This document shows positions 1 to 64,000 of a DNA stretch of 64,000 bases, in pieces. The notes below the pieces were generated by a model. That model was not told the origin of the DNA. It searched no databases and saw nothing but the letters and a program-made list of their open reading frames with translations. Source of the stretch: an uncultured Pseudodesulfovibrio sp. (GTDB lineage Bacteria; Desulfobacterota; Desulfovibrionia; Desulfovibrionales; Desulfovibrionaceae); the NCBI RefSeq assembly GCF_963664965.1, contig NZ_OY761823.1:3490001-3554000 (forward strand), read 5' to 3'. Position 1 is the first letter of the stretch, and each line of letters begins with the position of its first letter. Made by a program: the position numbers and the translations under genes.

Positions 1-2000
1 GTCAGCTCAGACAAGACAATAAGGAATTCATCGCCTCCGACACGAGCGACCGTATCGACATGGCGCACACAGGACAAAAGGCGCTGCGCCGTTTCCTTGA
101 GGACCGCATCACCGGCATCATGACCGAGCGTGTCGTTAACATTCTTGAAACCGTCCAGATCAACAAACATGACGGCAGCCACCATTTTCTTTCGTGTCGC
201 CGTGGCAAGGGCCATGGCAATACGGTCCCTGGCAAGCCTGAGAGTCGGCAGGTCGGTCAACGTATCATGGGTTGCGAGATGACGGATTTTCTCCTCATTC
301 CGCTTCTGCTCGGTGATATCCTTATGGGTTCCGGACATGAGCAAAGGTTTGCCGTCTTCGGTCCAAGTCGAAACCTTGCCGCGATCCAGTACCCATATCC
401 AATCACCATTCCGGTGCTTCATACGGGCTTCGCATTCATAATATTCAAGTTCCCCGCTGAAATGCTTTTCCAGCAGCTCTCCGGACACTTTCAAATCATC
501 TGGGTGGGCAAAATCCATCCATGTCTCGATAGTCGTCGGAGAAATCTCGGAAAGGGAATAGCCGACGATATTGGCCCACCGTTCATTGAATACGGTTTCC
601 CCGGTCTGTACATTCCACTCCCACGTTCCGACATTGGTGCCGCGAATGATCGATGCAAGCCGCCTCCGCTGTGCAGCCAACTCCTCTGCCGCATGCTTGC
701 GTTCGGTGATATCCCAGTTGACACCGGTCACCCGAAGCGGTTCGCCTTCCGCATTCCGCTCCACCTTTGCCGCAGCCTGAACGTGCTTATGCCCGCCATC
801 TCCGGTAAGAATACGAAATTCAGTGTCAAAAGGCGCGGTCCCCTGCACAGCCTGCTCAAGAAGTGACTCAGCTGCTTCAGCATCATCCGGATGCAAAGCT
901 TTTTTCCATGTCTCGTATTTGGGCACCACATCGGGCGGGAGATCGTAAATCTCGTACATCAATTCATCCCAACTCAATACGTCCGTCTGAATATCCCAAG
1001 TCCAGACTCCGACCTTTCCTGCCTTGGTAGCAAGAGACAGTCGGGATGATATCTGCCGCAGTTTGCCTTCTGCTTCCCGGCGTTCCTGAATCTCCTTTTC
1101 CAGCGAAGCCTGTGTCGAATAGGTTCTCCATGCTTCAGCATTCGCCTTCTGGAAAAAGTAAAGCACGAATGCAACCAGCAGAGACAGAAGCACCCCGATG
1201 GCTATGACCGCCAAAGCCAGCGGATTTCCCGTATTTTCAAAGAAAATATCCATCGGACGGCAACGAACTATCAATTGGTGCCCCATCAACTGGCGCTGCA
1301 CCACAGTGTCAAACGGTCCCGCCTTCAGGTCTTCCCAGCCACGCTGTTGATAAACCGGCACACCTGCCAGCTCGACGCGGAATTTCACGTCCGTCAAATG
1401 CTCATATTCTTCATTGACACGAAGCACCCCGTCCAGCCAGTCATGAGCACGAAAAACGGCAATGACGAATCCGTCAAAATCTCCCTGAACATAAATAGGA
1501 AAATACACCAAAAAGCCTTTTCCACCCTGTACAAGGTCAACAGGTTTCGACATGACAGGAATTCGTCCCACCTTGGCCTTCTCCAAAGCCCGACGTCGAT
1601 TTTCCTCAAATCCTAAATCGAGATTCACAGCCTGCTCATTACCGAACAGCGGGACAACCCACCGACTAAAATAATCTCTATCCACCCACTCGATGGCCTG
1701 AAAACCGGGAAGATCGTTTTGATAGGCCAGAGCATCCCGGACAAATTCCTCACGAGGGGTGCCTCCCCGGAATTCCCACCTCTCGACAATACGCTGCAAG
1801 GCAGGGATACGGGAATGCAGATCGATCTGAATATCCGCAGTATACAGCTTTGCACGCTCAAGAATGGTTTCACGCTGAAATGCCAATTGACTCTCATAAA
1901 GAAACCACCCCGCAATAAAGGACAGAATACAAAGCAGCCCACCGATCAAAGCTGGAAGCAAGATGATGTTTATTCGGGGGACAGAGGGTTTATTAGCCAT
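1..2000 (-). CDS. CHASE-PAS-PAS-GGDEF diguanylate cyclase (3' end outside window)
   Basis: Membrane-bound sensor predicted to make cyclic di-GMP from GTP. The leftward frame opens at ATG 1998-2000 and stays open to the window edge (about 666 codons). A membrane segment lies at residues 11-33, followed by an extracellular CHASE-like region (about 45-250, with GFQAIEWVD) and a second membrane segment near 265-285. Two PAS/PAC modules follow (PAC ends VNWDITERK and THKDITEQK). The cyclase domain starts at HDTLTDLP and has VDLDGFKNVNDTLGHDAG and an intact GGDEF (residues 655-659, nt 24-38), so it is probably active. The end of the GGDEF domain, and any EAL domain, lie outside. The ligand of the CHASE domain cannot be read from sequence. 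Confidence 0.88.
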   Translation of the reverse strand, partial: MANKPSVPRINIILLPALIGGLLCILSFIAGWFLYESQLAFQRETILERAKLYTADIQIDLHSRIPALQRIVERWEFRGGTPREEFVRDALAYQNDLPGFQAIEWVDRDYFSRWVVPLFGNEQAVNLDLGFEENRRRALEKAKVGRIPVMSKPVDLVQGGKGFLVYFPIYVQGDFDGFVIAVFRAHDWLDGVLRVNEEYEHLTDVKFRVELAGVPVYQQRGWEDLKAGPFDTVVQRQLMGHQLIVRCRPMDIFFENTGNPLALAVIAIGVLLSLLVAFVLYFFQKANAEAWRTYSTQASLEKEIQERREAEGKLRQISSRLSLATKAGKVGVWTWDIQTDVLSWDELMYEIYDLPPDVVPKYETWKKALHPDDAEAAESLLEQAVQGTAPFDTEFRILTGDGGHKHVQAAAKVERNAEGEPLRVTGVNWDITERKHAAEELAAQRRRLASIIRGTNVGTWEWNVQTGETVFNERWANIVGYSLSEISPTTIETWMDFAHPDDLKVSGELLEKHFSGELEYYECEARMKHRNGDWIWVLDRGKVSTWTEDGKPLLMSGTHKDITEQKRNEEKIRHLATHDTLTDLPTLRLARDRIAMALATATRKKMVAAVMFVDLDGFKNVNDTLGHDAGDAVLKETAQRLLSCVRHVDTVARVGGDEFLIVLSEL

Positions 2001-2243
2001 TTTCAAACTCGATTCACGTTACGAATTACTGAAATTCGACTCCTTGTTATCGTATTTGGCCTCCCATTGTATAGCAATGATAGTTTACCCCATTCAAATG
2101 GCGTGCAACCATGAGGCAGTGGTTCCTTTGCCACTCTCCCCGCCGCCCCGAAATCACCCCGTGTTTACCGTTGGCGGGTTACAGCTATTTTTGTTATGCA
2201 GAGAATCCCGGCTTACGGCCGAGAGATACAGTAAGGAAAAAAA

Positions 2244-2633
2244 ATGTCAGAAACATATTTGGAAAAAGCCCTTGTGAAGCTTGCCCGTCAGATCAACGCG
2301 TATGACGAGGCCTCACTCATGAACCTCTGGGAAAAATACGCAGAAAAGGTTCGCCACTTCGAACCGACAAAGCGATGGGAAGAGAATGCGCTGGTATTCA
2401 ATCTCATCCAGTCCATCCGGTTGAAAAACCAGCTTTTCAACTACAATTGGGCACAATCCCGCAAACCGGGTGACAGTGCCGTGGACATAGATCTGGCTGC
2501 CCTGACGGCTCCGCAACGTACGCCTTCCGTCATGGAAGAGCAGGAGACAACGCCGGAAACGGCTGAGCAGGAGAGGAAAAAGCAGGAACGCAAAGGCAAA
2601 CTGCTCACATTGACCCCGAAAAAAAGAAATTAG
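2244..2633 (+). CDS. Conserved-looking hypothetical protein, 129 aa
   Basis: I do not recognise a family. The product is soluble and highly charged. Residues 1-75 look helical (MSETYLEKALVKLARQ, then LWEKYAEKVRHFEPTKRWEE), and the C-terminus is a low-complexity Glu/Lys/Arg tail ending PKKRN. The ATG follows a purine-rich stretch (aaggaaaaaaa) suitable as a ribosome site. It is co-directional with purA but 114 nt away. Coding status rests on the clean start and the non-random amino-terminal composition; function is unknown. Confidence 0.65.
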   Translation: MSETYLEKALVKLARQINAYDEASLMNLWEKYAEKVRHFEPTKRWEENALVFNLIQSIRLKNQLFNYNWAQSRKPGDSAVDIDLAALTAPQRTPSVMEEQETTPETAEQERKKQERKGKLLTLTPKKRN

Positions 2634-4019
<1,386 letters not shown>

Positions 4020-4034
4020 ACGGAGACTGCGCGA

Positions 4035-4874
4035 ATGACTCTCAGTGCCGACCCGCTGGCTGCCCTTACAGGACAGGAGCATGCGGTTTCGCGCCTGAAT
4101 GCCATCGCGCACGATCCTCCACAATCCATAGTCATTGAGGGCGGCGACGCGGACAGCCGCGTCGCCCTCGCCCTTTATTGGGCCATGCGTCTCAACTGCG
4201 CATCAGGCGACATCCCCTGCGGACAATGTCCCGCCTGCAAGCAGATCGCGGACTTTGCCTTCAACGACCTTCTTTTCTTTGATGGCCGTGAAGGCCTCAT
4301 CAAGGTACAGCCCATCCGGGACCTGCGCGGAACCTGGGGACAGCCCCCTCATGGCGACGGCTTCCGGGTCACCATCTTTTCCGAAGCCCAGATGTTCATG
4401 ACGGAAGCAGCCAATGCGCTCCTGAAATCTCTTGAGGAGCCGCGCCCCGGCAACGTCTTCGTCCTCTGCGCACCGCAGCGTGAACGCTTGCTCGAAACAC
4501 TCGTCTCCCGCTCATGGGTTGTCACCCTCGCATGGCCGGATATCCGCCGGAACGCACCGGAGATCGAAGAATGGACGTCCGCACTGGTCAACTTCTGGCA
4601 TAGCGGGCGCGGCTGGTTTGACCGCACCTCCACCAAGGGAGCCGTCAACAAGGACATCGCCATGCAGGTCGTGCTCGGCATGCAGCGTGAGCTGCGCGAG
4701 GCCATGTCCGGCGCATGTTCCACACCGGTTTCATCCAAACTCGCCCAGACCTGCAACCCTGCAAAACTGCGCCGCATCGGCCTTATCCTCGACAAGGCTC
4801 AGGAGGCGCTCAACACACAGGTTCCCGTCAACCCGGCCATGGTTCTGGACTGGGTTGCCACACGCCTGCCCTGA
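4035..4874 (+). CDS. holB: DNA polymerase III delta' subunit
   Basis: Clamp-loader subunit of the replicative polymerase (279 aa). It has the HolB/DnaX fold signs. A four-Cys zinc module sits at CASGDIPCGQCPACKQ (residues about 56-71). The Walker A loop is degenerate: IEGGDADSRVALA has no GKT. VTIFSEAQMFMTEAANALLKSLEEP matches the Walker B/sensor region of delta', and the usual SRC motif reads SRS. Loss of ATP-binding residues is normal for delta'. It lies 15 nt after purA and 2 nt before an acetyltransferase gene, so it is likely part of one transcript. The C-terminal third is divergent. Confidence 0.88.
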   Translation: MTLSADPLAALTGQEHAVSRLNAIAHDPPQSIVIEGGDADSRVALALYWAMRLNCASGDIPCGQCPACKQIADFAFNDLLFFDGREGLIKVQPIRDLRGTWGQPPHGDGFRVTIFSEAQMFMTEAANALLKSLEEPRPGNVFVLCAPQRERLLETLVSRSWVVTLAWPDIRRNAPEIEEWTSALVNFWHSGRGWFDRTSTKGAVNKDIAMQVVLGMQRELREAMSGACSTPVSSKLAQTCNPAKLRRIGLILDKAQEALNTQVPVNPAMVLDWVATRLP

Positions 4875-4876
4875 CC

Positions 4877-5356
4877 ATGCAAATCACACCCTACGCCGAC
4901 GACAATTGCGACGAGATCATTGAACTCATCACGACTATCCAGATAAAGGAATTCGGTGTGGCGACATCTGCCGAGCGTCAACCGGACCTGCGCGACATTC
5001 CTGGTTTTTATCAGCAGGACTGCGGTAATTTCTGGCTTGCGCGCGTGGACGGAGAACTGGCTGGCACCATCGCCATCAAGGATACGGGCGACAACATATG
5101 CGCACTGCGTAAAATGTTCGTGAAAAAGCAATTTCGCGGCAAGAAGCATGGCATAGCTGCCGCGCTTATGAACACCCTGCTCGACTGGGCCGAAAGCCGC
5201 AAGGTCAAGGCCATCTATCTCGGCACCGTGGACGTCTACCACGCAGCACACCGTTTCTACGAAAAAAACGGTTTCGTGGAAGTGGCCCGCCATGAAGTGC
5301 CGGATTCCGTCCCGCTCATGGACGTGGACGTGAAGTATTACCGATACAGTTTCTAG
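4877..5356 (+). CDS. GNAT-family N-acetyltransferase
   Basis: Predicted soluble acyl-CoA-dependent acetyltransferase of 159 aa. I chose ATG 4877 (MQITPYADDNCDEI); the reading frame extends further upstream but overlaps holB. GNAT signs are the central strand LAGTIAIKD, the acetyl-CoA pyrophosphate loop KKQFRGKKHGIAAALM (Q/R-x-x-G-x-A type) and the C-terminal YHAAHRFYEKNGFVEV. The substrate is not evident. It starts 2 nt after the holB stop, so translational coupling is likely. Confidence 0.85.
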   Translation: MQITPYADDNCDEIIELITTIQIKEFGVATSAERQPDLRDIPGFYQQDCGNFWLARVDGELAGTIAIKDTGDNICALRKMFVKKQFRGKKHGIAAALMNTLLDWAESRKVKAIYLGTVDVYHAAHRFYEKNGFVEVARHEVPDSVPLMDVDVKYYRYSF

Positions 5357-5384
5357 GAAAATTTCCGACCATCACACCGCCGGT

Positions 5385-5810
5385 TCAGTCGAGCATCCTG
5401 CGAAGCCATTCCTGGAATGCAGGCTCGATTTCGTCGCGAACGCGTGACAGGTCGGGATGCCCGCTGGCAAACATGACCTCAATGCGATCTCCGGGGCGAT
5501 ACCGTTTCCAGACATCATGCGGCAGAAATGCCGAGGCCTGACGGACAAAACCGTCATTATCCACATACTTGTAATCCACAGTGTAGCGGGAACCGTCCGA
5601 CGTTGCGGCTGTGGTGCTTACGGCAATCACCAGCCCTGTCGTATGGTCCTCGCCATACAGTCGCAATCGCTCCTCGCGCAGCACGTCATACGGCACATGA
5701 TAGAGGAAAACACAGATGAGGGTGACAGCGGCAAGCCCGAGAACAACACGAAAAAACTTCTGTGCGGGAGTGCGCTGGGGATGTCTGCCGGGAGTAAATA
5801 TCATGCCCAT
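5385..5810 (-). CDS. DUF3592-like membrane-anchored protein
   Basis: Small protein with one N-terminal membrane segment (FFRVVLGLAAVTLICVFLYHV) followed by a soluble beta-rich domain of about 100 aa. That domain resembles DUF3592-type proteins (TTGLVIAVSTTAATSDGSRYTVDYKYVD, then YRPGDRIEVMF). The frame stays open upstream to 5891, but the upstream part looks non-coding. I prefer ATG 5810 or 5804 just before the membrane segment; neither has a strong ribosome site. It is convergent with the acetyltransferase gene, 28 nt apart. Function unknown. Confidence 0.68.
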   Translation of the reverse strand: MGMIFTPGRHPQRTPAQKFFRVVLGLAAVTLICVFLYHVPYDVLREERLRLYGEDHTTGLVIAVSTTAATSDGSRYTVDYKYVDNDGFVRQASAFLPHDVWKRYRPGDRIEVMFASGHPDLSRVRDEIEPAFQEWLRRMLD

Positions 5811-5969
5811 AAGTACACCGACTGATTCCCGCACGCAACCATGTGAAAAAATAACGTGAACTGCCGAATCCCCGCTTGCATGCCACTCCATGACGAGCTA
5901 GATTGATTTTGCCGACACACGTGCGGCATCTCAACCGTCCATATCCCGAACAGCGGGAAGGAACATATA

Positions 5970-6350
5970 ATGCAATTGAATATCAACGACATAGAAGCAA
6001 GCATCCTACGCATGACCGCAGTGGTACGCCAGGATAAAGCCGCCGACGTGGCGCGCAGCTTCGGGGACGACCCGGACCCGAAAACCCGCCCACTCGGATG
6101 GTGGGTGCTTGCATACGGGAAACCGCTTGATCCGGATTCCTTTGACAACCGCGAAGACGTTCGTGAACAACTCATTCAGCAGGTCCGCGACGCGGGTCTG
6201 GTACTTCAGGAAAATGTCTGGGTCTGGGACGAAGCAGGACAGGCACAGCTCGTCATATCCACCGTTCCGACACTCCAGCGGGCCGAAATTCTCGCCACCC
6301 ATCTCAGGGCCAAAGGCCTCTCCATCCGCATCCGCAAGGAAAAACTGTAA
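5970..6350 (+). CDS. Hypothetical protein, 126 aa
   Basis: Soluble protein of unknown function, not assigned to a family. It starts MQLNINDIEASILR and has a GWWVLAYGKPLDPDSF segment. The C-terminal half (LVISTVPTLQRAEILATHLRAKGLSIRIRKEKL) alternates strand and helix in a small alpha/beta pattern. The ATG is preceded by ggaagga. It stands alone between oppositely oriented genes. Coding status is supported by composition and the ribosome site. Confidence 0.65.
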   Translation: MQLNINDIEASILRMTAVVRQDKAADVARSFGDDPDPKTRPLGWWVLAYGKPLDPDSFDNREDVREQLIQQVRDAGLVLQENVWVWDEAGQAQLVISTVPTLQRAEILATHLRAKGLSIRIRKEKL

Positions 6351-6471
6351 ACGCATCCGGCAATCAGTTCTTCCGGTTTAACAAGGCTTTACACTATTAC
6401 ATCAAGGCTCGGCTCCCCGCCCTGCACCTCCTGTCAGATCAATCCGATACAGGCGCTATTGAAAACGAAAA

Positions 6472-6509
6472 AGCCCTGAAATTCTTTTCGTAAAAAGGCT
6501 TTCAGGGCT
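6472..6509 (-). terminator. Rho-independent terminator of the response-regulator gene
   Basis: A 10-bp perfect stem (AGCCCTGAAA with TTTCAGGGCT) is followed on the minus strand by a T-rich run. It lies about 25 nt after the stop of the response-regulator gene. Confidence 0.75.
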
Positions 6510-6534
6510 GTATGGTTGCGGAAAACGTTTGTAT

Positions 6535-6930
6535 CTAATCCATGAGACCGAAATTCCGGAGCTCGGACTGCACCTTTTCTTCCCTGACGGGTTTGGTGAT
6601 ATACGCGACGGCCTTGCCGTGAATATACGCCCGAGAGGCCTTGCCGTCGTCATCAAGGGCAGTGGTAATGATTGCCTTGACCTCGTCCGCAGCGGCAACA
6701 CCTTTCTGCTGCTCCACATGCCGAATGTGCTCAAGGGCCTGCAAGCCGTCCATACCGGGCAGCATGATATCCATGAAAACCACGTCGAACGGTGTCTCTT
6801 CCTCAAGCGCAGAGGTAAAAGCCTCCACACCATCCTCGCCCGATTCGGCGACAACACAATCCCACCCCTCAAGGATCATCTTGAGGAATTCCTGATTGAT
6901 AAGAGTGTCTTCGACGATAAGAGCGCGCAT
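6535..6930 (-). CDS. Single-domain response regulator (CheY-like receiver)
   Basis: Receiver-only signalling protein, 131 aa, with no output domain. The acidic pocket is VEDT near the N-terminus, the phospho-acceptor is Asp53 in VFMDIMLPGMDG, the switch Thr lies in IITTAL, and the conserved Lys is in YITKPV. It starts 14 nt after the gmhA stop in the same direction, so the two are probably co-transcribed, and a terminator follows. The partner kinase is not next to it. It could act in a phosphorelay or allosterically. Confidence 0.88.
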   Translation of the reverse strand: MRALIVEDTLINQEFLKMILEGWDCVVAESGEDGVEAFTSALEEETPFDVVFMDIMLPGMDGLQALEHIRHVEQQKGVAAADEVKAIITTALDDDGKASRAYIHGKAVAYITKPVREEKVQSELRNFGLMD

Positions 6931-6943
6931 TGTTTTATCCTGT

Positions 6944-7564
6944 TCAGTCGTCCTGCGGCAGATACGGTGTCAATTCGGCCACGGCTTCAAACAGAAAATG
7001 ATCCACCAGATGGCAAAGCATGTGCCCTGCCGCGATGTGGATTTCCTGAATCACCGGGGTATCAGCGGACGGCACAGTTACCAGAAAATCGGATACGGCG
7101 GTCATTTCCCCGCCGCTCTGCCCTGCAAGTCCGACGGTAATGATTTCATTCCGACGGGCTTCACGCATGGCGCGAATGACATTGGAACTGGTTCCAGAAG
7201 TGGAAAGCCCGACCAGAATATCGCCGGGACGGCCAAGGGCCAGAAGCTGCTTGGAGAACACCTCGTCAAAACTGTAATCATTACCAATGGCGGTGAGCGC
7301 CGAGGTGTCGGTGGTCAGGGCAAGCCCCGGAAGAGGAGGACGTTCAAGCTTGAAACGATTGGTGAATTCTGCGGCGAGATGCTGGCAGTCGGCAGCACTG
7401 CCGCCATTGCCGCAAAACATGACCTTCCCTCCGCCAGCCATGCAAACGGCCATGGTACGGGCAATTTCCACTACCAGTTCGGCTTTTGTGTCAAAGAACG
7501 CCTTGCGTGCAGCCAGACCGGCTGCGGCGTGATCCATGACTTTTTTCAATGCTGTTTCAGACAT
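6944..7564 (-). CDS. gmhA: Sedoheptulose-7-phosphate isomerase
   Basis: Converts sedoheptulose 7-phosphate to D-glycero-D-manno-heptose 7-phosphate, the first step to the heptose of lipopolysaccharide inner core; this fits a Gram-negative envelope. It is a 206-aa SIS-domain protein with the GmhA signatures FCGNGGSAADCQHLAAEF, ALTAIGNDYSFDEVFSKQ, GLSTSGTSSNVI and IQEIHIAAGHMLCHLVD. Length matches the family (about 195 aa). The downstream receiver gene is only 14 nt away, an unusual pairing. Confidence 0.95.
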   Translation of the reverse strand: MSETALKKVMDHAAAGLAARKAFFDTKAELVVEIARTMAVCMAGGGKVMFCGNGGSAADCQHLAAEFTNRFKLERPPLPGLALTTDTSALTAIGNDYSFDEVFSKQLLALGRPGDILVGLSTSGTSSNVIRAMREARRNEIITVGLAGQSGGEMTAVSDFLVTVPSADTPVIQEIHIAAGHMLCHLVDHFLFEAVAELTPYLPQDD

Positions 7565-7782
7565 ATATTATCCTTGATGAACGATCAGATTTATTTGGCT
7601 GCGACGATATAACAAAACAGTCCGGCACGCAATTGCCCGCCCCGCGTCCAAGCACGAACGGGAGGTGAAAAGACTTTTATTCGGTCCGGTTTTGCGTTAC
7701 AGCCCAACGCTGTGACGGCAATCAGGAGGACTGACGCCTGCACACGAAAAATTTCATACAAGCAAGACAAGGCGATATTATC

Positions 7783-8661
7783 ATGACAGAGTCCAAGGAA
7801 AGCACGGTCAGGCTGCTCATCACATGCCCGGACCAACCCGGCATCGTTGCCGCAGTCAGCGGCTTCCTCCACGCGAAGGAAGCCAACATCATTCACTCAG
7901 ACCAGCATTCCACCGACCCGGAAGGCGGTCGCTTCTTCATGCGAAACGAATTCTATCTGCCCGGTCTGGACCTCGACGGTCTGGAAGACCTGCGCGAGGA
8001 ATTCGCGGAAAAGGTCGCCAGCCATTTCCCGATGGAATGGAGCCTCAACCCGGTATGGGTGCCGAAAAGAATGGCGATCCTCTGTTCCAAGGTGGACCAC
8101 GCGCTCATGGAACTCCTGTGGCGCTGGAAACGCGGCGATCTTGAAGCCGACATCAGCGTGGTCATCAGCAACCACCCGGACCTGCGCGAGGCCGTCGAAC
8201 ACTTCGGCGTTCCCTTCCATCACGTCCCGTCAGGCAAGACCCTGCGCGAAAAGGTCATCGCCGAAGACACCATCATGGAACTCATGGGCGAGACCGACAT
8301 CATCGTCCTTGCCCGCTACATGCAGATTCTCACACCCGATTTCGTGGCAAAATACAGCCGACGCATCATCAACATCCATCACTCGTTCCTGCCCGCATTC
8401 GTGGGAGCCGACCCGTATCGCAGGGCGCACCAGCGCGGCGTCAAGCTCATCGGTGCCACGGCCCACTACGTCACGGCCGAACTGGATGAAGGTCCCATCA
8501 TCGAACAGGACGTCAACCGTGTCACCCACAGCCATGATATCGACGATCTCAAACGCCTCGGTGCGGACATCGAACGGCATGTCCTTGCCCGCGCGGTAAA
8601 ATGGCACCTTGAGGACCGGGTCATCGTGGACGGCAACAAGACCATTGTTTTCCGCAGATAA
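7783..8661 (+). CDS. purU: Formyltetrahydrofolate deformylase
   Basis: Hydrolyses 10-formyl-THF to formate and THF, balancing the one-carbon pool. It has 292 aa (family about 280-290). An N-terminal ACT domain (RLLITCPDQPGIVAAVSGFLH) is followed by a formyltransferase-type catalytic domain: INIHHSFLPAF with the catalytic His, GVKLIGATAHYVT, and ELDEGPIIEQD with the catalytic Asp. The upstream 218 nt to gmhA hold no other gene. I looked for a folate or glycine riboswitch there and could not support one. Confidence 0.95.
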   Translation: MTESKESTVRLLITCPDQPGIVAAVSGFLHAKEANIIHSDQHSTDPEGGRFFMRNEFYLPGLDLDGLEDLREEFAEKVASHFPMEWSLNPVWVPKRMAILCSKVDHALMELLWRWKRGDLEADISVVISNHPDLREAVEHFGVPFHHVPSGKTLREKVIAEDTIMELMGETDIIVLARYMQILTPDFVAKYSRRIINIHHSFLPAFVGADPYRRAHQRGVKLIGATAHYVTAELDEGPIIEQDVNRVTHSHDIDDLKRLGADIERHVLARAVKWHLEDRVIVDGNKTIVFRR

Positions 8662-8681
8662 TCCACTTCATTCGACAAAAT

Positions 8682-8718
8682 AAAAGCCCTCGCCTTCAAA
8701 CGAAGACGAGGGCTTTTT
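8682..8718. terminator. Bidirectional terminator between purU and the 532-aa gene
   Basis: Stem AAAGCCCTCG...CGAGGGCTTT with an inner CTTC/GAAG and a loop AAAC. There is a run of T on one side and of A on the other. It lies between two convergent genes. Confidence 0.85.
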
Positions 8719-8736
8719 CATTTCAGTCGTTCAATT

Positions 8737-10335
8737 CTACCGAGGAACGGCATCCCCGATAACAGCGTCTTCGGGACGGGCCGCCTGCTTTTTTGCGACA
8801 CCATACAGTTCGAGCAGTTCGGCGAGTTTCACCTTGAGGTTGGTCGTGGTCCGCGCCACCTGTTCAAGGTTGATGAGGACCATGATGTCCACGCGGAAAA
8901 TAGCGCTTTTCCACATCCCCTGAAGCGTCTCGTGCAGCCCCGGCTCCAGACTGAGCATGGACAACGCCCCGTCAAACTGTTTGGCGGTCTTTGCCTTGAA
9001 CAGCAGCATCCCCTCGCGGGTGGTGTCATTGGCAAAAAGCTGTTTCTTGCGAATCTTGCTCATGTTCGGCAGCACGTCCACCTCGGCTTCAGGCACACGA
9101 CGGGCGCGTCCGCTCCGTACCTGAATCTTGCCGCCCTCACGGTGCCCTGTTTCCCGAAGAATGTGGATCGTATTATTCTCCAGCAAAAAGAAAAGCATCT
9201 TTTCCAGAGTCGGGACGCTGAAATTCCTGGCCAGTGGACGGATAGCTGATATCTGCTCCGGAATGAATTCCTCAAGCGCCTTGAAAAGGCTGTCACCTGT
9301 CATACCAATGGCAATGGCCGCTCCCACGCCCACGGCGATCAACTGGTCAAGCAGGAACTTGAATTCCTTCTGTTCCTTTTTCACCGTTTCCTGATCGCGA
9401 TCATCGCTTTTTTCCGGATTCTCTTTCCGGGCCTGAGCCTGAAGCACCTGCTCCTGATACCGGACTTCGAAGTCCTTTGCCACGGAATCGATGCAAATGA
9501 TGCGTGACGCCTGCACGAACTCATTAGCTGAAATCTTCTTTACCTGAGAAAGGGAAGAAAGCCCTTTCACGAGCATGTTCTGAACGAGTTTTGCCTGCTT
9601 GCGTCCCTCGAATTCAGTCCGGCTGAACACATAACTCTTCTGAATCCGTGTCTTCTCGATTTTCTGATTCGTGGGATTCAGCTTGGAAAGGATGTCGTCA
9701 AACAGGAAACGGATAACGAGAAAACTCCGTTCCTTGGAAATATCGAACTTCTCGCCGCTCAGGATTTCCTTGTGCGCCTCTTCCACCCGGCTGGCAACGA
9801 ACTGCTCCACAAAGGCTTTCCAGAACTGTTCGTTCAACTGATGCTGCTCGATAAGCTTGCTGTAGTCCTGCAAGGCATCCTGTCCGAAATAACGCAGGAC
9901 GATTTCCTCGAAATTGTCCGTAATGAGCGCCATGGCGTAGACAATACCCTGCACGCATTTGATGAGCATGGACTCGGTATTGATCAATCCGGCCTGCAAC
10001 TCGGCGGCCCGGGCCGTATCCTTCACCTTGACCGCTTTCTCGTAATGGGCAAGCAGGACGATGAAATTGGCAATACGCTTGTGAATGTACTCGTAACCGG
10101 GATGACCGACACGGCCACACAGGAGCTCCACGACACTCTTCTGCTGTGCCTTGAGCAGTGGGTATTCGTTGATGCTGCTATGGTTGATGCGGATAAACTC
10201 AAGAAGCAGTTCACGCTCCATGACCTCACGCAGGGCGGATCGCTCCTTGAGTGCGCGGAGTTTCTTCTGATAGGCGATGAGACGCTGTTCCTTGTCGAGA
10301 CGCGGCCCAGTGGCTTGAGGAGACGATTCAGTCAT
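8737..10335 (-). CDS. Large hypothetical cytoplasmic protein, 532 aa
   Basis: Not recognised. It is mostly helical and highly charged, with no signal peptide. A short hydrophobic stretch (LLDQLIAVGVGAAIAIGMTG, about 330-350) follows a Lys/Glu-rich coiled-coil-like segment (QEQVLQAQARKENPEKSDDRDQE). I saw no nucleotide-binding or metal motif. ATG 10335 is preferred; a TTG lies 4 codons upstream at 10347. Monocistronic, with a terminator after the stop. Clean codon structure over 1.6 kb makes it a real gene. Confidence 0.8.
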   Translation of the reverse strand: MTESSPQATGPRLDKEQRLIAYQKKLRALKERSALREVMERELLLEFIRINHSSINEYPLLKAQQKSVVELLCGRVGHPGYEYIHKRIANFIVLLAHYEKAVKVKDTARAAELQAGLINTESMLIKCVQGIVYAMALITDNFEEIVLRYFGQDALQDYSKLIEQHQLNEQFWKAFVEQFVASRVEEAHKEILSGEKFDISKERSFLVIRFLFDDILSKLNPTNQKIEKTRIQKSYVFSRTEFEGRKQAKLVQNMLVKGLSSLSQVKKISANEFVQASRIICIDSVAKDFEVRYQEQVLQAQARKENPEKSDDRDQETVKKEQKEFKFLLDQLIAVGVGAAIAIGMTGDSLFKALEEFIPEQISAIRPLARNFSVPTLEKMLFFLLENNTIHILRETGHREGGKIQVRSGRARRVPEAEVDVLPNMSKIRKKQLFANDTTREGMLLFKAKTAKQFDGALSMLSLEPGLHETLQGMWKSAIFRVDIMVLINLEQVARTTTNLKVKLAELLELYGVAKKQAARPEDAVIGDAVPR

Positions 10336-10530
10336 GAAGTACGGCAAGTCCTTGTATCCGTTAAAATATGGCGAACATTATGCCAACTTCCACATTTTTG
10401 CAAAAAAAATATCCGGCGCAACTGACCGGCTATCTCCCCTGCGCCCCCGTAATCACTGCATTCACCGCCGACAGGAAAACATGAAAAGGGGTCGCTTGAC
10501 CACCTCTCTGGAAAAAGCAATAAATACGGC

Positions 10531-10842
10531 GTGATCTTATGTACCGGCTGTGGCCGCAAAAATGACGATGAAGCACGTTTCTGCACAAACTGCGGGAAAA
10601 AACTTCAGTCGTCCTTCCAGTCAACAGGTCCTGTCTCGAACGGCCCCGCTCCTCTTGAGCGCTTTGAGAGCAAGCGGCTTCCGGCCGACGCATGGGCCTC
10701 GCTCAAACGCATGGCCGAAGCTTGGGTCTATGTCATCGTGCTTGCTGCCGTCGGCACAGGCTGCATGATTCAGGAAATATGGTGGCCCCTGTACCCCGCG
10801 GTGGGCCTGATCGGATTGATAGCCTGGTTCCGCCGAATCTGA
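10531..10842 (+). CDS. Zinc-ribbon membrane protein, 103 aa
   Basis: Starts with GTG at 10531. The N-terminus is a zinc ribbon (CTGCGRKNDDEARFCTNCGKK: two CxxC pairs 13 residues apart), then a linker rich in Ser/Pro, then two hydrophobic segments (WVYVIVLAAVGTGCMIQEI and LYPAVGLIGLIAWF) that would span the membrane as a hairpin. Zinc-ribbon-plus-membrane proteins of this size are common and mostly uncharacterised. Convergent with the next gene; a shared terminator lies between them. Confidence 0.72.
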   Translation: MILCTGCGRKNDDEARFCTNCGKKLQSSFQSTGPVSNGPAPLERFESKRLPADAWASLKRMAEAWVYVIVLAAVGTGCMIQEIWWPLYPAVGLIGLIAWFRRI

Positions 10843-10856
10843 TTCCTGCCATCAGA

Positions 10857-10887
10857 AAAGCCCCGCACCGGCAAGGCGCGAGGCTTT
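10857..10887. terminator. Probable bidirectional terminator
   Basis: Imperfect GC-rich hairpin AAAGCCcCGCaCC...GGcGCGaGGCTTT with two mismatches, between two convergent genes. The T-tracts are short. Confidence 0.55.
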
Positions 10888-10911
10888 CAAATGCATCATG
10901 CATGAAAGGTT

Positions 10912-11445
10912 TTACTGGGCACCGTTCTCCGGGGCCTGATCATCTTCCTCTGCGTCGCTTGAAGAGGTGGCGTTATCCGCAAGGGCGTTACGCAGATCTT
11001 CCTCAAGCAGTTCGGGAATGGGACGATCCCAGAATTTTTCGTCAAGCTGTTCCTCGATGGTCTTCTGGGAGCAGGCAACAATCCGCTCATTGGTCGGGCA
11101 GTCCGGAGGGAAATAATCGACGACCGCACATTTGGCGGCACTGTCGAAATGATACGGGATGGACCGGGTAACAGTCTGGAAATCCTTGCCCTGAACACGG
11201 ATCATGTCCTTGTACACACCCACGAAAAAACGTGCCTGCTTGTTGGCGTAGAACACAGAGAAAAGGTACACGTTTTCACGCACCCGGGAGACGTAATTGA
11301 CCTCGACAGGGTCTTTGCACAGGGTCCGGGCCACTATCTGTTTGCCCAGCGAGATATCCATGTCCATGAACTCGGTGGCCTGCACAGGCTGTGCGAAGAC
11401 AATGGCGGCCATGACCGCGAGAATGATCCGTGTGATGTATCGCAT
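10912..11445 (-). CDS. Secreted hypothetical protein, 177 aa
   Basis: The N-terminal signal peptide (MRYITRIILAVMAAIVFAQPVQATE) has a likely cleavage after QA. The mature part is a small soluble domain with three or four Cys (LCKDPVEVNYV, KCAVVDYFPPDC, VACSQK) that could form disulfides in the periplasm. The C-terminal tail is acidic and low-complexity (SSSDAEEDDQAPENGAQ). I do not recognise the family. It starts 15 nt downstream of the small Cys-rich gene and may share its transcript. Confidence 0.7.
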   Translation of the reverse strand: MRYITRIILAVMAAIVFAQPVQATEFMDMDISLGKQIVARTLCKDPVEVNYVSRVRENVYLFSVFYANKQARFFVGVYKDMIRVQGKDFQTVTRSIPYHFDSAAKCAVVDYFPPDCPTNERIVACSQKTIEEQLDEKFWDRPIPELLEEDLRNALADNATSSSDAEEDDQAPENGAQ

Positions 11446-11460
11446 GCTCCGTCCTGAATA

Positions 11461-11667
11461 CTAACCCATATCGAGAAAAAGCTGAAAACCGTCCGGGTCC
11501 GAGGTTTCACATTTTTCCTTGCATCCGCAACACTGGAAATGGCCTTCCTTGAGATACCAGACGGCCTTCCATGAGCAGTCGCAATTGAAATACTCGTACA
11601 CCGAGGCATCCACCGCGCCACGATAGCGCTTGTAGCCCTCATTTTTTATCTTTTCCACGAACTTCAT
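11461..11667 (-). CDS. Small Cys-rich hypothetical protein, 68 aa
   Basis: I start it at ATG 11667 (MKFVEKIKNEGYKRYRG), with GGAAA about 11 nt upstream. The frame is open further upstream but there overlaps the probable promoter region of the channel gene. It carries FNCDCSWKAVWYL and FQCCGCKEKCET, seven Cys in about 30 residues, suggesting zinc or another metal. Function unknown. Confidence 0.62.
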   Translation of the reverse strand: MKFVEKIKNEGYKRYRGAVDASVYEYFNCDCSWKAVWYLKEGHFQCCGCKEKCETSDPDGFQLFLDMG

Positions 11668-11827
11668 CGTCACATTTTTCCAATAAGTATAGAGTGTCCC
11701 TGAGATGGCTGTACACCGCCGTTCGGTTTTTTGCAAAACCCGAAGCGCATGGCAAGCTCTTTTACACACATTGACAGCAGTGAGGAAACAAGCGTTATAT
11801 TGGTATGAACCGAAAAAGGATGCCGTC

Positions 11828-12646
11828 ATGCCGCATACGATCAAGAAAAAGCTCTACCTGCTGCTTGAAGACCAAAGCAACATCGAGCCGCGCGCCCGAT
11901 GGGTCCGCGCCTTTCTGGTCGTGCTCATCCTGCTCAGCGTGACGACCGTCATCATCGAAACCATGGAAGACATTTCCATCGCATACCGCCATATATTCAG
12001 GGGATTCGAATATTTCTTTGTCGCCATTTTTACCGTGGAATACATTGCCCGACTCTGGGTCTGCAACCACGGATGCGACAAGCACAGCGGTATTCTCGGC
12101 TATGTGAAGCACGCACTCAACCCGTTCATGCTCGTCGATCTGCTGGCCATCCTTCCGTTCTACCTGCCCTACTTCCTGCCGAACGATCTCATATTTCTCC
12201 GCGCCATCCGCCTCATGCGGTTGCTGCGGGTACTCAAACTCGGCAGGTATTCAGACGCCGTTCAGGTTTTCTCTTCGGTCGTCAAGCTCAAAAAGGAACA
12301 GCTCGCCGTGGCCGGATTCGGTCTTGGAATCCTGCTCATCATCGCTTCCAGTCTCATGTACTACTTTGAACGGGAAGCCCAGCCAGCGATCTTCAGTTCC
12401 ATCCCCCACGCCATGTGGTGGGCGATCATCACACTCACCACCGTGGGCTACGGCGACGCATATCCCATCACTGCCATGGGACGCTTTCTCGCCTCGTTCC
12501 TCGCACTTCTCGGCATCGCCATGTTTGCACTGCCCGCGGGCATAATGAGTGCGGGATTCGTTGAATACGGTGAAAGAAAACGGAATCGGAAACGAAAAAA
12601 ATGCCCGAACTGCGGGGCAACGATTCCACCAGACGACAAAACCTAG
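11828..12646 (+). CDS. Voltage-gated-type potassium channel (6TM, Kv-like)
   Basis: Inner-membrane K+ channel of 272 aa. ATG 11828 (MPHTIKKKLYLLLED) is preferred to the longer frame from 11705 because AAGGA lies just upstream. The topology is S1-S4 (S4 RAIRLMRLLRVLKLGRY, with regularly spaced Arg/Lys), S5, a pore helix with the selectivity filter TLTTVGYGD, and S6 (LALLGIAMFALPAGIMSAGF, with a hinge Gly). The C-terminus is short, basic and ends KKCPNCGATIPPDDKT, with one CxxC pair that could bind metal as a dimer or tetramer. There is no RCK domain. Confidence 0.92.
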   Translation: MPHTIKKKLYLLLEDQSNIEPRARWVRAFLVVLILLSVTTVIIETMEDISIAYRHIFRGFEYFFVAIFTVEYIARLWVCNHGCDKHSGILGYVKHALNPFMLVDLLAILPFYLPYFLPNDLIFLRAIRLMRLLRVLKLGRYSDAVQVFSSVVKLKKEQLAVAGFGLGILLIIASSLMYYFEREAQPAIFSSIPHAMWWAIITLTTVGYGDAYPITAMGRFLASFLALLGIAMFALPAGIMSAGFVEYGERKRNRKRKKCPNCGATIPPDDKT

Positions 12647-12677
12647 CCTCCCGCCACGGAACGCCTGCCGGACAGGT

Positions 12678-14009
12678 CTATTCTGCCTGCTGCGCCTGAG
12701 ACTGATCGTTGGTCACAAGGGCGTGCATCTTGGCGAATGAACTCTCCAACGGCTCCTGCTCTTCCACAAGCTGCCGCAGAAAATCGTTGATGGGACCGAC
12801 CATGCCGATGGACGCATCGACCTCGGCATTGGCTCCCCTCTGGTACGCACCGATATTGACCATGTCCTCCACGCGCTTGAACGTCGCCATATGACGAAGC
12901 AGCGCACGACCGTCCGCCTGCGCTTCCTTGGTGGTAATATCGCTTCGCAGACGACTGATGGACCGAAGCACGTCAATGGCGGGATAGTGCCCCAAATCGG
13001 CCAGTTCGCGAGTCAAAACGATATGCCCGTCCAAAATGGAACGAGTGGAGTCGGCAATGGGTTCGGTAAAATCGTCACCATCGACAAGCACGGTGTAGAT
13101 GCCGGTGATCGACCCTTTCATGCTCTTGCCCGCACGCTCAAGCAATTGCGGCAGATGGGCGAAAACGCTCGGGGTGTAACCGCCTCGAGTCGGAGGCTCA
13201 CCCGCGGCCAGACCGACTTCACGTCCGGCCATGGCAAAACGGGTCACGGAGTCCATCATGAGCAGGACGTCCTTGCCTTCATCACGGAAGAATTCGGCAA
13301 TGGCGGTGGCGGCATAGGCCGCACGCATGCGAATGAGCGGGCTCTTGTCCGAAGTGGCGACCACAAGCACGCTGCGGGCCATGCCTTCGGGACCGAGATC
13401 TCGCTCCATGAATTCCACAACCTCTCTGCCGCGCTCGCCGACCAGGGCGATAACGTTGATGTCCGCCTTGGTATAGCGGGCCATCATGCCGAGCGTCGTG
13501 GATTTACCGACACCGGAACCGGCCATGATGCCCACACGCTGTCCCTTGCCGAGCGTCAGCAGGGAATTGACCGAACGGATGCCCACGTCGAGCGGTTCGT
13601 CGATGCGGGGACGTTCAAGCGGATTCGGCGGTTCCCGGTGCAGGGGAACAAACGTTTCCGGCGTGATCGGCCCCTTGCCGTCAAGGGCGTCACCGAACGC
13701 ATCAACGGCACGTCCGAGCAGGGAATACCCGACAGGCATGTGCGGCGGGGTGGCCGCATTCTGAATGAGGGAACCGGGGCTGATACCGCGCATGTCCGAA
13801 TAGGGCATGAACAGGCAGGCACCATCCTTGAAGCCGACGACCTCCGCGGGAATGGGGTCGCCGCCGTCAGGAATGAGATAGCAGACAGAACCGAGCGGAG
13901 CCTTGATACCATGGCCCTCGGCGATCAGACCGACAACCTTGGTAACCTTGCCGAACGTCTGACAAGGATCGAGTTCTTCGAGCAGTCCGAGCCTCGACTC
14001 CTGACTCAT
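12678..14009 (-). CDS. fliI: Flagellar export ATPase
   Basis: Hexameric ATPase that energises type III export of flagellar subunits (443 aa). Walker A is GSGVGKST, and VALVGERGREV and LLMMDSVTRFA (Walker B) follow; the family signature EPPTRGGYTPSVFA is present. Its start overlaps the fliH stop by 4 nt. It is the last gene of the leftward operon; fliJ, often next, is not here, and the following gene is the convergent channel. It could be the virulence-type paralogue, but the flgB-fliH neighbours settle the flagellar role. Confidence 0.96.
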   Translation of the reverse strand: MSQESRLGLLEELDPCQTFGKVTKVVGLIAEGHGIKAPLGSVCYLIPDGGDPIPAEVVGFKDGACLFMPYSDMRGISPGSLIQNAATPPHMPVGYSLLGRAVDAFGDALDGKGPITPETFVPLHREPPNPLERPRIDEPLDVGIRSVNSLLTLGKGQRVGIMAGSGVGKSTTLGMMARYTKADINVIALVGERGREVVEFMERDLGPEGMARSVLVVATSDKSPLIRMRAAYAATAIAEFFRDEGKDVLLMMDSVTRFAMAGREVGLAAGEPPTRGGYTPSVFAHLPQLLERAGKSMKGSITGIYTVLVDGDDFTEPIADSTRSILDGHIVLTRELADLGHYPAIDVLRSISRLRSDITTKEAQADGRALLRHMATFKRVEDMVNIGAYQRGANAEVDASIGMVGPINDFLRQLVEEQEPLESSFAKMHALVTNDQSQAQQAE

Positions 14010-14761
14010 TCCTGCTCCCCGCCCTCAGGTGCGGTCACCTGCGCGGCCAGTTGTTCGAAAATGGGTTCAACGCCCTCCCAACGGCTCGAAACAAGATTAT
14101 CCACCTTGCCGTCGGCGGCCTCCACAAGCACGCCTCCCGCCTGAATGGCCGGGTCGGGTTTGATGGACCAGTATTCAAGCGACGGGTTGCGCTGCTGAAT
14201 GTTGCTGAGGATCATTTCCAGACCGTCAGCATCTTCGGGAGCACACTTGATGACCAGTTCGCGGCGGGATTCAATGCGGTCCATGGCCTCGACCATGAGG
14301 GCCTCAAGCGACTGTTTCCGACTCTCGGCCATCTCGATGTTCAGGGTCTTTTCCACTGCAAGCCGAACGAGGTTGACAATATCCTGACGGCGCTGATCAA
14401 AAACATAGCCGCCCTGTGACCCAAGCTGGGCCAGTAGATTTTCCACCTCACCGGACATGGCCTGCCGATGCTGTTCAAGGTCAGCCTGCGCCTGAGCAAG
14501 ACCTTCCTCATAGCCTTCGTGGCGGGCCGCAGCACGTAGGGCTTCGGCCTCCAACTCGGCAAACATCATGATTTCCTTGGCCTTTTCCTTGGCCTTGGCT
14601 TTGACACGCTCCAAATATTCCTCGTTGGTAGCGTCGTCCCAAAGCAACTGACGCTTGCCTTCGATTTCCTGAATGGTCATTTCGTCCGGGCCGGGAGTTC
14701 CCATGCCCATGACGACCTTGCCGGTCAGGTGCATATCGGAATCGTTCTTAGACAAAGACAT
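14006..14761 (-). CDS. fliH: Flagellar assembly protein, FliI regulator
   Basis: Peripheral export-apparatus protein that binds FliI. I start it at ATG 14761 because GAGGTGG lies 8 nt upstream; a GTG at 14770 is in frame but lacks a ribosome site. The gene overlaps the end of fliG by 14 nt. The N-terminal half is a long charged helix (YLERVKAKAKEKAKEIMMFAELEAEALRAAARHEGYEEG) with the GxxxG-like spacing of FliH, and the C-terminal half resembles V-ATPase E subunit (VRLAVEKTLNIEMAES). Length is about 251 aa. Confidence 0.9.
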   Translation of the reverse strand: MSLSKNDSDMHLTGKVVMGMGTPGPDEMTIQEIEGKRQLLWDDATNEEYLERVKAKAKEKAKEIMMFAELEAEALRAAARHEGYEEGLAQAQADLEQHRQAMSGEVENLLAQLGSQGGYVFDQRRQDIVNLVRLAVEKTLNIEMAESRKQSLEALMVEAMDRIESRRELVIKCAPEDADGLEMILSNIQQRNPSLEYWSIKPDPAIQAGGVLVEAADGKVDNLVSSRWEGVEPIFEQLAAQVTAPEGGEQE

Positions 14762-15746
14762 CACTGCCACCTCGGCTGATAACGATCTTGCCCTCGTCTT
14801 CCAGACGACGGACGGTCTTGACGATACTCTGCTGGGCCGCCTCGACTTCGGAGAGCTTCTTGGGCGGCATGATTTCGAGATCTTCCTTGATCATAGTGGA
14901 TGCGCGCTCCGACAGGTTCTTGAAGAACTTGTCCTTGAGATCGTCGCTGGCACCCTTGAGCGCCACGGTAAGGTCTTCGTTGGAAACCTCTTTCAGCAGC
15001 TCGCGGATAGCCACGTCGTCCACGGCCTTGATATCCTCGAAAACGAACATGAGATTGCGGATGTCTTCCGCCATCTGCGTGGATTCCTCTTCGATCTCGG
15101 AGAGGACCTCTTCCTCGGTGTTGCGGTCCACGGCGTTGAGGATTTCGGCAACTGACGGGATACCGCCGACTTTCTTGCCTTCCTTGCCGCCCATGGCGAT
15201 AAGCTGGCTCTGGAGCACCTTGTCCACTTCCATGAGCATTTCCTCGGCAACGGCCTCCAGCTTTGCCAGACGCATGAGCACTTCGGCGCGCACACCGGCA
15301 GGCAGGTTCTGGATGAGTTCGGCAGCCTGATCCGGGTGCAGGTGTCCCAGAATGAGTGCGAGCGTCTGCGGGTGCTCGTTTCTGAGAATCTGCGCCAGAA
15401 TGCGCGGGCTGACGTTTTCGAGTTCCTGGAACGGCGTGGGGCCGGTATCCAGCTCAAGGGTATCCATGATGTATTTCGCAGTTTCGCTGTCCAGGGACTT
15501 GGTCAGCATACGCTTGACCGCTTCGGCACCGCCGACGAGGAGTTCCGCGCCGTAGGCCAGAGCTTCGTTGTACTCCTTGAGTACTTCGAGCACCTGTTCC
15601 CGAGGGATGGAATCGGTTTCGAGCATGGCCTTGGACACGGCCGCGATCTCGTTGCGTTCCATCCGCTTGAACACTTCCGCCGTAAACTTCTCGCCAAGGG
15701 CGAGCAGCACGATGGCTGTTTTCTGCGGTCCGGTAAAATCTGCCAT
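14748..15746 (-). CDS. fliG: Flagellar motor switch protein
   Basis: Rotor protein that couples to MotA and controls torque direction (332 aa, family about 330). The N-terminal domain (FTGPQKTAIVLLALGEKFTAEVFKRM) binds FliF. The middle EHPQ motif (RNEHPQTLALILGHLHPDQAAELI) binds FliM, and the C-terminal charged torque helix region contains FKNLSERASTMIKEDLEIM. An AGGAGG ribosome site lies in the last codons of fliF. Confidence 0.97.
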   Translation of the reverse strand: MADFTGPQKTAIVLLALGEKFTAEVFKRMERNEIAAVSKAMLETDSIPREQVLEVLKEYNEALAYGAELLVGGAEAVKRMLTKSLDSETAKYIMDTLELDTGPTPFQELENVSPRILAQILRNEHPQTLALILGHLHPDQAAELIQNLPAGVRAEVLMRLAKLEAVAEEMLMEVDKVLQSQLIAMGGKEGKKVGGIPSVAEILNAVDRNTEEEVLSEIEEESTQMAEDIRNLMFVFEDIKAVDDVAIRELLKEVSNEDLTVALKGASDDLKDKFFKNLSERASTMIKEDLEIMPPKKLSEVEAAQQSIVKTVRRLEDEGKIVISRGGSDVFV

Positions 15747-17345
15747 TTAGGTTGCCTCCTGAGTGAGCCACGTCTTGAGAAGGTGCACGGCCTGATCCAT
15801 GTTCTCGTCGGACAGCTGGACGGCGTGATTCTTCGCGTTTTCCATGCGTCGTGACATGTCCATGGCCTCTTCGTCCACCTCTTCCTCTTCGAGGGCGAGG
15901 CGTTCGGCACCGGGCAGACCGGCCATTTCCTCGATCTCCTGCTCGGCGACACGCGGCCTGATAAGGGCCATGATGACCGGGCGGACAACCAGGATGAGGA
16001 ACAGGAAGATCAGGATACCGTTGAGGAACGGCTTACCCAGACGCTGGGCATACTCAAGCATGGTACGCATCAGGGAATCCGAATCGTACAGAGCGGGTTC
16101 ACCGAAGGAGATGTTGCTCACCTCGATGGTGTCGCCGCGCACGGAGTCGAAACCGACAGCGTTGGCGATCAGGTTCTGAATGCGCTCGATCTCCTCGGCG
16201 GAACGCGGCACGTACACGGCTTCGCCCGTGTCCTCGTTGGTCTGCCATGTTCCGTCAACGATAACCGCAACCGAGAGACGTTTCAACTCCCCGACCGGGG
16301 CAATGATATTTTCTTCCTGCTTGTTGATTTCATAGTTGGTGGTCCGGGATTCACGGGTGGAATCGGACGTGGTGCGGGTCCCGGTAAAACCGTCGCCTCG
16401 GAAGTTGGCATCGGGTTCGCCGCCTGCGAGATTGGCTGCGCCCTGCGTGGCTTCCTCGTTACGGGTTTCGGAACGGACGACCGCACCGTCGGGATCGTAG
16501 ACTTCCTTGCGGATCGTCTTCTGGCTGAAATCGAGATCAGTGTTCACGCGGGCGACGACCTTGCCGGGGCCGACCACGGGGCCGAGCAGTTCCATGATAC
16601 GGCGCTGGATCTTGTTTTCGATCTCGGCCTTGTATTCAAGCTGGGTATTGGACATGGCCAGTCCGGCCGTATCATCCTCGGGAGTATACAGGGGACGGCC
16701 CTTCATGTCCGTGACAGTGATGTGCTTGGGCTGCAATCCTTCGACCGCCATGGACACCAGATTGACCACGCCCTGGATTTCGTTGGGAGACAGTTTTCCG
16801 TCATTTTTCATCTGCAAGATGATGGATGCACTGGGCGGCATCTGATCTTCGATAAACAGGGATTTCTGCGGGATGACCAGATGAACGCGCGATTTTTCAA
16901 TCTGCGGAAATTCGGTGATGGTACGGGCCAGTTCACCCTGCAATGCGCGCTGGTAATTGATGTGCTGCACAAAGTCGGTCTGACCGATCTGGACGGAGTC
17001 AAAAATTTCAAAGCCGATGCCCTGTCCGTGCAGGTTGCCTTCACCGGCCACCTTGAGGCGCAGTTCGTAGACGCGGTCGGCAGGGACCAGAATGGTCTTG
17101 CCGTTGTCGGTCAGCTTGTACTGCTCCTTCTGCGCCTGCAACATGGCAACAACCCGCGAAGCATCTTCGGGATAGAGATTGGTCATGAGCAGCTTGTAAT
17201 CAGGCCTGTTCATCCAGTAGACCATCAATACAAAAGAAAGACTCACGGATACGGCGAGCCCGCCAATGAGAATCCGCTGCGCGACAGTGCGATCGGACCA
17301 GAACCCTAAAAATTTTGCCCAGTACTCGGCTATGAACGGAGGCAT
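15747..17345 (-). CDS. fliF: Flagellar MS-ring protein
   Basis: Forms the MS ring in the inner membrane, the base of the basal body (532 aa). Membrane segments lie at about 20-45 (RILIGGLAVSVSLSFVLMVYWM) and about 440-465 (FLNGILIFLFLILVVRPVIMALI). Between them are the periplasmic ring-building motifs, including KVAGEGNLHGQGIGFEIFD, FVQHINYQRALQGELARTI, and the VIVDG strand near 360. The C-terminal tail (DMSRRMENAKNHAVQLSDEN) binds FliG. GGGAG precedes the start; fliG follows immediately. Confidence 0.97.
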   Translation of the reverse strand: MPPFIAEYWAKFLGFWSDRTVAQRILIGGLAVSVSLSFVLMVYWMNRPDYKLLMTNLYPEDASRVVAMLQAQKEQYKLTDNGKTILVPADRVYELRLKVAGEGNLHGQGIGFEIFDSVQIGQTDFVQHINYQRALQGELARTITEFPQIEKSRVHLVIPQKSLFIEDQMPPSASIILQMKNDGKLSPNEIQGVVNLVSMAVEGLQPKHITVTDMKGRPLYTPEDDTAGLAMSNTQLEYKAEIENKIQRRIMELLGPVVGPGKVVARVNTDLDFSQKTIRKEVYDPDGAVVRSETRNEEATQGAANLAGGEPDANFRGDGFTGTRTTSDSTRESRTTNYEINKQEENIIAPVGELKRLSVAVIVDGTWQTNEDTGEAVYVPRSAEEIERIQNLIANAVGFDSVRGDTIEVSNISFGEPALYDSDSLMRTMLEYAQRLGKPFLNGILIFLFLILVVRPVIMALIRPRVAEQEIEEMAGLPGAERLALEEEEVDEEAMDMSRRMENAKNHAVQLSDENMDQAVHLLKTWLTQEAT

Positions 17346-17401
17346 CTCTTATCTCCCGCAGATTGTGTTGTATTTCCGTTGTTCCATTGTCACACGAGGC
17401 C

Positions 17402-17731
17402 CTAGAACGGCATACGCATGATTTCCTGATAAGATGACATCAACTTGTTGCGGACAGCGCTCGTCATGGACATGGCAAGACCGGCCTTCTGCATGGTTAT
17501 CATCAGCTCGTGGACGTTCTGCTTCTTGCCTGAAGCGAACTCCTCGATCATCATTTTCTTCTCGGCCTGCATGTCATTGACCTTGTGAACGGATTCCTTG
17601 AGGGTCTCGCTGAAGTCCTGCACCGGCTCCTGCGGCTTGGCCAAAGACTTGGTAACCGTGTTGTTCACCGACTTGCGACGAACATCCATGGCATTCTGGT
17701 ATGCATTTATGGCAACGCTTTTTACGACCAT
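17402..17731 (-). CDS. fliE: Flagellar hook-basal body protein
   Basis: Small MS-ring/rod junction protein (109 aa). It has the typical C-terminal signature of FliE: VHELMITMQKAGLAMSMTSAVRNKLMSSYQEIMRMPF, exceeding no usual length. It starts at ATG 17731 with AAGGAG upstream, 15 nt after flgC, and is required early for the export gate and rod. Confidence 0.95.
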   Translation of the reverse strand: MVVKSVAINAYQNAMDVRRKSVNNTVTKSLAKPQEPVQDFSETLKESVHKVNDMQAEKKMMIEEFASGKKQNVHELMITMQKAGLAMSMTSAVRNKLMSSYQEIMRMPF

Positions 17732-17746
17732 GATACTGACTCCTTA

Positions 17747-18187
17747 CTAGCTCTGTCCGATCATCAGTGCCCGGGTGAACATCTGCTTGACCGCGGTGAT
17801 GGTTTGCACGTTGGCTTCATAACCACGCGAGACAGACATCATGTTCGTCATTTCCTCGACCACATTGATGTCAGGATAAAATACGTATCCCTGAGCATTG
17901 GCATCGGGATGGTGCGGCTCGTAGACCTGCTTGAATGGCCGCTCGTCCGCGGTCACGCCCAAAACCTTGACGCCGCGCAGGTTGCGGTTGAGCTGGTTGT
18001 CCATGGCCTGATCGAACGGCGAATAGACGGGAGTTGCCTCGAACGAGACGGATTTGCGACGGTAGGGACCGCCTTCCAGCGTCTTGGTCGTCCGAATGTT
18101 GGCCATGTTCATGGAAATGACATTCAGATTGGCCCGCTGGGCCTTGAGACCGGACGAACCGATATCGAGTGCTGTCATGAAATCCAT
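17747..18187 (-). CDS. flgC: Flagellar proximal rod protein
   Basis: Rod component of 146 aa. The N-terminal rod signature is ALDIGSSGLKAQRANLNVISMNMANIRTT and the C-terminal helix is EEMTNMMSVSRGYEANVQTI. PYRRKSVSFEA and HHPDANAQGYVFYPDINVVEEM are typical FlgC strings. Its ATG overlaps the last base of flgB stop (18187), so the two are translationally coupled. Confidence 0.96.
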   Translation of the reverse strand: MDFMTALDIGSSGLKAQRANLNVISMNMANIRTTKTLEGGPYRRKSVSFEATPVYSPFDQAMDNQLNRNLRGVKVLGVTADERPFKQVYEPHHPDANAQGYVFYPDINVVEEMTNMMSVSRGYEANVQTITAVKQMFTRALMIGQS

Positions 18188-18597
18188 TACTTACCTCCCT
18201 CCATTATAACCTTCTGCATACCTTGGAAATTCTTTTTGATGACGCTGGTCAGGGCGTTGTACATCATGCCGTTCTTGGTCATGATCGTCATTTCCTTGTC
18301 CAGGTCCACCGAGTCTTCGCCATACACATGGCGCGCCTCGAATTTCTCGACACCGCGTCCCTGAAATCCTTCCGGATCGAAGACCGCAGGCATGTGCCCC
18401 TTCTGCGTTCGAGTCATCTTGCCGCGTGCATCCTGATTCAGGGCGCTTTGCAGACGCTGCTCGAACTCGAGGCGCTGGGCTTTGTATTCCGGGGTATTCA
18501 CATTGACGATGTTGCCCATGACGATATTTTGACGTTCCAGTCTCATATCCAGCACCTTGGCCGTCAAATTGATGTGGCTTCCGAAAAGTCCTCTCAT
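18187..18597 (-). CDS. flgB: Flagellar proximal rod protein
   Basis: First gene of the flagellar operon (136 aa). It has the rod signature near the N-terminus (VLDMRLERQNIVMGNIVNVNTPEYKAQRLEFEQ) and the C-terminal VDLDKEMTIMTKNGMMYNALTSVI region. GGAGG lies just upstream of the ATG, and a sigma-54-like promoter about 80 nt upstream probably drives flgB to fliI. Confidence 0.95.
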   Translation of the reverse strand: MRGLFGSHINLTAKVLDMRLERQNIVMGNIVNVNTPEYKAQRLEFEQRLQSALNQDARGKMTRTQKGHMPAVFDPEGFQGRGVEKFEARHVYGEDSVDLDKEMTIMTKNGMMYNALTSVIKKNFQGMQKVIMEGGK

Positions 18598-18673
18598 GCC
18601 TTGCTCCTCCTACGTTCCTTGCTACTCGGTTCTTGTGGCGGGCAGTTTTTTCCGCCGAACACGCTGAGAGATA

Positions 18674-18689
18674 AGCAACTAGTGTTCCA
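18674..18689 (-). promoter_or_regulatory. Sigma-54-like promoter for flgB operon
   Basis: On the minus strand it reads TGGAACACTAGTTGCT, that is -24 TGGAAC (consensus TGGCAC, one mismatch), 5 nt, -12 TTGC. The predicted transcript starts about 65 nt before flgB. Sigma-54 control of rod genes is common in flagellar cascades. Confidence 0.7.
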
Positions 18690-18946
18690 AATGTGTAATA
18701 ATTTGTTTTTATTGAATTATATTACATAAACACTATTTCACCGATCCTTTTCGCCCAAGAACAGCCTGCACGGTTAGCCTGTTTATTAATAAAGACATGG
18801 GTGCAGCCACACCGCTTCCTCTAGGCGGACTTTTTTGCCGCCACCCCACATGAACACGCCACAACAAGCTAAAAACTAAATATTTCAAATATATAATAGC
18901 TAAAAATTACCGCAAAAACCGTCCCCCAAAGTGTAAAAACACACAT

Positions 18947-18962
18947 TGGCACGCACCTTGCT
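18947..18962 (+). promoter_or_regulatory. Sigma-54 promoter for the TPR gene
   Basis: TGGCACGCACCTTGCT matches the -24/-12 consensus exactly (TGGCAC, 5 nt, TTGC). It lies 84 nt upstream of the TPR gene start. An inverted repeat GGTCA-aatg-TGACC (18976-18989) overlaps the predicted transcription start. The rest of 18598-19045 is AT-rich and holds no gene I can support. Confidence 0.82.
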
Positions 18963-19045
18963 TAGAACGAACACGGGTCAAATGTGACCTGATTCGATTT
19001 TTTTCAGCCCGAAAGCGGGCAAAGGAGAATTGGAGGGGAAATGTT

Positions 19046-19609
19046 ATGAGTGGTCATATGGATTATGAAATCAACAAGGAACTCGGTGAGTGCTACCTGT
19101 TCATGGGAGAACTCGACAAGGCTGAAGAGTATTACAAGAAAGCCGTCGGCTCCAATGGTATCCACCCCGATCCGTATCTCGGTCTGGCAACCGTTGCCGT
19201 TCAACGCGGCGACCTGAACGACGCCCTGGCCATGTACGAAAAAGCACACAAGATCGAACCGACCGACAAAAGTCTTTCCGGGATCGCGCTCATCAGGATG
19301 GAAAACGGTGAAAAGGAGAATGCCTTCTCCATGTTCATCGAAGCCATCAAGATGAATCCCGAAAACATGGTCGCCCTGTTCAGCCTGATCAGGCTCGGTC
19401 ATGAACTGGAACGTGTCGCAGACATCATCCCGCCTCTCAGGGATTACCTTGAGATCGATCCGGGCAAGCACGAAGTGCGCTATTCGCTCGCCGGATGCTA
19501 TGTCTGCCTCGAGCAGAAGGCCGAAGCACGCGAACATCTCGAGAAAATCCTCGAAATGGACCCGGACTTCGATGCAGCCAAGGAAATGCTCGAGACGCTC
19601 CAGCCTTAA
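19046..19609 (+). CDS. TPR-repeat protein, 187 aa
   Basis: Soluble scaffold-type protein made of about five tetratricopeptide repeats: for example ELGECYLFMGELDKAEEYYKKA, GLATVAVQRGDLNDALAMYEKA, GIALIRMENGEKENAFSMFIEA and SLAGCYVCLEQKAEAREHLEKI. There is no signal peptide. The ATG follows a GGAGGGG ribosome site. It is divergent from the flagellar operon and has its own sigma-54 promoter, so a role in the motility or surface programme is plausible but not shown. Confidence 0.85.
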   Translation: MSGHMDYEINKELGECYLFMGELDKAEEYYKKAVGSNGIHPDPYLGLATVAVQRGDLNDALAMYEKAHKIEPTDKSLSGIALIRMENGEKENAFSMFIEAIKMNPENMVALFSLIRLGHELERVADIIPPLRDYLEIDPGKHEVRYSLAGCYVCLEQKAEAREHLEKILEMDPDFDAAKEMLETLQP

Positions 19610-19693
19610 ATACGGTCTCCCCTCCCCGTTGGCTCTCCGCTCGCCTGTCTCGGCGGGCAGCGGAGGGCCAGCCTCGGCAGACTGTGGATAAGC

Positions 19694-19813
19694 GCGCGAT
19701 TGCGGCGTTGCGGCGAAAAATCCAGACCCTCGCGTATGGGAATATGCGTCGGCCCTGTTTTTTTCTTGCGCCTTGCACTCGCACACTTCTCCACAGTCTG
19801 CGATTCGCCGTGA
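19694..19813. repeat. About 120-bp direct repeat, copy 1
   Basis: Near-identical to 19869-19987 (one T/C change and one missing T). It includes the strings gcggcgttgcggcgaaaaat and cttctccacagtctgcgatt. Intergenic. Long open frames across it on the minus strand look like chance products of its composition. Confidence 0.9.
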
Positions 19814-19868
19814 TCTCTGCACGGCTCGCGCCGGAGGAAAAGATTCCACAAAAGACAAGAACGCGGAC

Positions 19869-19987
19869 GCGCGATTGCGGCGTTGCGGCGAAAAATCCAG
19901 ACCCTCGCGTATGGGAATACGCGTCGGCCCTGTTTTTTCTTGCGCCTTGCACTCGCACACTTCTCCACAGTCTGCGATTCGCCGTGA
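19869..19987. repeat. About 120-bp direct repeat, copy 2
   Basis: Second copy of the unit at 19694-19813, separated by 55 nt of unrelated sequence. Together with the palindrome after it, this fills most of the 598-nt gap between the TPR gene and the IMP cyclohydrolase gene. Confidence 0.9.
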
Positions 19988-20015
19988 CTACGAAGGAAGA
20001 TCGCTCGCCGCGGGG

Positions 20016-20093
20016 CGTCTCCGACGGCCTAAGAACCTTTCGAGAAAGGTTCTTAGGAATCTCCAAAGCTTTTTGGTGCGCTTCGCGGAGACG
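20016..20093. repeat. Intergenic palindromic element (family A, copy 1)
   Basis: A perfect 14-bp inner stem (CCTAAGAACCTTTC, loop GA, GAAAGGTTCTTAGG) lies inside an outer stem CGTCTCCG/CGGAGACG. The right flank AATCTCCAAAGCTTTTTGGT-GCGCTTCGCG recurs at 42347. It may also terminate transcription. Confidence 0.8.
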
Positions 20094-20207
20094 TCAGAAC
20101 ACGATGGTATTTTCACCCCAACCCGAAACGACCTGCCACATCTCGCGGAGCTTGCGTTTGAACGGCAAATCTGGCACAGCCACTCAAACACATAAGAGAG
20201 GATGTGC

Positions 20208-20804
20208 ATGAATCTATTGCCCGTCAAAAGAGCTATTCTGTCCGTGACCGACAAATCCGGCCTTGCCGAATTCGGTCAATTCCTTACCGACAACGGCTGC
20301 GAGCTGGTTTCCACCGGCGGCACCAAAAAAATGCTGGCCGACGCGGGACTCCCCGTCACCTCCGTCAGCGATGTTACCGATTTTCCCGAAATCCTCGGTG
20401 GTCGCGTCAAGACCCTGCACCCGAACATCCACGGCGGTATTCTTGCCGACAAGGATGATGACGGTCACATGGAAACCCTGCGCGAATTCGGCATCCAGAC
20501 CTTCGACCTCATCTGCGTCAACCTCTACAACTTCGCAGACGCCGTTGCCAAAGGTCTCGACCTCAAAGCCGCTGTCGAGCAGATCGATATCGGCGGTCCC
20601 ACCATGCTCCGCGCAACCGCGAAGAATTTCCACTCCATCTGCGTCGTTCCCGATCCCAAGTACTACCCGCAGGTGCAGAAGGAAATCGAGGAAAACGGCG
20701 GCATCTCGCTCGAATTCCGAAAGGAAATGGCGGCCCTCACGTTCAAACTGACCAGTGAGTATGATGCCATGATCACCAAATACCTGAGTGAAAACGACGC
20801 ATAA
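20208..20804 (+). CDS. purH: Stand-alone IMP cyclohydrolase (PurH N-terminal domain only)
   Basis: Closes FAICAR to IMP, the last step of purine synthesis. The 198-aa product has only the MGS-like domain of PurH: AILSVTDKSGLAEFGQFL, LVSTGGTKKMLADAG, SDVTDFPEILGGRVKTLHPNIHGGIL, and IDIGGPTMLRATAKN. The AICAR formyltransferase domain (about 320 aa) is missing and the next gene is hflX, so formylation must be done by a separate protein. ATG 20208 is chosen because AAGAGAGG ends 6 nt upstream; ATG 20202 would overlap it. The terminator right after the stop shows that the short form is the real end. Confidence 0.92.
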   Translation: MNLLPVKRAILSVTDKSGLAEFGQFLTDNGCELVSTGGTKKMLADAGLPVTSVSDVTDFPEILGGRVKTLHPNIHGGILADKDDDGHMETLREFGIQTFDLICVNLYNFADAVAKGLDLKAAVEQIDIGGPTMLRATAKNFHSICVVPDPKYYPQVQKEIEENGGISLEFRKEMAALTFKLTSEYDAMITKYLSENDA

Positions 20805-20853
20805 CAGCCGACTCACTTTCGAAAGCCTCACGGCAACCGATGATAAATAATTT

Positions 20854-20889
20854 GAAAGGCAGATGCTGACGCGTTAGTATTTGCCTTTC
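20854..20889 (+). terminator. Terminator after IMP cyclohydrolase
   Basis: A fully paired hairpin (GAAAGGCA/TGCCTTTC outer, CTGAC/GTTAG inner, joined by A-T and wobble pairs), then TTCTTT. It lies 50 nt after the stop. Confidence 0.65.
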
Positions 20890-20911
20890 TTCTTTAGACA
20901 GGAGCACTCCC

Positions 20912-22531
20912 ATCGCCCAGAAGCCCAAGGGTAACCTTCAGGGGTTGAAACCCAGCCAGATCAAGCGTCTCTCCCGACTGTACCAGCGACAGTTTCCCGC
21001 CCACGGAAACTACACGAACGAACAGGCGCGGGAGCTTGCCGAACTCAGCGCCGACACAGGACGTCAGCTCGCACTGCTCATCGACCGGCAGGGCAAGGTC
21101 GCCATGGTTCTCGTGGGCGACAACCGCTCCATCTACATCCCGGAACTGCCGAGGGCGCGCATGGCGTCCGGCAGACTGCGCGGTCTGCGCCTGCTTCATA
21201 CACACCTGACCGATGAGGCCCTGTCACAGGAAGACCTCATGGACATGGTGTTCCTGCGCCTCGATTCCGTGACCGCACTCAACGTGGCCGAAGGCTTCCC
21301 GCAATCCGCACAATTGGCGCACCTGCTGCCTCCCAATCAGGAAGACAAGAGCTTTGAAGTCTTTCCACCGGTTCGCTGGGACCGGATGGACCTCGACCTC
21401 GCCGCAATCATAGAGGCACTTGAGGACGAATTCAGCCGTCAGGCAGACGGACGCGAACTTCAGTCGGATGAAAACCGCGCCCTGCTTGTCAGTGTGGACA
21501 TCACCCCGCGCCCCGTTCAGGAACTTTCACTCGAGGAACTGGCTGAACTGGCCGACACCGCAGGGCTGGTCGCGGCCGGGACCATGATTCAGCGGGTTCG
21601 CAAAAAAAATCCCAAATTCATCATGGGTAAGGGCAAGCTCGCCGAACTGGAAGTCAAGGCATTGCAGGCCAACGCCTCGATCATCATATTCGATCAGGAG
21701 CTTTCGCCCACGCAGATTCGCAACATCGCCAAGATCACCGAACGCAAAATCCTCGACCGCACGCAGCTTATCCTCGATATTTTCGCGCAGCACGCCACCA
21801 GCGCATCCGGTAAGCTTCAGGTCGAGATGGCACAGCTCAAATACACCCTGCCGCGACTGGTCGGAAAAAACCGCGCCATGTCCCGTCTCATGGGTGGCAT
21901 CGGCGGACGCGGTCCCGGTGAAACGAAACTCGAAATCGACCGCCGCCGCGCCAACGACCGGCTGTCCCGCCTCAAGAAGGAACTCAAGCAGGTCAGCAAG
22001 CGCCGCACCCAGACCCGCGAACGCCGTGCCAAGGCAGGACTGCCCATCGTCTCCCTTGTCGGCTACACCAACGCGGGGAAATCGACCCTGCTGAACACCC
22101 TGACGCAGTCCAAGGTCATTGCCGAAGACAAACTCTTCGCCACGCTCGATCCCACAAGCCGCCGAATCCGCTTCCCGCAGGAACGCGAAATCGTGCTCAC
22201 CGACACAGTCGGATTCATCCGCCGCCTGCCGCCGGACCTCAAGGAAGCCTTCCGCGCCACGCTTGAGGAACTCGATTCCGCCGATCTGCTCGTGCTCGTC
22301 TGCGATGCGTCGCACCCTGAGGTCGAGGAACAGGTCGAAGCCGTGCGCTCCATCCTCGCCGAAATGGACCTCGACGAAATCCCCAGCATCCTCGTGCTCA
22401 ACAAGTGGGACCGGCTCGACGCGGAAACTCGCGAGACCATGCACAACGTCTTTCCCGACGGCATCCCGGCCACGGCCATCAAACGCGCCACCCTCACCCC
22501 GGTGGTGGAAGCCATCCTGAATAAAATCTAG
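20912..22531 (+). CDS. hflX: GTPase HflX
   Basis: Ribosome-associated GTPase that splits or rescues stalled ribosomes. The N-terminal domain covers about 1-370, including the glycine-rich GGIGGRGPGETKLEIDRRR segment and a coiled coil before the G domain. The G domain has G1 GYTNAGKST, G2-region FATLDPTSRR, G3 DTVGFI and G4 NKWD. The start is unusual. No ATG/GTG precedes TTG 20945, and that TTG has no ribosome site; instead an AGGAG at 20900-20904 sits 7 nt before ATC at 20912, in frame, encoding xAQKPKGNLQGLKPSQ. I take ATC 20912 as the likely start (or a changed ATG). Confidence 0.9.
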   Translation: MAQKPKGNLQGLKPSQIKRLSRLYQRQFPAHGNYTNEQARELAELSADTGRQLALLIDRQGKVAMVLVGDNRSIYIPELPRARMASGRLRGLRLLHTHLTDEALSQEDLMDMVFLRLDSVTALNVAEGFPQSAQLAHLLPPNQEDKSFEVFPPVRWDRMDLDLAAIIEALEDEFSRQADGRELQSDENRALLVSVDITPRPVQELSLEELAELADTAGLVAAGTMIQRVRKKNPKFIMGKGKLAELEVKALQANASIIIFDQELSPTQIRNIAKITERKILDRTQLILDIFAQHATSASGKLQVEMAQLKYTLPRLVGKNRAMSRLMGGIGGRGPGETKLEIDRRRANDRLSRLKKELKQVSKRRTQTRERRAKAGLPIVSLVGYTNAGKSTLLNTLTQSKVIAEDKLFATLDPTSRRIRFPQEREIVLTDTVGFIRRLPPDLKEAFRATLEELDSADLLVLVCDASHPEVEEQVEAVRSILAEMDLDEIPSILVLNKWDRLDAETRETMHNVFPDGIPATAIKRATLTPVVEAILNKI

Positions 22532-22538
22532 GCACACA

Positions 22539-22568
22539 TCGGGGCAGAGCCGTCCGGTTCTGCCCCGA
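22539..22568 (+). terminator. Probable terminator after hflX
   Basis: A 14-bp stem TCGGGGCAGAGCCG/CGGTTCTGCCCCGA with loop TC, 8 nt after the hflX stop. The T-tract is weak. Confidence 0.6.
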
Positions 22569-22678
22569 GCATCTTTCCGCCCCGCATCCATTCACTTTTC
22601 TGTCCCTTTCCCCTTTCGCAGGAAGGGGCTTGCCATTTTTTGCGAACGCATATATCAATAAATCTAGATATAGAGATT

Positions 22679-22810
22679 TGGCAGGAAACGGAAAGCGGTG
22701 AAAATCCGCTGCGGACGCGCCGCTGTAACCGGCAAAACCCGTTGATGACCACCATTCATTTGGGAAGGGATTCAACAACATGGGGCCGGAAGCCAGAAGA
22801 CGCCCTGCCA
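22679..22810 (+). promoter_or_regulatory. Cobalamin (B12) riboswitch upstream of metE
   Basis: The closing stem P1 pairs TGGCAGG (22679-22685) with CCTGCCA (22804-22810). Inside are the core strings of the class: gcggtgaaaatccgctgc, the cgccgctgtaaccgg segment, and the B12-box-like ggaagccagaagacgcc just before the 3' side of P1. It lies 140 nt before the metE start. By established logic, adenosyl- or methylcobalamin binding would shut off the B12-independent enzyme when B12 is available. I did not find a clear terminator in the leader, so control may act on translation. Confidence 0.88.
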
Positions 22811-22950
22811 GGGAGCGAACCACCTCGCGATCAGGTTGGCGTTGCGGATATTCTTGTGAACACCCGGCTGAAAAGTCCGGTGCATTCCTATCTGTCGCCT
22901 TTCCATCGAGGTCGTCGTTCCTTGTCTTTCACCCAAAACTTGGAGCAGAC

Positions 22951-25224
22951 ATGAACGCGCACGTATTAGGTTTTCCCAGAATGGGACTCAACCGCGAATT
23001 GAAATGGGCCCTTGAGAAGTATTGGCGAGGCGAAATCCCGGAAACCGACCTTGTTTCCGTTGCCGACGAACTCAAACAGCGGCACTGGAATATTCAGGCC
23101 GCATCCGGCATGGACCTGTTGCCTGTCGGTGATTTTTCCCTCTACGACCACATTCTTGACACCATCGCCATGCTGGGAAGTGTCCCTGAACGGTTTGGGT
23201 GGGACGGGAAAGAAATCAGCCACAAGACCTACTTCCATATGGCCAGAGGTGATGCCGAAAAGAGCATCCCCGCCATGGAAATGACCAAGTGGTTTGATTC
23301 CAATTACCATTACATCGTCCCGGAACTGTCCCCGGACACGCCCTTCAAGAAGAACAACTCGCGCCTGCTGGCCGATGTGCAGGCAATCAGGGCGCTCGGA
23401 CACACGCCGAAGCCTGTTCTGATCGGCCCCCTCACCTTCCTGCTGCTGGCAAAGGAGATCGACGGATGCAACCGCTGGGATCACCTTGAACGTATGACCA
23501 ATGTGTACTGCGACATCCTCTCCGAGCTCGCCCCGCTTTGCCCGTGGATTCAGATCGACGAACCGATACTGTGCACGGACATCCCGGATGAAGCCAGACA
23601 GGCTTTCACATTCGCCTATTCCAAATTCAGGGCCGTTGCCAACAGCTCCCGCCTGCTCCTGACCACCTACTTCGGCGACCTCGGCGACAACCTTGAACTG
23701 GCAATGTCCCTGCCCGTGGACGGCATCCATGTCGATCTGGTTCGCGGCCCGAATCAGCTTGAGGACGTCTTGTCCAAACTCCCCCCGAACTTCACGCTCT
23801 CCCTCGGTCTGGTGGACGGTAGAAACATATGGAAAACAGACCTTGAAGCTGCCGCAACCAAACTGAATATCGTCCGGCAGCGGGTCAAGGAAAACAAGAT
23901 CATGGTGGGTTCAAGCTGCTCGCTGCTCCATTCCCCGGTGGATATCAACGCTGAAGAGACACTCGATCCGGCACTGAAACAGTGGATGGCCTTTGCCGTA
24001 CAGAAATGCGAAGAAATCGCCGCCCTGAAACAGGCTGCATCCGGAGCGGGTACACCGCCGCTTTTCGCCAAGAACAAGGCAGCCCTTCTGGCAAGGGCGG
24101 CACATGCCGATGTCGTTGACTCACAGACTCGTGAACGACTTCAGGCCGTGACACCGGATATGTTCGAACGCACATCCGCCTTTGCCGAACGCTCGGTCAT
24201 TCAGCGAGAGCGGCTCGACCTCCCCCTTTTCCCGACCACGACCATCGGTTCGTATCCACAGACCGCTGAAATCCGTAAAACCCGTCTGGCATTCAGAAAG
24301 GGCGAACTGTCCGAGAGCCAGTATAGAGAGGAAATGCAGGGCAGCATTTCCGAGGTCGTCGAACGTCAGGAAGAGCTGGGGTTGGACGTTCTGGTTCACG
24401 GTGAACCGGAGCGGAACGACATGGTCGAATACTTCGGCCAGCAACTCAAGGGATTCTGCTTCACCTCAAACGGCTGGGTGCAGAGCTACGGAAGCCGATG
24501 CGTCAAGCCGCCCATCATATATGGAGATGTATCCCGCCCGAAAAAAATGACCGTGGACTGGGCTGTGTACGCGCAAAGCCTGACAGACAGGCACATGAAG
24601 GGAATGCTGACCGGCCCGGTTACCATTCTGTGCTGGAGCTTTGTCCGCAACGACATTCCCAGAAGCGAAGTCTGCCGCCAGATCGCGCTCGCCATCCGAG
24701 ATGAAGTCGTTGACCTCGAAGCCGCCGGAATCGGCATCATCCAAATCGACGAAGCCGCCCTCCGGGAAGGCATGCCCATAAGAAAAGCCGATCAGGATGA
24801 ATACCTGCGCTGGGCCGTGGATTGCTTCAGGCTGACGGCCAGCGGCGTCAAGGACAGCACGCAGATTCACTCGCACATGTGCTACAGCGAATTCAACGTC
24901 ATCATGAAGTGGATCGCTGAAATGGACGCCGACGTCATCAGTATCGAGGCAAGCCGCAGCCGCATGGAACTGCTCGACGCCTTCGACGCCTACCAGTACC
25001 CCGCCGAGATCGGGCCGGGAGTCTACGACATCCACAGCCCGAGGGTGCCCGGAGCCGACGAAATATACTGGCTCCTGCAAAAAGCGCTGAAAGTCATTCC
25101 TTCGGAACGGCTATGGGTCAACCCGGACTGCGGACTCAAAACACGCGCTTGGCCGGAAACCCTCGATTCCCTGCGAAACATGGTCTCAGCCACCGATCGC
25201 CTGAGAAACGAATACACTCAATAG
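22951..25224 (+). CDS. metE: Cobalamin-independent methionine synthase
   Basis: Transfers a methyl group from methyl-tetrahydrofolate(-Glu3) to homocysteine without B12. It has 757 aa (family about 755). I start it at ATG 22951 (MNAHVLGFPRMGLNRELK), with TTGGAG upstream; the frame is open into the riboswitch, but that part is leader. The C-terminal catalytic half contains FPTTTIGSYPQT, LVHGEPERNDMVEYFG, QIDEAALREG, the zinc ligands in HSHMCYSEF and the last Cys in WVNPDCGLKTR. Monocistronic, with a strong terminator. Confidence 0.97.
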   Translation: MNAHVLGFPRMGLNRELKWALEKYWRGEIPETDLVSVADELKQRHWNIQAASGMDLLPVGDFSLYDHILDTIAMLGSVPERFGWDGKEISHKTYFHMARGDAEKSIPAMEMTKWFDSNYHYIVPELSPDTPFKKNNSRLLADVQAIRALGHTPKPVLIGPLTFLLLAKEIDGCNRWDHLERMTNVYCDILSELAPLCPWIQIDEPILCTDIPDEARQAFTFAYSKFRAVANSSRLLLTTYFGDLGDNLELAMSLPVDGIHVDLVRGPNQLEDVLSKLPPNFTLSLGLVDGRNIWKTDLEAAATKLNIVRQRVKENKIMVGSSCSLLHSPVDINAEETLDPALKQWMAFAVQKCEEIAALKQAASGAGTPPLFAKNKAALLARAAHADVVDSQTRERLQAVTPDMFERTSAFAERSVIQRERLDLPLFPTTTIGSYPQTAEIRKTRLAFRKGELSESQYREEMQGSISEVVERQEELGLDVLVHGEPERNDMVEYFGQQLKGFCFTSNGWVQSYGSRCVKPPIIYGDVSRPKKMTVDWAVYAQSLTDRHMKGMLTGPVTILCWSFVRNDIPRSEVCRQIALAIRDEVVDLEAAGIGIIQIDEAALREGMPIRKADQDEYLRWAVDCFRLTASGVKDSTQIHSHMCYSEFNVIMKWIAEMDADVISIEASRSRMELLDAFDAYQYPAEIGPGVYDIHSPRVPGADEIYWLLQKALKVIPSERLWVNPDCGLKTRAWPETLDSLRNMVSATDRLRNEYTQ

Positions 25225-25236
25225 CAGACCTCGTAC

Positions 25237-25278
25237 GTCCGCGCCTGAACAGTAATTTCAGGCGCGGACTCTTTTTTT
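25237..25278 (+). terminator. Strong terminator after metE
   Basis: A 13-bp perfect stem (GTCCGCGCCTGAA/TTCAGGCGCGGAC) is followed by CTTTTTTT, 13 nt after the metE stop. The next 365 nt to phnD hold no supported gene. Confidence 0.93.
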
Positions 25279-25512
25279 CTCGACTACATTCATGAAGCGG
25301 AATTCATTCACGGAATTCCGGCATTTCAAATCACTTCCGCACAACAGATTTGCCGACCATCGAAATATCATATTTTTTTACTCGGAAAAGTCGTGGCATT
25401 GCCATTTTGAGTATGATATTGGGGGTCAGCTTTGAGCGAGGGATAGTATTATTCCATGGGATATGTCATGATCCTGTGGTGTTTTTTTTGTTGCCCAAGT
25501 TGCGGAAAGGTT

Positions 25513-25530
25513 CTGTCATAAAAACAGCCT
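25513..25530 (+). promoter_or_regulatory. Possible half Pho box upstream of phnD
   Basis: CTGTCATAAAA matches the first half of a PhoB-box repeat; the expected second CTGTCAT is replaced by a weak match (aCAGCCTT). It lies about 125 nt before phnD. Low confidence; noted because the operon is of a phosphate-starvation type. Confidence 0.3.
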
Positions 25531-25643
25531 TTTAAACCGGCTCTGAAAAAATACCCTCTCTGCAAACTGGTTGTGTACGGTGCGGCACCATAGGAGGGAC
25601 CGCATCTGGAATTGCCTTTCATTTACGTTTCGAGGAGAAAATT

Positions 25644-26651
25644 ATGCTCAAAAAATGCATGATCCTGTGTGTCATGGCGTTTATGCTGGTCATGTCCGTC
25701 AATGCCTTTGCGGCCGACGGTGAAATGTCCGTTCTGGATACGATGTACACCGACAAGGACGGCGATCTGGTCGCCGACTTCGCGGAAGAAGGGAACTGCA
25801 AGGATCCCAGCACGCTCGTATTCACCTACACCCCGGTCGAAGACCCCGCTGTCTACAAGGATGCCTTTGCAGACTTTCAGGAATACCTGAGCAAGGCCAC
25901 CGGCAAGCGCGTCATCTACTACACCGTCCAGTCCAACGCCGCAGAAGTCGAGGCCATGCGCTCCGGCAAGCTGCACATCGCAGGTTTCTCCACCGGCCCC
26001 ACCGGCTTTGCCGTCAACCTCGCAGGTTACGTGCCCATCGCCGTCAAGGGCTACCCCGATGGATTCCAGGGCTACAACCTGATCGTGGTTGTCAAAAAAG
26101 ACAGCCCCATCCAGAAAATGGAAGACCTCAAGGGCAAGAAAGTGGCTCACACTTCCGCTTCCTCGAACTCCGGCAACCTGGCCCCCCGCGCCCTGTTCCC
26201 TCCGCTGGGCATCACCCCGGACAAGGACTACACCGTTGTCTACTCCGGCAAGCATGACCAGTCCATCCTCGGCGTAGCTCATGGTGACTACGACGCCGCT
26301 CCCGTGGCTTCCGACGTTTACGACCGCATGGTCGCCGCCGGTCGTGTGGACAAGGACGCCCTGCGTATCATCTACCGCAGCCCCAAGTTCCCCACTTCCT
26401 CCTTCGGCATCTCCAGCCAGCTCTGTCCGGAACTGGCCCAGAAGATCATCGGCGCTTTCAGAACCTACCGCTTCCCCGAAAGCATGCAGAAATCCTTCAA
26501 GGGTGCTGACCGCTTCTACCCCATCACCTACATGCAGGACTGGAAAGTCATCCGCGAAATCGCCGATGCCACCGGCACCAGCTACAATAAGGCAGGCCTG
26601 AAGGCCATGGCAGCCAAAGAAGCAGCCAAAAAAGCCAAGAAAAAGAAATAA
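25644..26651 (+). CDS. phnD: Phosphonate/phosphite ABC transporter, substrate-binding protein
   Basis: Periplasmic binding protein of 335 aa with a signal peptide ([25 protein letters not shown]). It belongs to the PhnD/PtxB family: [65 protein letters not shown], and [22 protein letters not shown]. The GAGGAG ribosome site is strong. The C-terminus is a Lys/Ala-rich tail. Substrate could be phosphonate, phosphite or phosphate-like; binding-site residues do not settle this. First gene of phnDCEE. Confidence 0.93.
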
Positions 26652-26673
26652 ACACCTCAAGGTTCTGAATACA

Positions 26674-27468
26674 GTGAACAATCAAAACAACAATGGGAAT
26701 GGGGGGGACACCCCCCGTTCCCTTATCGTTAAAGACGTCGTCAAGGAATATGTTGCAGGAAAGCCCGTTCTCAAAGGCATCTCCTTTGAAGTGACCGGCC
26801 GCAGCACTGTCGCCATCATCGGCCCGTCCGGTACTGGCAAGAGCACGCTGCTCCGCTGCATCAACCGGCTCATCGAACCGACCGACGGTGAAATCCACGT
26901 CGCAGGACAGGACATCACCAAGCTCTCCGGCAGCGAACTGCGCCACGCCCGCCACTACATCGGCATGGTCTTTCAGGAGTTCAACCTTGTCGAACGGCTG
27001 TCGGTCATTGAAAACGTCCTGTGCGGACGCCTCGGCTTCACCCCGGTGTGGCGTGCATGGCTGAGAAAATACCCGCAAGCGGACATCGACCGCGCTTACG
27101 AGCTGATCGAAAAGGTCGGTCTCGGCGATTTCGTCACCGCCCGTGCGGACAGCCTGTCCGGCGGCCAGCGCCAGCGCGTCGGCATCGCCCGCGCCGTGAT
27201 GCAGAATCCAGACATCATCATGGCTGACGAACCGACATCCTCGCTCGACCCCAAGACGTCCGTGGAAATCATGGAGCTGCTGAACGAATTCTCGCGCGTG
27301 CAGAACATCCCCCTGATCATCAACATTCACGACGTGAACCTTGCCAAGCGCTTTGCAGACCGCATCATCGGCATGAGCAAGGGCCACGTGGTATTCGACG
27401 GCAAGCCCGACGAACTTCAGGACAGTCACCTCAAGGAAATCTACGGTGGGGAGGACTGGCTGGCATGA
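26674..27468 (+). CDS. phnC: Phosphonate/phosphite ABC transporter, ATP-binding protein
   Basis: Cytoplasmic ATPase of the importer (264 aa), starting with GTG 26674. Walker A is GPSGTGKST, the Q-loop is [23 protein letters not shown] (PhnC-typical), the signature is LSGGQRQRV, Walker B is [12 protein letters not shown] and the switch His is in INIHDVNLA. The stop overlaps the start of the first permease (ATGA). Confidence 0.95.
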
Positions 27469-28256
27469 CCGCGCATTCCGCTGCAACGAGACGCCCCTTC
27501 AAACCCAGTTGGCTCGCCCGACTCGGATGGGCACTCGTCATCCTCTACGCCATCTACGCTGTCTCGGCCCTGGATATCTCCTGGTCGCGATTCGTGGACG
27601 GCCTCGGCAACGGCGCGAAATTCATCGGCGAACTGTTCCCGCCCAACTTCGACCGCTGGAAGCTCCTTGTGGAGAATCTTCTGGAAACCGTGGAAATCGC
27701 GGTCATCGCCTCGGCGTTCGGCATCTTCCTGTCCCTGCCCATCGGGCTGCTTGCGGCACGCAACCTGATGCCGCCGTGGGCCACATGGCCTGCGCGCACC
27801 ATCATCTGCATCTGCCGCTCCTTCCATCCGGTGATCTTCGCCATCCTGTTCGTCAAGGCAGTCGGCTTCGGTCCCATGGCAGGCATTCTGACTCTCGTAT
27901 TCGCATCCATCGGTTTTATCGGCAAACTCTTTGCCGAGGCCATCGAAGAGATATCCCTCAAGCCAGTGGAGGCCTGCAAGGCCGCCGGCGCACCGTTCAT
28001 GAGTGTGCTCATCTACGCTGTCATGCCGCAGGTCCTGAATCGGTTCATCGGCTTTGCCACCTACCAGTTCGACGCCAACATCCGTAACTCCACCATGGTA
28101 GGCATCGTCGGAGCGGGCGGTATCGGCGGCACACTGTTCGCCGCATTCCAGCGTTACGACTACGACTTCCTCTGCGCCATCCTGATCTCCATCATCGGAC
28201 TCATCATGATCAGTGAATTCCTCGCCGTAAGGATCAAGGGGGTATTCAATGACTAA
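27465..28256 (+). CDS. phnE: Phosphonate/phosphite ABC transporter, permease 1
   Basis: Inner-membrane permease of 263 aa with about six membrane helices. The cytoplasmic EAA-type loop is [33 protein letters not shown], close to the PhnE consensus, and the C-terminal [18 protein letters not shown] is the usual PhnE motif. It overlaps phnC by 4 nt and the second permease by 8 nt. Two permeases in tandem suggest a heterodimeric channel. Confidence 0.93.
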
Positions 28257-29043
28257 GCACTACGAATGGGAACGATTCACCCCGGCACAAAGAATGGCAC
28301 GCTTTGCCATCTACCTCGGCGCGGTCATCGCACTGGTCATGTCCATGCGGACCGTGGAAGTCATCCCGGAGTTCCTCTACGACGCTCCCGAGCAGATCGT
28401 GGACCTCTTCACCCGTATGTGGCCGCTGGATACCGCGCACTATGCCGTCGGTGTCCATGACGCACTCATCGAGACCCTGAACATCGCCTCCCTGGGTACC
28501 GTGCTCGCACTGTTCATGGCATTCCCGGTGGGACTCATGGCCGCAAGCAACATCACCAAAGTCCCGGCGCTCAACTGGTTCGCGAAGCTGATCCTCGTAT
28601 CCTCGCGTTCCGTCAACTCGCTCGTCTGGGCCATCCTGTTCGTGGCTGTTTTCGGCCCCGGCGCACTCGCCGGAACCGTTGCCATCGGGTTCCGTTCCAT
28701 CGGTTTCTGCGGCAAGCTGCTCGCCGAAGCGCTCGAGGAGTGCAATCCCGGCCCGATCGAAGCCCTCAAGGCAGCGGGCGCACCATGGCCCACCATCATC
28801 ATCAAGGGCTACTGGCCGCAAGTCGCACCGGCATTCTGGGGCATCACCCTGTTCCGCTGGGACATCAACGTCCGCGAATCCTCGGTCATCGGCCTTGTCG
28901 GCGCAGGCGGTATCGGCGTCGCTCTCGACACCGCGCTGAATCTGTTCAACTGGGATCAGGTCTCCCTCATCCTGCTGTGCATCTTCACCATCGTCATCGC
29001 CGCCGAAGTGTTCGTTACCAAAATCCGCGAACGCATCATCTAG
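28249..29043 (+). CDS. phnE: Phosphonate/phosphite ABC transporter, permease 2
   Basis: A second PhnE-like permease (264 aa), related to the first: AEALEECNPGPIEALKAAGAPWPTIIIKGYWPQ is the coupling loop and RESSVIGLVGAGGIGVALD the C-terminal motif. About six membrane helices. It closes the operon and is followed by a terminator. No C-P lyase or phosphonatase gene lies next to it, so the use of the imported compound is encoded elsewhere. Confidence 0.93.
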   Translation: MTKHYEWERFTPAQRMARFAIYLGAVIALVMSMRTVEVIPEFLYDAPEQIVDLFTRMWPLDTAHYAVGVHDALIETLNIASLGTVLALFMAFPVGLMAASNITKVPALNWFAKLILVSSRSVNSLVWAILFVAVFGPGALAGTVAIGFRSIGFCGKLLAEALEECNPGPIEALKAAGAPWPTIIIKGYWPQVAPAFWGITLFRWDINVRESSVIGLVGAGGIGVALDTALNLFNWDQVSLILLCIFTIVIAAEVFVTKIRERII

Positions 29044-29066
29044 AGACCAACAATACAAAAACAAAA

Positions 29067-29105
29067 AACGGGCCTGCTCCATATGGAACAGGCCCGTTTT
29101 TTTTG
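29067..29105. terminator. Bidirectional terminator between phnE and the HAD gene
   Basis: Stem AACGGGCCTG.../...CAGGCCCGTT around CTCC-ATAT-GGA, followed by TTTTTTTT on the plus strand and a T-rich run on the minus strand. Confidence 0.92.
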
Positions 29106-29133
29106 GCTTTATCTCCGGCTGGCGGAGGCAATC

Positions 29134-29772
29134 CTAATCCAGCAGTCTGAACGGAAATTCGTCTCCGGTCTTGAGCAGGTGATCGTAATCGAGATCGGCT
29201 TCAGGATCATGCGGCCAACCGCAGACCACGCAGCCCGCGGCACGGGCAGACTGCATGCCGACCGGGGAGTCCTCCACAGCGATGCAGCGTTCCGGCTCGA
29301 AACCGGCCTTCTTGGCTGCAAGCAGGTACGGGGCCGGCGCGGGCTTGCCCTGTTCACAGTCCTTGCCGCTCACAAAGAACTTGAAAATATCGGTCAACCC
29401 GAGAATATCGATGTTGGCCCGGACCACAGCTTCTTCGCCATTGGAAACGCATGCCTGCAAAACACCCTGTGCGGCAAGCTTCCTGACGACGACGAGCGAC
29501 CGTTCAAGTCCCTTGTCCGCGGTAAGGCGATCAATGTACCAATCTTCGCAATCCTTGCGAAAACCGGCTTCCGTGGCAGACGCATCAAGACGGGATTCGA
29601 GAAGCGCCCATTTCTCCTGCATGGTCTTGGCGATAAGCTGAAGATTGTCTTCCGGGGTCAGGTCCAGTCCGTGTCCGGCGCACCAGTCACGAATGACTTC
29701 ATAGTGCAAGTCCTCGGTATCAATGAGGGTTCCGTCCATATCCCAGAATACGGCGCGTATTGTTTTCTTCAT
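29134..29772 (-). CDS. HAD-family hydrolase (beta-phosphoglucomutase/GPH type)
   Basis: Predicted phosphatase or phosphomutase of 212 aa. ATG 29772 (MKKTIRAVFWDMDGTLIDTE) is chosen as it places the DxDGT motif I at the N-terminus; the longer frame is leader. Motif II is CVSNGEEAVV (the Thr/Ser of HAD motif II is Ser), and motif III/IV is KPAPAPYLLAAKKAGFEPERCIAVEDSPVG. The cap domain lies at about 15-80. The substrate is not evident. Confidence 0.87.
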   Translation of the reverse strand: MKKTIRAVFWDMDGTLIDTEDLHYEVIRDWCAGHGLDLTPEDNLQLIAKTMQEKWALLESRLDASATEAGFRKDCEDWYIDRLTADKGLERSLVVVRKLAAQGVLQACVSNGEEAVVRANIDILGLTDIFKFFVSGKDCEQGKPAPAPYLLAAKKAGFEPERCIAVEDSPVGMQSARAAGCVVCGWPHDPEADLDYDHLLKTGDEFPFRLLD

Positions 29773-29903
29773 TAAGAATAATTCCGTAAAAGGTGAATGT
29801 TCCGTTGTCACACCATTTTTCTCTTTCCAAACAACACAGGCGGACAACGCCGAATCAGGTGCATAGCGCAAAACATTCTCCCTGTGAAGAGGAACAAAAG
29901 GGC

Positions 29904-29952
29904 AAAAAAAAGCCGGGATGTCAGTGTGCACATCGCACACCGGCATCCCGGC
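29904..29952 (-). terminator. Terminator of the selenoprotein gene
   Basis: On the minus strand, GCCGGGATG...CATCCCGGC with an inner GTGTGC/GCACAC is followed by eight T. It lies 47 nt after the stop at 29999, which supports reading the Fe-S gene through to that stop. Confidence 0.9.
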
Positions 29953-29998
29953 AGCCATGTCCGGGCGGCAAGGCAGCCCGCCCGACAGGCAGATCGGA

Positions 29999-31297
29999 TT
30001 ACAAACCGACCTCTTTCAGATCATCGCCAAGATACTCACGCTCGTTCTCACCCAATATGCCGAGCGACAGGCATATCAACGTCCAAAGGTGCACCACCGG
30101 GAAGCCGGCTTCAAAATGCTCGCTCAAGTCATGAATCTGTGAATGGCAGTTATGACAGGGAGCTATGCAATAGTCCGCCCCGGTCTGGAGAATCTGATCA
30201 AGTTTGATGCGGCCATAATCCCTGCGCGCATCGCCGTAGCCGGATTGCAGGAATCCACCACCGCCGCCGCAGCAGTAGTTGTTGGATTTGTTCGGCCACA
30301 TGTCGATGAAGTTTTCCTCACCCACCACCGAACGAACCACGAATCGAAGGTCATCGGCCACGGGGTCCCCAAGTGATTTTCGTACCAACTGGCAGGGGTC
30401 CTGAACCGTGAACGTCACTCCGCGATCCTTGTTCCAGTCGGAATTGACCGGGAGCTTGCCCTCCCGAATCCAGCGGGCATACAGCCGGATGATGCTTTCC
30501 ATTTCAAAATTATGCTCGACATTGAACTTTTGCAGTCCGGCCCGGACTGCGTAGAATTCGTGTCCTCACTCCGTGTTGAGCCAGACCTTGCACCCCAGAT
30601 CCTCCACGGCCTTGGCCTTGTTGCGAACCACGGTTTCCCACGCCTCGTCATCGGCAAGGAACATGCAGTAGTTCTCGGCTGCCCAGCCCTTCGTGCTGTA
30701 GGTCCAATCTGCACCGACCAGATTCAGTATCTTCCACAGCGGGACCATCTCGTCCGGCTCGGTGACCGGCTCACGCGAATTCTGATTCAGAAAATAGTAC
30801 GCCCCCTTTCGGTCCACGGATGCCTGCAAGTTCTCCATTCCGGGCTGGGATTCACGCACCTCTTCAAGCACGTCTTCGACAACGAACTTGAAATCCTCGC
30901 TCGATGCACCCATGGCACTGTTACCCGGCGTATTGAGCGCCTGTTCACAGGAGCCGAGAATACCCTTGGGGCGTTCCTCACGCGGCCACGACTGGCGGCA
31001 GAGATACACGAGCTGGGGGATATCCACGTTCATGGGACAGGCATGCACGCAGCGGCGGCACATGGTACAGAGCCAGACCCACGGCGTTGACGTGATAGCT
31101 TCCTCCTGCCCCATGGCAGCGAGGCGGAGGAACTTTCGCGGGTTCATGTCTTCAAGCCCGGTGGCAGGACAACCGGATGAACACGCCCCGCAAGTGAGGC
31201 ACATGTTCAGGTTGCCGCCCTCAGGCAACAACTCCTGCACCTTTTCCATGAATTCCGATTTCTGCGGCTCAACGGCAAGTACGGCGGCTTCGCCCAT
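29999..31297 (-). CDS. HdrD-like Fe-S oxidoreductase, probable selenoprotein (Sec244)
   Basis: Heterodisulfide-reductase-type electron carrier or thiol:disulfide enzyme, 432 aa when TGA 30566-30568 is read as selenocysteine. Two [4Fe-4S] motifs lie at C33/36/39/43 and C77/80/83/87. The first CCG-like domain reads WLNTE-U-GHEFYAVR; the Cys paralogue at 35760 has MPDCGGGSYGCR in the same place. The second CCG domain has C302, CCGGGGG at 342-343, and C381xxC384. The frame is unchanged on both sides of TGA, and the downstream half keeps all family residues. A hairpin suited as SECIS starts 15 nt after the UGA. GGGAGG precedes the ATG. Partner and substrate unknown. No membrane helices are seen. 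Confidence 0.85.
30532..30550 (-). promoter_or_regulatory. Candidate bacterial SECIS hairpin
   Basis: On the minus strand, GCAGTCC-GGGCC-GGACTGC: a 7-bp perfect stem with a loop starting with G, beginning 15 nt after the UGA. Distance from UGA to loop (22 nt) fits bacterial SECIS elements, in which SelB binds a short hairpin inside the coding region. Confidence 0.65.
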
Positions 31298-31356
31298 GAC
31301 GACCTCCCGGTTGGAGTGTGGATGCCCATGCTTTGCGATGGAACATCATCAACCTA

Positions 31357-31372
31357 GCAAAAGGGAGACCAC
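31357..31372 (-). promoter_or_regulatory. Sigma-54-like promoter for the selenoprotein gene
   Basis: On the minus strand TGGTCTCCCTTTTGCT keeps the essential GG-N10-GC spacing of the -24/-12 promoter (TGG and TTGC present; CAC of TGGCAC is TCT). The predicted start is about 48 nt before the ATG at 31297. Confidence 0.6.
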
Positions 31373-31443
31373 CCGGAGCACGTCAAGCACACTCTAACAT
31401 TCCAGGTAGTTATCGAATCTCAGTCATGAAGAGGGACACTTCA

Positions 31444-31503
31444 TGTTGCACTCGAAACCGCAACGGCTGCAACATATGTTGCACGCTCCGCAACATTGCA
31501 ACA
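31444..31503. promoter_or_regulatory. Cluster of TGTTGCA/TGCAACA sites: probable enhancer
   Basis: A perfect 16-bp palindrome TGCAACATATGTTGCA lies at 31468-31483, with a half-site TGTTGCA at 31444-31450 and a GCAACATTGCAACA pair at 31490-31503. They lie about 75-135 nt upstream of the sigma-54-like promoter, the usual place for enhancer-binding-protein sites, right behind the activator gene. Confidence 0.7.
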
Positions 31504-31506
31504 AAT

Positions 31507-32829
31507 CTACAGGCCGAATTTCTTCCGCTGCCGCCAGAGCGTTGTGCGGTTGATTCCAAGGGCGCGGGCCGTGTCGGTCACATTCCAGTTGTGACGGTCA
31601 AGCTCCCGGCGCAGCCGCTCCCGTTCATCTTCACCGCTTTTCCCGGCAGCCCCCGGCACGCTCTCTCCGGAAAAATCCTTGAGTGACTGCGGAAGATCCA
31701 CAGCCCGTATCTGATCCGAAGTCGTCAGAATGACGCCACGTTCGATGACGTGGCGTAATTCGCGCACATTGCCGGGATAATCATAGTTCAGCAGCAGTTG
31801 CATGGCGCGTGGACCAGGTTCCCGAACATGTTTGATCTGTCTGGCGGCGAATTCTTCAGTGAAATGCTCGATAAGCAGGGGGATGTCGCACCGCCGCTCA
31901 CGCAGTGGGGGCAGGCTCAGCTCCACCACCCGCAGCCGGTAATACAGGTCAGATCGAAACGCCCCCCGTTCCACACGGTCAGCCAGATCGACATTGGTGG
32001 CGGCCATGAGCCGCACGTCCACGGACTCCGGCGAAGTCGCGCCGAGCGGAAGATACGCCTGCTCGTCCAGAACCTGCAACAGCTTGGCCTGCGACTCCAG
32101 CGGAATATCCCCGACCTCGTCGAGGAAAATGGTTCCGCCCTGCGCCTTGGCAAACAGGCCGGGTTTGTCCTGTCGGGCATCGGTAAAAGCTCCCCGGCGG
32201 TAGCCGAACAGCTCGGACTCGAAAAGATTGGCTGGAATGGCGGCACAGTTGACTTTGACATAGGGTCCGGCTGAACGCGGTCCGAGATTGTGAATGACCC
32301 GCGCCAGCAGATCCTTGCCGGTACCGGTCTCCCCCTGAAGGAGCACGGTGGCGTCAGTGGGGGCCACGACCTCCACCGTATCGAACAACTGCCGCATGAC
32401 GGGATCGCGCCCGACGATGTCGGAAAAACGGTACGACTGCCGTACGCATTTTTCCAGAGCCTGCCGCGCTGTCAGGTCAAGGATGGATTCCACACCACCG
32501 ACCACGTTGCCGTCCGCATCGGACAGCACTGCCGCCGTGATTTCCACGGGAATACGCCGATTGTTTCTGTTCAGGATTTCAAAACGGGCCTTGAGGACAC
32601 TCCGCCCCGACTGCATGGCCTGCCGGAGATGACATCGTTTGACGCACCGCTCGGCACCGAAGATGTCGCGGCATTTCCTGCCCACGGCCTCGTCTGCGCC
32701 ATACCCTGTGATACGCTCGGCCTCGCGGTTGAAAAAGGTGATGTTCCAATCCCTGTCAACGGCGAAAACACCGAGGGCGACGCTGTCCAGAATCAGTCTC
32801 AGTTCCGCGGAATCGACTTTCGCATCCAT
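31507..32829 (-). CDS. Sigma-54-dependent transcriptional activator (PAS-AAA+-Fis)
   Basis: Enhancer-binding protein of 440 aa. The N-terminal PAS domain (about 8-120) has three Cys in CRDIFGAERCVKRCHL (C53, C62, C66), as in a redox or metal sensor. The AAA+ domain has Walker A GETGTGKD, the sigma-54 contact loop GAFTDA (ELFGYRRGAFTDARQ), Walker B GGTIFLDEVGD and the R-finger region. The C-terminal Fis-type helix-turn-helix is NVTDTARALGINRTTLWRQRKKFG. It lacks a receiver domain, so signals come via PAS. Located directly upstream of the palindromes and the selenoprotein gene, its likely target. Confidence 0.93.
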   Translation of the reverse strand: MDAKVDSAELRLILDSVALGVFAVDRDWNITFFNREAERITGYGADEAVGRKCRDIFGAERCVKRCHLRQAMQSGRSVLKARFEILNRNNRRIPVEITAAVLSDADGNVVGGVESILDLTARQALEKCVRQSYRFSDIVGRDPVMRQLFDTVEVVAPTDATVLLQGETGTGKDLLARVIHNLGPRSAGPYVKVNCAAIPANLFESELFGYRRGAFTDARQDKPGLFAKAQGGTIFLDEVGDIPLESQAKLLQVLDEQAYLPLGATSPESVDVRLMAATNVDLADRVERGAFRSDLYYRLRVVELSLPPLRERRCDIPLLIEHFTEEFAARQIKHVREPGPRAMQLLLNYDYPGNVRELRHVIERGVILTTSDQIRAVDLPQSLKDFSGESVPGAAGKSGEDERERLRRELDRHNWNVTDTARALGINRTTLWRQRKKFGL

Positions 32830-33002
32830 GGCGCACCCCAGACCGACGCATGGTAACGGCTACATCGAACCCCACGTCCGATCCCCGCCCCCTGCTGCCG
32901 GGACTGTTCAACCATAGCACTTCCATGGAAAGGTGGCAAAATCCACAGTGGAATGGAAGACTTTAGAACGAGGTGACAGTTAGCCGCCGATTTTCGACAA
33001 CC

Positions 33003-33995
33003 TCAAAGAGAGCAACTTCCTTCTCTTATTCGGTTACCAGCCTGCCCTCTTCCGCCTTTGGGAAAACCAACAACACCCTTCAGTTTTGCGATCAGGAAAT
33101 CTTCCACAGTCGCAAATTTCACTTCCGGCGCATCGGGATACACGAGTTCACACTCAATACCGAGTTTCCTGCAATGTTCCTTGAAACCGACACCGAAATT
33201 GGCTGTATGCGTCGGGTCCTCCTGCGGCTGTCCCATGGAAGGCGGCGCAAGGTAGAACAGGGCGACCGGCGGAGCCTCCGGGCCAGCCAGAACATACGGC
33301 GAATATTCCGAAATCCACGGCAGAAGACTCTCCCGCTTGGCAAGAAATTGTTCGAAATCCTTTTGACCGAAGGCTTCGCCGCCATACCGACTGTTCGGAG
33401 TCCATGCTTTCATCTGTACCGGGTCCAATGTCGTTTGAGCATCCTTGGCGGCAACGCAAGACAGACGGGTGGATTCCCTTGCGACTGGATTGTTGCTGTC
33501 CGGGACGGCAAGATCGTCATGATAGGCCAGCCAGAGAGAGGTGCACGCACCAGCCGATCCGCCAGCCGCACCAATGCGGGTCGTATCGACATTCCACTCG
33601 CTGGCTTTGCTGCGGACAAACTGCAACGCCCGAGCCGCATCGTGCAGGGGCACCGCTACAGGGGGAAAAACATTTCCGGCCTGAGAAAGGAACCGGTAAT
33701 TGATCGCGACAACGGAAATGCCGTTTTCCAGCAGCGTGCCCACATCAACGGAACGATGGACCCGCTCCTTGCTCCCAAACGCCCAGCTGCCGCCATGAAT
33801 CACGAAGACCAGCGGCGCAGGTTCATCAGACGGAGCTTTCCAGAAATCAAGAATGTTGCGTTCATGGGGACCGTAGCTGACGTTGGACATGGTGGGCCGT
33901 GGGACCGAAGGATCATATTGTCCTTCCGAACCTGTAGCCAAGGCGGTCATGCTGAACAAAAGAAAGGCGGTGAAAAGGCATGCTTTGATTTTCAT
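33003..33995 (-). CDS. Secreted alpha/beta-hydrolase (esterase/lipase family)
   Basis: Exported serine hydrolase of 330 aa with signal peptide MKIKACLFTAFLLFSMTALATG. The oxyanion-hole motif is VFVIHGGSWAFGS, the nucleophile elbow is GAAGGSAGAC (GxSxG), and the acid/His are probably near the C-terminus, though the His is less clear (the HTANFGVGF region). It resembles BD-FAE/carboxylesterase proteins. Substrate unknown. It stands alone between two regulatory genes. Confidence 0.83.
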   Translation of the reverse strand: MKIKACLFTAFLLFSMTALATGSEGQYDPSVPRPTMSNVSYGPHERNILDFWKAPSDEPAPLVFVIHGGSWAFGSKERVHRSVDVGTLLENGISVVAINYRFLSQAGNVFPPVAVPLHDAARALQFVRSKASEWNVDTTRIGAAGGSAGACTSLWLAYHDDLAVPDSNNPVARESTRLSCVAAKDAQTTLDPVQMKAWTPNSRYGGEAFGQKDFEQFLAKRESLLPWISEYSPYVLAGPEAPPVALFYLAPPSMGQPQEDPTHTANFGVGFKEHCRKLGIECELVYPDAPEVKFATVEDFLIAKLKGVVGFPKGGRGQAGNRIREGSCSL

Positions 33996-34173
33996 GTGCG
34001 AATCAGTCCTGAAAAGTTGGTTGAACAGCTATCCGAGATTCATGACACATCAGTACCTTGAACGTATTTACATAACGCCAAACAAAAAAACAAAGAGTTC
34101 TCCCAACAGCCGCCTTCACTGCCTGAAAGCAAAGAAGAGACAACCCATGCGGAACGGGCTTTCATGAAAAGAA

Positions 34174-35466
34174 TCAATCATAAAAAGCGACCCTGTTCCG
34201 GCCTTCATCCTTGGCCTCGTACAAGCTTTGGTCTGCCCTACGCAGCAATTCGGCAATACTGACATCCCGGGAGTTATTCCAGGATACACCTATGCTGACG
34301 GTGTATGACAATGCCCCGTCACGCGTTGGAATCATGGAGGCGGCAATACGCTTCCGCAATCTCTCGGCGACACGAATGGCTCCGCCGAGGTCTGTCTCGG
34401 GCAGGAACAAAGCGAACTCCTCGCCTCCGATCCGGGCCAGCAGATCCCCTTCCCTCAAGACCTTGCGGCACTCGAAGACAAAGGACTGCAAGACAGTATC
34501 CCCTGCCTCGTGGCCATATTGATCATTGACGCGCTTGAAATGATCGAGGTCAACCATGAGCAGGGAGTAGCCGACCGGATTGCGGCTCACCCTTTCCATG
34601 GTATTCTTGACCTGACGAAAAAATTCCTTGCGGGTCAGAGCGCCTGTCAGGTCATCCGTTGTAGCCAGTCTCCTGAGGTGCATCTCCTCGGCCTTGCGTG
34701 CGGAGATATTGTCCACAACCCAAAGCACCCCCTTGTTCAGATCCACAGGATCATCCGTATCAACGGCCTTTCCCGAAAGCGAACACCAGACGGGACTACC
34801 GTCCTTGCATCGCAGACGGTACTCGATATTCAACTGCGACCCTTTAGCCAATGCGGAAAAAAATCTTTCCCCGAAATCCTCATACCGCTCTTCGGACAAG
34901 TGCAGCTTCCGTATATCCAGATTGACCATTTCGTCAGGTGACTCATACCCGAAGATATCCGCCAAGGCCTGATTCACCCGCTTCACGATACGTCCGCCCT
35001 GCAAGAACATGAGCCCGATCTTGGTGTTGGCGAAAATGATTTCCATCTCATGCAGGGACGCCTGAAGATCCGCATGTGCATTCATCCTGAACGTAATATC
35101 CCGTATGGCCGCGACGCGACACGGTTTGCCGTAGCAAAAGACTGTCCTCCCCCGGACCTCAGCAGGGAACTTGGAACCGTCCTTGCGTACTCCCATGACA
35201 AAATACGGTTCACGGACGCCCTTGCTGACATTTGCTTTTGCGATCTGGTGATATTCGGGCGAGACAACATCCAATATGACCATGCCCAAAGCTTCAGTCT
35301 GGCTATAGCCGAGTACCTCCGAGACTTCACTGTTTGCAGCCACACACCGCATCTCTTCATCAAAAACACCGAGCGCCTCAAACGCGCTGTCCGCGAGCAG
35401 AGTCTGTATCTCAAGCTGCTTCTCAAGTTCCTCAATGCGGGCCAGTGCCTCCTGCAACTCCATCAT
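34174..35466 (-). CDS. PAS-PAS-GGDEF diguanylate cyclase
   Basis: Soluble c-di-GMP synthase of 430 aa. A coiled coil at the N-terminus (ALARIEELEKQLEIQTLLADSA) leads to two PAS domains (about 25-140 and 145-265; PAC ends RDITFR and VDNISARKAEE). The catalytic domain (about 275-430) has DDLTGALTRKEFF, VDLDHFKRVNDQYGHEAGD and the active-site RIGGEEFALF (GGEEF). An RxxD inhibitory site is not obvious. No membrane segment. It is transcribed away from the promoter of the neighbouring Fe-S gene. Confidence 0.93.
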   Translation of the reverse strand: MMELQEALARIEELEKQLEIQTLLADSAFEALGVFDEEMRCVAANSEVSEVLGYSQTEALGMVILDVVSPEYHQIAKANVSKGVREPYFVMGVRKDGSKFPAEVRGRTVFCYGKPCRVAAIRDITFRMNAHADLQASLHEMEIIFANTKIGLMFLQGGRIVKRVNQALADIFGYESPDEMVNLDIRKLHLSEERYEDFGERFFSALAKGSQLNIEYRLRCKDGSPVWCSLSGKAVDTDDPVDLNKGVLWVVDNISARKAEEMHLRRLATTDDLTGALTRKEFFRQVKNTMERVSRNPVGYSLLMVDLDHFKRVNDQYGHEAGDTVLQSFVFECRKVLREGDLLARIGGEEFALFLPETDLGGAIRVAERLRKRIAASMIPTRDGALSYTVSIGVSWNNSRDVSIAELLRRADQSLYEAKDEGRNRVAFYD

Positions 35467-35602
35467 GCCTCCCGAACATCCAGTTCATTCAGTAATTAAT
35501 CCTATTCAATATAATGTAAAAACGTCAACCAACGCTCAAAGAAGAAACGACAACACCCTGATTACGCTTGAGACATAAGAATCCGAACACTGCGTACTCG
35601 CT

Positions 35603-35631
35603 TTGACATACCTCCAACTCTCTTGTACTAG
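35603..35631 (+). promoter_or_regulatory. Sigma-70-type promoter candidate for the Fe-S gene at 35760
   Basis: A perfect -35 TTGACA (35603-35608), 17-nt spacer, and a weak -10 TACTAG (35626-35631), 129 nt before the start. No sigma-54 motif was seen here, unlike the selenoprotein paralogue. Confidence 0.5.
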
Positions 35632-35759
35632 CCCGCTCTGGGCTGACGTTCCAGCCTGCCAAGACACCGTCCGGCGCTCACCGGACACACACGGCCCCTT
35701 TCCTCAAGAGCGATTTTTTCGGGACCGGCAAAAGGCCGTTACGGCCAAGGAAATATGTA

Positions 35760-37073
35760 ATGGATACAACGGCACTCAACTGCACTGATTTCCAATACGA
35801 CGATTTTCTCGAACAATACGACTTCTCCAGTTGCCTCGTCTGTGGCGCATGCTCCAACGGCTGCCCCAACACCGGGGCCCCCGAATCCGCAGGCTGGGAT
35901 ACGCGCAAAGTCATGCGCTTGCTCGCCAACAATCTGGTGGACGACGTGGTCAAGTCGAACTTTCCATGGCTGTGTACCGGCTGTGGCCGCTGCGCCAGCA
36001 CCTGCCCCGGCGGCATCGACATCCCTTCCATCATGGGCCACATAAAGAGCCTGCGCCCGCGCGAAGATGTCCCCGGCTCCCTGCATACCGGCATGCAGAA
36101 CAACATCGAGACCGGCAATAACCTCGCCATCAGCAGGGACGACTACCTTGAAGGCATGGCCGAGCTGGGCGAAGAACTTGCCGAGGAATGTCCCGGATTT
36201 TACGTCCCCGTGGACAAGCACGGTGCCGACGTTCTCTTTTTCCCCAACTCCAAGGAAGTCTACGGCGACTTCGAGGACCAGTTCTGGTGGTGGAAGATAT
36301 TCTACGCCGCCAAGGAAAACTGGACCGTCCCGTCCGAAGGCTGGGAAGCCGTGGACTGGGCACTCTTCACCGGCAATGCCGACGGCAACAAGAAGCTTGC
36401 CGGACGCAAGATCGATTACGTCAGGGAACACAACATCAAGCGCATGATCATGCCCGACTGCGGCGGCGGTTCCTACGGCTGCCGGAAAGGCATGGAAAAG
36501 CTCATTTCCGTGGACCCGGACAACGAAGTCGGATTCATCTATCTCTACGATTATCTCATGGAACTCATCAAAGAGGGCCGCATCAAACTCGACAAGTCCG
36601 TTCATGCCGGAAAGAAGTTCACCTTCCACGATTCCTGCAAGCACGGCCGCGAACTCCAGCGCAACTTCGGCAAAGGCTACTTTGACGAACCCCGCTGGAT
36701 TCTTCAGCAGTGCGTCGATGAATTCGTCGAACTGACCCCCAATCGTGAGAAAAACTACTGCTGCGGCGCAGGCGGCGGCATGTGGCCCGCCCCGTTCGAG
36801 GACCAGTCCGCATGGCACGCCCGGTACAAGCAGCAGCAGATCAAGGACAGCGGCGCGGACGTCGTCGTTGTTGGCTGTTCCAACTGCCGCGACCAGATCA
36901 TGAAACGCATCCCCAAGTACTTCGAAGGCTGCAACTACGAAGTCAAATACATCTGGGAAGTGGTCGCCGATGCGCTCGTCATCGAGCCGTGGGAACAGGA
37001 CATGATCGAAAAAGCCGAAGCCGCCGCACAAACGCAGTGGGACAAGTTCGGCGTTGAGATTACCGAGTATTAG
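35760..37073 (+). CDS. HdrD-like Fe-S protein (Cys paralogue of the selenoprotein)
   Basis: Cytoplasmic Fe-S oxidoreductase of 437 aa with the same order of parts as the selenoprotein at 30-31.3 kb. The [4Fe-4S] sites are C25/28/31/35 and C72/75/78/82. A first CCG-like region is IMPDCGGGSYGCRKG, with C234 where the relative has Sec. The second CCG domain is HDSCKHGREL, NYCCGAGGG and VGCSNCRDQI. Such HdrD/GlpC-type proteins pass electrons between ferredoxin-like donors and thiol-disulfide or quinone partners. The partner is not encoded nearby. A start at ATG 35760 gives full alignment of the N-terminal Cys set. Confidence 0.9.
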   Translation: MDTTALNCTDFQYDDFLEQYDFSSCLVCGACSNGCPNTGAPESAGWDTRKVMRLLANNLVDDVVKSNFPWLCTGCGRCASTCPGGIDIPSIMGHIKSLRPREDVPGSLHTGMQNNIETGNNLAISRDDYLEGMAELGEELAEECPGFYVPVDKHGADVLFFPNSKEVYGDFEDQFWWWKIFYAAKENWTVPSEGWEAVDWALFTGNADGNKKLAGRKIDYVREHNIKRMIMPDCGGGSYGCRKGMEKLISVDPDNEVGFIYLYDYLMELIKEGRIKLDKSVHAGKKFTFHDSCKHGRELQRNFGKGYFDEPRWILQQCVDEFVELTPNREKNYCCGAGGGMWPAPFEDQSAWHARYKQQQIKDSGADVVVVGCSNCRDQIMKRIPKYFEGCNYEVKYIWEVVADALVIEPWEQDMIEKAEAAAQTQWDKFGVEITEY

Positions 37074-37109
37074 AGGCACGGATTGAAGCCGCCTTCGGCG
37101 GTATAGATG

Positions 37110-37170
37110 GGTGATTTCGTCTCCGACGGCTTAAGGCCGAGGGCCTTAAGAATCCCAGTGCGCCTTCGGC
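37110..37170. repeat. Intergenic palindromic element (family A, copy 2)
   Basis: Inner stem CTTAAGGCC-gag-GGCCTTAAG (37130-37150), left flank GGTGATTTCGTCTCCGACGG, right flank AATCCC...GCGCCTTCGGCG. Clearly related, in opposite orientation, to 42420-42490. Confidence 0.78.
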
Positions 37171-37184
37171 GAAAGTTGATAAAT

Positions 37185-37228
37185 AAAAAAGCAGCCCCGA
37201 CAGAAATCTGTCGGGGCTGCTTTTTTTA
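37185..37228. terminator. Strong bidirectional terminator
   Basis: A 13-bp perfect stem GCAGCCCCGACAG-aaat-CTGTCGGGGCTGC with A-run and T-run flanks, between the convergent Fe-S and aminotransferase genes. Confidence 0.95.
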
Positions 37229-37235
37229 TTATAAT

Positions 37236-37330
37236 CGATTCGCCGAAGGCGAGAAAGGGAGTCCAGAGGGTATAGCCCTCTGGCCGCCGGAGGCGAAGTC
37301 ACCTGACATCGCCGCGCAGCGGCATCCCCT
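37236..37330. repeat. Intergenic palindromic element (family A, copy 3)
   Basis: Inner stem CCAGAGGG-tatag-CCCTCTGG, flanked by TTCGCCGAAGGCGA on one side and GCCGCCGGAGGCGAAGTCACC plus ATCGCCGC-gcag-CGGCATC on the other. The last strings recur after copy 5 at 42462-42510. Confidence 0.78.
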
Positions 37331-37338
37331 TCTGATTT

Positions 37339-38478
37339 CTACAACTTCTTCAGCTCCAGTTCCAGAGCGGCGAGGTAATCCGAGAGCATGTCGGGCGTAA
37401 TGTCGCCCATGTGCCCGATGCGGATAATGACGCGGCGTCCTTCGGCTTCGAGGGCAGCGTTGAGTTTTCCGTAGCCCGGGTCCATGAGATAGCCTTTGGC
37501 GCGGAGGTTTTCCTTCACCTGCTGCTTGAGCTGCGCCACGGTCACGCCTTGCGGACAGACCACGGTGGACAGGGTCGGGGAACGATAGCCTTCGGCAGCA
37601 AACATGTCGAAACCGTCGAGCCCTTCTACCCATGCTTCGACCATGCCGCGCATGTCGGTGTGGCGGGCAAAACGGTTCTCGATGCCTTCCTCGTTCACGA
37701 TACGGTCGAGCTGATACCACATCTGGTTGATGAGCGTACCGTTGGGCGTGGTCAGAGTCTGGTTCTTGCGCGCTTTTTCGAGCTGCCTGTTGATGTCGCA
37801 GGCATGGCCCTTGTTGGTCACGGTGGCGGCCTTTTCCTCGGCTTCCTTGGAGACGAAGGCGATACCGAACCCGGCGGACAGGGCCAGAGATTTCTGTGTG
37901 GCAGTGACGTACATGGCCGCGCCGGAGTTGGCGAGGTCGATATCCGCACCGCCGAAGATGGACACGCCGTCAACGAGCGGCATGGCGTCGTATTTGCGGA
38001 TGAGCGCGCACACGGCTTTCATGTCGTTCATCACGCCGGTGGATGTCTCGTTATGGGTGAAGGACACCACTTCCGGCTTGAGTTCGGCGAGCTTCTTTTC
38101 GAGCACGTCCATGTCGATGGGCTGGCCGTAATCGAACTTGAGGTTCTCGGCCTTTTTGCCGTTGGCGACCGCGATGTTGTAGTAATGATCGCCAAACGCA
38201 CCGACAGAAACATTGAGCAGGGTCTCGCCGTCCGCCACGAGGGAGCGGATGGAGGCTTCCATGGCGGAGGAACCGGACCCGAGGAACAGCACAGGCTCGT
38301 ACATGTCGCCCGCCCCGGCCAGCTTCCTGAGATTTTCACGAATGGGAACCAAACGCAGGTCGTTTTCCGCATCCCGATGCCCGAATTCAGGCAGCAACGC
38401 GGCTTCCTTGACGTCGTCACGGATATAGGTCGGACCGGTAATAAAGAGCTTCAAAGGCGCAAAATTCGGTTTGCTCAT
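37339..38478 (-). CDS. Class V aminotransferase (alanine-glyoxylate/serine-pyruvate type)
   Basis: PLP-dependent enzyme of 379 aa. It begins LKLFITGPTYIRDDVKEA and has GSGSSAMEASIRSLV for the cofactor phosphate, SFTHNETSTGVMNDMKAV, the PLP-stacking/Asp region LVDGVSIFGGADID, and the Schiff-base Lys in VTATQKSLALSAGFGIAFVS. C-terminal GYGKLNAALEAEGRRVIIRIGHMGDIT fits alanine-glyoxylate or phosphonate-type (AEP) aminotransferases; 2-aminoethylphosphonate:pyruvate activity is possible but not shown. It is convergent with the Fe-S gene. Confidence 0.9.
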   Translation of the reverse strand: MSKPNFAPLKLFITGPTYIRDDVKEAALLPEFGHRDAENDLRLVPIRENLRKLAGAGDMYEPVLFLGSGSSAMEASIRSLVADGETLLNVSVGAFGDHYYNIAVANGKKAENLKFDYGQPIDMDVLEKKLAELKPEVVSFTHNETSTGVMNDMKAVCALIRKYDAMPLVDGVSIFGGADIDLANSGAAMYVTATQKSLALSAGFGIAFVSKEAEEKAATVTNKGHACDINRQLEKARKNQTLTTPNGTLINQMWYQLDRIVNEEGIENRFARHTDMRGMVEAWVEGLDGFDMFAAEGYRSPTLSTVVCPQGVTVAQLKQQVKENLRAKGYLMDPGYGKLNAALEAEGRRVIIRIGHMGDITPDMLSDYLAALELELKKL

Positions 38479-38693
38479 GGCGGTGATACCTTTCTACTGA
38501 GGGTAAAAAAATGAAAAGTAACGTCCAATTCTGGACCGGACCCCGTGCATATAACGAAGGATGGGGGGCTGTCCAGATTTTGGGAAGGGGATAGGGTAAC
38601 ATACAACTAAGAGTAAAAACATCAAACAAAAGCTTTACCCAATTTTATATAGTATATCAGCTAACAAATCACTCACAACCAAAGAGAATTATT

Positions 38694-39595
38694 ATGTAAT
38701 GCAAAACGACTAAGCCAGAAACTTTCAGGAACTCTAGTACTTCTTTCACTAACCAGTTGCATTCTTCAAATTGAATACAAATTCGGGTTGCGAGGAACAT
38801 TCGATTTCATCTTTAACAAAACACACCCACTTACAAATGCACAATTTCTCATACTTACAATTCTTTTCATAATATTTGCATATATTGCAGGCCACCTAAC
38901 CAGTTCACTTTCATCGTTCATATTTGAAAAAACAATCGTTGGGAAAATACTTTTTTACCCATTCAAATCAATAGTACTCGGAAAAAGTCCTGACACCAAT
39001 TTTCGAATTTCTTAGTAGCATTTGTTACTCTTTTTTTTGCAACTATTTTCTTTTTTATTGCTGGGATAAGAAAACCTTCTTTCTATTTTTTTAACCACCC
39101 AATTTACCTATACTGCTCGACGTGTTCAATCCTTCATAGCAGTATTAAACAAGTTTCCACAAATACATCATTACTATCGCGCCATAGCTTTTTTTGGGTG
39201 TTTGCAATATTTTTTTATACATCAGAACGCTTCTCATCACATTTCTTTGGGCAAATAAAAACTCTACCTGAGGAAACCCGAATCTTAATCAAGGAAAAAT
39301 ACAAATCAGTATTTAAAAAAGAATTAGAAGCTACATTAGAAACAGAAGTTTTCTGGTCAATCTTGGCTACAACAAGTAAAAACACATACCAAAAACTGAC
39401 AAATGGCAAAACTTTACGGATTCATGAGGAACCTGAGTTGCTCTGCTCTTATATCCTCAGCTCTAATAGTATTACCATCCCATTTTGGAATTCCTATCTC
39501 CAACTTGCCGCGTAGCAGGAGTCACGCTATTCATTCTTCAATTGTATTTTCATTTAGGTACCCGATACTACTCCAAGTTTACCTACCTTGATTTC
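38694..39595 (+). pseudogene. Decayed AT-rich integral membrane protein gene
   Basis: Pieces of one membrane protein lie in at least three frames. First piece: TFDFIFNKTHPLTNAQFLILTILFIIFAYIAGHL, ending at a stop at 39015. A second frame (39198 on) reads LPEETRILIKEKYKSVFKKELEATLETEVFWSILATTSKNTYQKL. A third (from 39403) reads LYGFMRNLSCSALISSALIVL, then the previous frame PFWNSYLQLAA, then another GVTLFILQLYFHL...YYSKFTYL. The order and sense suggest one broken gene with three or four frameshifts. Base composition is far more AT-rich than neighbours, a sign of transfer. The family is not named. Confidence 0.65.
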
Positions 39596-39639
39596 GACAG
39601 CCCCTCCTATAAAAATCCAGCTCAGCTGTCTGCGCGGAC

Positions 39640-39680
39640 GGCGGACTTTTTGGCTGGGCCGCCCCAAAAAGTACCAAAAA
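39640..39680. repeat. Palindromic element with CTGGGCCGCC loop (family B, copy 1)
   Basis: Stem ACTTTTTGG (39645-39653), loop CTGGGCCGCC, stem CCAAAAAGT (39664-39672). The loop is the reverse complement of the loop at 40148. Immediately follows the decayed membrane-protein gene. Confidence 0.8.
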
Positions 39681-39984
39681 ACTCGGCTTTTGCGGCTCCG
39701 CCAAGCTCGCAGCCCAAGAATCTGATCTGATCGGGGCGGCTCCACCCTGAAAAGCGCAGTACCTGCCATTCAGTACGGGATTATGTCCATTCAATCATAT
39801 CCCGCCACCAAAGCCGCCTTCCCCTCTCAGTCAGCTTCTAAGACTGTGAGGTTTAATTGGCTCGTCCTCGCCTTCGGCTGCCTAGCTGTCGAAAGGCGAG
39901 TGCGGAAACGAAGGTTTATATTCTCATCCACCTGCTTGCCTTTCATTCTTACTTTCACTCAACGGCCTAGCTTAGCCCTTAGCT

Positions 39985-40195
39985 TCGGAGCCTAGAAGCT
40001 GACAAAACGGAAGCTGCGGCTCTTCGAATCCCGGAGCCGTCTTCGGCGACTGGATTCGGGAGCGGCCCGTTTTGATCAGATTCTTGGCTCCGAAGATACA
40101 AGGCGGTGAAATCAAGCAAAAGCCGAGTTTCTTTGGTTCTTTCTTGGGGCGGCCCAGCCAAGAAAGAACCCCGCCGGGAGGGCATGGAAAGAGCG
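39985..40195. repeat. Family B repeat, copy 2, with long flank
   Basis: Contains a 13-bp perfect stem GGTTCTTTCTTGG (40135-40147), loop GGCGGCCCAG and CCAAGAAAGAACC (40158-40170). The left flank (ccgtcttcggcgactgg, ccgttttgatcagattcttg, atacaaggcggtgaaatcaa) recurs in inverse orientation at 53200-53300. The rest of 39680-39985 shows no gene I can support. Confidence 0.82.
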
Positions 40196-40322
40196 TCAGC
40201 GACTGGCTCTCTGCCTTTTGCCTTTCCTGTCTTCCATGCTTTTCGCCGCAGGCAACATCCCATAAAAAAAGGCCACCGCTTCGGTGGCCCTTCCTTTTCT
40301 CTCATTCTTCCAAAGAAGAAAC

Positions 40323-41147
40323 TTATTCCTTCACCGAACCTGCAAGCAAACCGCGAATGAAATATCTTCCAAGGAAAATATAAATCGCCAACACCGGCAC
40401 CGCTGCCATGATCGACCCCGCCATGGGCAGGTTCCAGCTCACGGCCTGCCCTCCGGCGAGCTGTGCAAGCCCGACAGTGATCGGGTTGTCCGCATGACGC
40501 GTCAAACAAATACCCCAGAGAAATTCGTTCCATATCTGGGTGAACTGCCACAGACTTGTGACCACGAAGCCCGGAATGGACAGCGGAAACACGATGCGGA
40601 AATAGATCGAGAAAAAGCCCGCGCCGTCCAGTCGGCCCGACTCGATGAGCGCCGTGGGAATCTGCGAATAGAAGTTGCGGAAAATCAGTGATGTTATCGG
40701 CAACCCATAGACGATGTGCGCGAGAATCAGACCGGGCAGCCCGCCGTAGAGATTCATGGCGCGCAATGTCTGGAACAGCGGGATCAGAATGACCTGATAC
40801 GGAATGAACATGCCGAACAGGAACAGGGTAAACACGACCTCGCTGCCGTAAAATTTCCACTTGGAAAACACATAGCCGTTCAGTGAGCCGAGTATGGTGG
40901 AACCGGCGGTGGCACACAGCGTCAGGATAATCGAATTGACGAAATTCGGCTTGAGCAGATCAATGGCCTGAGAAAAACTCGACCAGTTGATAACAGTCGG
41001 GAACTCCCACGCCGTGGGCAGGGAGATATCCGCAGGCATCTTGAGCGCGGTCACTGCCGCCATGTAAGCGGGCAGCAGGAACAGCAGCGCGAGAACCGCG
41101 AGCGTGCCGTACAGGAAAACGGAGCCGAAAGTGATCTTGCGTGTCAT
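40323..41147 (-). CDS. Sugar ABC transporter permease (MalG/LacG type)
   Basis: Second inner-membrane permease of the sugar importer (274 aa, about six helices: [22 protein letters not shown] first). The EAA loop is [25 protein letters not shown], contacting the ATPase. The final [14 protein letters not shown] is the usual MalG end. It is the last gene of the leftward gal operon, 3 nt after the first permease. Confidence 0.92.
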
Positions 41148-41150
41148 GAC

Positions 41151-42269
41151 TTAGCCCCTCTTCCTCTGGCGATACTGACTGACGAGATACGGAACAATGA
41201 ACATGGCCGCCACAAGGAACAGCACGATGGCGATGGCTGCGCCGCGCGCGAAATCGTTGGCACGAAACGTGGTCAGGTACATGTTCAACGCGGGATGGCC
41301 GGTCTCGGCGTTATCCGGGCCGGTCATGGCGAAAATGAGATCGAACATCTTGAGAGAGATGTGCGAAAGAATGATGACCGCGCTGATGGTGATGGGCTTG
41401 AGCATGGGGATGGCAACGTGACAGTAATAGCCGACCTCGCTGGCACCGTCGAGCATGGCAGCGTCACGCAGGTCCTGCGAAATGCCGTTGAACCCTGCGA
41501 GATACAGCGCCATTGTATACCCGGCGTACTGCCAAATGGTCGCCATGATGATGCCGAGCGTCGCCAGATTGAAGCCGTGCGTCTCTTCCATGAAAAGCGC
41601 CTGCGGCAACAGCGAACCGCCGAGCCATGCGAACGCGCCGATGACAATGCCGGGGCCGAGCCACCGCTTCACGGCACGGCGGGAATCTCCCTTGAGACTC
41701 CACAGGCCGACCAGAATCAGGATGAAAGCGGCAACGTACAGCAGAATCTGAAACAGGTTCTGCCAGTTGAAATCAAGAATGGAGGCGGTGCTGGAAAGCC
41801 AGTCAAAAGTCAGCGGGTCCATGCCCACATACGTCGGCAAGACATTGACGCCGCCCTGCGGAGCGAGCAGCCAGCGCCAGATGGTACCGGACACGATGAA
41901 CGACAGGGACATGGGATACAGGAAGATGGTACGCAGGACGTCCTCGCCCTTGGGCTTGCGGTCGAGCAGGATGGCAATGAACATGCCCAGCCCGATGGCT
42001 CCTGCAAGGAGCATGACGGAATAATAGACCGCATTCACCAGATCCTGACGGAATCCGCTGCTCAGGAAACCGGTAAACAGCTCGACATAATTATCAAGGC
42101 CGATAAAATTCTTTTCCGGCTCAAGGGCCAGCGACCCGGAACCGCCCCAATCAGTCATGGACGTCCAGATGGTGTTGCCGATAAAACCATAGACGAAAAT
42201 CGCTATCAAAACGATAGACGGCAACAGCGTCAAAAACGCCTTTATCCTGTCACGCGATGCTTCCCGCAT
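41151..42269 (-). CDS. Sugar ABC transporter permease (MalF/UgpA type)
   Basis: First inner-membrane permease of the sugar importer, 372 aa, longer than the usual 290-310 because of an extra membrane/periplasmic segment in the middle (LFQILLYVAAFILILVGLWSLKGDSRRAVKRWLGPGIVIGAFAWLGG). The EAA loop is RDAAMLDGASEVGYYCHVAIPMLKPI. The start is ATG 42269. It is separated from the binding-protein gene by about 300 nt of hairpins and repeats, so its expression may be lower. Confidence 0.92.
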   Translation of the reverse strand: MREASRDRIKAFLTLLPSIVLIAIFVYGFIGNTIWTSMTDWGGSGSLALEPEKNFIGLDNYVELFTGFLSSGFRQDLVNAVYYSVMLLAGAIGLGMFIAILLDRKPKGEDVLRTIFLYPMSLSFIVSGTIWRWLLAPQGGVNVLPTYVGMDPLTFDWLSSTASILDFNWQNLFQILLYVAAFILILVGLWSLKGDSRRAVKRWLGPGIVIGAFAWLGGSLLPQALFMEETHGFNLATLGIIMATIWQYAGYTMALYLAGFNGISQDLRDAAMLDGASEVGYYCHVAIPMLKPITISAVIILSHISLKMFDLIFAMTGPDNAETGHPALNMYLTTFRANDFARGAAIAIVLFLVAAMFIVPYLVSQYRQRKRG

Positions 42270-42297
42270 AATTACCCCTGTGCCTCCGGCGGCCCTG

Positions 42298-42385
42298 CCG
42301 GGGGCCTCTCCGAGGGCTCAAGACCCCTTCGTGAAGGGTTCTTGAGAATCTCCTAAGCTTTTTGGTGCGCTTCGCGAAACTGTGC
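42298..42385. repeat. Intergenic palindromic element (family A, copy 4)
   Basis: Inner stem CTCAAGAcCCCTTC-gt-GAAGGGtTCTTGAG (42317-42346) and right flank AATCTCC-t-AAGCTTTTTGGTGCGCTTCGCG, shared with copy 1 at 20058. Located between genes of the gal operon. Confidence 0.78.
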
Positions 42386-42419
42386 GAGCGCGAAAATTTA
42401 TCTCTTTCAAATAAAACAA

Positions 42420-42515
42420 CTTTCGCCGAAGGCGAGCCGGGATTCTCAAGGCCCTCGGCCTTGAGCCGCCGGAGGCGAAATCACCCGTCATCGCCGCAAC
42501 GCGGCATCAAGTCCT
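42420..42515. repeat. Intergenic palindromic element (family A, copy 5)
   Basis: Inner stem CTCAAGGCC-ctc-GGCCTTGAG, flanked by TTTCGCCGAAGGCGA and CCGCCGGAGGCGAAATCACC. Reverse complement closely matches copy 2 at 37110; the following CATCGCCGC-aacGCGGCATC matches the end of copy 3. Confidence 0.78.
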
Positions 42516-42527
42516 GATTTCAACAAC

Positions 42528-42557
42528 TCCATGCCGGGGCATCTACCCCGGCATGGA
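42528..42557 (-). terminator. Hairpin after the sugar-binding-protein gene
   Basis: A 12-bp perfect stem TCCATGCCGGGG/CCCCGGCATGGA, 14 nt after the stop. The T-run is weak, so it may stabilise the upstream mRNA or terminate part of it, giving more binding protein than permease. Confidence 0.65.
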
Positions 42558-42570
42558 GGGTTAGGATTAC

Positions 42571-43833
42571 TTAACGGCCAATACCTGCCTTGTCGGCGAG
42601 CTGCTGACATGCAGCGGCTGCGGCCTTGGCGTTCTTGGTCTTCAGGAACATTTCCATGACGGAGGCGAATCCGCCCATGAAGGTCTCGTTGGCGGCAACG
42701 CCGTGAGCCAGAGAGCCGACCACGCGGTCCTTGCCGAAATCAGCGGCAGCGGACTGGAGGTAGTCGTTGTACTTGCTCAGGTCGGAGTCGACGCGGGCGG
42801 AGATGGAACCCTTGATCGGGTTGAAAGCATCACTGCCTTCCTTGGAACCGAGCACCTTGAGCCATGCAATGGCGTTGTCGCGATGGGCAACACCCTTAGG
42901 CAGGCAGAAGGAGTCGGCGAGGAACATGAACTTGCCGGAGGTACCCGGAGAAGCGGCCCAGCCGAAGTCCTTGCCCGGAGCCATCTTCTTGGTGGTGACC
43001 ATGTAACCGGCGGCCCAGTCGCCCATGATGTTGAAGGCGGCGCGGCCATCGATGACCATGTCGGTGGCCTGCTGCCACGACAGGGAGGAAGCGTCGGCGT
43101 TGGTGAACTCAAGCACCTTGCCGAAGAGTTCCCATGCCTTCACGCCTTCGGGGCTGTTGAACTTCAGCTTGCCGGACCACAGGGCATCCCAGTTGTCAGC
43201 GCCGACAGCGGCGAGGGCAACGGATTCCCACAGGTGGTTGGCAGTCCAGTTCTGAGCCAGAGCCAGCGGCACGATGCCCTTGGCTTTCAGCTTGGGAGCG
43301 ATGGCGAGGAAGTCGTTCCAGTTGTTCGGAACCTCGACGCCCCACTTCTTGAGGTTGGCTGGGACGTACCAGAGCACGTTGGAACGGTGAATATTGACGG
43401 GAACGGACCAGATACCCTTGTCAGTACCGATCAGCTTGACCAGTCCCTTCGGGAAAACGTCCATCCAGCCCATTTCCTTGAACAGCGGAGTCAGGTCTTC
43501 CATGCGATCGGCCTTGACCCATGTGCCGATGAGTTCCTGTCCAGCGTGAACCTGGAAGGAATCCGGCGGCTCACCACCAAGCATGCGGGTCTTGAGAACC
43601 GCTTTCGCATTGACGCCGGAACCGCCAGTGACGGTGGCGTTGATGACTTCCACTTTGGGATTCTGCTTCTTGTAGATGTCGATGAGCGCCTGCAAGGCAG
43701 GACCTTCATCACCGGCCCACCAGGAAAAGATTTCGAGATCGCCGGACAGTTCCTTGGCAACCGCATTCTGCGGAGCCGAAAGCAACAGGGCGGCGACCAT
43801 CACGATGAGAATTTTCGCAAAGGCCTTTTTCAT
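42571..43833 (-). CDS. Sugar ABC transporter, substrate-binding protein
   Basis: Periplasmic sugar-binding protein of 420 aa (family 1 extracellular solute-binding). ATG 43833 is chosen because AGGAGGT lies 5 nt upstream; it opens a signal peptide [26 protein letters not shown]. Typical parts are [27 protein letters not shown], the [20 protein letters not shown] region and [17 protein letters not shown]. It resembles glucose/galactose- or ChvE-like binding proteins of other bacteria; the exact sugar cannot be read, but the operon says galactose or a galactoside. Confidence 0.92.
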
Positions 43834-43912
43834 GATACCTCCTATGAGTGTCAAAACAATTCCTCCAACCAATCAAATACCTATTAAAACAACCACTTCG
43901 AAGACCGCAAAA

Positions 43913-45010
43913 TCAACGAAGCGCATTGGTCGTTTCCGGATCAAACAAAACCATTCTATCGAACTCGAAACCGATGGGAACGATCTCTCCGGGATGGGCC
44001 ACAACGCGACCTTCCACTTCGGCGATGAGTTCGTTGTCGTCATCAATGACGATTTCAAGGTGAGACTGGCCGCCGAGGATTTCGGAGACCACCACTTCAC
44101 CGCTGCACCACCATTCCTTGGGCAGTTTTTCGATATTGTCGCCCATCTTGATGGCGTCGGGCCGGATACCCGCAAGCACCGGAGCGCCATCCGCAATCTT
44201 CGTTTCCGGAACGTTGGGAACCGGGAAGGTCGATTTACCCACCACCACAAGCGGCTTGCCGTCAATGATCCGATACGTGCCTTCCAGAATGTTCATGGGC
44301 GGATTGCCGATGAACTGGGCCACGAACACATTATCGGGCTTTTCAAAGACCTCGATGGGCGTGCCGACCTGCTGAATGTGTCCGTCCTTGAGAATGACGA
44401 TACGGTCGGCAAGCGTCATGGCCTCGATCTGGTCATGGGTGACATAGATGGTCGTCGTGGCGAGCCGCATCTGCATCTTTCGCAGTTCCATACGCATCTG
44501 GGTACGCAACTGGGCATCGAGATTGGAAAGCGGTTCGTCAAAGAGAAAGACATCGGGTTTTCGCACCATGGCGCGCCCCATGGCGACACGCTGACGCTGA
44601 CCGCCGGAAAGCTCGGACGGCTTGCGGTCAAGGTACGGTTCCAGTTCGAGAATCCGCGCGGTCTCAAGGACTTTTTCAGCAATGTCATCCTTGTTCCGCT
44701 TACGCATTTTCAGGGAGAATCCCATGTTCTCGCGCACTGTCATGTGCGGATACAGGGCATAGTTCTGAAAAACCATGGCCACGTTACGATCCTTGGGCGA
44801 GACCTGATTCACCACCCGGTCGCTGATACGAATTTCGCCGCCGCTGATTTCCTCAAGCCCCGCGACCATACGCAGCACCGTTGACTTGCCGCACCCGGAC
44901 GGGCCGACCAGAACGATGAACTCATTGTCATTGATGTCGAGGTCGATGCCGTGGACCACTTCCACACTGCCGTATTTCTTGACGACCTTTTTCAACTGAA
45001 CATTTGCCAT
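43913..45010 (-). CDS. Sugar ABC transporter, ATP-binding protein (MalK/UgpC/MsmX type)
   Basis: ATPase of the importer, 365 aa. Walker [11 protein letters not shown]-loop [20 protein letters not shown], signature [36 protein letters not shown], switch His VTHDQIEAM, and a C-terminal regulatory OB/TOBE domain (about 240-365; [13 protein letters not shown]). Located between galM and the binding-protein gene, 33 nt after galM. Full length with no missing key residue. Confidence 0.95.
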
Positions 45011-45043
45011 GTTTTCACCTGTATGCGCTTCGTTTCCCGCTTC

Positions 45044-46093
45044 CTAACCAATGGGAAAACGGTACTCGGTTGTCTGTTCGTATTTTTCACCCGGCCTGAG
45101 CACGACGGACGGGAACTCCGGTTGATTGGGCGCGTCCGGGCACCCCTGCGTTTCAAGACAGATGCCGCAATGTTTACCATATACAGCCCCTGCCTTTCCG
45201 TCGAGTCCGTCCGGCAGGAAGTTGGCGGTGTACACCTGCAATCCGGGCTGAGTGGAGAAGACTTCCAGCAGCCGCCCGGAATCAGGATGATACAGCCGCG
45301 CTGCCGGATTCAGTTCGCCGGGAATTCCATCCAGCAAAAAGTAATGGTCGTACCCGCCGCAGCCCCCCAGCGCCTCGTCTTTGATCCGCGCCCCGATCTC
45401 CATGGGCCGGGAAAACTCCAGCGGGGTCTTCGCCGTATCCAGTATCCGGCCGGTGGGGATCATCGATGCATCACACTCAAGGTAGCGGGGCGCATTCAGT
45501 TCCAGCGTATGGTCAAGAATATCTCCGCCACCGTGCCCGCCGAGATTGAAATACGCGTGGTTCGTCACATTCACCACGGTGGGAGAGTCGCCCATTCCGC
45601 TTAACCACAAACGCAGGCCGGTTACCGTCAACGTGTACGCCACTTTGAAAAACAACTTGCCGGGATACCCTTCTTCATGGTGTTCGCTTTCATAGGTCAG
45701 GAAAACGGCGGGGCCGTCCTTTGTCTCGGCAGTCTCGGCATTCCACAAACGGGCATGAAAACCGCCGCGGCCCCCATGAATATGATGCTCACCGTGATTA
45801 CGGTCCAGACTCCAGATCATGTTGCCGAGCACGAACCGGGCGTCGCGGATGCGCCCCGCTGTCCGTCCGACGATGCGTCCCATGCAGTAGGTGTCCCTGC
45901 GATAACTTTCCAGATCGTCATACCCGAGCACGACGTCTGCCATGGCACCGTCCCGGTCAGGCACATCCAGTCCGACAAGCGTGGCGCCGTAGTTCGAAAC
46001 GGACGCCCGCATGCCCCGCGCATTAGTCAGGGTGAACAGCATCACCTTGCCGCCGTCCGGCATGTTTCCCCATGCTGTGCGCTCGATGGTCAT
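45044..46093 (-). CDS. galM: Aldose 1-epimerase (galactose mutarotase)
   Basis: Interconverts alpha and beta galactose so that galactokinase can use it (349 aa). Family residues: NYGATLVGLDVPDRDG, NHGEHHIHGGRGGFHARLWNAE with a catalytic His, TNHAYFNLGGHGGGDILDHTL with the second His, and the C-terminal GICLETQGCPDAPNQPEFPSVVLRPGE with the catalytic Glu. It overlaps the LacI-type gene by 4 nt. Confidence 0.95.
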   Translation of the reverse strand: MTIERTAWGNMPDGGKVMLFTLTNARGMRASVSNYGATLVGLDVPDRDGAMADVVLGYDDLESYRRDTYCMGRIVGRTAGRIRDARFVLGNMIWSLDRNHGEHHIHGGRGGFHARLWNAETAETKDGPAVFLTYESEHHEEGYPGKLFFKVAYTLTVTGLRLWLSGMGDSPTVVNVTNHAYFNLGGHGGGDILDHTLELNAPRYLECDASMIPTGRILDTAKTPLEFSRPMEIGARIKDEALGGCGGYDHYFLLDGIPGELNPAARLYHPDSGRLLEVFSTQPGLQVYTANFLPDGLDGKAGAVYGKHCGICLETQGCPDAPNQPEFPSVVLRPGEKYEQTTEYRFPIG

Positions 46094-47118
46094 GCCGCTC
46101 TCTCCTTTCGCCGGGACGAACCGCGAACGCGGAGTTCGGTGTCGAGTATGACCGTTTCGGGTTCAAAGGATTTCTCTTCCGCATCAAACTGTCTGAGCAG
46201 CAGCTTGGCCGCAGTTCGCCCCATCTCGAATGCGGGCTGAAACACCGTGGTCAGTGCAGGCTCGATAAGCGCCGCCGCCGGAGTATCGGAAAATCCGACC
46301 AGAGCCACTTCATCCGGAATGCGGACACCTGCCTGCTTGAAGCGGACAAACGCCCCAACCGCCACGGGATCATTGATGGCGAGTATGGCTTCGGGCAGTT
46401 CGTCGAGCGCAAGGTACGCCTCGGCCCCGGCCCGTCCGTCCTCTTCACGGTAGCCGCCGTGGATGTGAAATTTTTCCTCGAACGCGAGGCCTGCATCTCG
46501 CAGGGCATCCCGATATCCGAGATAGCGGTTCCTGTTCAGGGAGATGCCTTCCTGTCCGGCAAGATGCCCAATACGCCGATATCCGGACTCGGCAAGATGT
46601 GTCACCGCCTCATATGCGGCCCGGTAATCGTCGATAACGACCTTGCTGGTCGACAATTCCTCCACCACACGGTCAAACTGAACGAGCGGAATCCCTTGCC
46701 GAATCAACGAATCGAGATGAGCATATTCCGTGGTTTCCGTGGAGATGGCGATAATCAGTCCGGCAACTCGATGCGAGGCCAGCGCCTGCGTATTCAGCAC
46801 CTCTCGTGAAAGCGTCTCGTCCGACTGACAGACCATGATGGTGTACCCGGACTGATAAGCGACTTCCTCGATCCCGCTGATGGCCGTGGAAAAGAAATCA
46901 TGCCGGATTTCAGGGACAATGACCCCGATGGTGGTGCTTTGCTGTTTCTGAAGTGACTGGGCAAGCTGGTTGGGACGGTAGTTGTATTTCTCGGCAGCCT
47001 CGACAACGCGCTTTTTGGTCGCGGTGCTTATATCGGGATGATCGCTCAGGGCACGGGACACCGTAGACGGGGAAACGCCGAGCTTTCTGGCGAGGTCCTT
47101 GATGGTGAACTGGGCCAT
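46090..47118 (-). CDS. LacI-family transcriptional regulator
   Basis: Sugar-responsive repressor of 342 aa. The N-terminal helix-turn-helix is TIKDLARKLGVSPSTVSRALSDHPDIS with the hinge NYRPNQLAQSLQKQQS. The periplasmic-binding-type sensor domain follows (TTIGVIVPEIRHDFFSTAISGIEEVA to the end). It sits within the gal operon between galK and galM, so it is probably autoregulated; a near-perfect LacI-type operator lies before galT. The inducer is likely galactose or a derivative (inference). Confidence 0.93.
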   Translation of the reverse strand: MAQFTIKDLARKLGVSPSTVSRALSDHPDISTATKKRVVEAAEKYNYRPNQLAQSLQKQQSTTIGVIVPEIRHDFFSTAISGIEEVAYQSGYTIMVCQSDETLSREVLNTQALASHRVAGLIIAISTETTEYAHLDSLIRQGIPLVQFDRVVEELSTSKVVIDDYRAAYEAVTHLAESGYRRIGHLAGQEGISLNRNRYLGYRDALRDAGLAFEEKFHIHGGYREEDGRAGAEAYLALDELPEAILAINDPVAVGAFVRFKQAGVRIPDEVALVGFSDTPAAALIEPALTTVFQPAFEMGRTAAKLLLRQFDAEEKSFEPETVILDTELRVRGSSRRKERAA

Positions 47119-47122
47119 GACG

Positions 47123-48424
47123 CTACTCCGCCTCGCCCATGCGGGACGCCGGACGGTCCCATCCCGGCCTGCGGATCATGAGCGGCAGCACCGCGCCCGG
47201 TCCGAACAGTCCTTGCATGAACGTGCGATATTCCGGGAGCCGGTCTTCCGGGACATACGCCTGAATGGTTCCGGCAAAACCGCCGCCCTGAATGCGCCAC
47301 GCCCCGTCGCCATGTAGAAAACGCTCAGTAAGCGCCAAGGCAAGCGGGATGGGCTGATCAAGAAAATTCGTTGTACTCACACAGTTTTGCAGCAGCCGCC
47401 ACGAGGAATCCCCCGATGCATTGACCAGTCGTAGAAAGCGCTTCATGTCACTGGCGGCAAGGGCGTCTGCCTGCTCTCCGGCCCGGTCGCTTTCCTCGAT
47501 GAAATGCAGCAGCCGGAGCACGGCCCGGTCACCGGCTTCACGCCGGATGAGCGGCGCAGCGTCAAGCACCTGGGCCACAGTCAGCCCGCGAGCCGCCCCC
47601 CGCCCCAGCACCCGTGCGGCGCGAAACATCTCGTCCGGTATGGCCGCATATTCCGGGGTCAGGTCGGCATGGCTGCCTGCGGTATCCACCACCACGAGCC
47701 TATAGCCGCTGTCCGCGAAATCACATTCGATCTCATGCACTTCCGGCGCATTCTGGTTCGAAAAATCTATGGAAAGCACACCTTGAACCGCACAGGCCAG
47801 TTGATCCATAAAACCGCACGGCTTGCCGAAATGGACATTTTCCGCCCGCCGCCCGATGCGCGCCAACTCCACGTCCGAAATGGTACCGCCGTTAAACAAC
47901 TGGCTCAGGATACGCCCGATACAGACTTCAAAGGCGGCAGACGAACTCAGCCCCGCCCCCACAGGGACATCGCTTGCCAAACAGGCATCAAACGAATCAA
48001 CCGAGTACCCCTGTTCCCTGAAACCGTGCACCACACCGCGAACCAGTGCGGCAGAGGTGCCCTCTTCTTCCACACGCGGCGACGAGTCACCGAGATCCAC
48101 TTCAATGATCTCGGGGAATCCCTCGGAACGAATACGAATATACCCACTGTCGGACGCGGCGGCCACGGCAAGACAGTCGTAATGGACGGCTGCGGCCAGC
48201 ACCACGCCGTTGTTATGGTCGGTATGGTTGCCGCCGAGCTCCGTCCGCCCCGGCGCGGTAATCAGGACACCGTTGACGCAGCCGGACCACGCCTCCATGC
48301 GCCGCAAAAGCCCCATATACCGCTGCCGCTGCGTGAAAAGACTTTCCTTCCCGTACATCCGGGTCAGGACAGCATCCATCTCCCCTGATTCCAATGCGTT
48401 GAAAAGCCCTGACGACCAACTCAT
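47123..48424 (-). CDS. galK: Galactokinase
   Basis: Phosphorylates galactose to galactose 1-phosphate (433 aa, somewhat longer than the usual about 390). GHMP kinase motifs: the galactokinase signature APGRTELGGNHTDHNNGVVL (a G-N-H-T-D-H form instead of GEHTDY) and motif 2 DVPVGAGLSSSAAFEV. The C-terminal GAWRIQGGGFAGTIQAYVPED is motif 3. ATG overlaps the galT stop by 4 nt. Confidence 0.95.
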   Translation of the reverse strand: MSWSSGLFNALESGEMDAVLTRMYGKESLFTQRQRYMGLLRRMEAWSGCVNGVLITAPGRTELGGNHTDHNNGVVLAAAVHYDCLAVAAASDSGYIRIRSEGFPEIIEVDLGDSSPRVEEEGTSAALVRGVVHGFREQGYSVDSFDACLASDVPVGAGLSSSAAFEVCIGRILSQLFNGGTISDVELARIGRRAENVHFGKPCGFMDQLACAVQGVLSIDFSNQNAPEVHEIECDFADSGYRLVVVDTAGSHADLTPEYAAIPDEMFRAARVLGRGAARGLTVAQVLDAAPLIRREAGDRAVLRLLHFIEESDRAGEQADALAASDMKRFLRLVNASGDSSWRLLQNCVSTTNFLDQPIPLALALTERFLHGDGAWRIQGGGFAGTIQAYVPEDRLPEYRTFMQGLFGPGAVLPLMIRRPGWDRPASRMGEAE

Positions 48425-49464
48425 CCGGCACTCTCCATGTAATGTTCCTCGGACAAATCGCGCAGACGGGCAGCCGCAGACTCTGCGGTTAGATCGCGTT
48501 GGGGCATGGCCATCATCTCGAAACCGACCATGAATTTCTTGACCGAGCGGGACCGCAGAAGCGGCGGATAGTAATGCAGGTGAAAATGCCAGTGCGGGTG
48601 TTCACGCCCATCGGTCGGCTGTTGGTGAATGCCCATGGAAAAGGGAAACGAAGTCTGGAAAAGGTTGTCATACCGGATATTGAGCCTAACCATGGCATCG
48701 GCCAGATCGGCCCGGTGTTTCCGGCGCATGTCGGCAATGGATGTCATGTGCATCTTGGGCAGGATCATGGTCTCGAACGGCCACACGGCCCAGAACGGGA
48801 CGAGCACCGCAAACGAATCATTTTCGAAAACCAGCCGTTCACCATCCGCCAATTCGCGTTTCAGGTACCGACACAGCAGGCATTCGCCCTTTTCATCCAG
48901 ATGCGCGGCCTGTCGGTCGTCTTCCATCCCCGGATACATAGGCACACTGCCCGTGGCCCAGATCTGCCCGTGAGGATGTGGGTTGGAGCACCCCATGATC
49001 GAGCCGCGATTCTCGAAAATCTGAACGTAATTAATGTCTTCCTGCGCCCCAAGTTCCTTGAACTCACGGCACCAGACATCCACCACCTTTTCGGCACGAT
49101 CCACGCCAAGACGCGCCATGGACAGATCATGACGCGGAGAATAGCAGATCACCCGGCAGACCCCCGACTCGGCCTCGGCCACCAGCAGGTCGTCCGGCTT
49201 CTGCGAACCGTCGACAACATTCGGCATCAGCGCCGCAAAGTCGTTGGTAAAAACAAAGGTGTCCGTATACTCGGGATTGACGTCTCCCCCCGCCCGAATA
49301 TTGCCGGGACAGAGGTAGCACTGTGAATCATATTCCGGCAGCATCGACAGGTCGGCAGCTTCCTGCTGCCCCTGCCACGGACGCTTGGTCCGATGAGGTG
49401 AAACCAGCACCCATTCCCCGGTGAGCTGATTCAGTCGTCTATGCGGCTGATCGTCAAAAAGCAT
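48421..49464 (-). CDS. galT: Galactose-1-phosphate uridylyltransferase
   Basis: Transfers UMP from UDP-glucose to galactose 1-phosphate in the Leloir pathway (347 aa). ATG 49464 (MLFDDQPHRRLNQLTGEW) is chosen; the upstream open frame runs into the operator. Signatures: VLVSPHRTKRPWQGQ, zinc-type CYLCPGN and CLLCRYL, the active site NPHPHGQIWA (His-Pro-His) and HQQPTDGREHPHWHFHLHYYPP. First gene of the operon. galE is not seen in the window. Confidence 0.96.
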   Translation of the reverse strand: MLFDDQPHRRLNQLTGEWVLVSPHRTKRPWQGQQEAADLSMLPEYDSQCYLCPGNIRAGGDVNPEYTDTFVFTNDFAALMPNVVDGSQKPDDLLVAEAESGVCRVICYSPRHDLSMARLGVDRAEKVVDVWCREFKELGAQEDINYVQIFENRGSIMGCSNPHPHGQIWATGSVPMYPGMEDDRQAAHLDEKGECLLCRYLKRELADGERLVFENDSFAVLVPFWAVWPFETMILPKMHMTSIADMRRKHRADLADAMVRLNIRYDNLFQTSFPFSMGIHQQPTDGREHPHWHFHLHYYPPLLRSRSVKKFMVGFEMMAMPQRDLTAESAAARLRDLSEEHYMESAG

Positions 49465-49543
49465 GACCGTCCCCTGCTGCGATTCGAAAATTCTTCTTGA
49501 AAGAGCGCCACATAAGGCTTTAGCGACTTTCAAGAGCGTATAT

Positions 49544-49568
49544 GCAAACGTTACCGCAAACGTTTGCG
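49544..49568. promoter_or_regulatory. LacI-type operator of the gal operon
   Basis: A perfect 14-bp palindrome CGCAAACGTTTGCG (49555-49568), directly preceded by a related half (GCAAACGTTAC, 49544-49554). The centre CG and the flanking AAACG/CGTTT match LacI/GalR-family sites. It lies 80-105 nt upstream of galT; between galT and the oxidoreductase gene (49465-49801) I see nothing else that can be supported. Confidence 0.78.
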
Positions 49569-49801
49569 ACACACCTTTGTAAAAAAACACACACGCCCAT
49601 TTCTGTCAAGAGAGCACACAGAAATCAGACGACTCCACAGCTTCGAATGAGATGCCTTCAATGGTATCACGGCAAGTCGAATTACAACATAAAAGAATTT
49701 TCCATGACGCCCTTTCACAGCTTGTGAAGAAATCCGAACTCATCGTTGCAACAGAGGCATCGAGCCTGTATTGTCAAAAAACAACTTTTGGGAAGGAAAA
49801 C

Positions 49802-50800
49802 ATGAATACAATTCGCTTCGGTGTACTCGGTACGGCCAAAATAGCACGAACGCAGGTCATTCCTGCCATGCAGCAATCCCACCTCTGTGAAATTGCGGCA
49901 ATCGGTTCCCGCACGGCCGATTCCGCACAGCAGACTGCCGAGGAGCTCGGCATTCCCGCATCATACGGGAGCTATGAAGCGCTCCTTGAGGCCCCGGACA
50001 TCGACGCCGTATACATCCCCCTGCCCAACCACCTGCACGTCGACTGGACCATACGGGCGCTCATGGCGGGAAAACACGTACTCTGCGAAAAACCCATCGG
50101 TCTCGACACGGACGAGGTCAACCGCCTCATCGACGCCACGGCGCGCTATCCCGACCTCAAGGTCATGGAAGCGTTCATGTACCGCCACCACCCCCAGTGG
50201 GTCGAGGCGAAACGCCTTGTTGACGCAGGGGAGATCGGCGAACTGGTCACCGTCCAGTCCTTTTTTTCCTATTACAACGACGATCCCGACAACATCCGCA
50301 ACAAGGCGGAAATAGGCGGTGGCGGACTCATGGACATCGGCTGCTACTCTGTCTCGCTGTCCCGCTTCCTGTTCGACGCCGAGCCGATGCGCGTCTGCGG
50401 CTTCGCCGATTTTGACCCGCAATTCGGCACCGACAGGGTCTTTTCCGGCATGATGGATTTTTCAGGAAAGGTGGCTACCTTCACCTGCTCCACGCAAATG
50501 ACCAAGTATCAGCGCGTCAACATTCTCGGTACACGCGGGCGCATAGAGATTCTGATCCCATTCAACGCACCGGCAGGCGCGCCAACCCAGATCATCCACC
50601 AACGCGACGGCCACGAGGAACCGGTTCGCACCATTACATTCGGCGTCTGTGACCAATACATGATTCAGGGTGACCTGTTTGCCAAATCCATCCTCAATGA
50701 TACGCCGGTTCCCACGCCGCTAACCGACGCATGGGCAAACATGCATGCCATGGAGGTCTTGATGGCGAGCGCCAAAAACAAGGAATGGGTTATCTGTTAA
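49802..50800 (+). CDS. Gfo/Idh/MocA-family sugar oxidoreductase
   Basis: NAD(P)-dependent dehydrogenase of 332 aa. ATG 49802 is chosen, with GGAAGGA just upstream; an open frame continues upstream without a ribosome site. The N-terminal Rossmann motif is FGVLGTAKIARTQVIPAM (GxGxxA-like with A), followed by the DAVYIPLPNHLH strand and the catalytic EKP motif in HVLCEKPIGLD; the C-terminal part has the GGGGLMDIGCYSV loop. Divergent from the gal operon, it may oxidise a sugar such as xylose or galactose, or a related compound (inference). Confidence 0.88.
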   Translation: MNTIRFGVLGTAKIARTQVIPAMQQSHLCEIAAIGSRTADSAQQTAEELGIPASYGSYEALLEAPDIDAVYIPLPNHLHVDWTIRALMAGKHVLCEKPIGLDTDEVNRLIDATARYPDLKVMEAFMYRHHPQWVEAKRLVDAGEIGELVTVQSFFSYYNDDPDNIRNKAEIGGGGLMDIGCYSVSLSRFLFDAEPMRVCGFADFDPQFGTDRVFSGMMDFSGKVATFTCSTQMTKYQRVNILGTRGRIEILIPFNAPAGAPTQIIHQRDGHEEPVRTITFGVCDQYMIQGDLFAKSILNDTPVPTPLTDAWANMHAMEVLMASAKNKEWVIC

Positions 50801-51030
50801 CTGCTGAATAATAAGACTTTTTAAATAATGGACACTGTTAATCGCTCAAGACGACGCACCGATCCGTTCGGTTTCCGTTTTCTGCCAAGACGTCGTCATT
50901 TTATTAATTCCTTTTTTTAGTGACCATAACCAGCTTTGCCACGTATACAGGATATGATTTGGAGTCTAACGGGCCTGTAACCAGCTTTCATCATTTGTCT
51001 TAACAAGAAAAAGCCTCTCGCCGGAGAAAC

Positions 51031-52923
51031 ATGAGACTGAAAAGAATAGCTTTATCAAGCATATTCATCCTGGCATTACTCATTATGGGCACCGAATATG
51101 TCGTGTCGAACTACATCGTCAGAAATGGCTTTGATGCGTTGGAGCGGCAACAGGTGGCTTCCGATGTCCGACGAGTCAGAAACGAATTCCTGAGCGAGAT
51201 TGAAGATCTTGATACTTTCCTATGGGATTGGGCTTCATGGGACGACACATATAACTTCGTGAAAAATGAAAATGTCGAATATATCAAATCAAATCTGCCT
51301 CTTACTACCTTTCTGGAACAGAACCTCAACATGGTCATTGTCCTCGGTTCCGATGGCCGCAGCATCTATGCCCGCGCCGTAGATGAAGACGGCAGGGATG
51401 ACGAGTCACTCATCAACGAATTTCAGGCAGTGATCGCAAAAGACGGCCTGCCGCAAATCACACCGGACGGCAAAGCCGCTGGGCTCCTTGTCCTGTCCGA
51501 TGGCCCCCTCATCTTTGCCAAACGTCCGGTCCTCACTTCCGGCGGCGACAAGTCCTCCGGCGGCTCCCTGATCATGGCCCGTTTTCTCTTGGACGATGAT
51601 ATAGACAGTATATCCAAACGGCTCGAACTGCCGATTGTCGCACAGACGCTGAATCAGATTCACCGGGGCACAGCAGTCCCGCTGGAACAGCTTTTGGCCG
51701 GCAAAAAGGACGTGATCTCGGTCAAGGATCAAGACACGATCAACGGATTCACCCTGCTCCGGGATGTCTATGACCAGCCCGCGCTTGTGCTGACGGTCAC
51801 CGAACCGCGCAAGGTCTCGCACCATGGGCGTGTCGTCGCAATCTACAACACCCTTTTCATCGCAGCCATCCTCATCGTGTTCAGTCTTCTCATGTATCTG
51901 CTGCTGCAACGGAAAGTTCTCTCCAGAATGATACACCTGAGCAAAGAGGTCCAGCGCGTTGACATGTCCAGAGAGACTCCCATGCATGTCACGATTTCTG
52001 GAGACGATGAAATTTCGCAACTGGCCCAGAACGTCAACGCCATGTTTGTACAGATAGCCGAAGACCAGAAGGCACTGCGTCGTGCCCATGACAGCCTTGA
52101 ACGAAAAGTGGCCGAACGAACCGCTGAACTGGAAGAAGCCAATCAGGAACTTTTGTGTCTGGACAAGGCAAAGTCACATTTTCTTTCATCCACATCGCAC
52201 GAACTGCGGACACCGCTCACATCCATATTCGGTTTCATCAAGCTTCTGGAACGATCTTTCAAAAAGCGTTTCCAGCCGCATCTGAACGACGTGGAGGAAG
52301 CCACCAAATATATTGGCACCCACCTCGAAAACTTCAAGATAGTCCGAAAGGAAACCGAACGTCTGGGGCGGCTTATCAGCGATCTGCTCGACCTGAACAA
52401 GATCGAAGCAAACCGCGTTGATTGGCGCGACAGCGACGTGGATGTCAAACAACTCGTCAATTCCGCTGCCAAGAGCATTGTCGGCCAGTTCAATGACAAC
52501 CCGGACATTGAGTTGATCGTAGACACCCCCATGTCCCTCCCTTCACTTCATGTGGACGAAGATCGCATTCATCAGGTGCTGATCAACCTTCTGAACAATG
52601 CTGCCAAATTTACGGAGAAGGGGTCCGTAACGATTTCGGTTCAGGATGCGGGCGAAAACGCCCTTGAATTCTCGGTAACAGATACTGGAACAGGGATTTC
52701 CGAAAACGATCAGAAACAGATATTCGAAATATTCTATCAAGCCCAAAACGGCAGCGAGCAGTATGGCCCCCAGTTCGGAACCGGACTCGGCCTCGCCATC
52801 TGCAAGGAAATCGTAGAGCATTACAATGGGAGAATATGGGTCGAATCAGAAGTTGGAAAAGGAAGTGCGTTCAGATTCACTATTCCGATCCAGACTGCCG
52901 CCGCTTCATCTGAACAGAAGTAG
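51031..52923 (+). CDS. Hybrid-free sensor histidine kinase with CHASE4 domain
   Basis: Inner-membrane kinase of 630 aa. Membrane segments flank an extracellular CHASE4 domain (about 40-260, with the TFLWDWASWDDTY signature); the second is LFIAAILIVFSLLMYLLL (about 275-293). Then come HAMP (RMIHLSKEVQRVDM...), a coiled coil, HisKA with SSTSHELRTPLTSIFG (phospho-His), and HATPase with N-box NLLNNAAKF, G1 DTGTGIS, G2 FGTGLGLAICKEI. No receiver is attached and no response-regulator gene is adjacent, so the partner is unlinked. Confidence 0.93.
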   Translation: MRLKRIALSSIFILALLIMGTEYVVSNYIVRNGFDALERQQVASDVRRVRNEFLSEIEDLDTFLWDWASWDDTYNFVKNENVEYIKSNLPLTTFLEQNLNMVIVLGSDGRSIYARAVDEDGRDDESLINEFQAVIAKDGLPQITPDGKAAGLLVLSDGPLIFAKRPVLTSGGDKSSGGSLIMARFLLDDDIDSISKRLELPIVAQTLNQIHRGTAVPLEQLLAGKKDVISVKDQDTINGFTLLRDVYDQPALVLTVTEPRKVSHHGRVVAIYNTLFIAAILIVFSLLMYLLLQRKVLSRMIHLSKEVQRVDMSRETPMHVTISGDDEISQLAQNVNAMFVQIAEDQKALRRAHDSLERKVAERTAELEEANQELLCLDKAKSHFLSSTSHELRTPLTSIFGFIKLLERSFKKRFQPHLNDVEEATKYIGTHLENFKIVRKETERLGRLISDLLDLNKIEANRVDWRDSDVDVKQLVNSAAKSIVGQFNDNPDIELIVDTPMSLPSLHVDEDRIHQVLINLLNNAAKFTEKGSVTISVQDAGENALEFSVTDTGTGISENDQKQIFEIFYQAQNGSEQYGPQFGTGLGLAICKEIVEHYNGRIWVESEVGKGSAFRFTIPIQTAAASSEQK

Positions 52924-53129
52924 CCTGAGTATTCGGCTTCTCATGTCCCTTCCACACGAAGATACAGGGCGATGAAGTTCTGCAAAAAAGAAGTTTTTTT
53001 CATTCTTTCTTTCTGCTTTGGAATAAGAAAGCCCCCTTGCCGGGAGAGACTTAAAACTTGAAAGAGCGGTAGCGACGGTTCTGTGTCTTTATTCAGAAAA
53101 GGAAAAAACAAAAATCCAGTCGCTTTCGC

Positions 53130-53330
53130 TCCTTCCATGTCCTGCGCGGACGGCGGTACTTTTTGGCTAGGCCGCCCCAAAAAGTACCAAAAAGCTCGGC
53201 TTTTGCTTGATTTCACCGCCTAGTATCTTCGGAGCCAAGAATCTGATCAAAACGGACCGCTCCCGAGTCCAGTCACCGAAGACGGCTCCAGACTCGAAAA
53301 AGCCGCGGTTTTCGTTTTGTCAGCTTCTAG
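53130..53330. repeat. Family B repeat, copy 3, inverted relative to 40 kb
   Basis: Stem TACTTTTTGG (53157-53166), loop ctaGGCCGCC, CCAAAAAGTA (53177-53186), followed by cttgatttcaccgcct, ccaagaatctgatcaaaacg and gtcaccgaagacggctcc. These are the reverse complements of strings at 40040-40125, so the two loci share an inverted copy. Confidence 0.8.
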
Positions 53331-53499
53331 GCTCCCTAAGGGCTAGGCTAGGTCTTCGTGTGGAAGATTGAATTTAAGGCAAACAATGAAACGAAAAAAT
53401 GCTTTCATTTCCGCACTTGCCTTTCCACAGCCAAACGGAGCCGCTTCGGCGACTTGAAGCCTTTGACCGGTGATAGTCCGGCGGGTAACCGGATGCCAC

Positions 53500-53539
53500 C
53501 TACTTTTCGCGTTTCACAATTTGTTTATAATAATCCCCC
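53500..53539. repeat. 40-bp direct repeat, copy 1 (duplicated NifU-like 3' end)
   Basis: Identical over 40 bp to 53709-53748, starting ctacttttcgcgtttcacaa and ending in CCCCC. It is a duplicate of the 3' end of the NifU-like gene, including its last codons in reverse sense. Confidence 0.9.
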
Positions 53540-53550
53540 GAGCCTTCTTT

Positions 53551-53605
53551 GGTTCAATTCGTTGGGGCGGCCCAGCCAAGAAAGAACCCCGCCGGGAGGG
53601 CACGG
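53551..53605. repeat. Family B repeat, copy 4 (degenerate)
   Basis: GGTTC-aattcgTTGG, loop GGCGGCCCAG, CCAAGAAAGAACC, with the downstream ccgccgggagggcacggaag matching the sequence after copy 2. One stem arm has decayed. The remaining sequence from 52930 to 53130 and 53330-53500 holds no supported gene. Confidence 0.72.
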
Positions 53606-53674
53606 AAGGAGCGAAAGCGACTGGATTTCCGCCTTTCGCCTTTCTGTCTTTTTGCCTTCCTCTCCCTCAAAAAA

Positions 53675-53708
53675 ACATCCGGTCCAAACAAACCTTTGAA
53701 CCGGATGT
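53675..53708 (-). terminator. Terminator of the NifU-like gene
   Basis: On the minus strand ACATCCGGT...ACCGGATGT followed by TTTTTTT, just after the original stop at 53723-53725. Confidence 0.75.
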
Positions 53709-53748
53709 CTACTTTTCGCGTTTCACAATTTGTTTATAATAATCCCCC
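53709..53748. repeat. 40-bp direct repeat, copy 2 (at the NifU-like gene 3' end)
   Basis: Second copy of 53500-53539. It holds the last codons and stop of the NifU-like gene in the native position. Confidence 0.9.
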
Positions 53749-54138
53749 AAGCCTCGTGCAATGCGTTGGCCGAACAGTGGTCGTCTCAGGCGCAGTCAGG
53801 TCCTCCCAAGCCTTCAAGAACGGTCTCTCCAATGGCGGCAGTTCGTCGCATGGCTTGTTCACGGCGAGTTCCGCAGCCATGGACCCGCTGATAGTGCTGG
53901 AACCGCAGCCATCGGTAGCGAATCCGGCGTCGTGCACCCTGTCGTCCTCGATATGCAGGAAGATTCGTATGGTATCCCCGCAACTCCCCGTGGATGCGCC
54001 CTCGTAGTTGGCCTTGGCGGGTTTTCCCCGATACGGCTGGTTCTGCCACCGCTCAAACCCCGCCTGTCCATAGGCCTCAATGGTTTCTTCGTTAATTTTA
54101 CCCTGAAGTTCATTCACAATATCATCAAAACTGGGCAT
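53723..54138 (-). pseudogene. NifU/IscU-like Fe-S scaffold gene, frameshifted
   Basis: The first 100 residues (from ATG 54138, MPSFDDIVNELQGKI) form an IscU-like scaffold with Cys in GASTGSCGDT and FATDGCGSS. From about 53850-53820 the family sequence moves to another frame: AAIGETVLEGLGGPDCA, then an in-frame TGA (53786-53788), then DDHCSANALHEAWGIIINKL with the expected third Cys (HC) and a stop at 53723. So a one-base change and a nonsense codon separate the third Cys. The unshifted frame runs to 53734 with an unrelated tail. Probably inactive, unless a sequencing error is present. Confidence 0.75.
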
Positions 54139-54276
54139 TCTTTCGTCCGTTTGTTGAATGGTTACACCTTGCCCTCGATATGAGGCTCTTGGCGCGTCGG
54201 TCATCACCCCACGCTTCATGCAGCAATAATACAAGTCAAATAGATTGGAAAGTACGCCTGCTCCCGGCACTCACCC

Positions 54277-54307
54277 CAAAAAAAAGACCCGCCAAATGGC
54301 GGGTCTT
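54277..54307 (-). terminator. Terminator of glnN
   Basis: AAGACCCGCC-aaat-GGCGGGTCTT with eight T on the minus strand, 27 nt after the stop. Confidence 0.93.
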
Positions 54308-54333
54308 CTGCTTTTTCCAATACGAACCGGAAT

Positions 54334-56517
54334 CTACTTGATGAACAGCATTTCCTGATAGCTCGGCAGGGGCCACAGATCGTCAGCCACACACCCTTCG
54401 AGGGCGTCTGCAACTTCACGCACTGCCAGCATGGCGGGCAGGATCGTGTCAGTCTTGTACCGGGCTTCATCTGCCACGGAATCAAATTCCGTATTTTCCA
54501 TCAGCTTTTCAAGATCAGCCGTCCTCTTCTGCAACTCGCGCAGCTTGTTGGTAATGTCGTTCAGCGTACCCAAGGTAGGTTCGATTCCGGCGGCCTTCAG
54601 GCTGGCGGCAGTGGCTGCCAGTTCGCCCTGATAGCGAATAGCGGGCGGCAAGATAACGGTCTTGGCGATCTTGACCACCAGTGCGGATTCGGTCTGAACG
54701 TGCTGGTTGTACTGCTCGAAGAAGATTTCATAACGGGAGTGCATCTCATCCTTGGAAAGGACTTCATAGTCGCTGAAGACTTTCACGACATCCTCATCCA
54801 TGAGGCAAGGCAGCGCATCAACAGCCGTCTTCAGGTTGGGAAGACCGCGCTTTTCAGCTTCCTTCTGCCATGCATCGGCATATCCGTCACCATTGAAGAC
54901 AACGTGGCCGTGCTTCTTCATGATGCCCTGAATGACCTTCTGGCAAGCGGCGTTGAGCTTTTTGGAATCACCCTTCGTGATCTTCTCGATTTCATCACTG
55001 ACGAAATCGAGCGACTCGGCAAGAATGGTGTTCAGTGCAACCTGAGCACCGGCAATGGACTGGTTGGAACCGACAGCGCGGAACTCGAAGCGGTTGCCGG
55101 TAAAGGCAAACGGCGAGGTGCGGTTACGGTCGCCGGAATCCATGGGCAGCGGAGGCAGGGTATCGACGCCCACACGGAGCTTGCCCTTGGCCTTGGTTCC
55201 CTTGAGGTCGCCCATCTCGATCTGGTTGAAGATCTCTGCCAGCTCGCCGCCGAGGAAGATGGAGATGATGGCGGGCGGAGCCTCGTTCGCACCGAGACGG
55301 TGGTCGTTGCCTGCGGAGGCAACCACGGCGCGAAGCAGCTTGCCGTATTTCTCGACAGCGCGGATGGTAGCGGCGGTGACAGCGAGGAACTGCATGTTCT
55401 CATGCGGGGTTTCGCCCGGGCTGTACAGGGAACCCTGCGTCGCGGTGGACAGGGAGTAGTTCAGGTGCTTGCCCGAACCGTTGATACCGGCGAACGGCTT
55501 TTCGTGCAGCAGGCACGCCATGCCGTAACGCTTGGCAACACCCTTCAGGGTGGTCATGATCATCTGGTTGTGGTCGGTGGCGAGGTTGGACTGCTCATAC
55601 AGGGGAGCGATCTCGAACTGACCGGGAGCCACTTCGTTGTGACGGGTCTTGACCGGCACGCCGAGCTTGTACAGTTCGCGTTCGACTTCGAGCATGAAGG
55701 CGAGCACGCGGCGCGGAATGGCTCCGAAATAGTGATCGTCAAGCTCCTGCCCCTTGGCGGGCTTGGCTCCGAACAGGGTACGTCCGCAGACCATCAGGTC
55801 GGGACGGGCGAAGTAGAAATTGCGATCGAGCAGGAAGTATTCCTGTTCAGGACCGGCGTTAGACACGACCATCTCGCCATCATCATTGCCGAAAACACCG
55901 AGGAAACGGCGACCAGCCTTGTTGATTGCCTGATTGGAACGCAGCAGCGGGGTCTTCTTGTCAAGCGCATGGCCCTTCCACGAAATGAACGCGGTGGGAA
56001 TGCAGAGGAAGGTGCCGTTGGGATTTTCAAGAATGTAGGCAGGGTTGGTTACGTCCCATGCGGTGTAACCACGGGCTTCGAAGGTGGCACGCAGGCCGCC
56101 GGACGGGAAGCTGGAGGCATCAGGCTCACCCTGAATCAGCAGCTTGGCGTCGAACTCGGCAATAGCGCCGCCCTCGCCGTCGGGGGACAGGAAACCGTCA
56201 TGCTTCTCCGCGGTCAGTCCGGTCAGCGGGTAGAAGACATGGGTATAGTGAGTGGCTCCCTTGGACAGGGCCCATTCCTTCATGGCGGCGGCGACAGGTC
56301 CGGCAATGGCCGGATCAAGTTCCTGCCCGGTTTTCTTGGTCATCATCAAGGACTTGAAAATGTCCTTGGGAAGCATGTTCTTCATGACCTTGTCGCTGAA
56401 AACGTTGGAACCGAAAACTTCGGCCGGGGCAGTCTCGGAAAAATTCAAAGGTTTGACGGTCGGTTTGTAGTTTGTCACCGCAGCAATGGCCTGCTGACGT
56501 GTATCATATCCGCTCAT
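54334..56517 (-). CDS. glnN: Type III glutamine synthetase
   Basis: ATP-dependent amidation of glutamate by ammonia. It has 727 aa, the length typical of GSIII (dodecamer of larger subunits), against about 470 for GSI. Signatures: [43 protein letters not shown], the [14 protein letters not shown] acidic site, [37 protein letters not shown] and [16 protein letters not shown]. Monocistronic. The 378 nt upstream is AT-rich with only a candidate promoter. Confidence 0.96.
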
Positions 56518-56603
56518 TGAAAAACTCCTTCAGGCGTATAAAATGGATTTCCGGCTGCGCCGGGTCAAGGGCTGCCTGTCCCTCGTGGTCTCGGCCTCCT
56601 CCT

Positions 56604-56619
56604 ACCAAGTAGCGTGCCA
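56604..56619 (-). promoter_or_regulatory. Possible sigma-54 promoter upstream of glnN
   Basis: On the minus strand TGGCACGCTACTTGGT: the -24 half is perfect, but the -12 half is TTGG, not TTGC. Predicted start about 75 nt before glnN. The rest of 56620-56895 is AT-rich; a hairpin AACAGCA...TGCTGTT (56747-56775) stands alone. Confidence 0.4.
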
Positions 56620-56895
56620 AACAAACAAAACATAGTAAAACAAGATAGATAGAAAAACAACCCACTTGTTAAAACATATGCATCATACAAAAATGTAGTA
56701 TTTTAACCATTATTTCCCACATTCTTCTCACATTTTTGTAACGGAAAACAGCACGTTTTTTCAACATGCTGTTTTTATTGCCAATACCGATGACATTAAT
56801 GGGAATACTTCCATTTTTCGTCAAAAACAAAGCAGGCAACAGACTCGGCTACCCCAAAAAAAAGATGTTTCCTGAACAAAAAACCCAAAAAAAAA

Positions 56896-57543
56896 TCAGA
56901 AAGGAGGCTTTGAATGGAATTCCATGGGCTGTCGGGTGATCGGATGCCGAAAACGCAGGGTTGAAGCATGGAGCTTCAGTTGCCCCGGTCCGGTGCCGGT
57001 CCCGTAAAGCCGATCTCCCACGATAGGAAATCCCAGCCCCTTTTCATGGGCCGAATGCACGCGAAGCTGATGCGTGCGGCCCGTCAGCAGCAGGAACTCC
57101 ACGCGGGTGAAGCCGCCTTCGATACCGATCTTGCGCCAGCGGGTCACGCCCAACTTGCCGTTGACAGGATCGTACACCTGACGAGGCCGGTCATCCGGGT
57201 CAAGACGAAACGCAAGCTCAATGGTCCCGCCGTCCTCTTCCACGATCCCTTCGATCAAGGCGACGTATCGCTTGCCTACGAGCCTGTCCATGAACTGCTT
57301 GGACAGGTTGCGGTGGGCTTTTTCGTTCAGCGCCATGGCAAGCAGTCCTGAAGTATCCTGATCGATACGATGCACTGACGGCTGGTCCATACAGTCGGGA
57401 TACAACGTTTTCAGACGACTGACGACGCAGTCCTGATTCTCCGGCCCACGACCGGGCACGGACAGCAATCCACTGGGTTTGTCGACAACGACGATGTGCT
57501 CGTCTTCATGAACGATGGTCAGCCCATCGGGAATATTGGTCAT
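56896..57543 (-). CDS. RluA-family pseudouridine synthase
   Basis: Isomerises U to pseudouridine in rRNA or tRNA. The catalytic Asp is in the motif HRIDQDTSGLLAMAL; EDEHIVVVDKPSGLLSVPGRG and TGRTHQLRVHSAHEKGLGFPIVGDRLYG follow (215 aa, shorter than the about 300 aa of RluC/D because it lacks an S4 domain). Its start overlaps the stop of the gene at 57540 by 4 nt. The target base is not evident. Confidence 0.9.
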   Translation of the reverse strand: MTNIPDGLTIVHEDEHIVVVDKPSGLLSVPGRGPENQDCVVSRLKTLYPDCMDQPSVHRIDQDTSGLLAMALNEKAHRNLSKQFMDRLVGKRYVALIEGIVEEDGGTIELAFRLDPDDRPRQVYDPVNGKLGVTRWRKIGIEGGFTRVEFLLLTGRTHQLRVHSAHEKGLGFPIVGDRLYGTGTGPGQLKLHASTLRFRHPITRQPMEFHSKPPF

Positions 57544-58325
57544 TTTTTACCTGCGCCGCACAGCATATACCCGAGAATGCGTCCGCATTTGTCCTTGCAG
57601 GACATGTACATGCCGCCGTGCTTCTTTGATTTTGATTTGTTTTCCCGCCCGTAGAAAAACTCCACGAGCCCCAGCGGTTTCAGGGAATGTCGCGCCGCAT
57701 AGCCAAGCAGCTTGGGAGCACAACAGTCACCGGTTCCAGTGGGAATACCGCCGGTTCCGGTAACGACTTCGGGGAGCGGCTTCAACTCCCGTCTGAAGTT
57801 CGGGATACGATACAATGCGTGAATATCCTTCATGAGCGCCTGCGAAACAGCTTTGCGCTTCTCGATCAAGGAAGCACGGTCCGAAGATCCCTTGGGCAGC
57901 TTGTCGATTTCGCGCCCAAGCCGCTTTATGAACCGCTCCACCCCGAAGCTCATGCGCTTGAACGCATCGACATCCACAAGAGGCGGCACCCATCCGGGGA
58001 CACGCCAGACACCGTTGTACTGTCCGGAAAAAGCCTTGAGCACGCCGGTTCTACCGTCCTTGTCACGACAGACCAGCACACCGAACATCTGACCGCGCGC
58101 ATTACCGAAAAGATACTCCGTCGAAAAACGGGGGGCCGCTTCTTCATCCGGCACGAGAAAATCGATACGTTTTTTTTCGTCGAGCGTCGCAAGCAGACGC
58201 CTTGCATGCTCCGCAGCATACCCCACGGCCATGCCGTGCTCCTTTCCGCAACGCTCACACAGACCCTTGCAGGATATACGCGGTTCAAAATTCCCTTTTA
58301 TTTCGACAGGCTCAAATACCTTCAC
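57540..58325 (-). CDS. RluA-linked auxiliary domain protein, 261 aa
   Basis: The C-terminal part (TGTGDCCAPKLLGYAARHSLKPLGLVEFFYG and CKDKCGRILGYML) resembles the N-terminal extension fused to RluA-type synthases in some gammaproteobacteria; here it is a separate gene translated just before the synthase. The N-terminal half has a CxxCGKEHG zinc-type pair (CKGLCERCGKEH) and a charged helix (RLGREIDKLPKGSSDRASLIEKRKAVSQ). It could deliver the enzyme to its RNA. Function not established. No membrane segment or signal peptide. Confidence 0.78.
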   Translation of the reverse strand: MKVFEPVEIKGNFEPRISCKGLCERCGKEHGMAVGYAAEHARRLLATLDEKKRIDFLVPDEEAAPRFSTEYLFGNARGQMFGVLVCRDKDGRTGVLKAFSGQYNGVWRVPGWVPPLVDVDAFKRMSFGVERFIKRLGREIDKLPKGSSDRASLIEKRKAVSQALMKDIHALYRIPNFRRELKPLPEVVTGTGGIPTGTGDCCAPKLLGYAARHSLKPLGLVEFFYGRENKSKSKKHGGMYMSCKDKCGRILGYMLCGAGKK

Positions 58326-58361
58326 AAAAAAACCTCATTGTAATTGTACAATGAGGTTTTT
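58326..58361 (-). terminator. Terminator of greA
   Basis: AACCTCATTGTA-attg-TACAATGAGGTT with T-run on the minus strand, 30 nt after greA; it ends just at the next gene, whose start it nearly touches. Confidence 0.85.
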
Positions 58362-58392
58362 AACATGGCATGGTCTGAGAACCAAGAACTAT

Positions 58393-58887
58393 CTATTTGA
58401 TATTCAGGCCTTCGGAACCAAGAAATTCCACAGAAAGAATCTCATATTCAATCTTTCCGCGCGGCGCATCGACAATGGCTTCGTCACCCTCTTCCTTGCC
58501 GAGAAGGGCACGTCCCATGGGAGACATCACGGAAATGGAACCGTTCTTGTGATCGGCATCGTCAGGGCCGAGCAGGGTAAAACGGCGAGTCTCCTCGGTT
58601 TCCATGTCCTCGACCTCGACAGTGGCACCGAAGATGGCGCGTTCGCCGTCCAGGGTGTTCAGGTCGAGCACGTCGAACAACGGCATGCGGGAGTTGATGT
58701 AGGTAATGCGCGCTTCGAGCATTCCCTGACGTTCACGGGCGGCATCGTAACCGGCGTTCTCGCTCAGGTCTCCCTCTTCGCGGGCTTCCTTGATCGCCTG
58801 GATAATAGCGGGCCGCTGGGCCTTCAGATCATCAAGCTCCTGCTTGATCTTTTCAAAACCTTCTTTGGAAATGGGAATACGGTCCAT
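58393..58887 (-). CDS. greA: Transcription elongation factor
   Basis: Rescues backtracked RNA polymerase by stimulating RNA cleavage (164 aa). The N-terminal coiled coil has the acidic tip (AREEGDLSENAGYDAARERQG) whose Asp and Glu act in the polymerase channel, and the C-terminal FKBP-like domain has SVMSPMGRALLGKEEGDEAIVDAPRGKIEYEILSVEF. Normal length. Between this gene and the BMP gene (58888-59274) I see no further gene; a TTGACA at 59113 has no clear -10. Confidence 0.97.
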   Translation of the reverse strand: MDRIPISKEGFEKIKQELDDLKAQRPAIIQAIKEAREEGDLSENAGYDAARERQGMLEARITYINSRMPLFDVLDLNTLDGERAIFGATVEVEDMETEETRRFTLLGPDDADHKNGSISVMSPMGRALLGKEEGDEAIVDAPRGKIEYEILSVEFLGSEGLNIK

Positions 58888-59274
58888 GACAAATCCTCAC
58901 AGTGAATCAATATAAAAAAAATATGCAGATCGCACGGCCTCATAGGGAAGGTCGCGCCCCTGCAATAGACGTCATTTTTCTGCTGACAAATTCACGGATA
59001 AATCATCCTTGCCATATGGTCAAGCCAATAATGAATACGATTTTCACCCGCTTTACAGGGAAATGATTCGCCCATTTCTTATATATAGTGCACAAAAAAA
59101 TCGGCATGACAGTTGACACAACCCGCCCCTGTCATTCAAAGATAGTTTTTTAACGGGATCAGAGCGGGAGCTCGTCCCGCCATTTTTTTTGCGGCCTGTG
59201 AAAAGGCCACGGTGACGCAACCACCGCACCACGAAAGTCTGTCCTGTGATGCGGCAATTGAAACGGAGGAGAGG

Positions 59275-60516
59275 ATGTTGAAATTTCGTACGCTGACAGC
59301 CATGGCCCTGAGCATCGCCCTGCTCTTCGCCCTCGGCTGTGCTTCCGAGCCTGCCAAGGAAGAAGCAAAGAAGGAAGCCCCGGCCAAAGCCGAGGTCAAA
59401 CAGGAAGAAGCCAAGCCCTTCACCATGGGCATGATTCTGGTCGGCCCCTACAATGACAAGGGCTACAGCCAAGCTCAGTATGAAGGCGGCAAATACGTCG
59501 AGGCGCACATGCCCGGTGCCAAGTTGATCTATCTCGACAAGGTCAACCCCGCAGACCGTCCCGGCCTGACCATTCCGCAGGTCGTCGATGACCTCATCGA
59601 AAAAGGCGCGGACATGATCATCGCCGGTTCCGATGACATGAAGGACGGCATCCTTGAAGCCGCCGCCCAGCACCCTGAAAAGATGTTCATCCACGTTTCC
59701 GGCGACTCCGCATGGAGCGGCAAGGCTCCGGCCAACCTCGGCAACGTGTTCAGCCGCATGGAATACTCCAAGATGATGGCCGGATTCGTTTCCGCCATGA
59801 CCACCAAGACCGGCAAAATCGGTGTGGTCGGCCCGCTCATCAACGAGGAAACCCGCCGCCTGATGGCTTCCGCCTACCTCGGCGCAAAGTACGCATGGAC
59901 ACAGGTTCGCGGCAAGAACGCCGACGACCTGAAGTTCAACGTCAAGTGGATCGGCTTCTGGTTCAACATCCCCGGCGTCACCGCCGACCCGACTCAGGTA
60001 GCCGGTTCCCTGTACGACGCTGGATATGACGTCCTCATCTCCGGCATCGACACCCCGGAAGTCGCCACTGTCGCCAAGCAGCGCCGCGAAGCAGGCAAGG
60101 AAACCTATGCCCTGCCTTACGACTACGAAAAAGCCTGCGACGGCATGGGCGATGTCTGCCTCGGCGTGCCCTACTTCAACTGGGGTCCGACCTTCCTGCG
60201 TCTCGCCGACCAGATCAAGGCAGGCACCTACAAGCCCGGGTTTGAATGGGATGCTCCCTACTGGGCCAATATCAATGATCACGACAAGTCCCCGGTCGGC
60301 TTCATGCCCGGTCCCGGCCTGACTCCCGAAGTCAAGGCTGAACTGGACAAGTTCATCGCAAAGCTCGGTGCAGGCGAAGTCGAACTCTTCACCGGTCCGC
60401 TCAACTATCAGGACGGCTCCGTCTTCCTGAAGGACGGCGAAAAAGCCACTGACAAGCAGATCTGGTACATGCCCCAGCTGCTCGAAGGCATGGAAGGCCT
60501 TTCCAGCCCGCAATAA
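59275..60516 (+). CDS. BMP-family ABC transporter substrate-binding lipoprotein
   Basis: Substrate-binding protein of the basic-membrane-protein (BMP/PnrA) type, 413 aa. ATG 59275 is chosen because GGAGGA is 7 nt upstream. The signal has a lipobox (ALLFALGCASE), so Cys is likely lipidated; a Lys/Glu/Ala-rich linker follows. The binding domain has VGPYNDKGYSQAQYEGG, DMIIAGSDDMKDGILEAAAQHPEK and VDDLIEKGAD. Relatives bind nucleosides; the neighbouring genes fit that. A hairpin follows. Confidence 0.92.
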   Translation: MLKFRTLTAMALSIALLFALGCASEPAKEEAKKEAPAKAEVKQEEAKPFTMGMILVGPYNDKGYSQAQYEGGKYVEAHMPGAKLIYLDKVNPADRPGLTIPQVVDDLIEKGADMIIAGSDDMKDGILEAAAQHPEKMFIHVSGDSAWSGKAPANLGNVFSRMEYSKMMAGFVSAMTTKTGKIGVVGPLINEETRRLMASAYLGAKYAWTQVRGKNADDLKFNVKWIGFWFNIPGVTADPTQVAGSLYDAGYDVLISGIDTPEVATVAKQRREAGKETYALPYDYEKACDGMGDVCLGVPYFNWGPTFLRLADQIKAGTYKPGFEWDAPYWANINDHDKSPVGFMPGPGLTPEVKAELDKFIAKLGAGEVELFTGPLNYQDGSVFLKDGEKATDKQIWYMPQLLEGMEGLSSPQ

Positions 60517-60534
60517 GCAATCAACAACGGATGA

Positions 60535-60570
60535 CCGGGAGGGTGCGCGCACCCTCCCGGCCTTTTTTTT
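60535..60570 (+). terminator. Hairpin between binding-protein and ATPase genes
   Basis: CCGGGAGGGTGC/GCACCCTCCCGG followed by TTTTTTTT, 19 nt after the stop. Likely partial terminator that keeps the later genes at a lower level. Confidence 0.9.
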
Positions 60571-60593
60571 CACCCGTGCAATCCGGGAAACCC

Positions 60594-62072
60594 ATGATCG
60601 TTCTCAAAGACATACACAAACACTACGGACGGGTCCGTGCCAACGACGGCATCAGCCTGGACCTCGAACCCGGCCGCATCTATGCCCTTGTGGGCGAAAA
60701 CGGCGCTGGTAAGTCGACTCTCATGCGCGTGCTGGCAGGCCACACCCGCCCCACCTCGGGCACCATCGAGATCGGCGGCGAATCCATTTCCTACCTGACA
60801 CCCAAGCTTGCCCGTGAATACGGCGTAGGCATGCTCTATCAGGACCCCCTCGACTTCCCGGCCATGCCTGTATGGGAAAATTTCCAGCTTGGCGCCCCCA
60901 AACGCACCAAGCGCGAAGTCGTGGACGTCATCGGCGAGCTGTCCTACCGCCTCGACGCCTGCTTCCTGCCTGATGAGCCTGTCTCATCCCTGACCGTGGG
61001 CGAACGCCAACTTCTGGAATTGCTTCGGCTCCTCGACCTCGGGGCGACCACGCTCATTCTCGACGAACCGACCACAGGCATCACGCCGGAGCAGAAGCAG
61101 GACCTCTTCAACCTGCTCATCAAGCTCGCACGCGAGGACAACCACACCATCATCCTCGTGACGCACAAGCTGTCCGAGGCGTTTGAAATGGCGGACGCCA
61201 TCTTCATCATGCGACAGGGAGCGCTGGTCTCCACCCTTGAGCCGCCCTACGATGAAAAGGAGCTGGTCCACCTCATGTTCGGCGAAGCCGCAGAGGGCGA
61301 AGTCACGGAACTGCCGAAGCTGCCGCCGTCCGGTCCCACGCCGCGCCTGTCCATGAACGACACCTATTTCGCCGGACCGAAGTACACCATGGGTCCCATG
61401 AATTTTACGGCGCAACCCGGAGAATGTATCGGTCTGGCCGGTCTCGACGGAAGCGGTCAGGAAGTTTTCCTGCGCGGCCTGTGCGGCCTCGACCGCATGC
61501 CAAATGGCTCCATGAGCCTTGACGGAACGGAATTCCGCTCCAACGACTTCAACACGCTCCATCGGGCCGGAGTCCTGTTCGTCCCGGCCGACCGTCTGGA
61601 GATGGCGCTGTTCCCGGCACTCAATCTCATGGAGCACATCAAGCTCACGTTCCCGGACCGCAAGGGCGACCTGAATGAATTCTATGAAAAGCAATGCGTG
61701 GAAGGCTTCAACCTGCGTGCCCACCCCGACACCAATGCAAGCGAACTTTCCGGCGGGAACCAGCAGCGCCTGCTGCTCTCGCTCATGCCGGACAATGCTC
61801 CTCTCATCCTCATGGAACACCCCACACGCGGCCTTGACGCAGGTTCGGCGCGACAGGTCTGGAACCATCTCAAAGGCCGTTGCGCGGACGGTGCGTCCCT
61901 CATATTCTTCTCGCCCGACCTTGACGAGGTGCTGGAACACAGCCACCGCATCGTGGTTTTCTATGACCGTGCCATTGCCGCGGTGGTGGACCGCGAGGAA
62001 GCGACCATGGAAGTGATCGGCGCACTCATGGCGGGCAAGACAATGGAACAGATCAGGGAGGAACAACGATGA
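60594..62072 (+). CDS. ABC transporter ATP-binding protein, two ATPase halves (nucleoside/simple sugar type)
   Basis: Energises the BMP-type importer (492 aa). ATG 60594 (MIVLKDIHKHYGRVRANDG) is chosen with GGGAA upstream. The first half has Walker A GENGAGKST, signature VSSLTVGERQLLELLRLLDLGATTLILDEPTTG and switch His VTHKLSEA. The second half has a degenerate Walker A (AGLDGSGQEVF) and the signature ELSGGNQQRL, as in RbsA/NupA/YufO-type proteins. It overlaps the permease gene by 4 nt. Confidence 0.95.
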   Translation: MIVLKDIHKHYGRVRANDGISLDLEPGRIYALVGENGAGKSTLMRVLAGHTRPTSGTIEIGGESISYLTPKLAREYGVGMLYQDPLDFPAMPVWENFQLGAPKRTKREVVDVIGELSYRLDACFLPDEPVSSLTVGERQLLELLRLLDLGATTLILDEPTTGITPEQKQDLFNLLIKLAREDNHTIILVTHKLSEAFEMADAIFIMRQGALVSTLEPPYDEKELVHLMFGEAAEGEVTELPKLPPSGPTPRLSMNDTYFAGPKYTMGPMNFTAQPGECIGLAGLDGSGQEVFLRGLCGLDRMPNGSMSLDGTEFRSNDFNTLHRAGVLFVPADRLEMALFPALNLMEHIKLTFPDRKGDLNEFYEKQCVEGFNLRAHPDTNASELSGGNQQRLLLSLMPDNAPLILMEHPTRGLDAGSARQVWNHLKGRCADGASLIFFSPDLDEVLEHSHRIVVFYDRAIAAVVDREEATMEVIGALMAGKTMEQIREEQR

Positions 62073-63109
62073 AACGGGATTCCCTCCTGACGCAGATAGG
62101 CTGGCTCGGCGCTGCCGTGGGCCTCGCCCTGATTCTCACCGTACTGGTGACGCTCCCAGCGGGCGCTCCGCCGTTCGAAACGCTCTACGTCCTGTTCAAG
62201 GGCGGACTCGGCTCCATGTCCAAGATCGGACGCGTGCTTTCCGTATGGGTGCCACTCACTCTCTGCTCGGTGGGCCTGCTCGTTCCGTTCACGGCACGAC
62301 TGTGGAACATCGGCGTGGAAGGTCAGGTCATCATGGGCGCGATCTTCGCCACAGCGGCCCTGCGTCCCTTTGATGAAGGCGGCATGTTGCAGATCGCACT
62401 CGCCATCGCTGCGGCCATGCTGGGCGGCGCGCTCTGGGCTCTGCTGTCCGGATTGCTGCGCGTATTCGGGCGCGTGCATGAAATCTTCTCGGGCCTCGGG
62501 CTGAACTTCGTTGCGCTGGGCGTGACGCTCTGGCTCATCTTCGGCCCGTGGAAACGTCCCGGCGTGGCATCCATGTCCGGCACCGAACCCATCGACATCT
62601 CCATGTGGCTCCCCCGGCTCGGCAACCTGTCCGTCAGCTGGGTCGGTCTGGCGCTCGCCTTTGCCGCGCTCATAGTCATATATATTCTGATGCACCGAAC
62701 CGAATGGGGGCTCAAACTGCGTGCCGTGGGTGAAAACCCCAAGGCGGCGACCCTGTTCTCCCTCGGCCCGCGTCGACGCCTCTTGCAGGCATTCATGATT
62801 TGCGGCGCGCTCGCTGGCCTTGCCGGAGCCACGCAGGTGCTCGGCGTTTACCACCGCCTGCTCCCGGCCATTTCGTCCAGCTACGGCTATACCGCCCTGC
62901 TTGTCGGAATGATGGCCTCATTCCGCCTGCCGCTGGTTCCGTTCATCTGCCTGTTTTTCGCAGTGCTCAACGTCGGCTCGATTCAGCTGCCGCTCCAGAT
63001 GGGACTCGACTCGTCCCTGTCCGGCGTCATTCAGGGCGTCATGGTCCTGTCCGTCTTCATCGTGCAGGGACTACGCATATGGCTCAACCAGCGGAAGGAG
63101 GCTGATTAA
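62069..63109 (+). CDS. ABC transporter permease (BPD_transp_2, nucleoside type)
   Basis: Inner-membrane permease of 346 aa with about eight to ten helices. Family strings: WNIGVEGQVIMGAIFA, GRVHEIFSGLGLNFVALGVTLWL, the coupling helix RTEWGLKLRAVGENPKAATLFSLGPRRRLLQAFMICGALAGLAGA and GYTALLVGMMASF. It overlaps the ATPase gene by 4 nt. First of a permease pair. Confidence 0.94.
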   Translation: MKRDSLLTQIGWLGAAVGLALILTVLVTLPAGAPPFETLYVLFKGGLGSMSKIGRVLSVWVPLTLCSVGLLVPFTARLWNIGVEGQVIMGAIFATAALRPFDEGGMLQIALAIAAAMLGGALWALLSGLLRVFGRVHEIFSGLGLNFVALGVTLWLIFGPWKRPGVASMSGTEPIDISMWLPRLGNLSVSWVGLALAFAALIVIYILMHRTEWGLKLRAVGENPKAATLFSLGPRRRLLQAFMICGALAGLAGATQVLGVYHRLLPAISSSYGYTALLVGMMASFRLPLVPFICLFFAVLNVGSIQLPLQMGLDSSLSGVIQGVMVLSVFIVQGLRIWLNQRKEAD

Positions 63110-63111
63110 TC

Positions 63112-64000
63112 ATGGAAACTTTCGGTCTCACAATCGCCGCCATCCTGATAGCAGGCGCACCGCTCGTACTGGCCACCCTCGGTGAAACGCTCACCGAGAA
63201 GGCGGGCATCATCAACCTGTCGCTGGACGGCTCCATTTTGCTGTCCGCCATGGCCGCGTTCGCCGTCTCCGTCGCGTTCGACAACCCGTGGATCGGCGTG
63301 CTCGGCGGCATGGCCGTGGGCGCAGCCATCGCCGGAGTGCTCGGACTCATCGGCATTTATCTGGGACAGTCGCAGCTCGCCATCGGATTCATCCTGACCC
63401 TGCTCTGCCGAGACCTCGCCTACTTTCTCGGACATTCCTATTCCCGCCAGCCCGGACCGGACCTCGGTCTCTGGAACATTCCCGGCATCGGCGCGATCCC
63501 GCTCGTCGGTCCGATCTTTTCGTCCCAGTCTCCCGTGGTCTACATGGGGCTGGCCGCCATTGCCGGATGCTGGTGGTGGATGTACCGCACCGAAAGCGGC
63601 ATGCGTCTGCGCGCTGTGGGCGAGTCTCCACGCGCGGCATTCGGGCGCGGCATCCGGGTCCGCCTCGTCAGGCTGTATTACTGCCTCGCGGGCGGGGCAC
63701 TGGTCGGCATGGCCGGAGCCGCATACTCCCTCGCCGTCAAACCGGGCTGGGGCCGTCCGCAGGGCTGTGAAGGCGCAGGCTGGATCGCCCTTGCCATCGT
63801 CATTTTCGGCGGTTGGCATCCGGTACGTGCAGCACTGGGCGCATTCTTCTTTGCCGGACTTCAGGTCTCGGGCATCCATCTACAGGAAATATTCCCGTCC
63901 ATTCCGGCTCCGGTCTTTCAGGTGGCACCGTTCCCCATGATGATCATCACCCTGCTGGCCGTGAACATGGGCCGCATGGGCTGGGTGCAGGACATCGTCC
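63112..64000 (+). CDS. ABC transporter permease (second of pair; 3' end outside window)
   Basis: Second BPD_transp_2 permease, at least 296 aa, starting 2 nt after the first permease. LATLGETLTEKAGIINLSLDGSILLSAMAAF is the usual N-terminal signature, RTESGMRLRAVGESPRAAFGRGIRVR the coupling region, and GWGRPQGCEGAGWIALAIVIFGGWHP the later motif. The last few residues lie outside. Any nucleoside-using gene of the operon would also be beyond the edge. Confidence 0.93.
   Translation, partial: METFGLTIAAILIAGAPLVLATLGETLTEKAGIINLSLDGSILLSAMAAFAVSVAFDNPWIGVLGGMAVGAAIAGVLGLIGIYLGQSQLAIGFILTLLCRDLAYFLGHSYSRQPGPDLGLWNIPGIGAIPLVGPIFSSQSPVVYMGLAAIAGCWWWMYRTESGMRLRAVGESPRAAFGRGIRVRLVRLYYCLAGGALVGMAGAAYSLAVKPGWGRPQGCEGAGWIALAIVIFGGWHPVRAALGAFFFAGLQVSGIHLQEIFPSIPAPVFQVAPFPMMIITLLAVNMGRMGWVQDIV

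Follow-up and report, generated by a model that had tools for sequence, protein, structure and literature searches.

A probable selenocysteine beside the predicted noncubane iron-sulfur site of an HdrD-like protein from Pseudodesulfovibrio

The window analysed here is a stretch of 64,000 nucleotides from an uncultured Pseudodesulfovibrio sp. (contig NZ_OY761823.1, positions 3,490,001 to 3,554,000). On its minus strand, a reading frame extends from the ATG at 31297 to the TAA at 30001-29999 and contains a single TGA at 30566-30568, in the context KVWLNTE-U-GHEFYAVR. Read through the TGA, the frame encodes a full-length, 432-residue HdrD-like Fe-S protein (29999-31297) with selenocysteine (Sec) at residue 244, in the motif TE-U-GH. 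This assignment follows from the frame and from the codons of homologues, which are open over the same span except for the TGA. A Shine-Dalgarno-like ribosome-binding site GGGAGG, located by eye, precedes the ATG (31303-31308, minus strand). The far stop is followed by a Rho-independent terminator with a 9-bp stem and eight T (29904-29952, minus strand; z -5.5), which a simple terminator scan did not call. An Rfam search of positions 30000-31500 with E-values of up to 10 gave no match. The first-pass annotation, made from the letters of the window, had described the read-through frame, the terminator and a candidate SECIS hairpin 15 nt past the TGA, and its account of the sequence features was accurate.

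Directly upstream of the Sec gene, in the same direction and across a gap of 209 bp, domain search identified a gene for a protein with PAS and sigma-54 activator domains (31507-32829, minus strand). The candidate element TGGTCTCCCTTTTGC at -74 (31357-31371, minus strand), found with a loose pattern, resembles the -24/-12 consensus of sigma-54 promoters. Elements of this kind are positioned at -70 to -81 in three relatives (L060, L085 and L086), all of which share the activator. An inverted repeat TGTTGC-N7-GCAACA (31477-31495, minus strand) has one match in the window and is a possible activator site; with one mismatch allowed, at least one match occurred in 25 of 100 shuffles. Nine loci were checked for the element and the repeat: the repeat is complete in the window, L060 and L086, is reduced to half-sites in L085 and to one half-site in L164, and was not found in L062, L127, L181 and L188. 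A term search of the main text of the D. vulgaris sigma-54 regulome study (PMC4641369) found no mention of selenium, the repeat half-sites, Fe-S or hdr. Judged from these signals, the Sec gene may be under sigma-54 control in its own genome.

Two further groups of genes flank the Sec gene. Downstream, on the other strand, genes for a binding protein, an ATPase and two permeases occupy positions 25644-29043 and presumably encode a phosphonate-type ABC transporter. On the plus strand lies a paralogue (35760-37073) that shares 28% identity with the Sec protein in the alignment and reads DCGGGSYGC. It has Cys in the Sec column, as the first-pass annotation had noticed, and is without the following His. 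In 4 of 52 relative loci, the Sec gene has a close homologue of the paralogue at a distance of no more than 3 kb. Beside it, positions 37339-38478 encode a class V aminotransferase, the best NCBIfam match of which, PhnW/AepZ, is below the cut-off.

The Sec protein can be divided into an N-terminal double [4Fe-4S] ferredoxin domain (residues 30-91; 31025-31210, minus strand), recognized by Pfam Fer4_8 and other models, and two CCG domains. Both CCG domains overlay HdrB, and the second alone aligned when HdrB was compared with the family by hhalign. The second CCG domain (PF02754, residues 297-388; 30134-30409, minus strand), delimited by Pfam and alignments, contains the full set of five Cys for a noncubane [4Fe-4S] site (C302, C342, C343, C381 and C384), each of them downstream of the TGA as first proposed. 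The first CCG domain (30518-30811, minus strand; limits from alignments, approximate) is degenerate: residue 244, the Sec, is the sole ligand position retained, and is followed by His246. HdrB of the HdrABC-MvhAGD complex (PDB: 5odc), by comparison, has two noncubane clusters, described as cleaving the heterodisulfide (PMC13083937). The two full Cys sets of HdrB and HdrD are thus represented here by a complete second set and a first one reduced to Sec244.

The same arrangement of a ferredoxin domain and two CCG domains is reported for EtfD of Mycobacterium smegmatis (PDB: 9ojn, PMC13083937), which also has membrane helices. According to that description, Cys503, Cys538, Cys581 and Cys584 of EtfD hold a linear [3Fe-4S] cluster, and Cys637, Cys672, Cys673, Cys709 and Cys712 hold a noncubane [4Fe-4S] cluster together with His583. 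This His, beside the CxxC position of the first CCG domain, caps the noncubane cluster D2 and renders it non-catalytic and shielded (PMC13083937). In a local profile alignment of moderate accuracy, residues 244-247 of our family (U-G-H-E) correspond to EtfD residues 581-584 (C-P-H-C). Among the positions of the four linear-cluster Cys, that of Cys581 alone is kept, as Sec, and the other three are occupied by Ala166, Trp198 and Glu247. Sec244 is located two residues before His246, the equivalent of the capping His, and the second EtfD ligand set is complete in the Sec protein (the five Cys of the second CCG domain and H246).

The first-pass annotation had combined two proposals, Sec at the TGA and a first noncubane cluster ligated by it, and only the former stands. 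Since the first-cluster ligands other than Sec are gone, a Sec-ligated first cluster is unlikely; the idea that Sec ligates a complete first noncubane cluster was rejected, as Cys is missing from three of the four EtfD D1 positions. A more probable place of action for Sec is next to the second noncubane site, which is intact. At the Sec site, ECGH is found in the DsrK of the same genome and in two further HdrD-like proteins, which indicates that Sec has taken the place of a Cys that is more widespread in the class. Cys or Sec is present at site 244 in all 19 rows of alignment A3, and H246 is kept in 18 of these 19 rows and in 40 of 40 rows of alignment A4; one Cys form (L217) reads CAH. C211 was considered as a general partner of Sec and rejected, as it is near-invariant in the main clade and replaced in two distant UGH clades.

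The SECIS-like hairpin (30532-30550, minus strand), GCAGTCC-GGGCC-GGACTGC, begins 15 nt past the TGA and consists of a 7-bp stem and the 5-nt loop GGGCC, as supported by folding and covariation. The 49-nt stretch that contains it has a folding energy of -15.9 kcal/mol (z -3.1) and beats 199 of 200 shuffles. In 58 Sec rows, 56 of them distinct, 95.2% of cells across the seven pairs are paired, and any slid register of the stem gives at most 36% pairing. Two-sided changes occur at five of the seven pairs, a result matched by 6 of 500 shuffles, and the covariation score was equalled by none of 500. In bacterial SECIS elements, a G occupies one of the first two positions of the loop; here, each of the 165 Sec rows has G as loop base 2. 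These rows, which hold some repeats and leave out those aligned over less than about 300 residues, form a mean of 6.56 of the seven pairs (five rows form five or fewer), compared with 3.17 in 18 Cys rows (11 from the main clade and seven paralogues or DsrK-like proteins), a comparison that ignores kinship. Two Cys rows retain many pairs (L047 five, L046 six), as expected if these two descend from Sec forms. Three folded Cys homologues gave z-scores of +1.05, +0.50 and -1.02, and single Sec hairpins do not all fold clearly better than shuffles (L054, z -1.5; L049, z -1.2).

The machinery for Sec insertion is present in the genome, in which SelA, SelB (392 bits), SelD and tRNA-Sec (80.7 bits) were all detected. 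The selD gene (G000:C1:1034944-1035873) itself also has an in-frame TGA. Searches of 98 relative genomes gave 65 matches with at least 63% identity, of which 63 cover the site; the codon is TGA in 60, and TGT, TGC and TGC in the other three. The site was re-read in 57 of the 60 TGA homologues, and the partial genes of G029, G073 and G088 rest on the TGA count per match. The site is uncovered in G097:C61 and G080:C240, which fall outside the 63, and the TGA homologue of G045 contains a TAA as well, which we interpret as its normal C-terminal stop. In an even sample of the phylum (247 genomes, E <= 1e-100), 37 matches were found in 29 genomes, with TGA in 29 and TGC in eight, so that UGA alternates with Cys codons in both sets. 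All 80 loci of the named-genome set have TGA; they were taken as the top 80 of at least 568 relatives, a choice that favours close, TGA-bearing forms. By record titles, the hosts of these best 80 are sulfate-reducer genera or unspecified Delta- or Proteobacteria. Among them, the gene of L172 is split over two frames, and L146 has a second TGA in a stretch that extends further upstream than its match. The relative and named-genome sets overlap (for example, L115 with G008:C90 and L157 with G037:C18), and their tallies are not additive.

Genome G042 provides a control. It has no SelA match and no SelB match above the cut-off, and its best tRNA-Sec candidate scores 47.9 bits (family cut-off 47), compared with 69.8 to 86.3 bits in the ten genomes with which it was compared; the codon of its homologue is TGC. 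Ten other Cys-bearing genomes tested all have SelA and a clear tRNA-Sec, and loss of the machinery is therefore not required for Cys. Five genomes with a TGA gene lack a SelB match above the cut-off (G029, G048, G056 and G092 in the main clade, and G097 in a distant UGH clade), and they count against recoding as a strict rule; incompleteness is likely, not certainly, the cause, as each assembly consists of 140-520 contigs. Sec machinery, TGC/TGT alternation and a covarying hairpin that Cys forms have for the most part lost together give strong support to Sec at the TGA, and the gene almost certainly yields a full-length selenoprotein by UGA recoding.

In a tree of 92 rows calculated with the site masked, the Cys rows of the main clade are scattered amid those with Sec. 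By eye, they fall into about nine separate places in this 80-row clade, and the whole tree needs 12 label changes, seven of them forced by starred branches; the method was quick, the branches are long and the root is arbitrary. Judging the direction from this nesting, reversions from Sec to Cys seem to have occurred several times. Sec and Cys forms occur in one genome in G229, G133, G177, G269 and G167 of the phylum sample and in G064 and G047 of the relatives, in tandem in G047. UGH forms are also found in two distant clades with 27-34% identity.

The first-pass annotation implied a novel selenoprotein, but the window gene is a member of the UGH "Fe-S oxidoreductase (GlpC)" selenoprotein family, which was predicted in 2006 by Zhang and others, who give GlpC for D. 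vulgaris (PMC1794560). A 2026 review enters it as UGH, PTHR43551, among families the functions of which are described as largely uncharacterized (PMC13188914), and a further source counts 47 members in 31 organisms (PMC5029168). The window gene shares with the family, as described, the same in-frame UGA, a bacterial SECIS and a deltaproteobacterial host (PMC1794560; PMC13188914); the UGA is read as U-G-H, and Cys homologues are found at the same site. The 2006 table lists five GlpC selenoproteins with two Cys-to-Sec and no Sec-to-Cys events (PMC1794560), whereas the scattered Cys forms here suggest several Sec-to-Cys reversions. The additions made here are the structural placement of Sec, these reversions and the SelA-less G042 control. 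A literature search of titles and opening abstracts outside subscription journals found no published role for the Sec of the UGH family. The D. multivorans paper names five Sec genes, including hdrA and mvhD, with no UGH protein among the five (PMC5109826). HdrD4 of Desulfobacterium autotrophicum HRM2 is likewise a soluble fusion of HdrC- and HdrB-like parts and is listed as Sec-containing (PMC2702500); the likeness is one of description, and orthology is an assumption.

The nickname GlpC is misleading. The true GlpC, subunit C of anaerobic glycerol-3-phosphate dehydrogenase, was rejected as an identity with a TIGR03379 score of 30.7 bits against a cut-off of 279.9. The best NCBIfam matches are HmcF, TmcB and DsrK, with scores of 158.6, 146.9 and 111.7 bits, far under the equivalog cut-offs of 750, 735 and 400. 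The host's own DsrK resembles UGH proteins in the ECGH motif at the site, but has Cys instead of Sec.

Of 52 relative loci, 27 have an HdrA homologue within 3.5 kb of the gene (24 of the 43 that have full flanks); the same holds for 38 of the 80 named loci, themselves the best of at least 568 (27 of the 50 that have full flanks). The HdrC query read TGA as Cys and probably overruns its natural stop, as a result of which HdrC matches overlap HdrB; the HdrA counts are untouched. Several arrangements recur, two of which serve as examples here. In the first (L088), genes for MvhD, an FrhB/FdhB-like protein, HdrA with a receiver domain, HdrC, HdrB and Usp precede the Sec gene. The receiver domain (PF00072, E 5.3e-14, residues 191-297) is inserted between the ferredoxin and flavin parts of HdrA (L088:11841-15272, minus strand), and the two-domain universal stress protein gene (L088:9404-10303, minus strand) between hdrB and the Sec gene has its counterpart in the genome of the window (L113:5508-6407). 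In the second arrangement (L063), the Sec gene is followed by hdrA, mvhD, mvhG and mvhA with further in-frame TGAs, one in each of hdrA, mvhD and mvhA beyond that of the UGH gene (L063:9337-15222). An association with hdrA-frhD-frhG-frhA is described for the family in some genomes (PMC1794560; PMC13188914), whereas the window copy lies outside an hdrA operon, with no hdrA/frhD operon around it. An L088-type operon without the Sec gene is positioned at about 3.433-3.441 Mb of the same genome, about 80 kb from the window copy, and includes the corresponding HdrA gene (G000:C1:3435954-3439379).

The UGH protein probably functions in disulfide-linked electron transfer. From the computed conservation, recoding signals, machinery, fold and linkage, we infer which clusters are present, their order, and Sec244 with the noncubane cluster as the reactive site. 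The product would be a soluble HdrD-like protein, that is, fused HdrC and HdrB, in which ligand conservation predicts electron exchange between two N-terminal [4Fe-4S] clusters and the single noncubane [4Fe-4S] cluster of the second CCG domain. In the first CCG domain, the cluster would have been lost and one ligand position left, as Sec244; together, Sec244 and the noncubane cluster would form a disulfide or persulfide reductase site. One half of the substrate would bind to the open Fe. Because Sec stands at a former first-cluster ligand position, it could capture the remaining sulfur as a selenenylsulfide and would thereby replace the function of the missing second cluster of HdrB. The recurrent proximity to hdrA and mvhD, in some loci also to the mvhGA hydrogenase genes, suggests the flavin-bifurcating HdrA module as the electron source; in the host of the window, the Sec gene would have left the hdrA operon. 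We give an even chance to this explanation as a whole, in which a selenoprotein uses Sec244 and the noncubane cluster as its substrate site and is fed by HdrA. Against it count the EtfD capping His, which as reported makes for a non-catalytic, shielded cluster and would favour pure electron transfer, the fact that roughly half of the loci, including the window, have no HdrA within 3.5 kb, and the DCGGG of the paralogue, without His, and the CAH of L217. A more specific version, held tentatively and at somewhat less than even weight, is a hybrid site in which a Sec selenolate takes the place of one noncubane cluster of the heterodisulfide reductase pair and cooperates with the other in splitting a disulfide, a persulfide or a DsrC-type trisulfide; the protein would be fed by an HdrA bifurcating module and, in the genome of the window, be encoded apart from hdrA and switched by a sigma-54 activator.

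The alignment of His246 with the capping His, to which the non-catalytic state of EtfD cluster D2 is ascribed (PMC13083937), is also compatible with a wire of the EtfD/DgcB type, in which the noncubane cluster is His-capped and Sec only guards against over-oxidation or speeds repair. We consider this unlikely, as the retention of Cys or Sec in every A3 row and in DsrK-type proteins suggests chemistry, and the cost of Sec is borne by many Desulfobacterota. Just as unlikely is direct ligation of the noncubane [4Fe-4S] cluster by Sec, which would replace or switch with His246 to give a potential-tuned, Se-ligated cluster and no free selenolate. Sec does replace a cluster-ligating residue of EtfD and is two residues away from the His that caps the other cluster, but that EtfD Cys serves the first cluster and not the second, and the conserved H246 can already fill the sixth ligand position. 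A selenium switch, in which UGA ends translation at low selenium to give a 243-residue ferredoxin-like product that acts alone and selenium allows the whole protein to be made, would fit the complete double ferredoxin domain upstream of the UGA; we regard it as very improbable, since a product that stops inside the first CCG domain would be expected to misfold and the 11 main-clade Cys forms read through past the site. A true stop created by sequencing error or gene decay, to which the formally interrupted frame might point, is refuted in practice, since homologues in dozens of genomes keep the same TGA, their downstream domains are intact and the hairpin covaries.

The placement of Sec beside the His equivalent to that capping the noncubane cluster, in the slot of the Cys in DsrK ECGH, turns the function of UGH proteins into a testable question, namely whether, in DsrK and related HdrD-like proteins, the ECGH residue reacts with the disulfide as the partner of the noncubane cluster. 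A positive answer would have implications for the way in which sulfate reducers link thiol/disulfide chemistry to energy conservation. A natural Sec/Cys pair is provided by L046, in which Cys and Sec copies of the gene stand in tandem (8007-9272 and 9346-10617).
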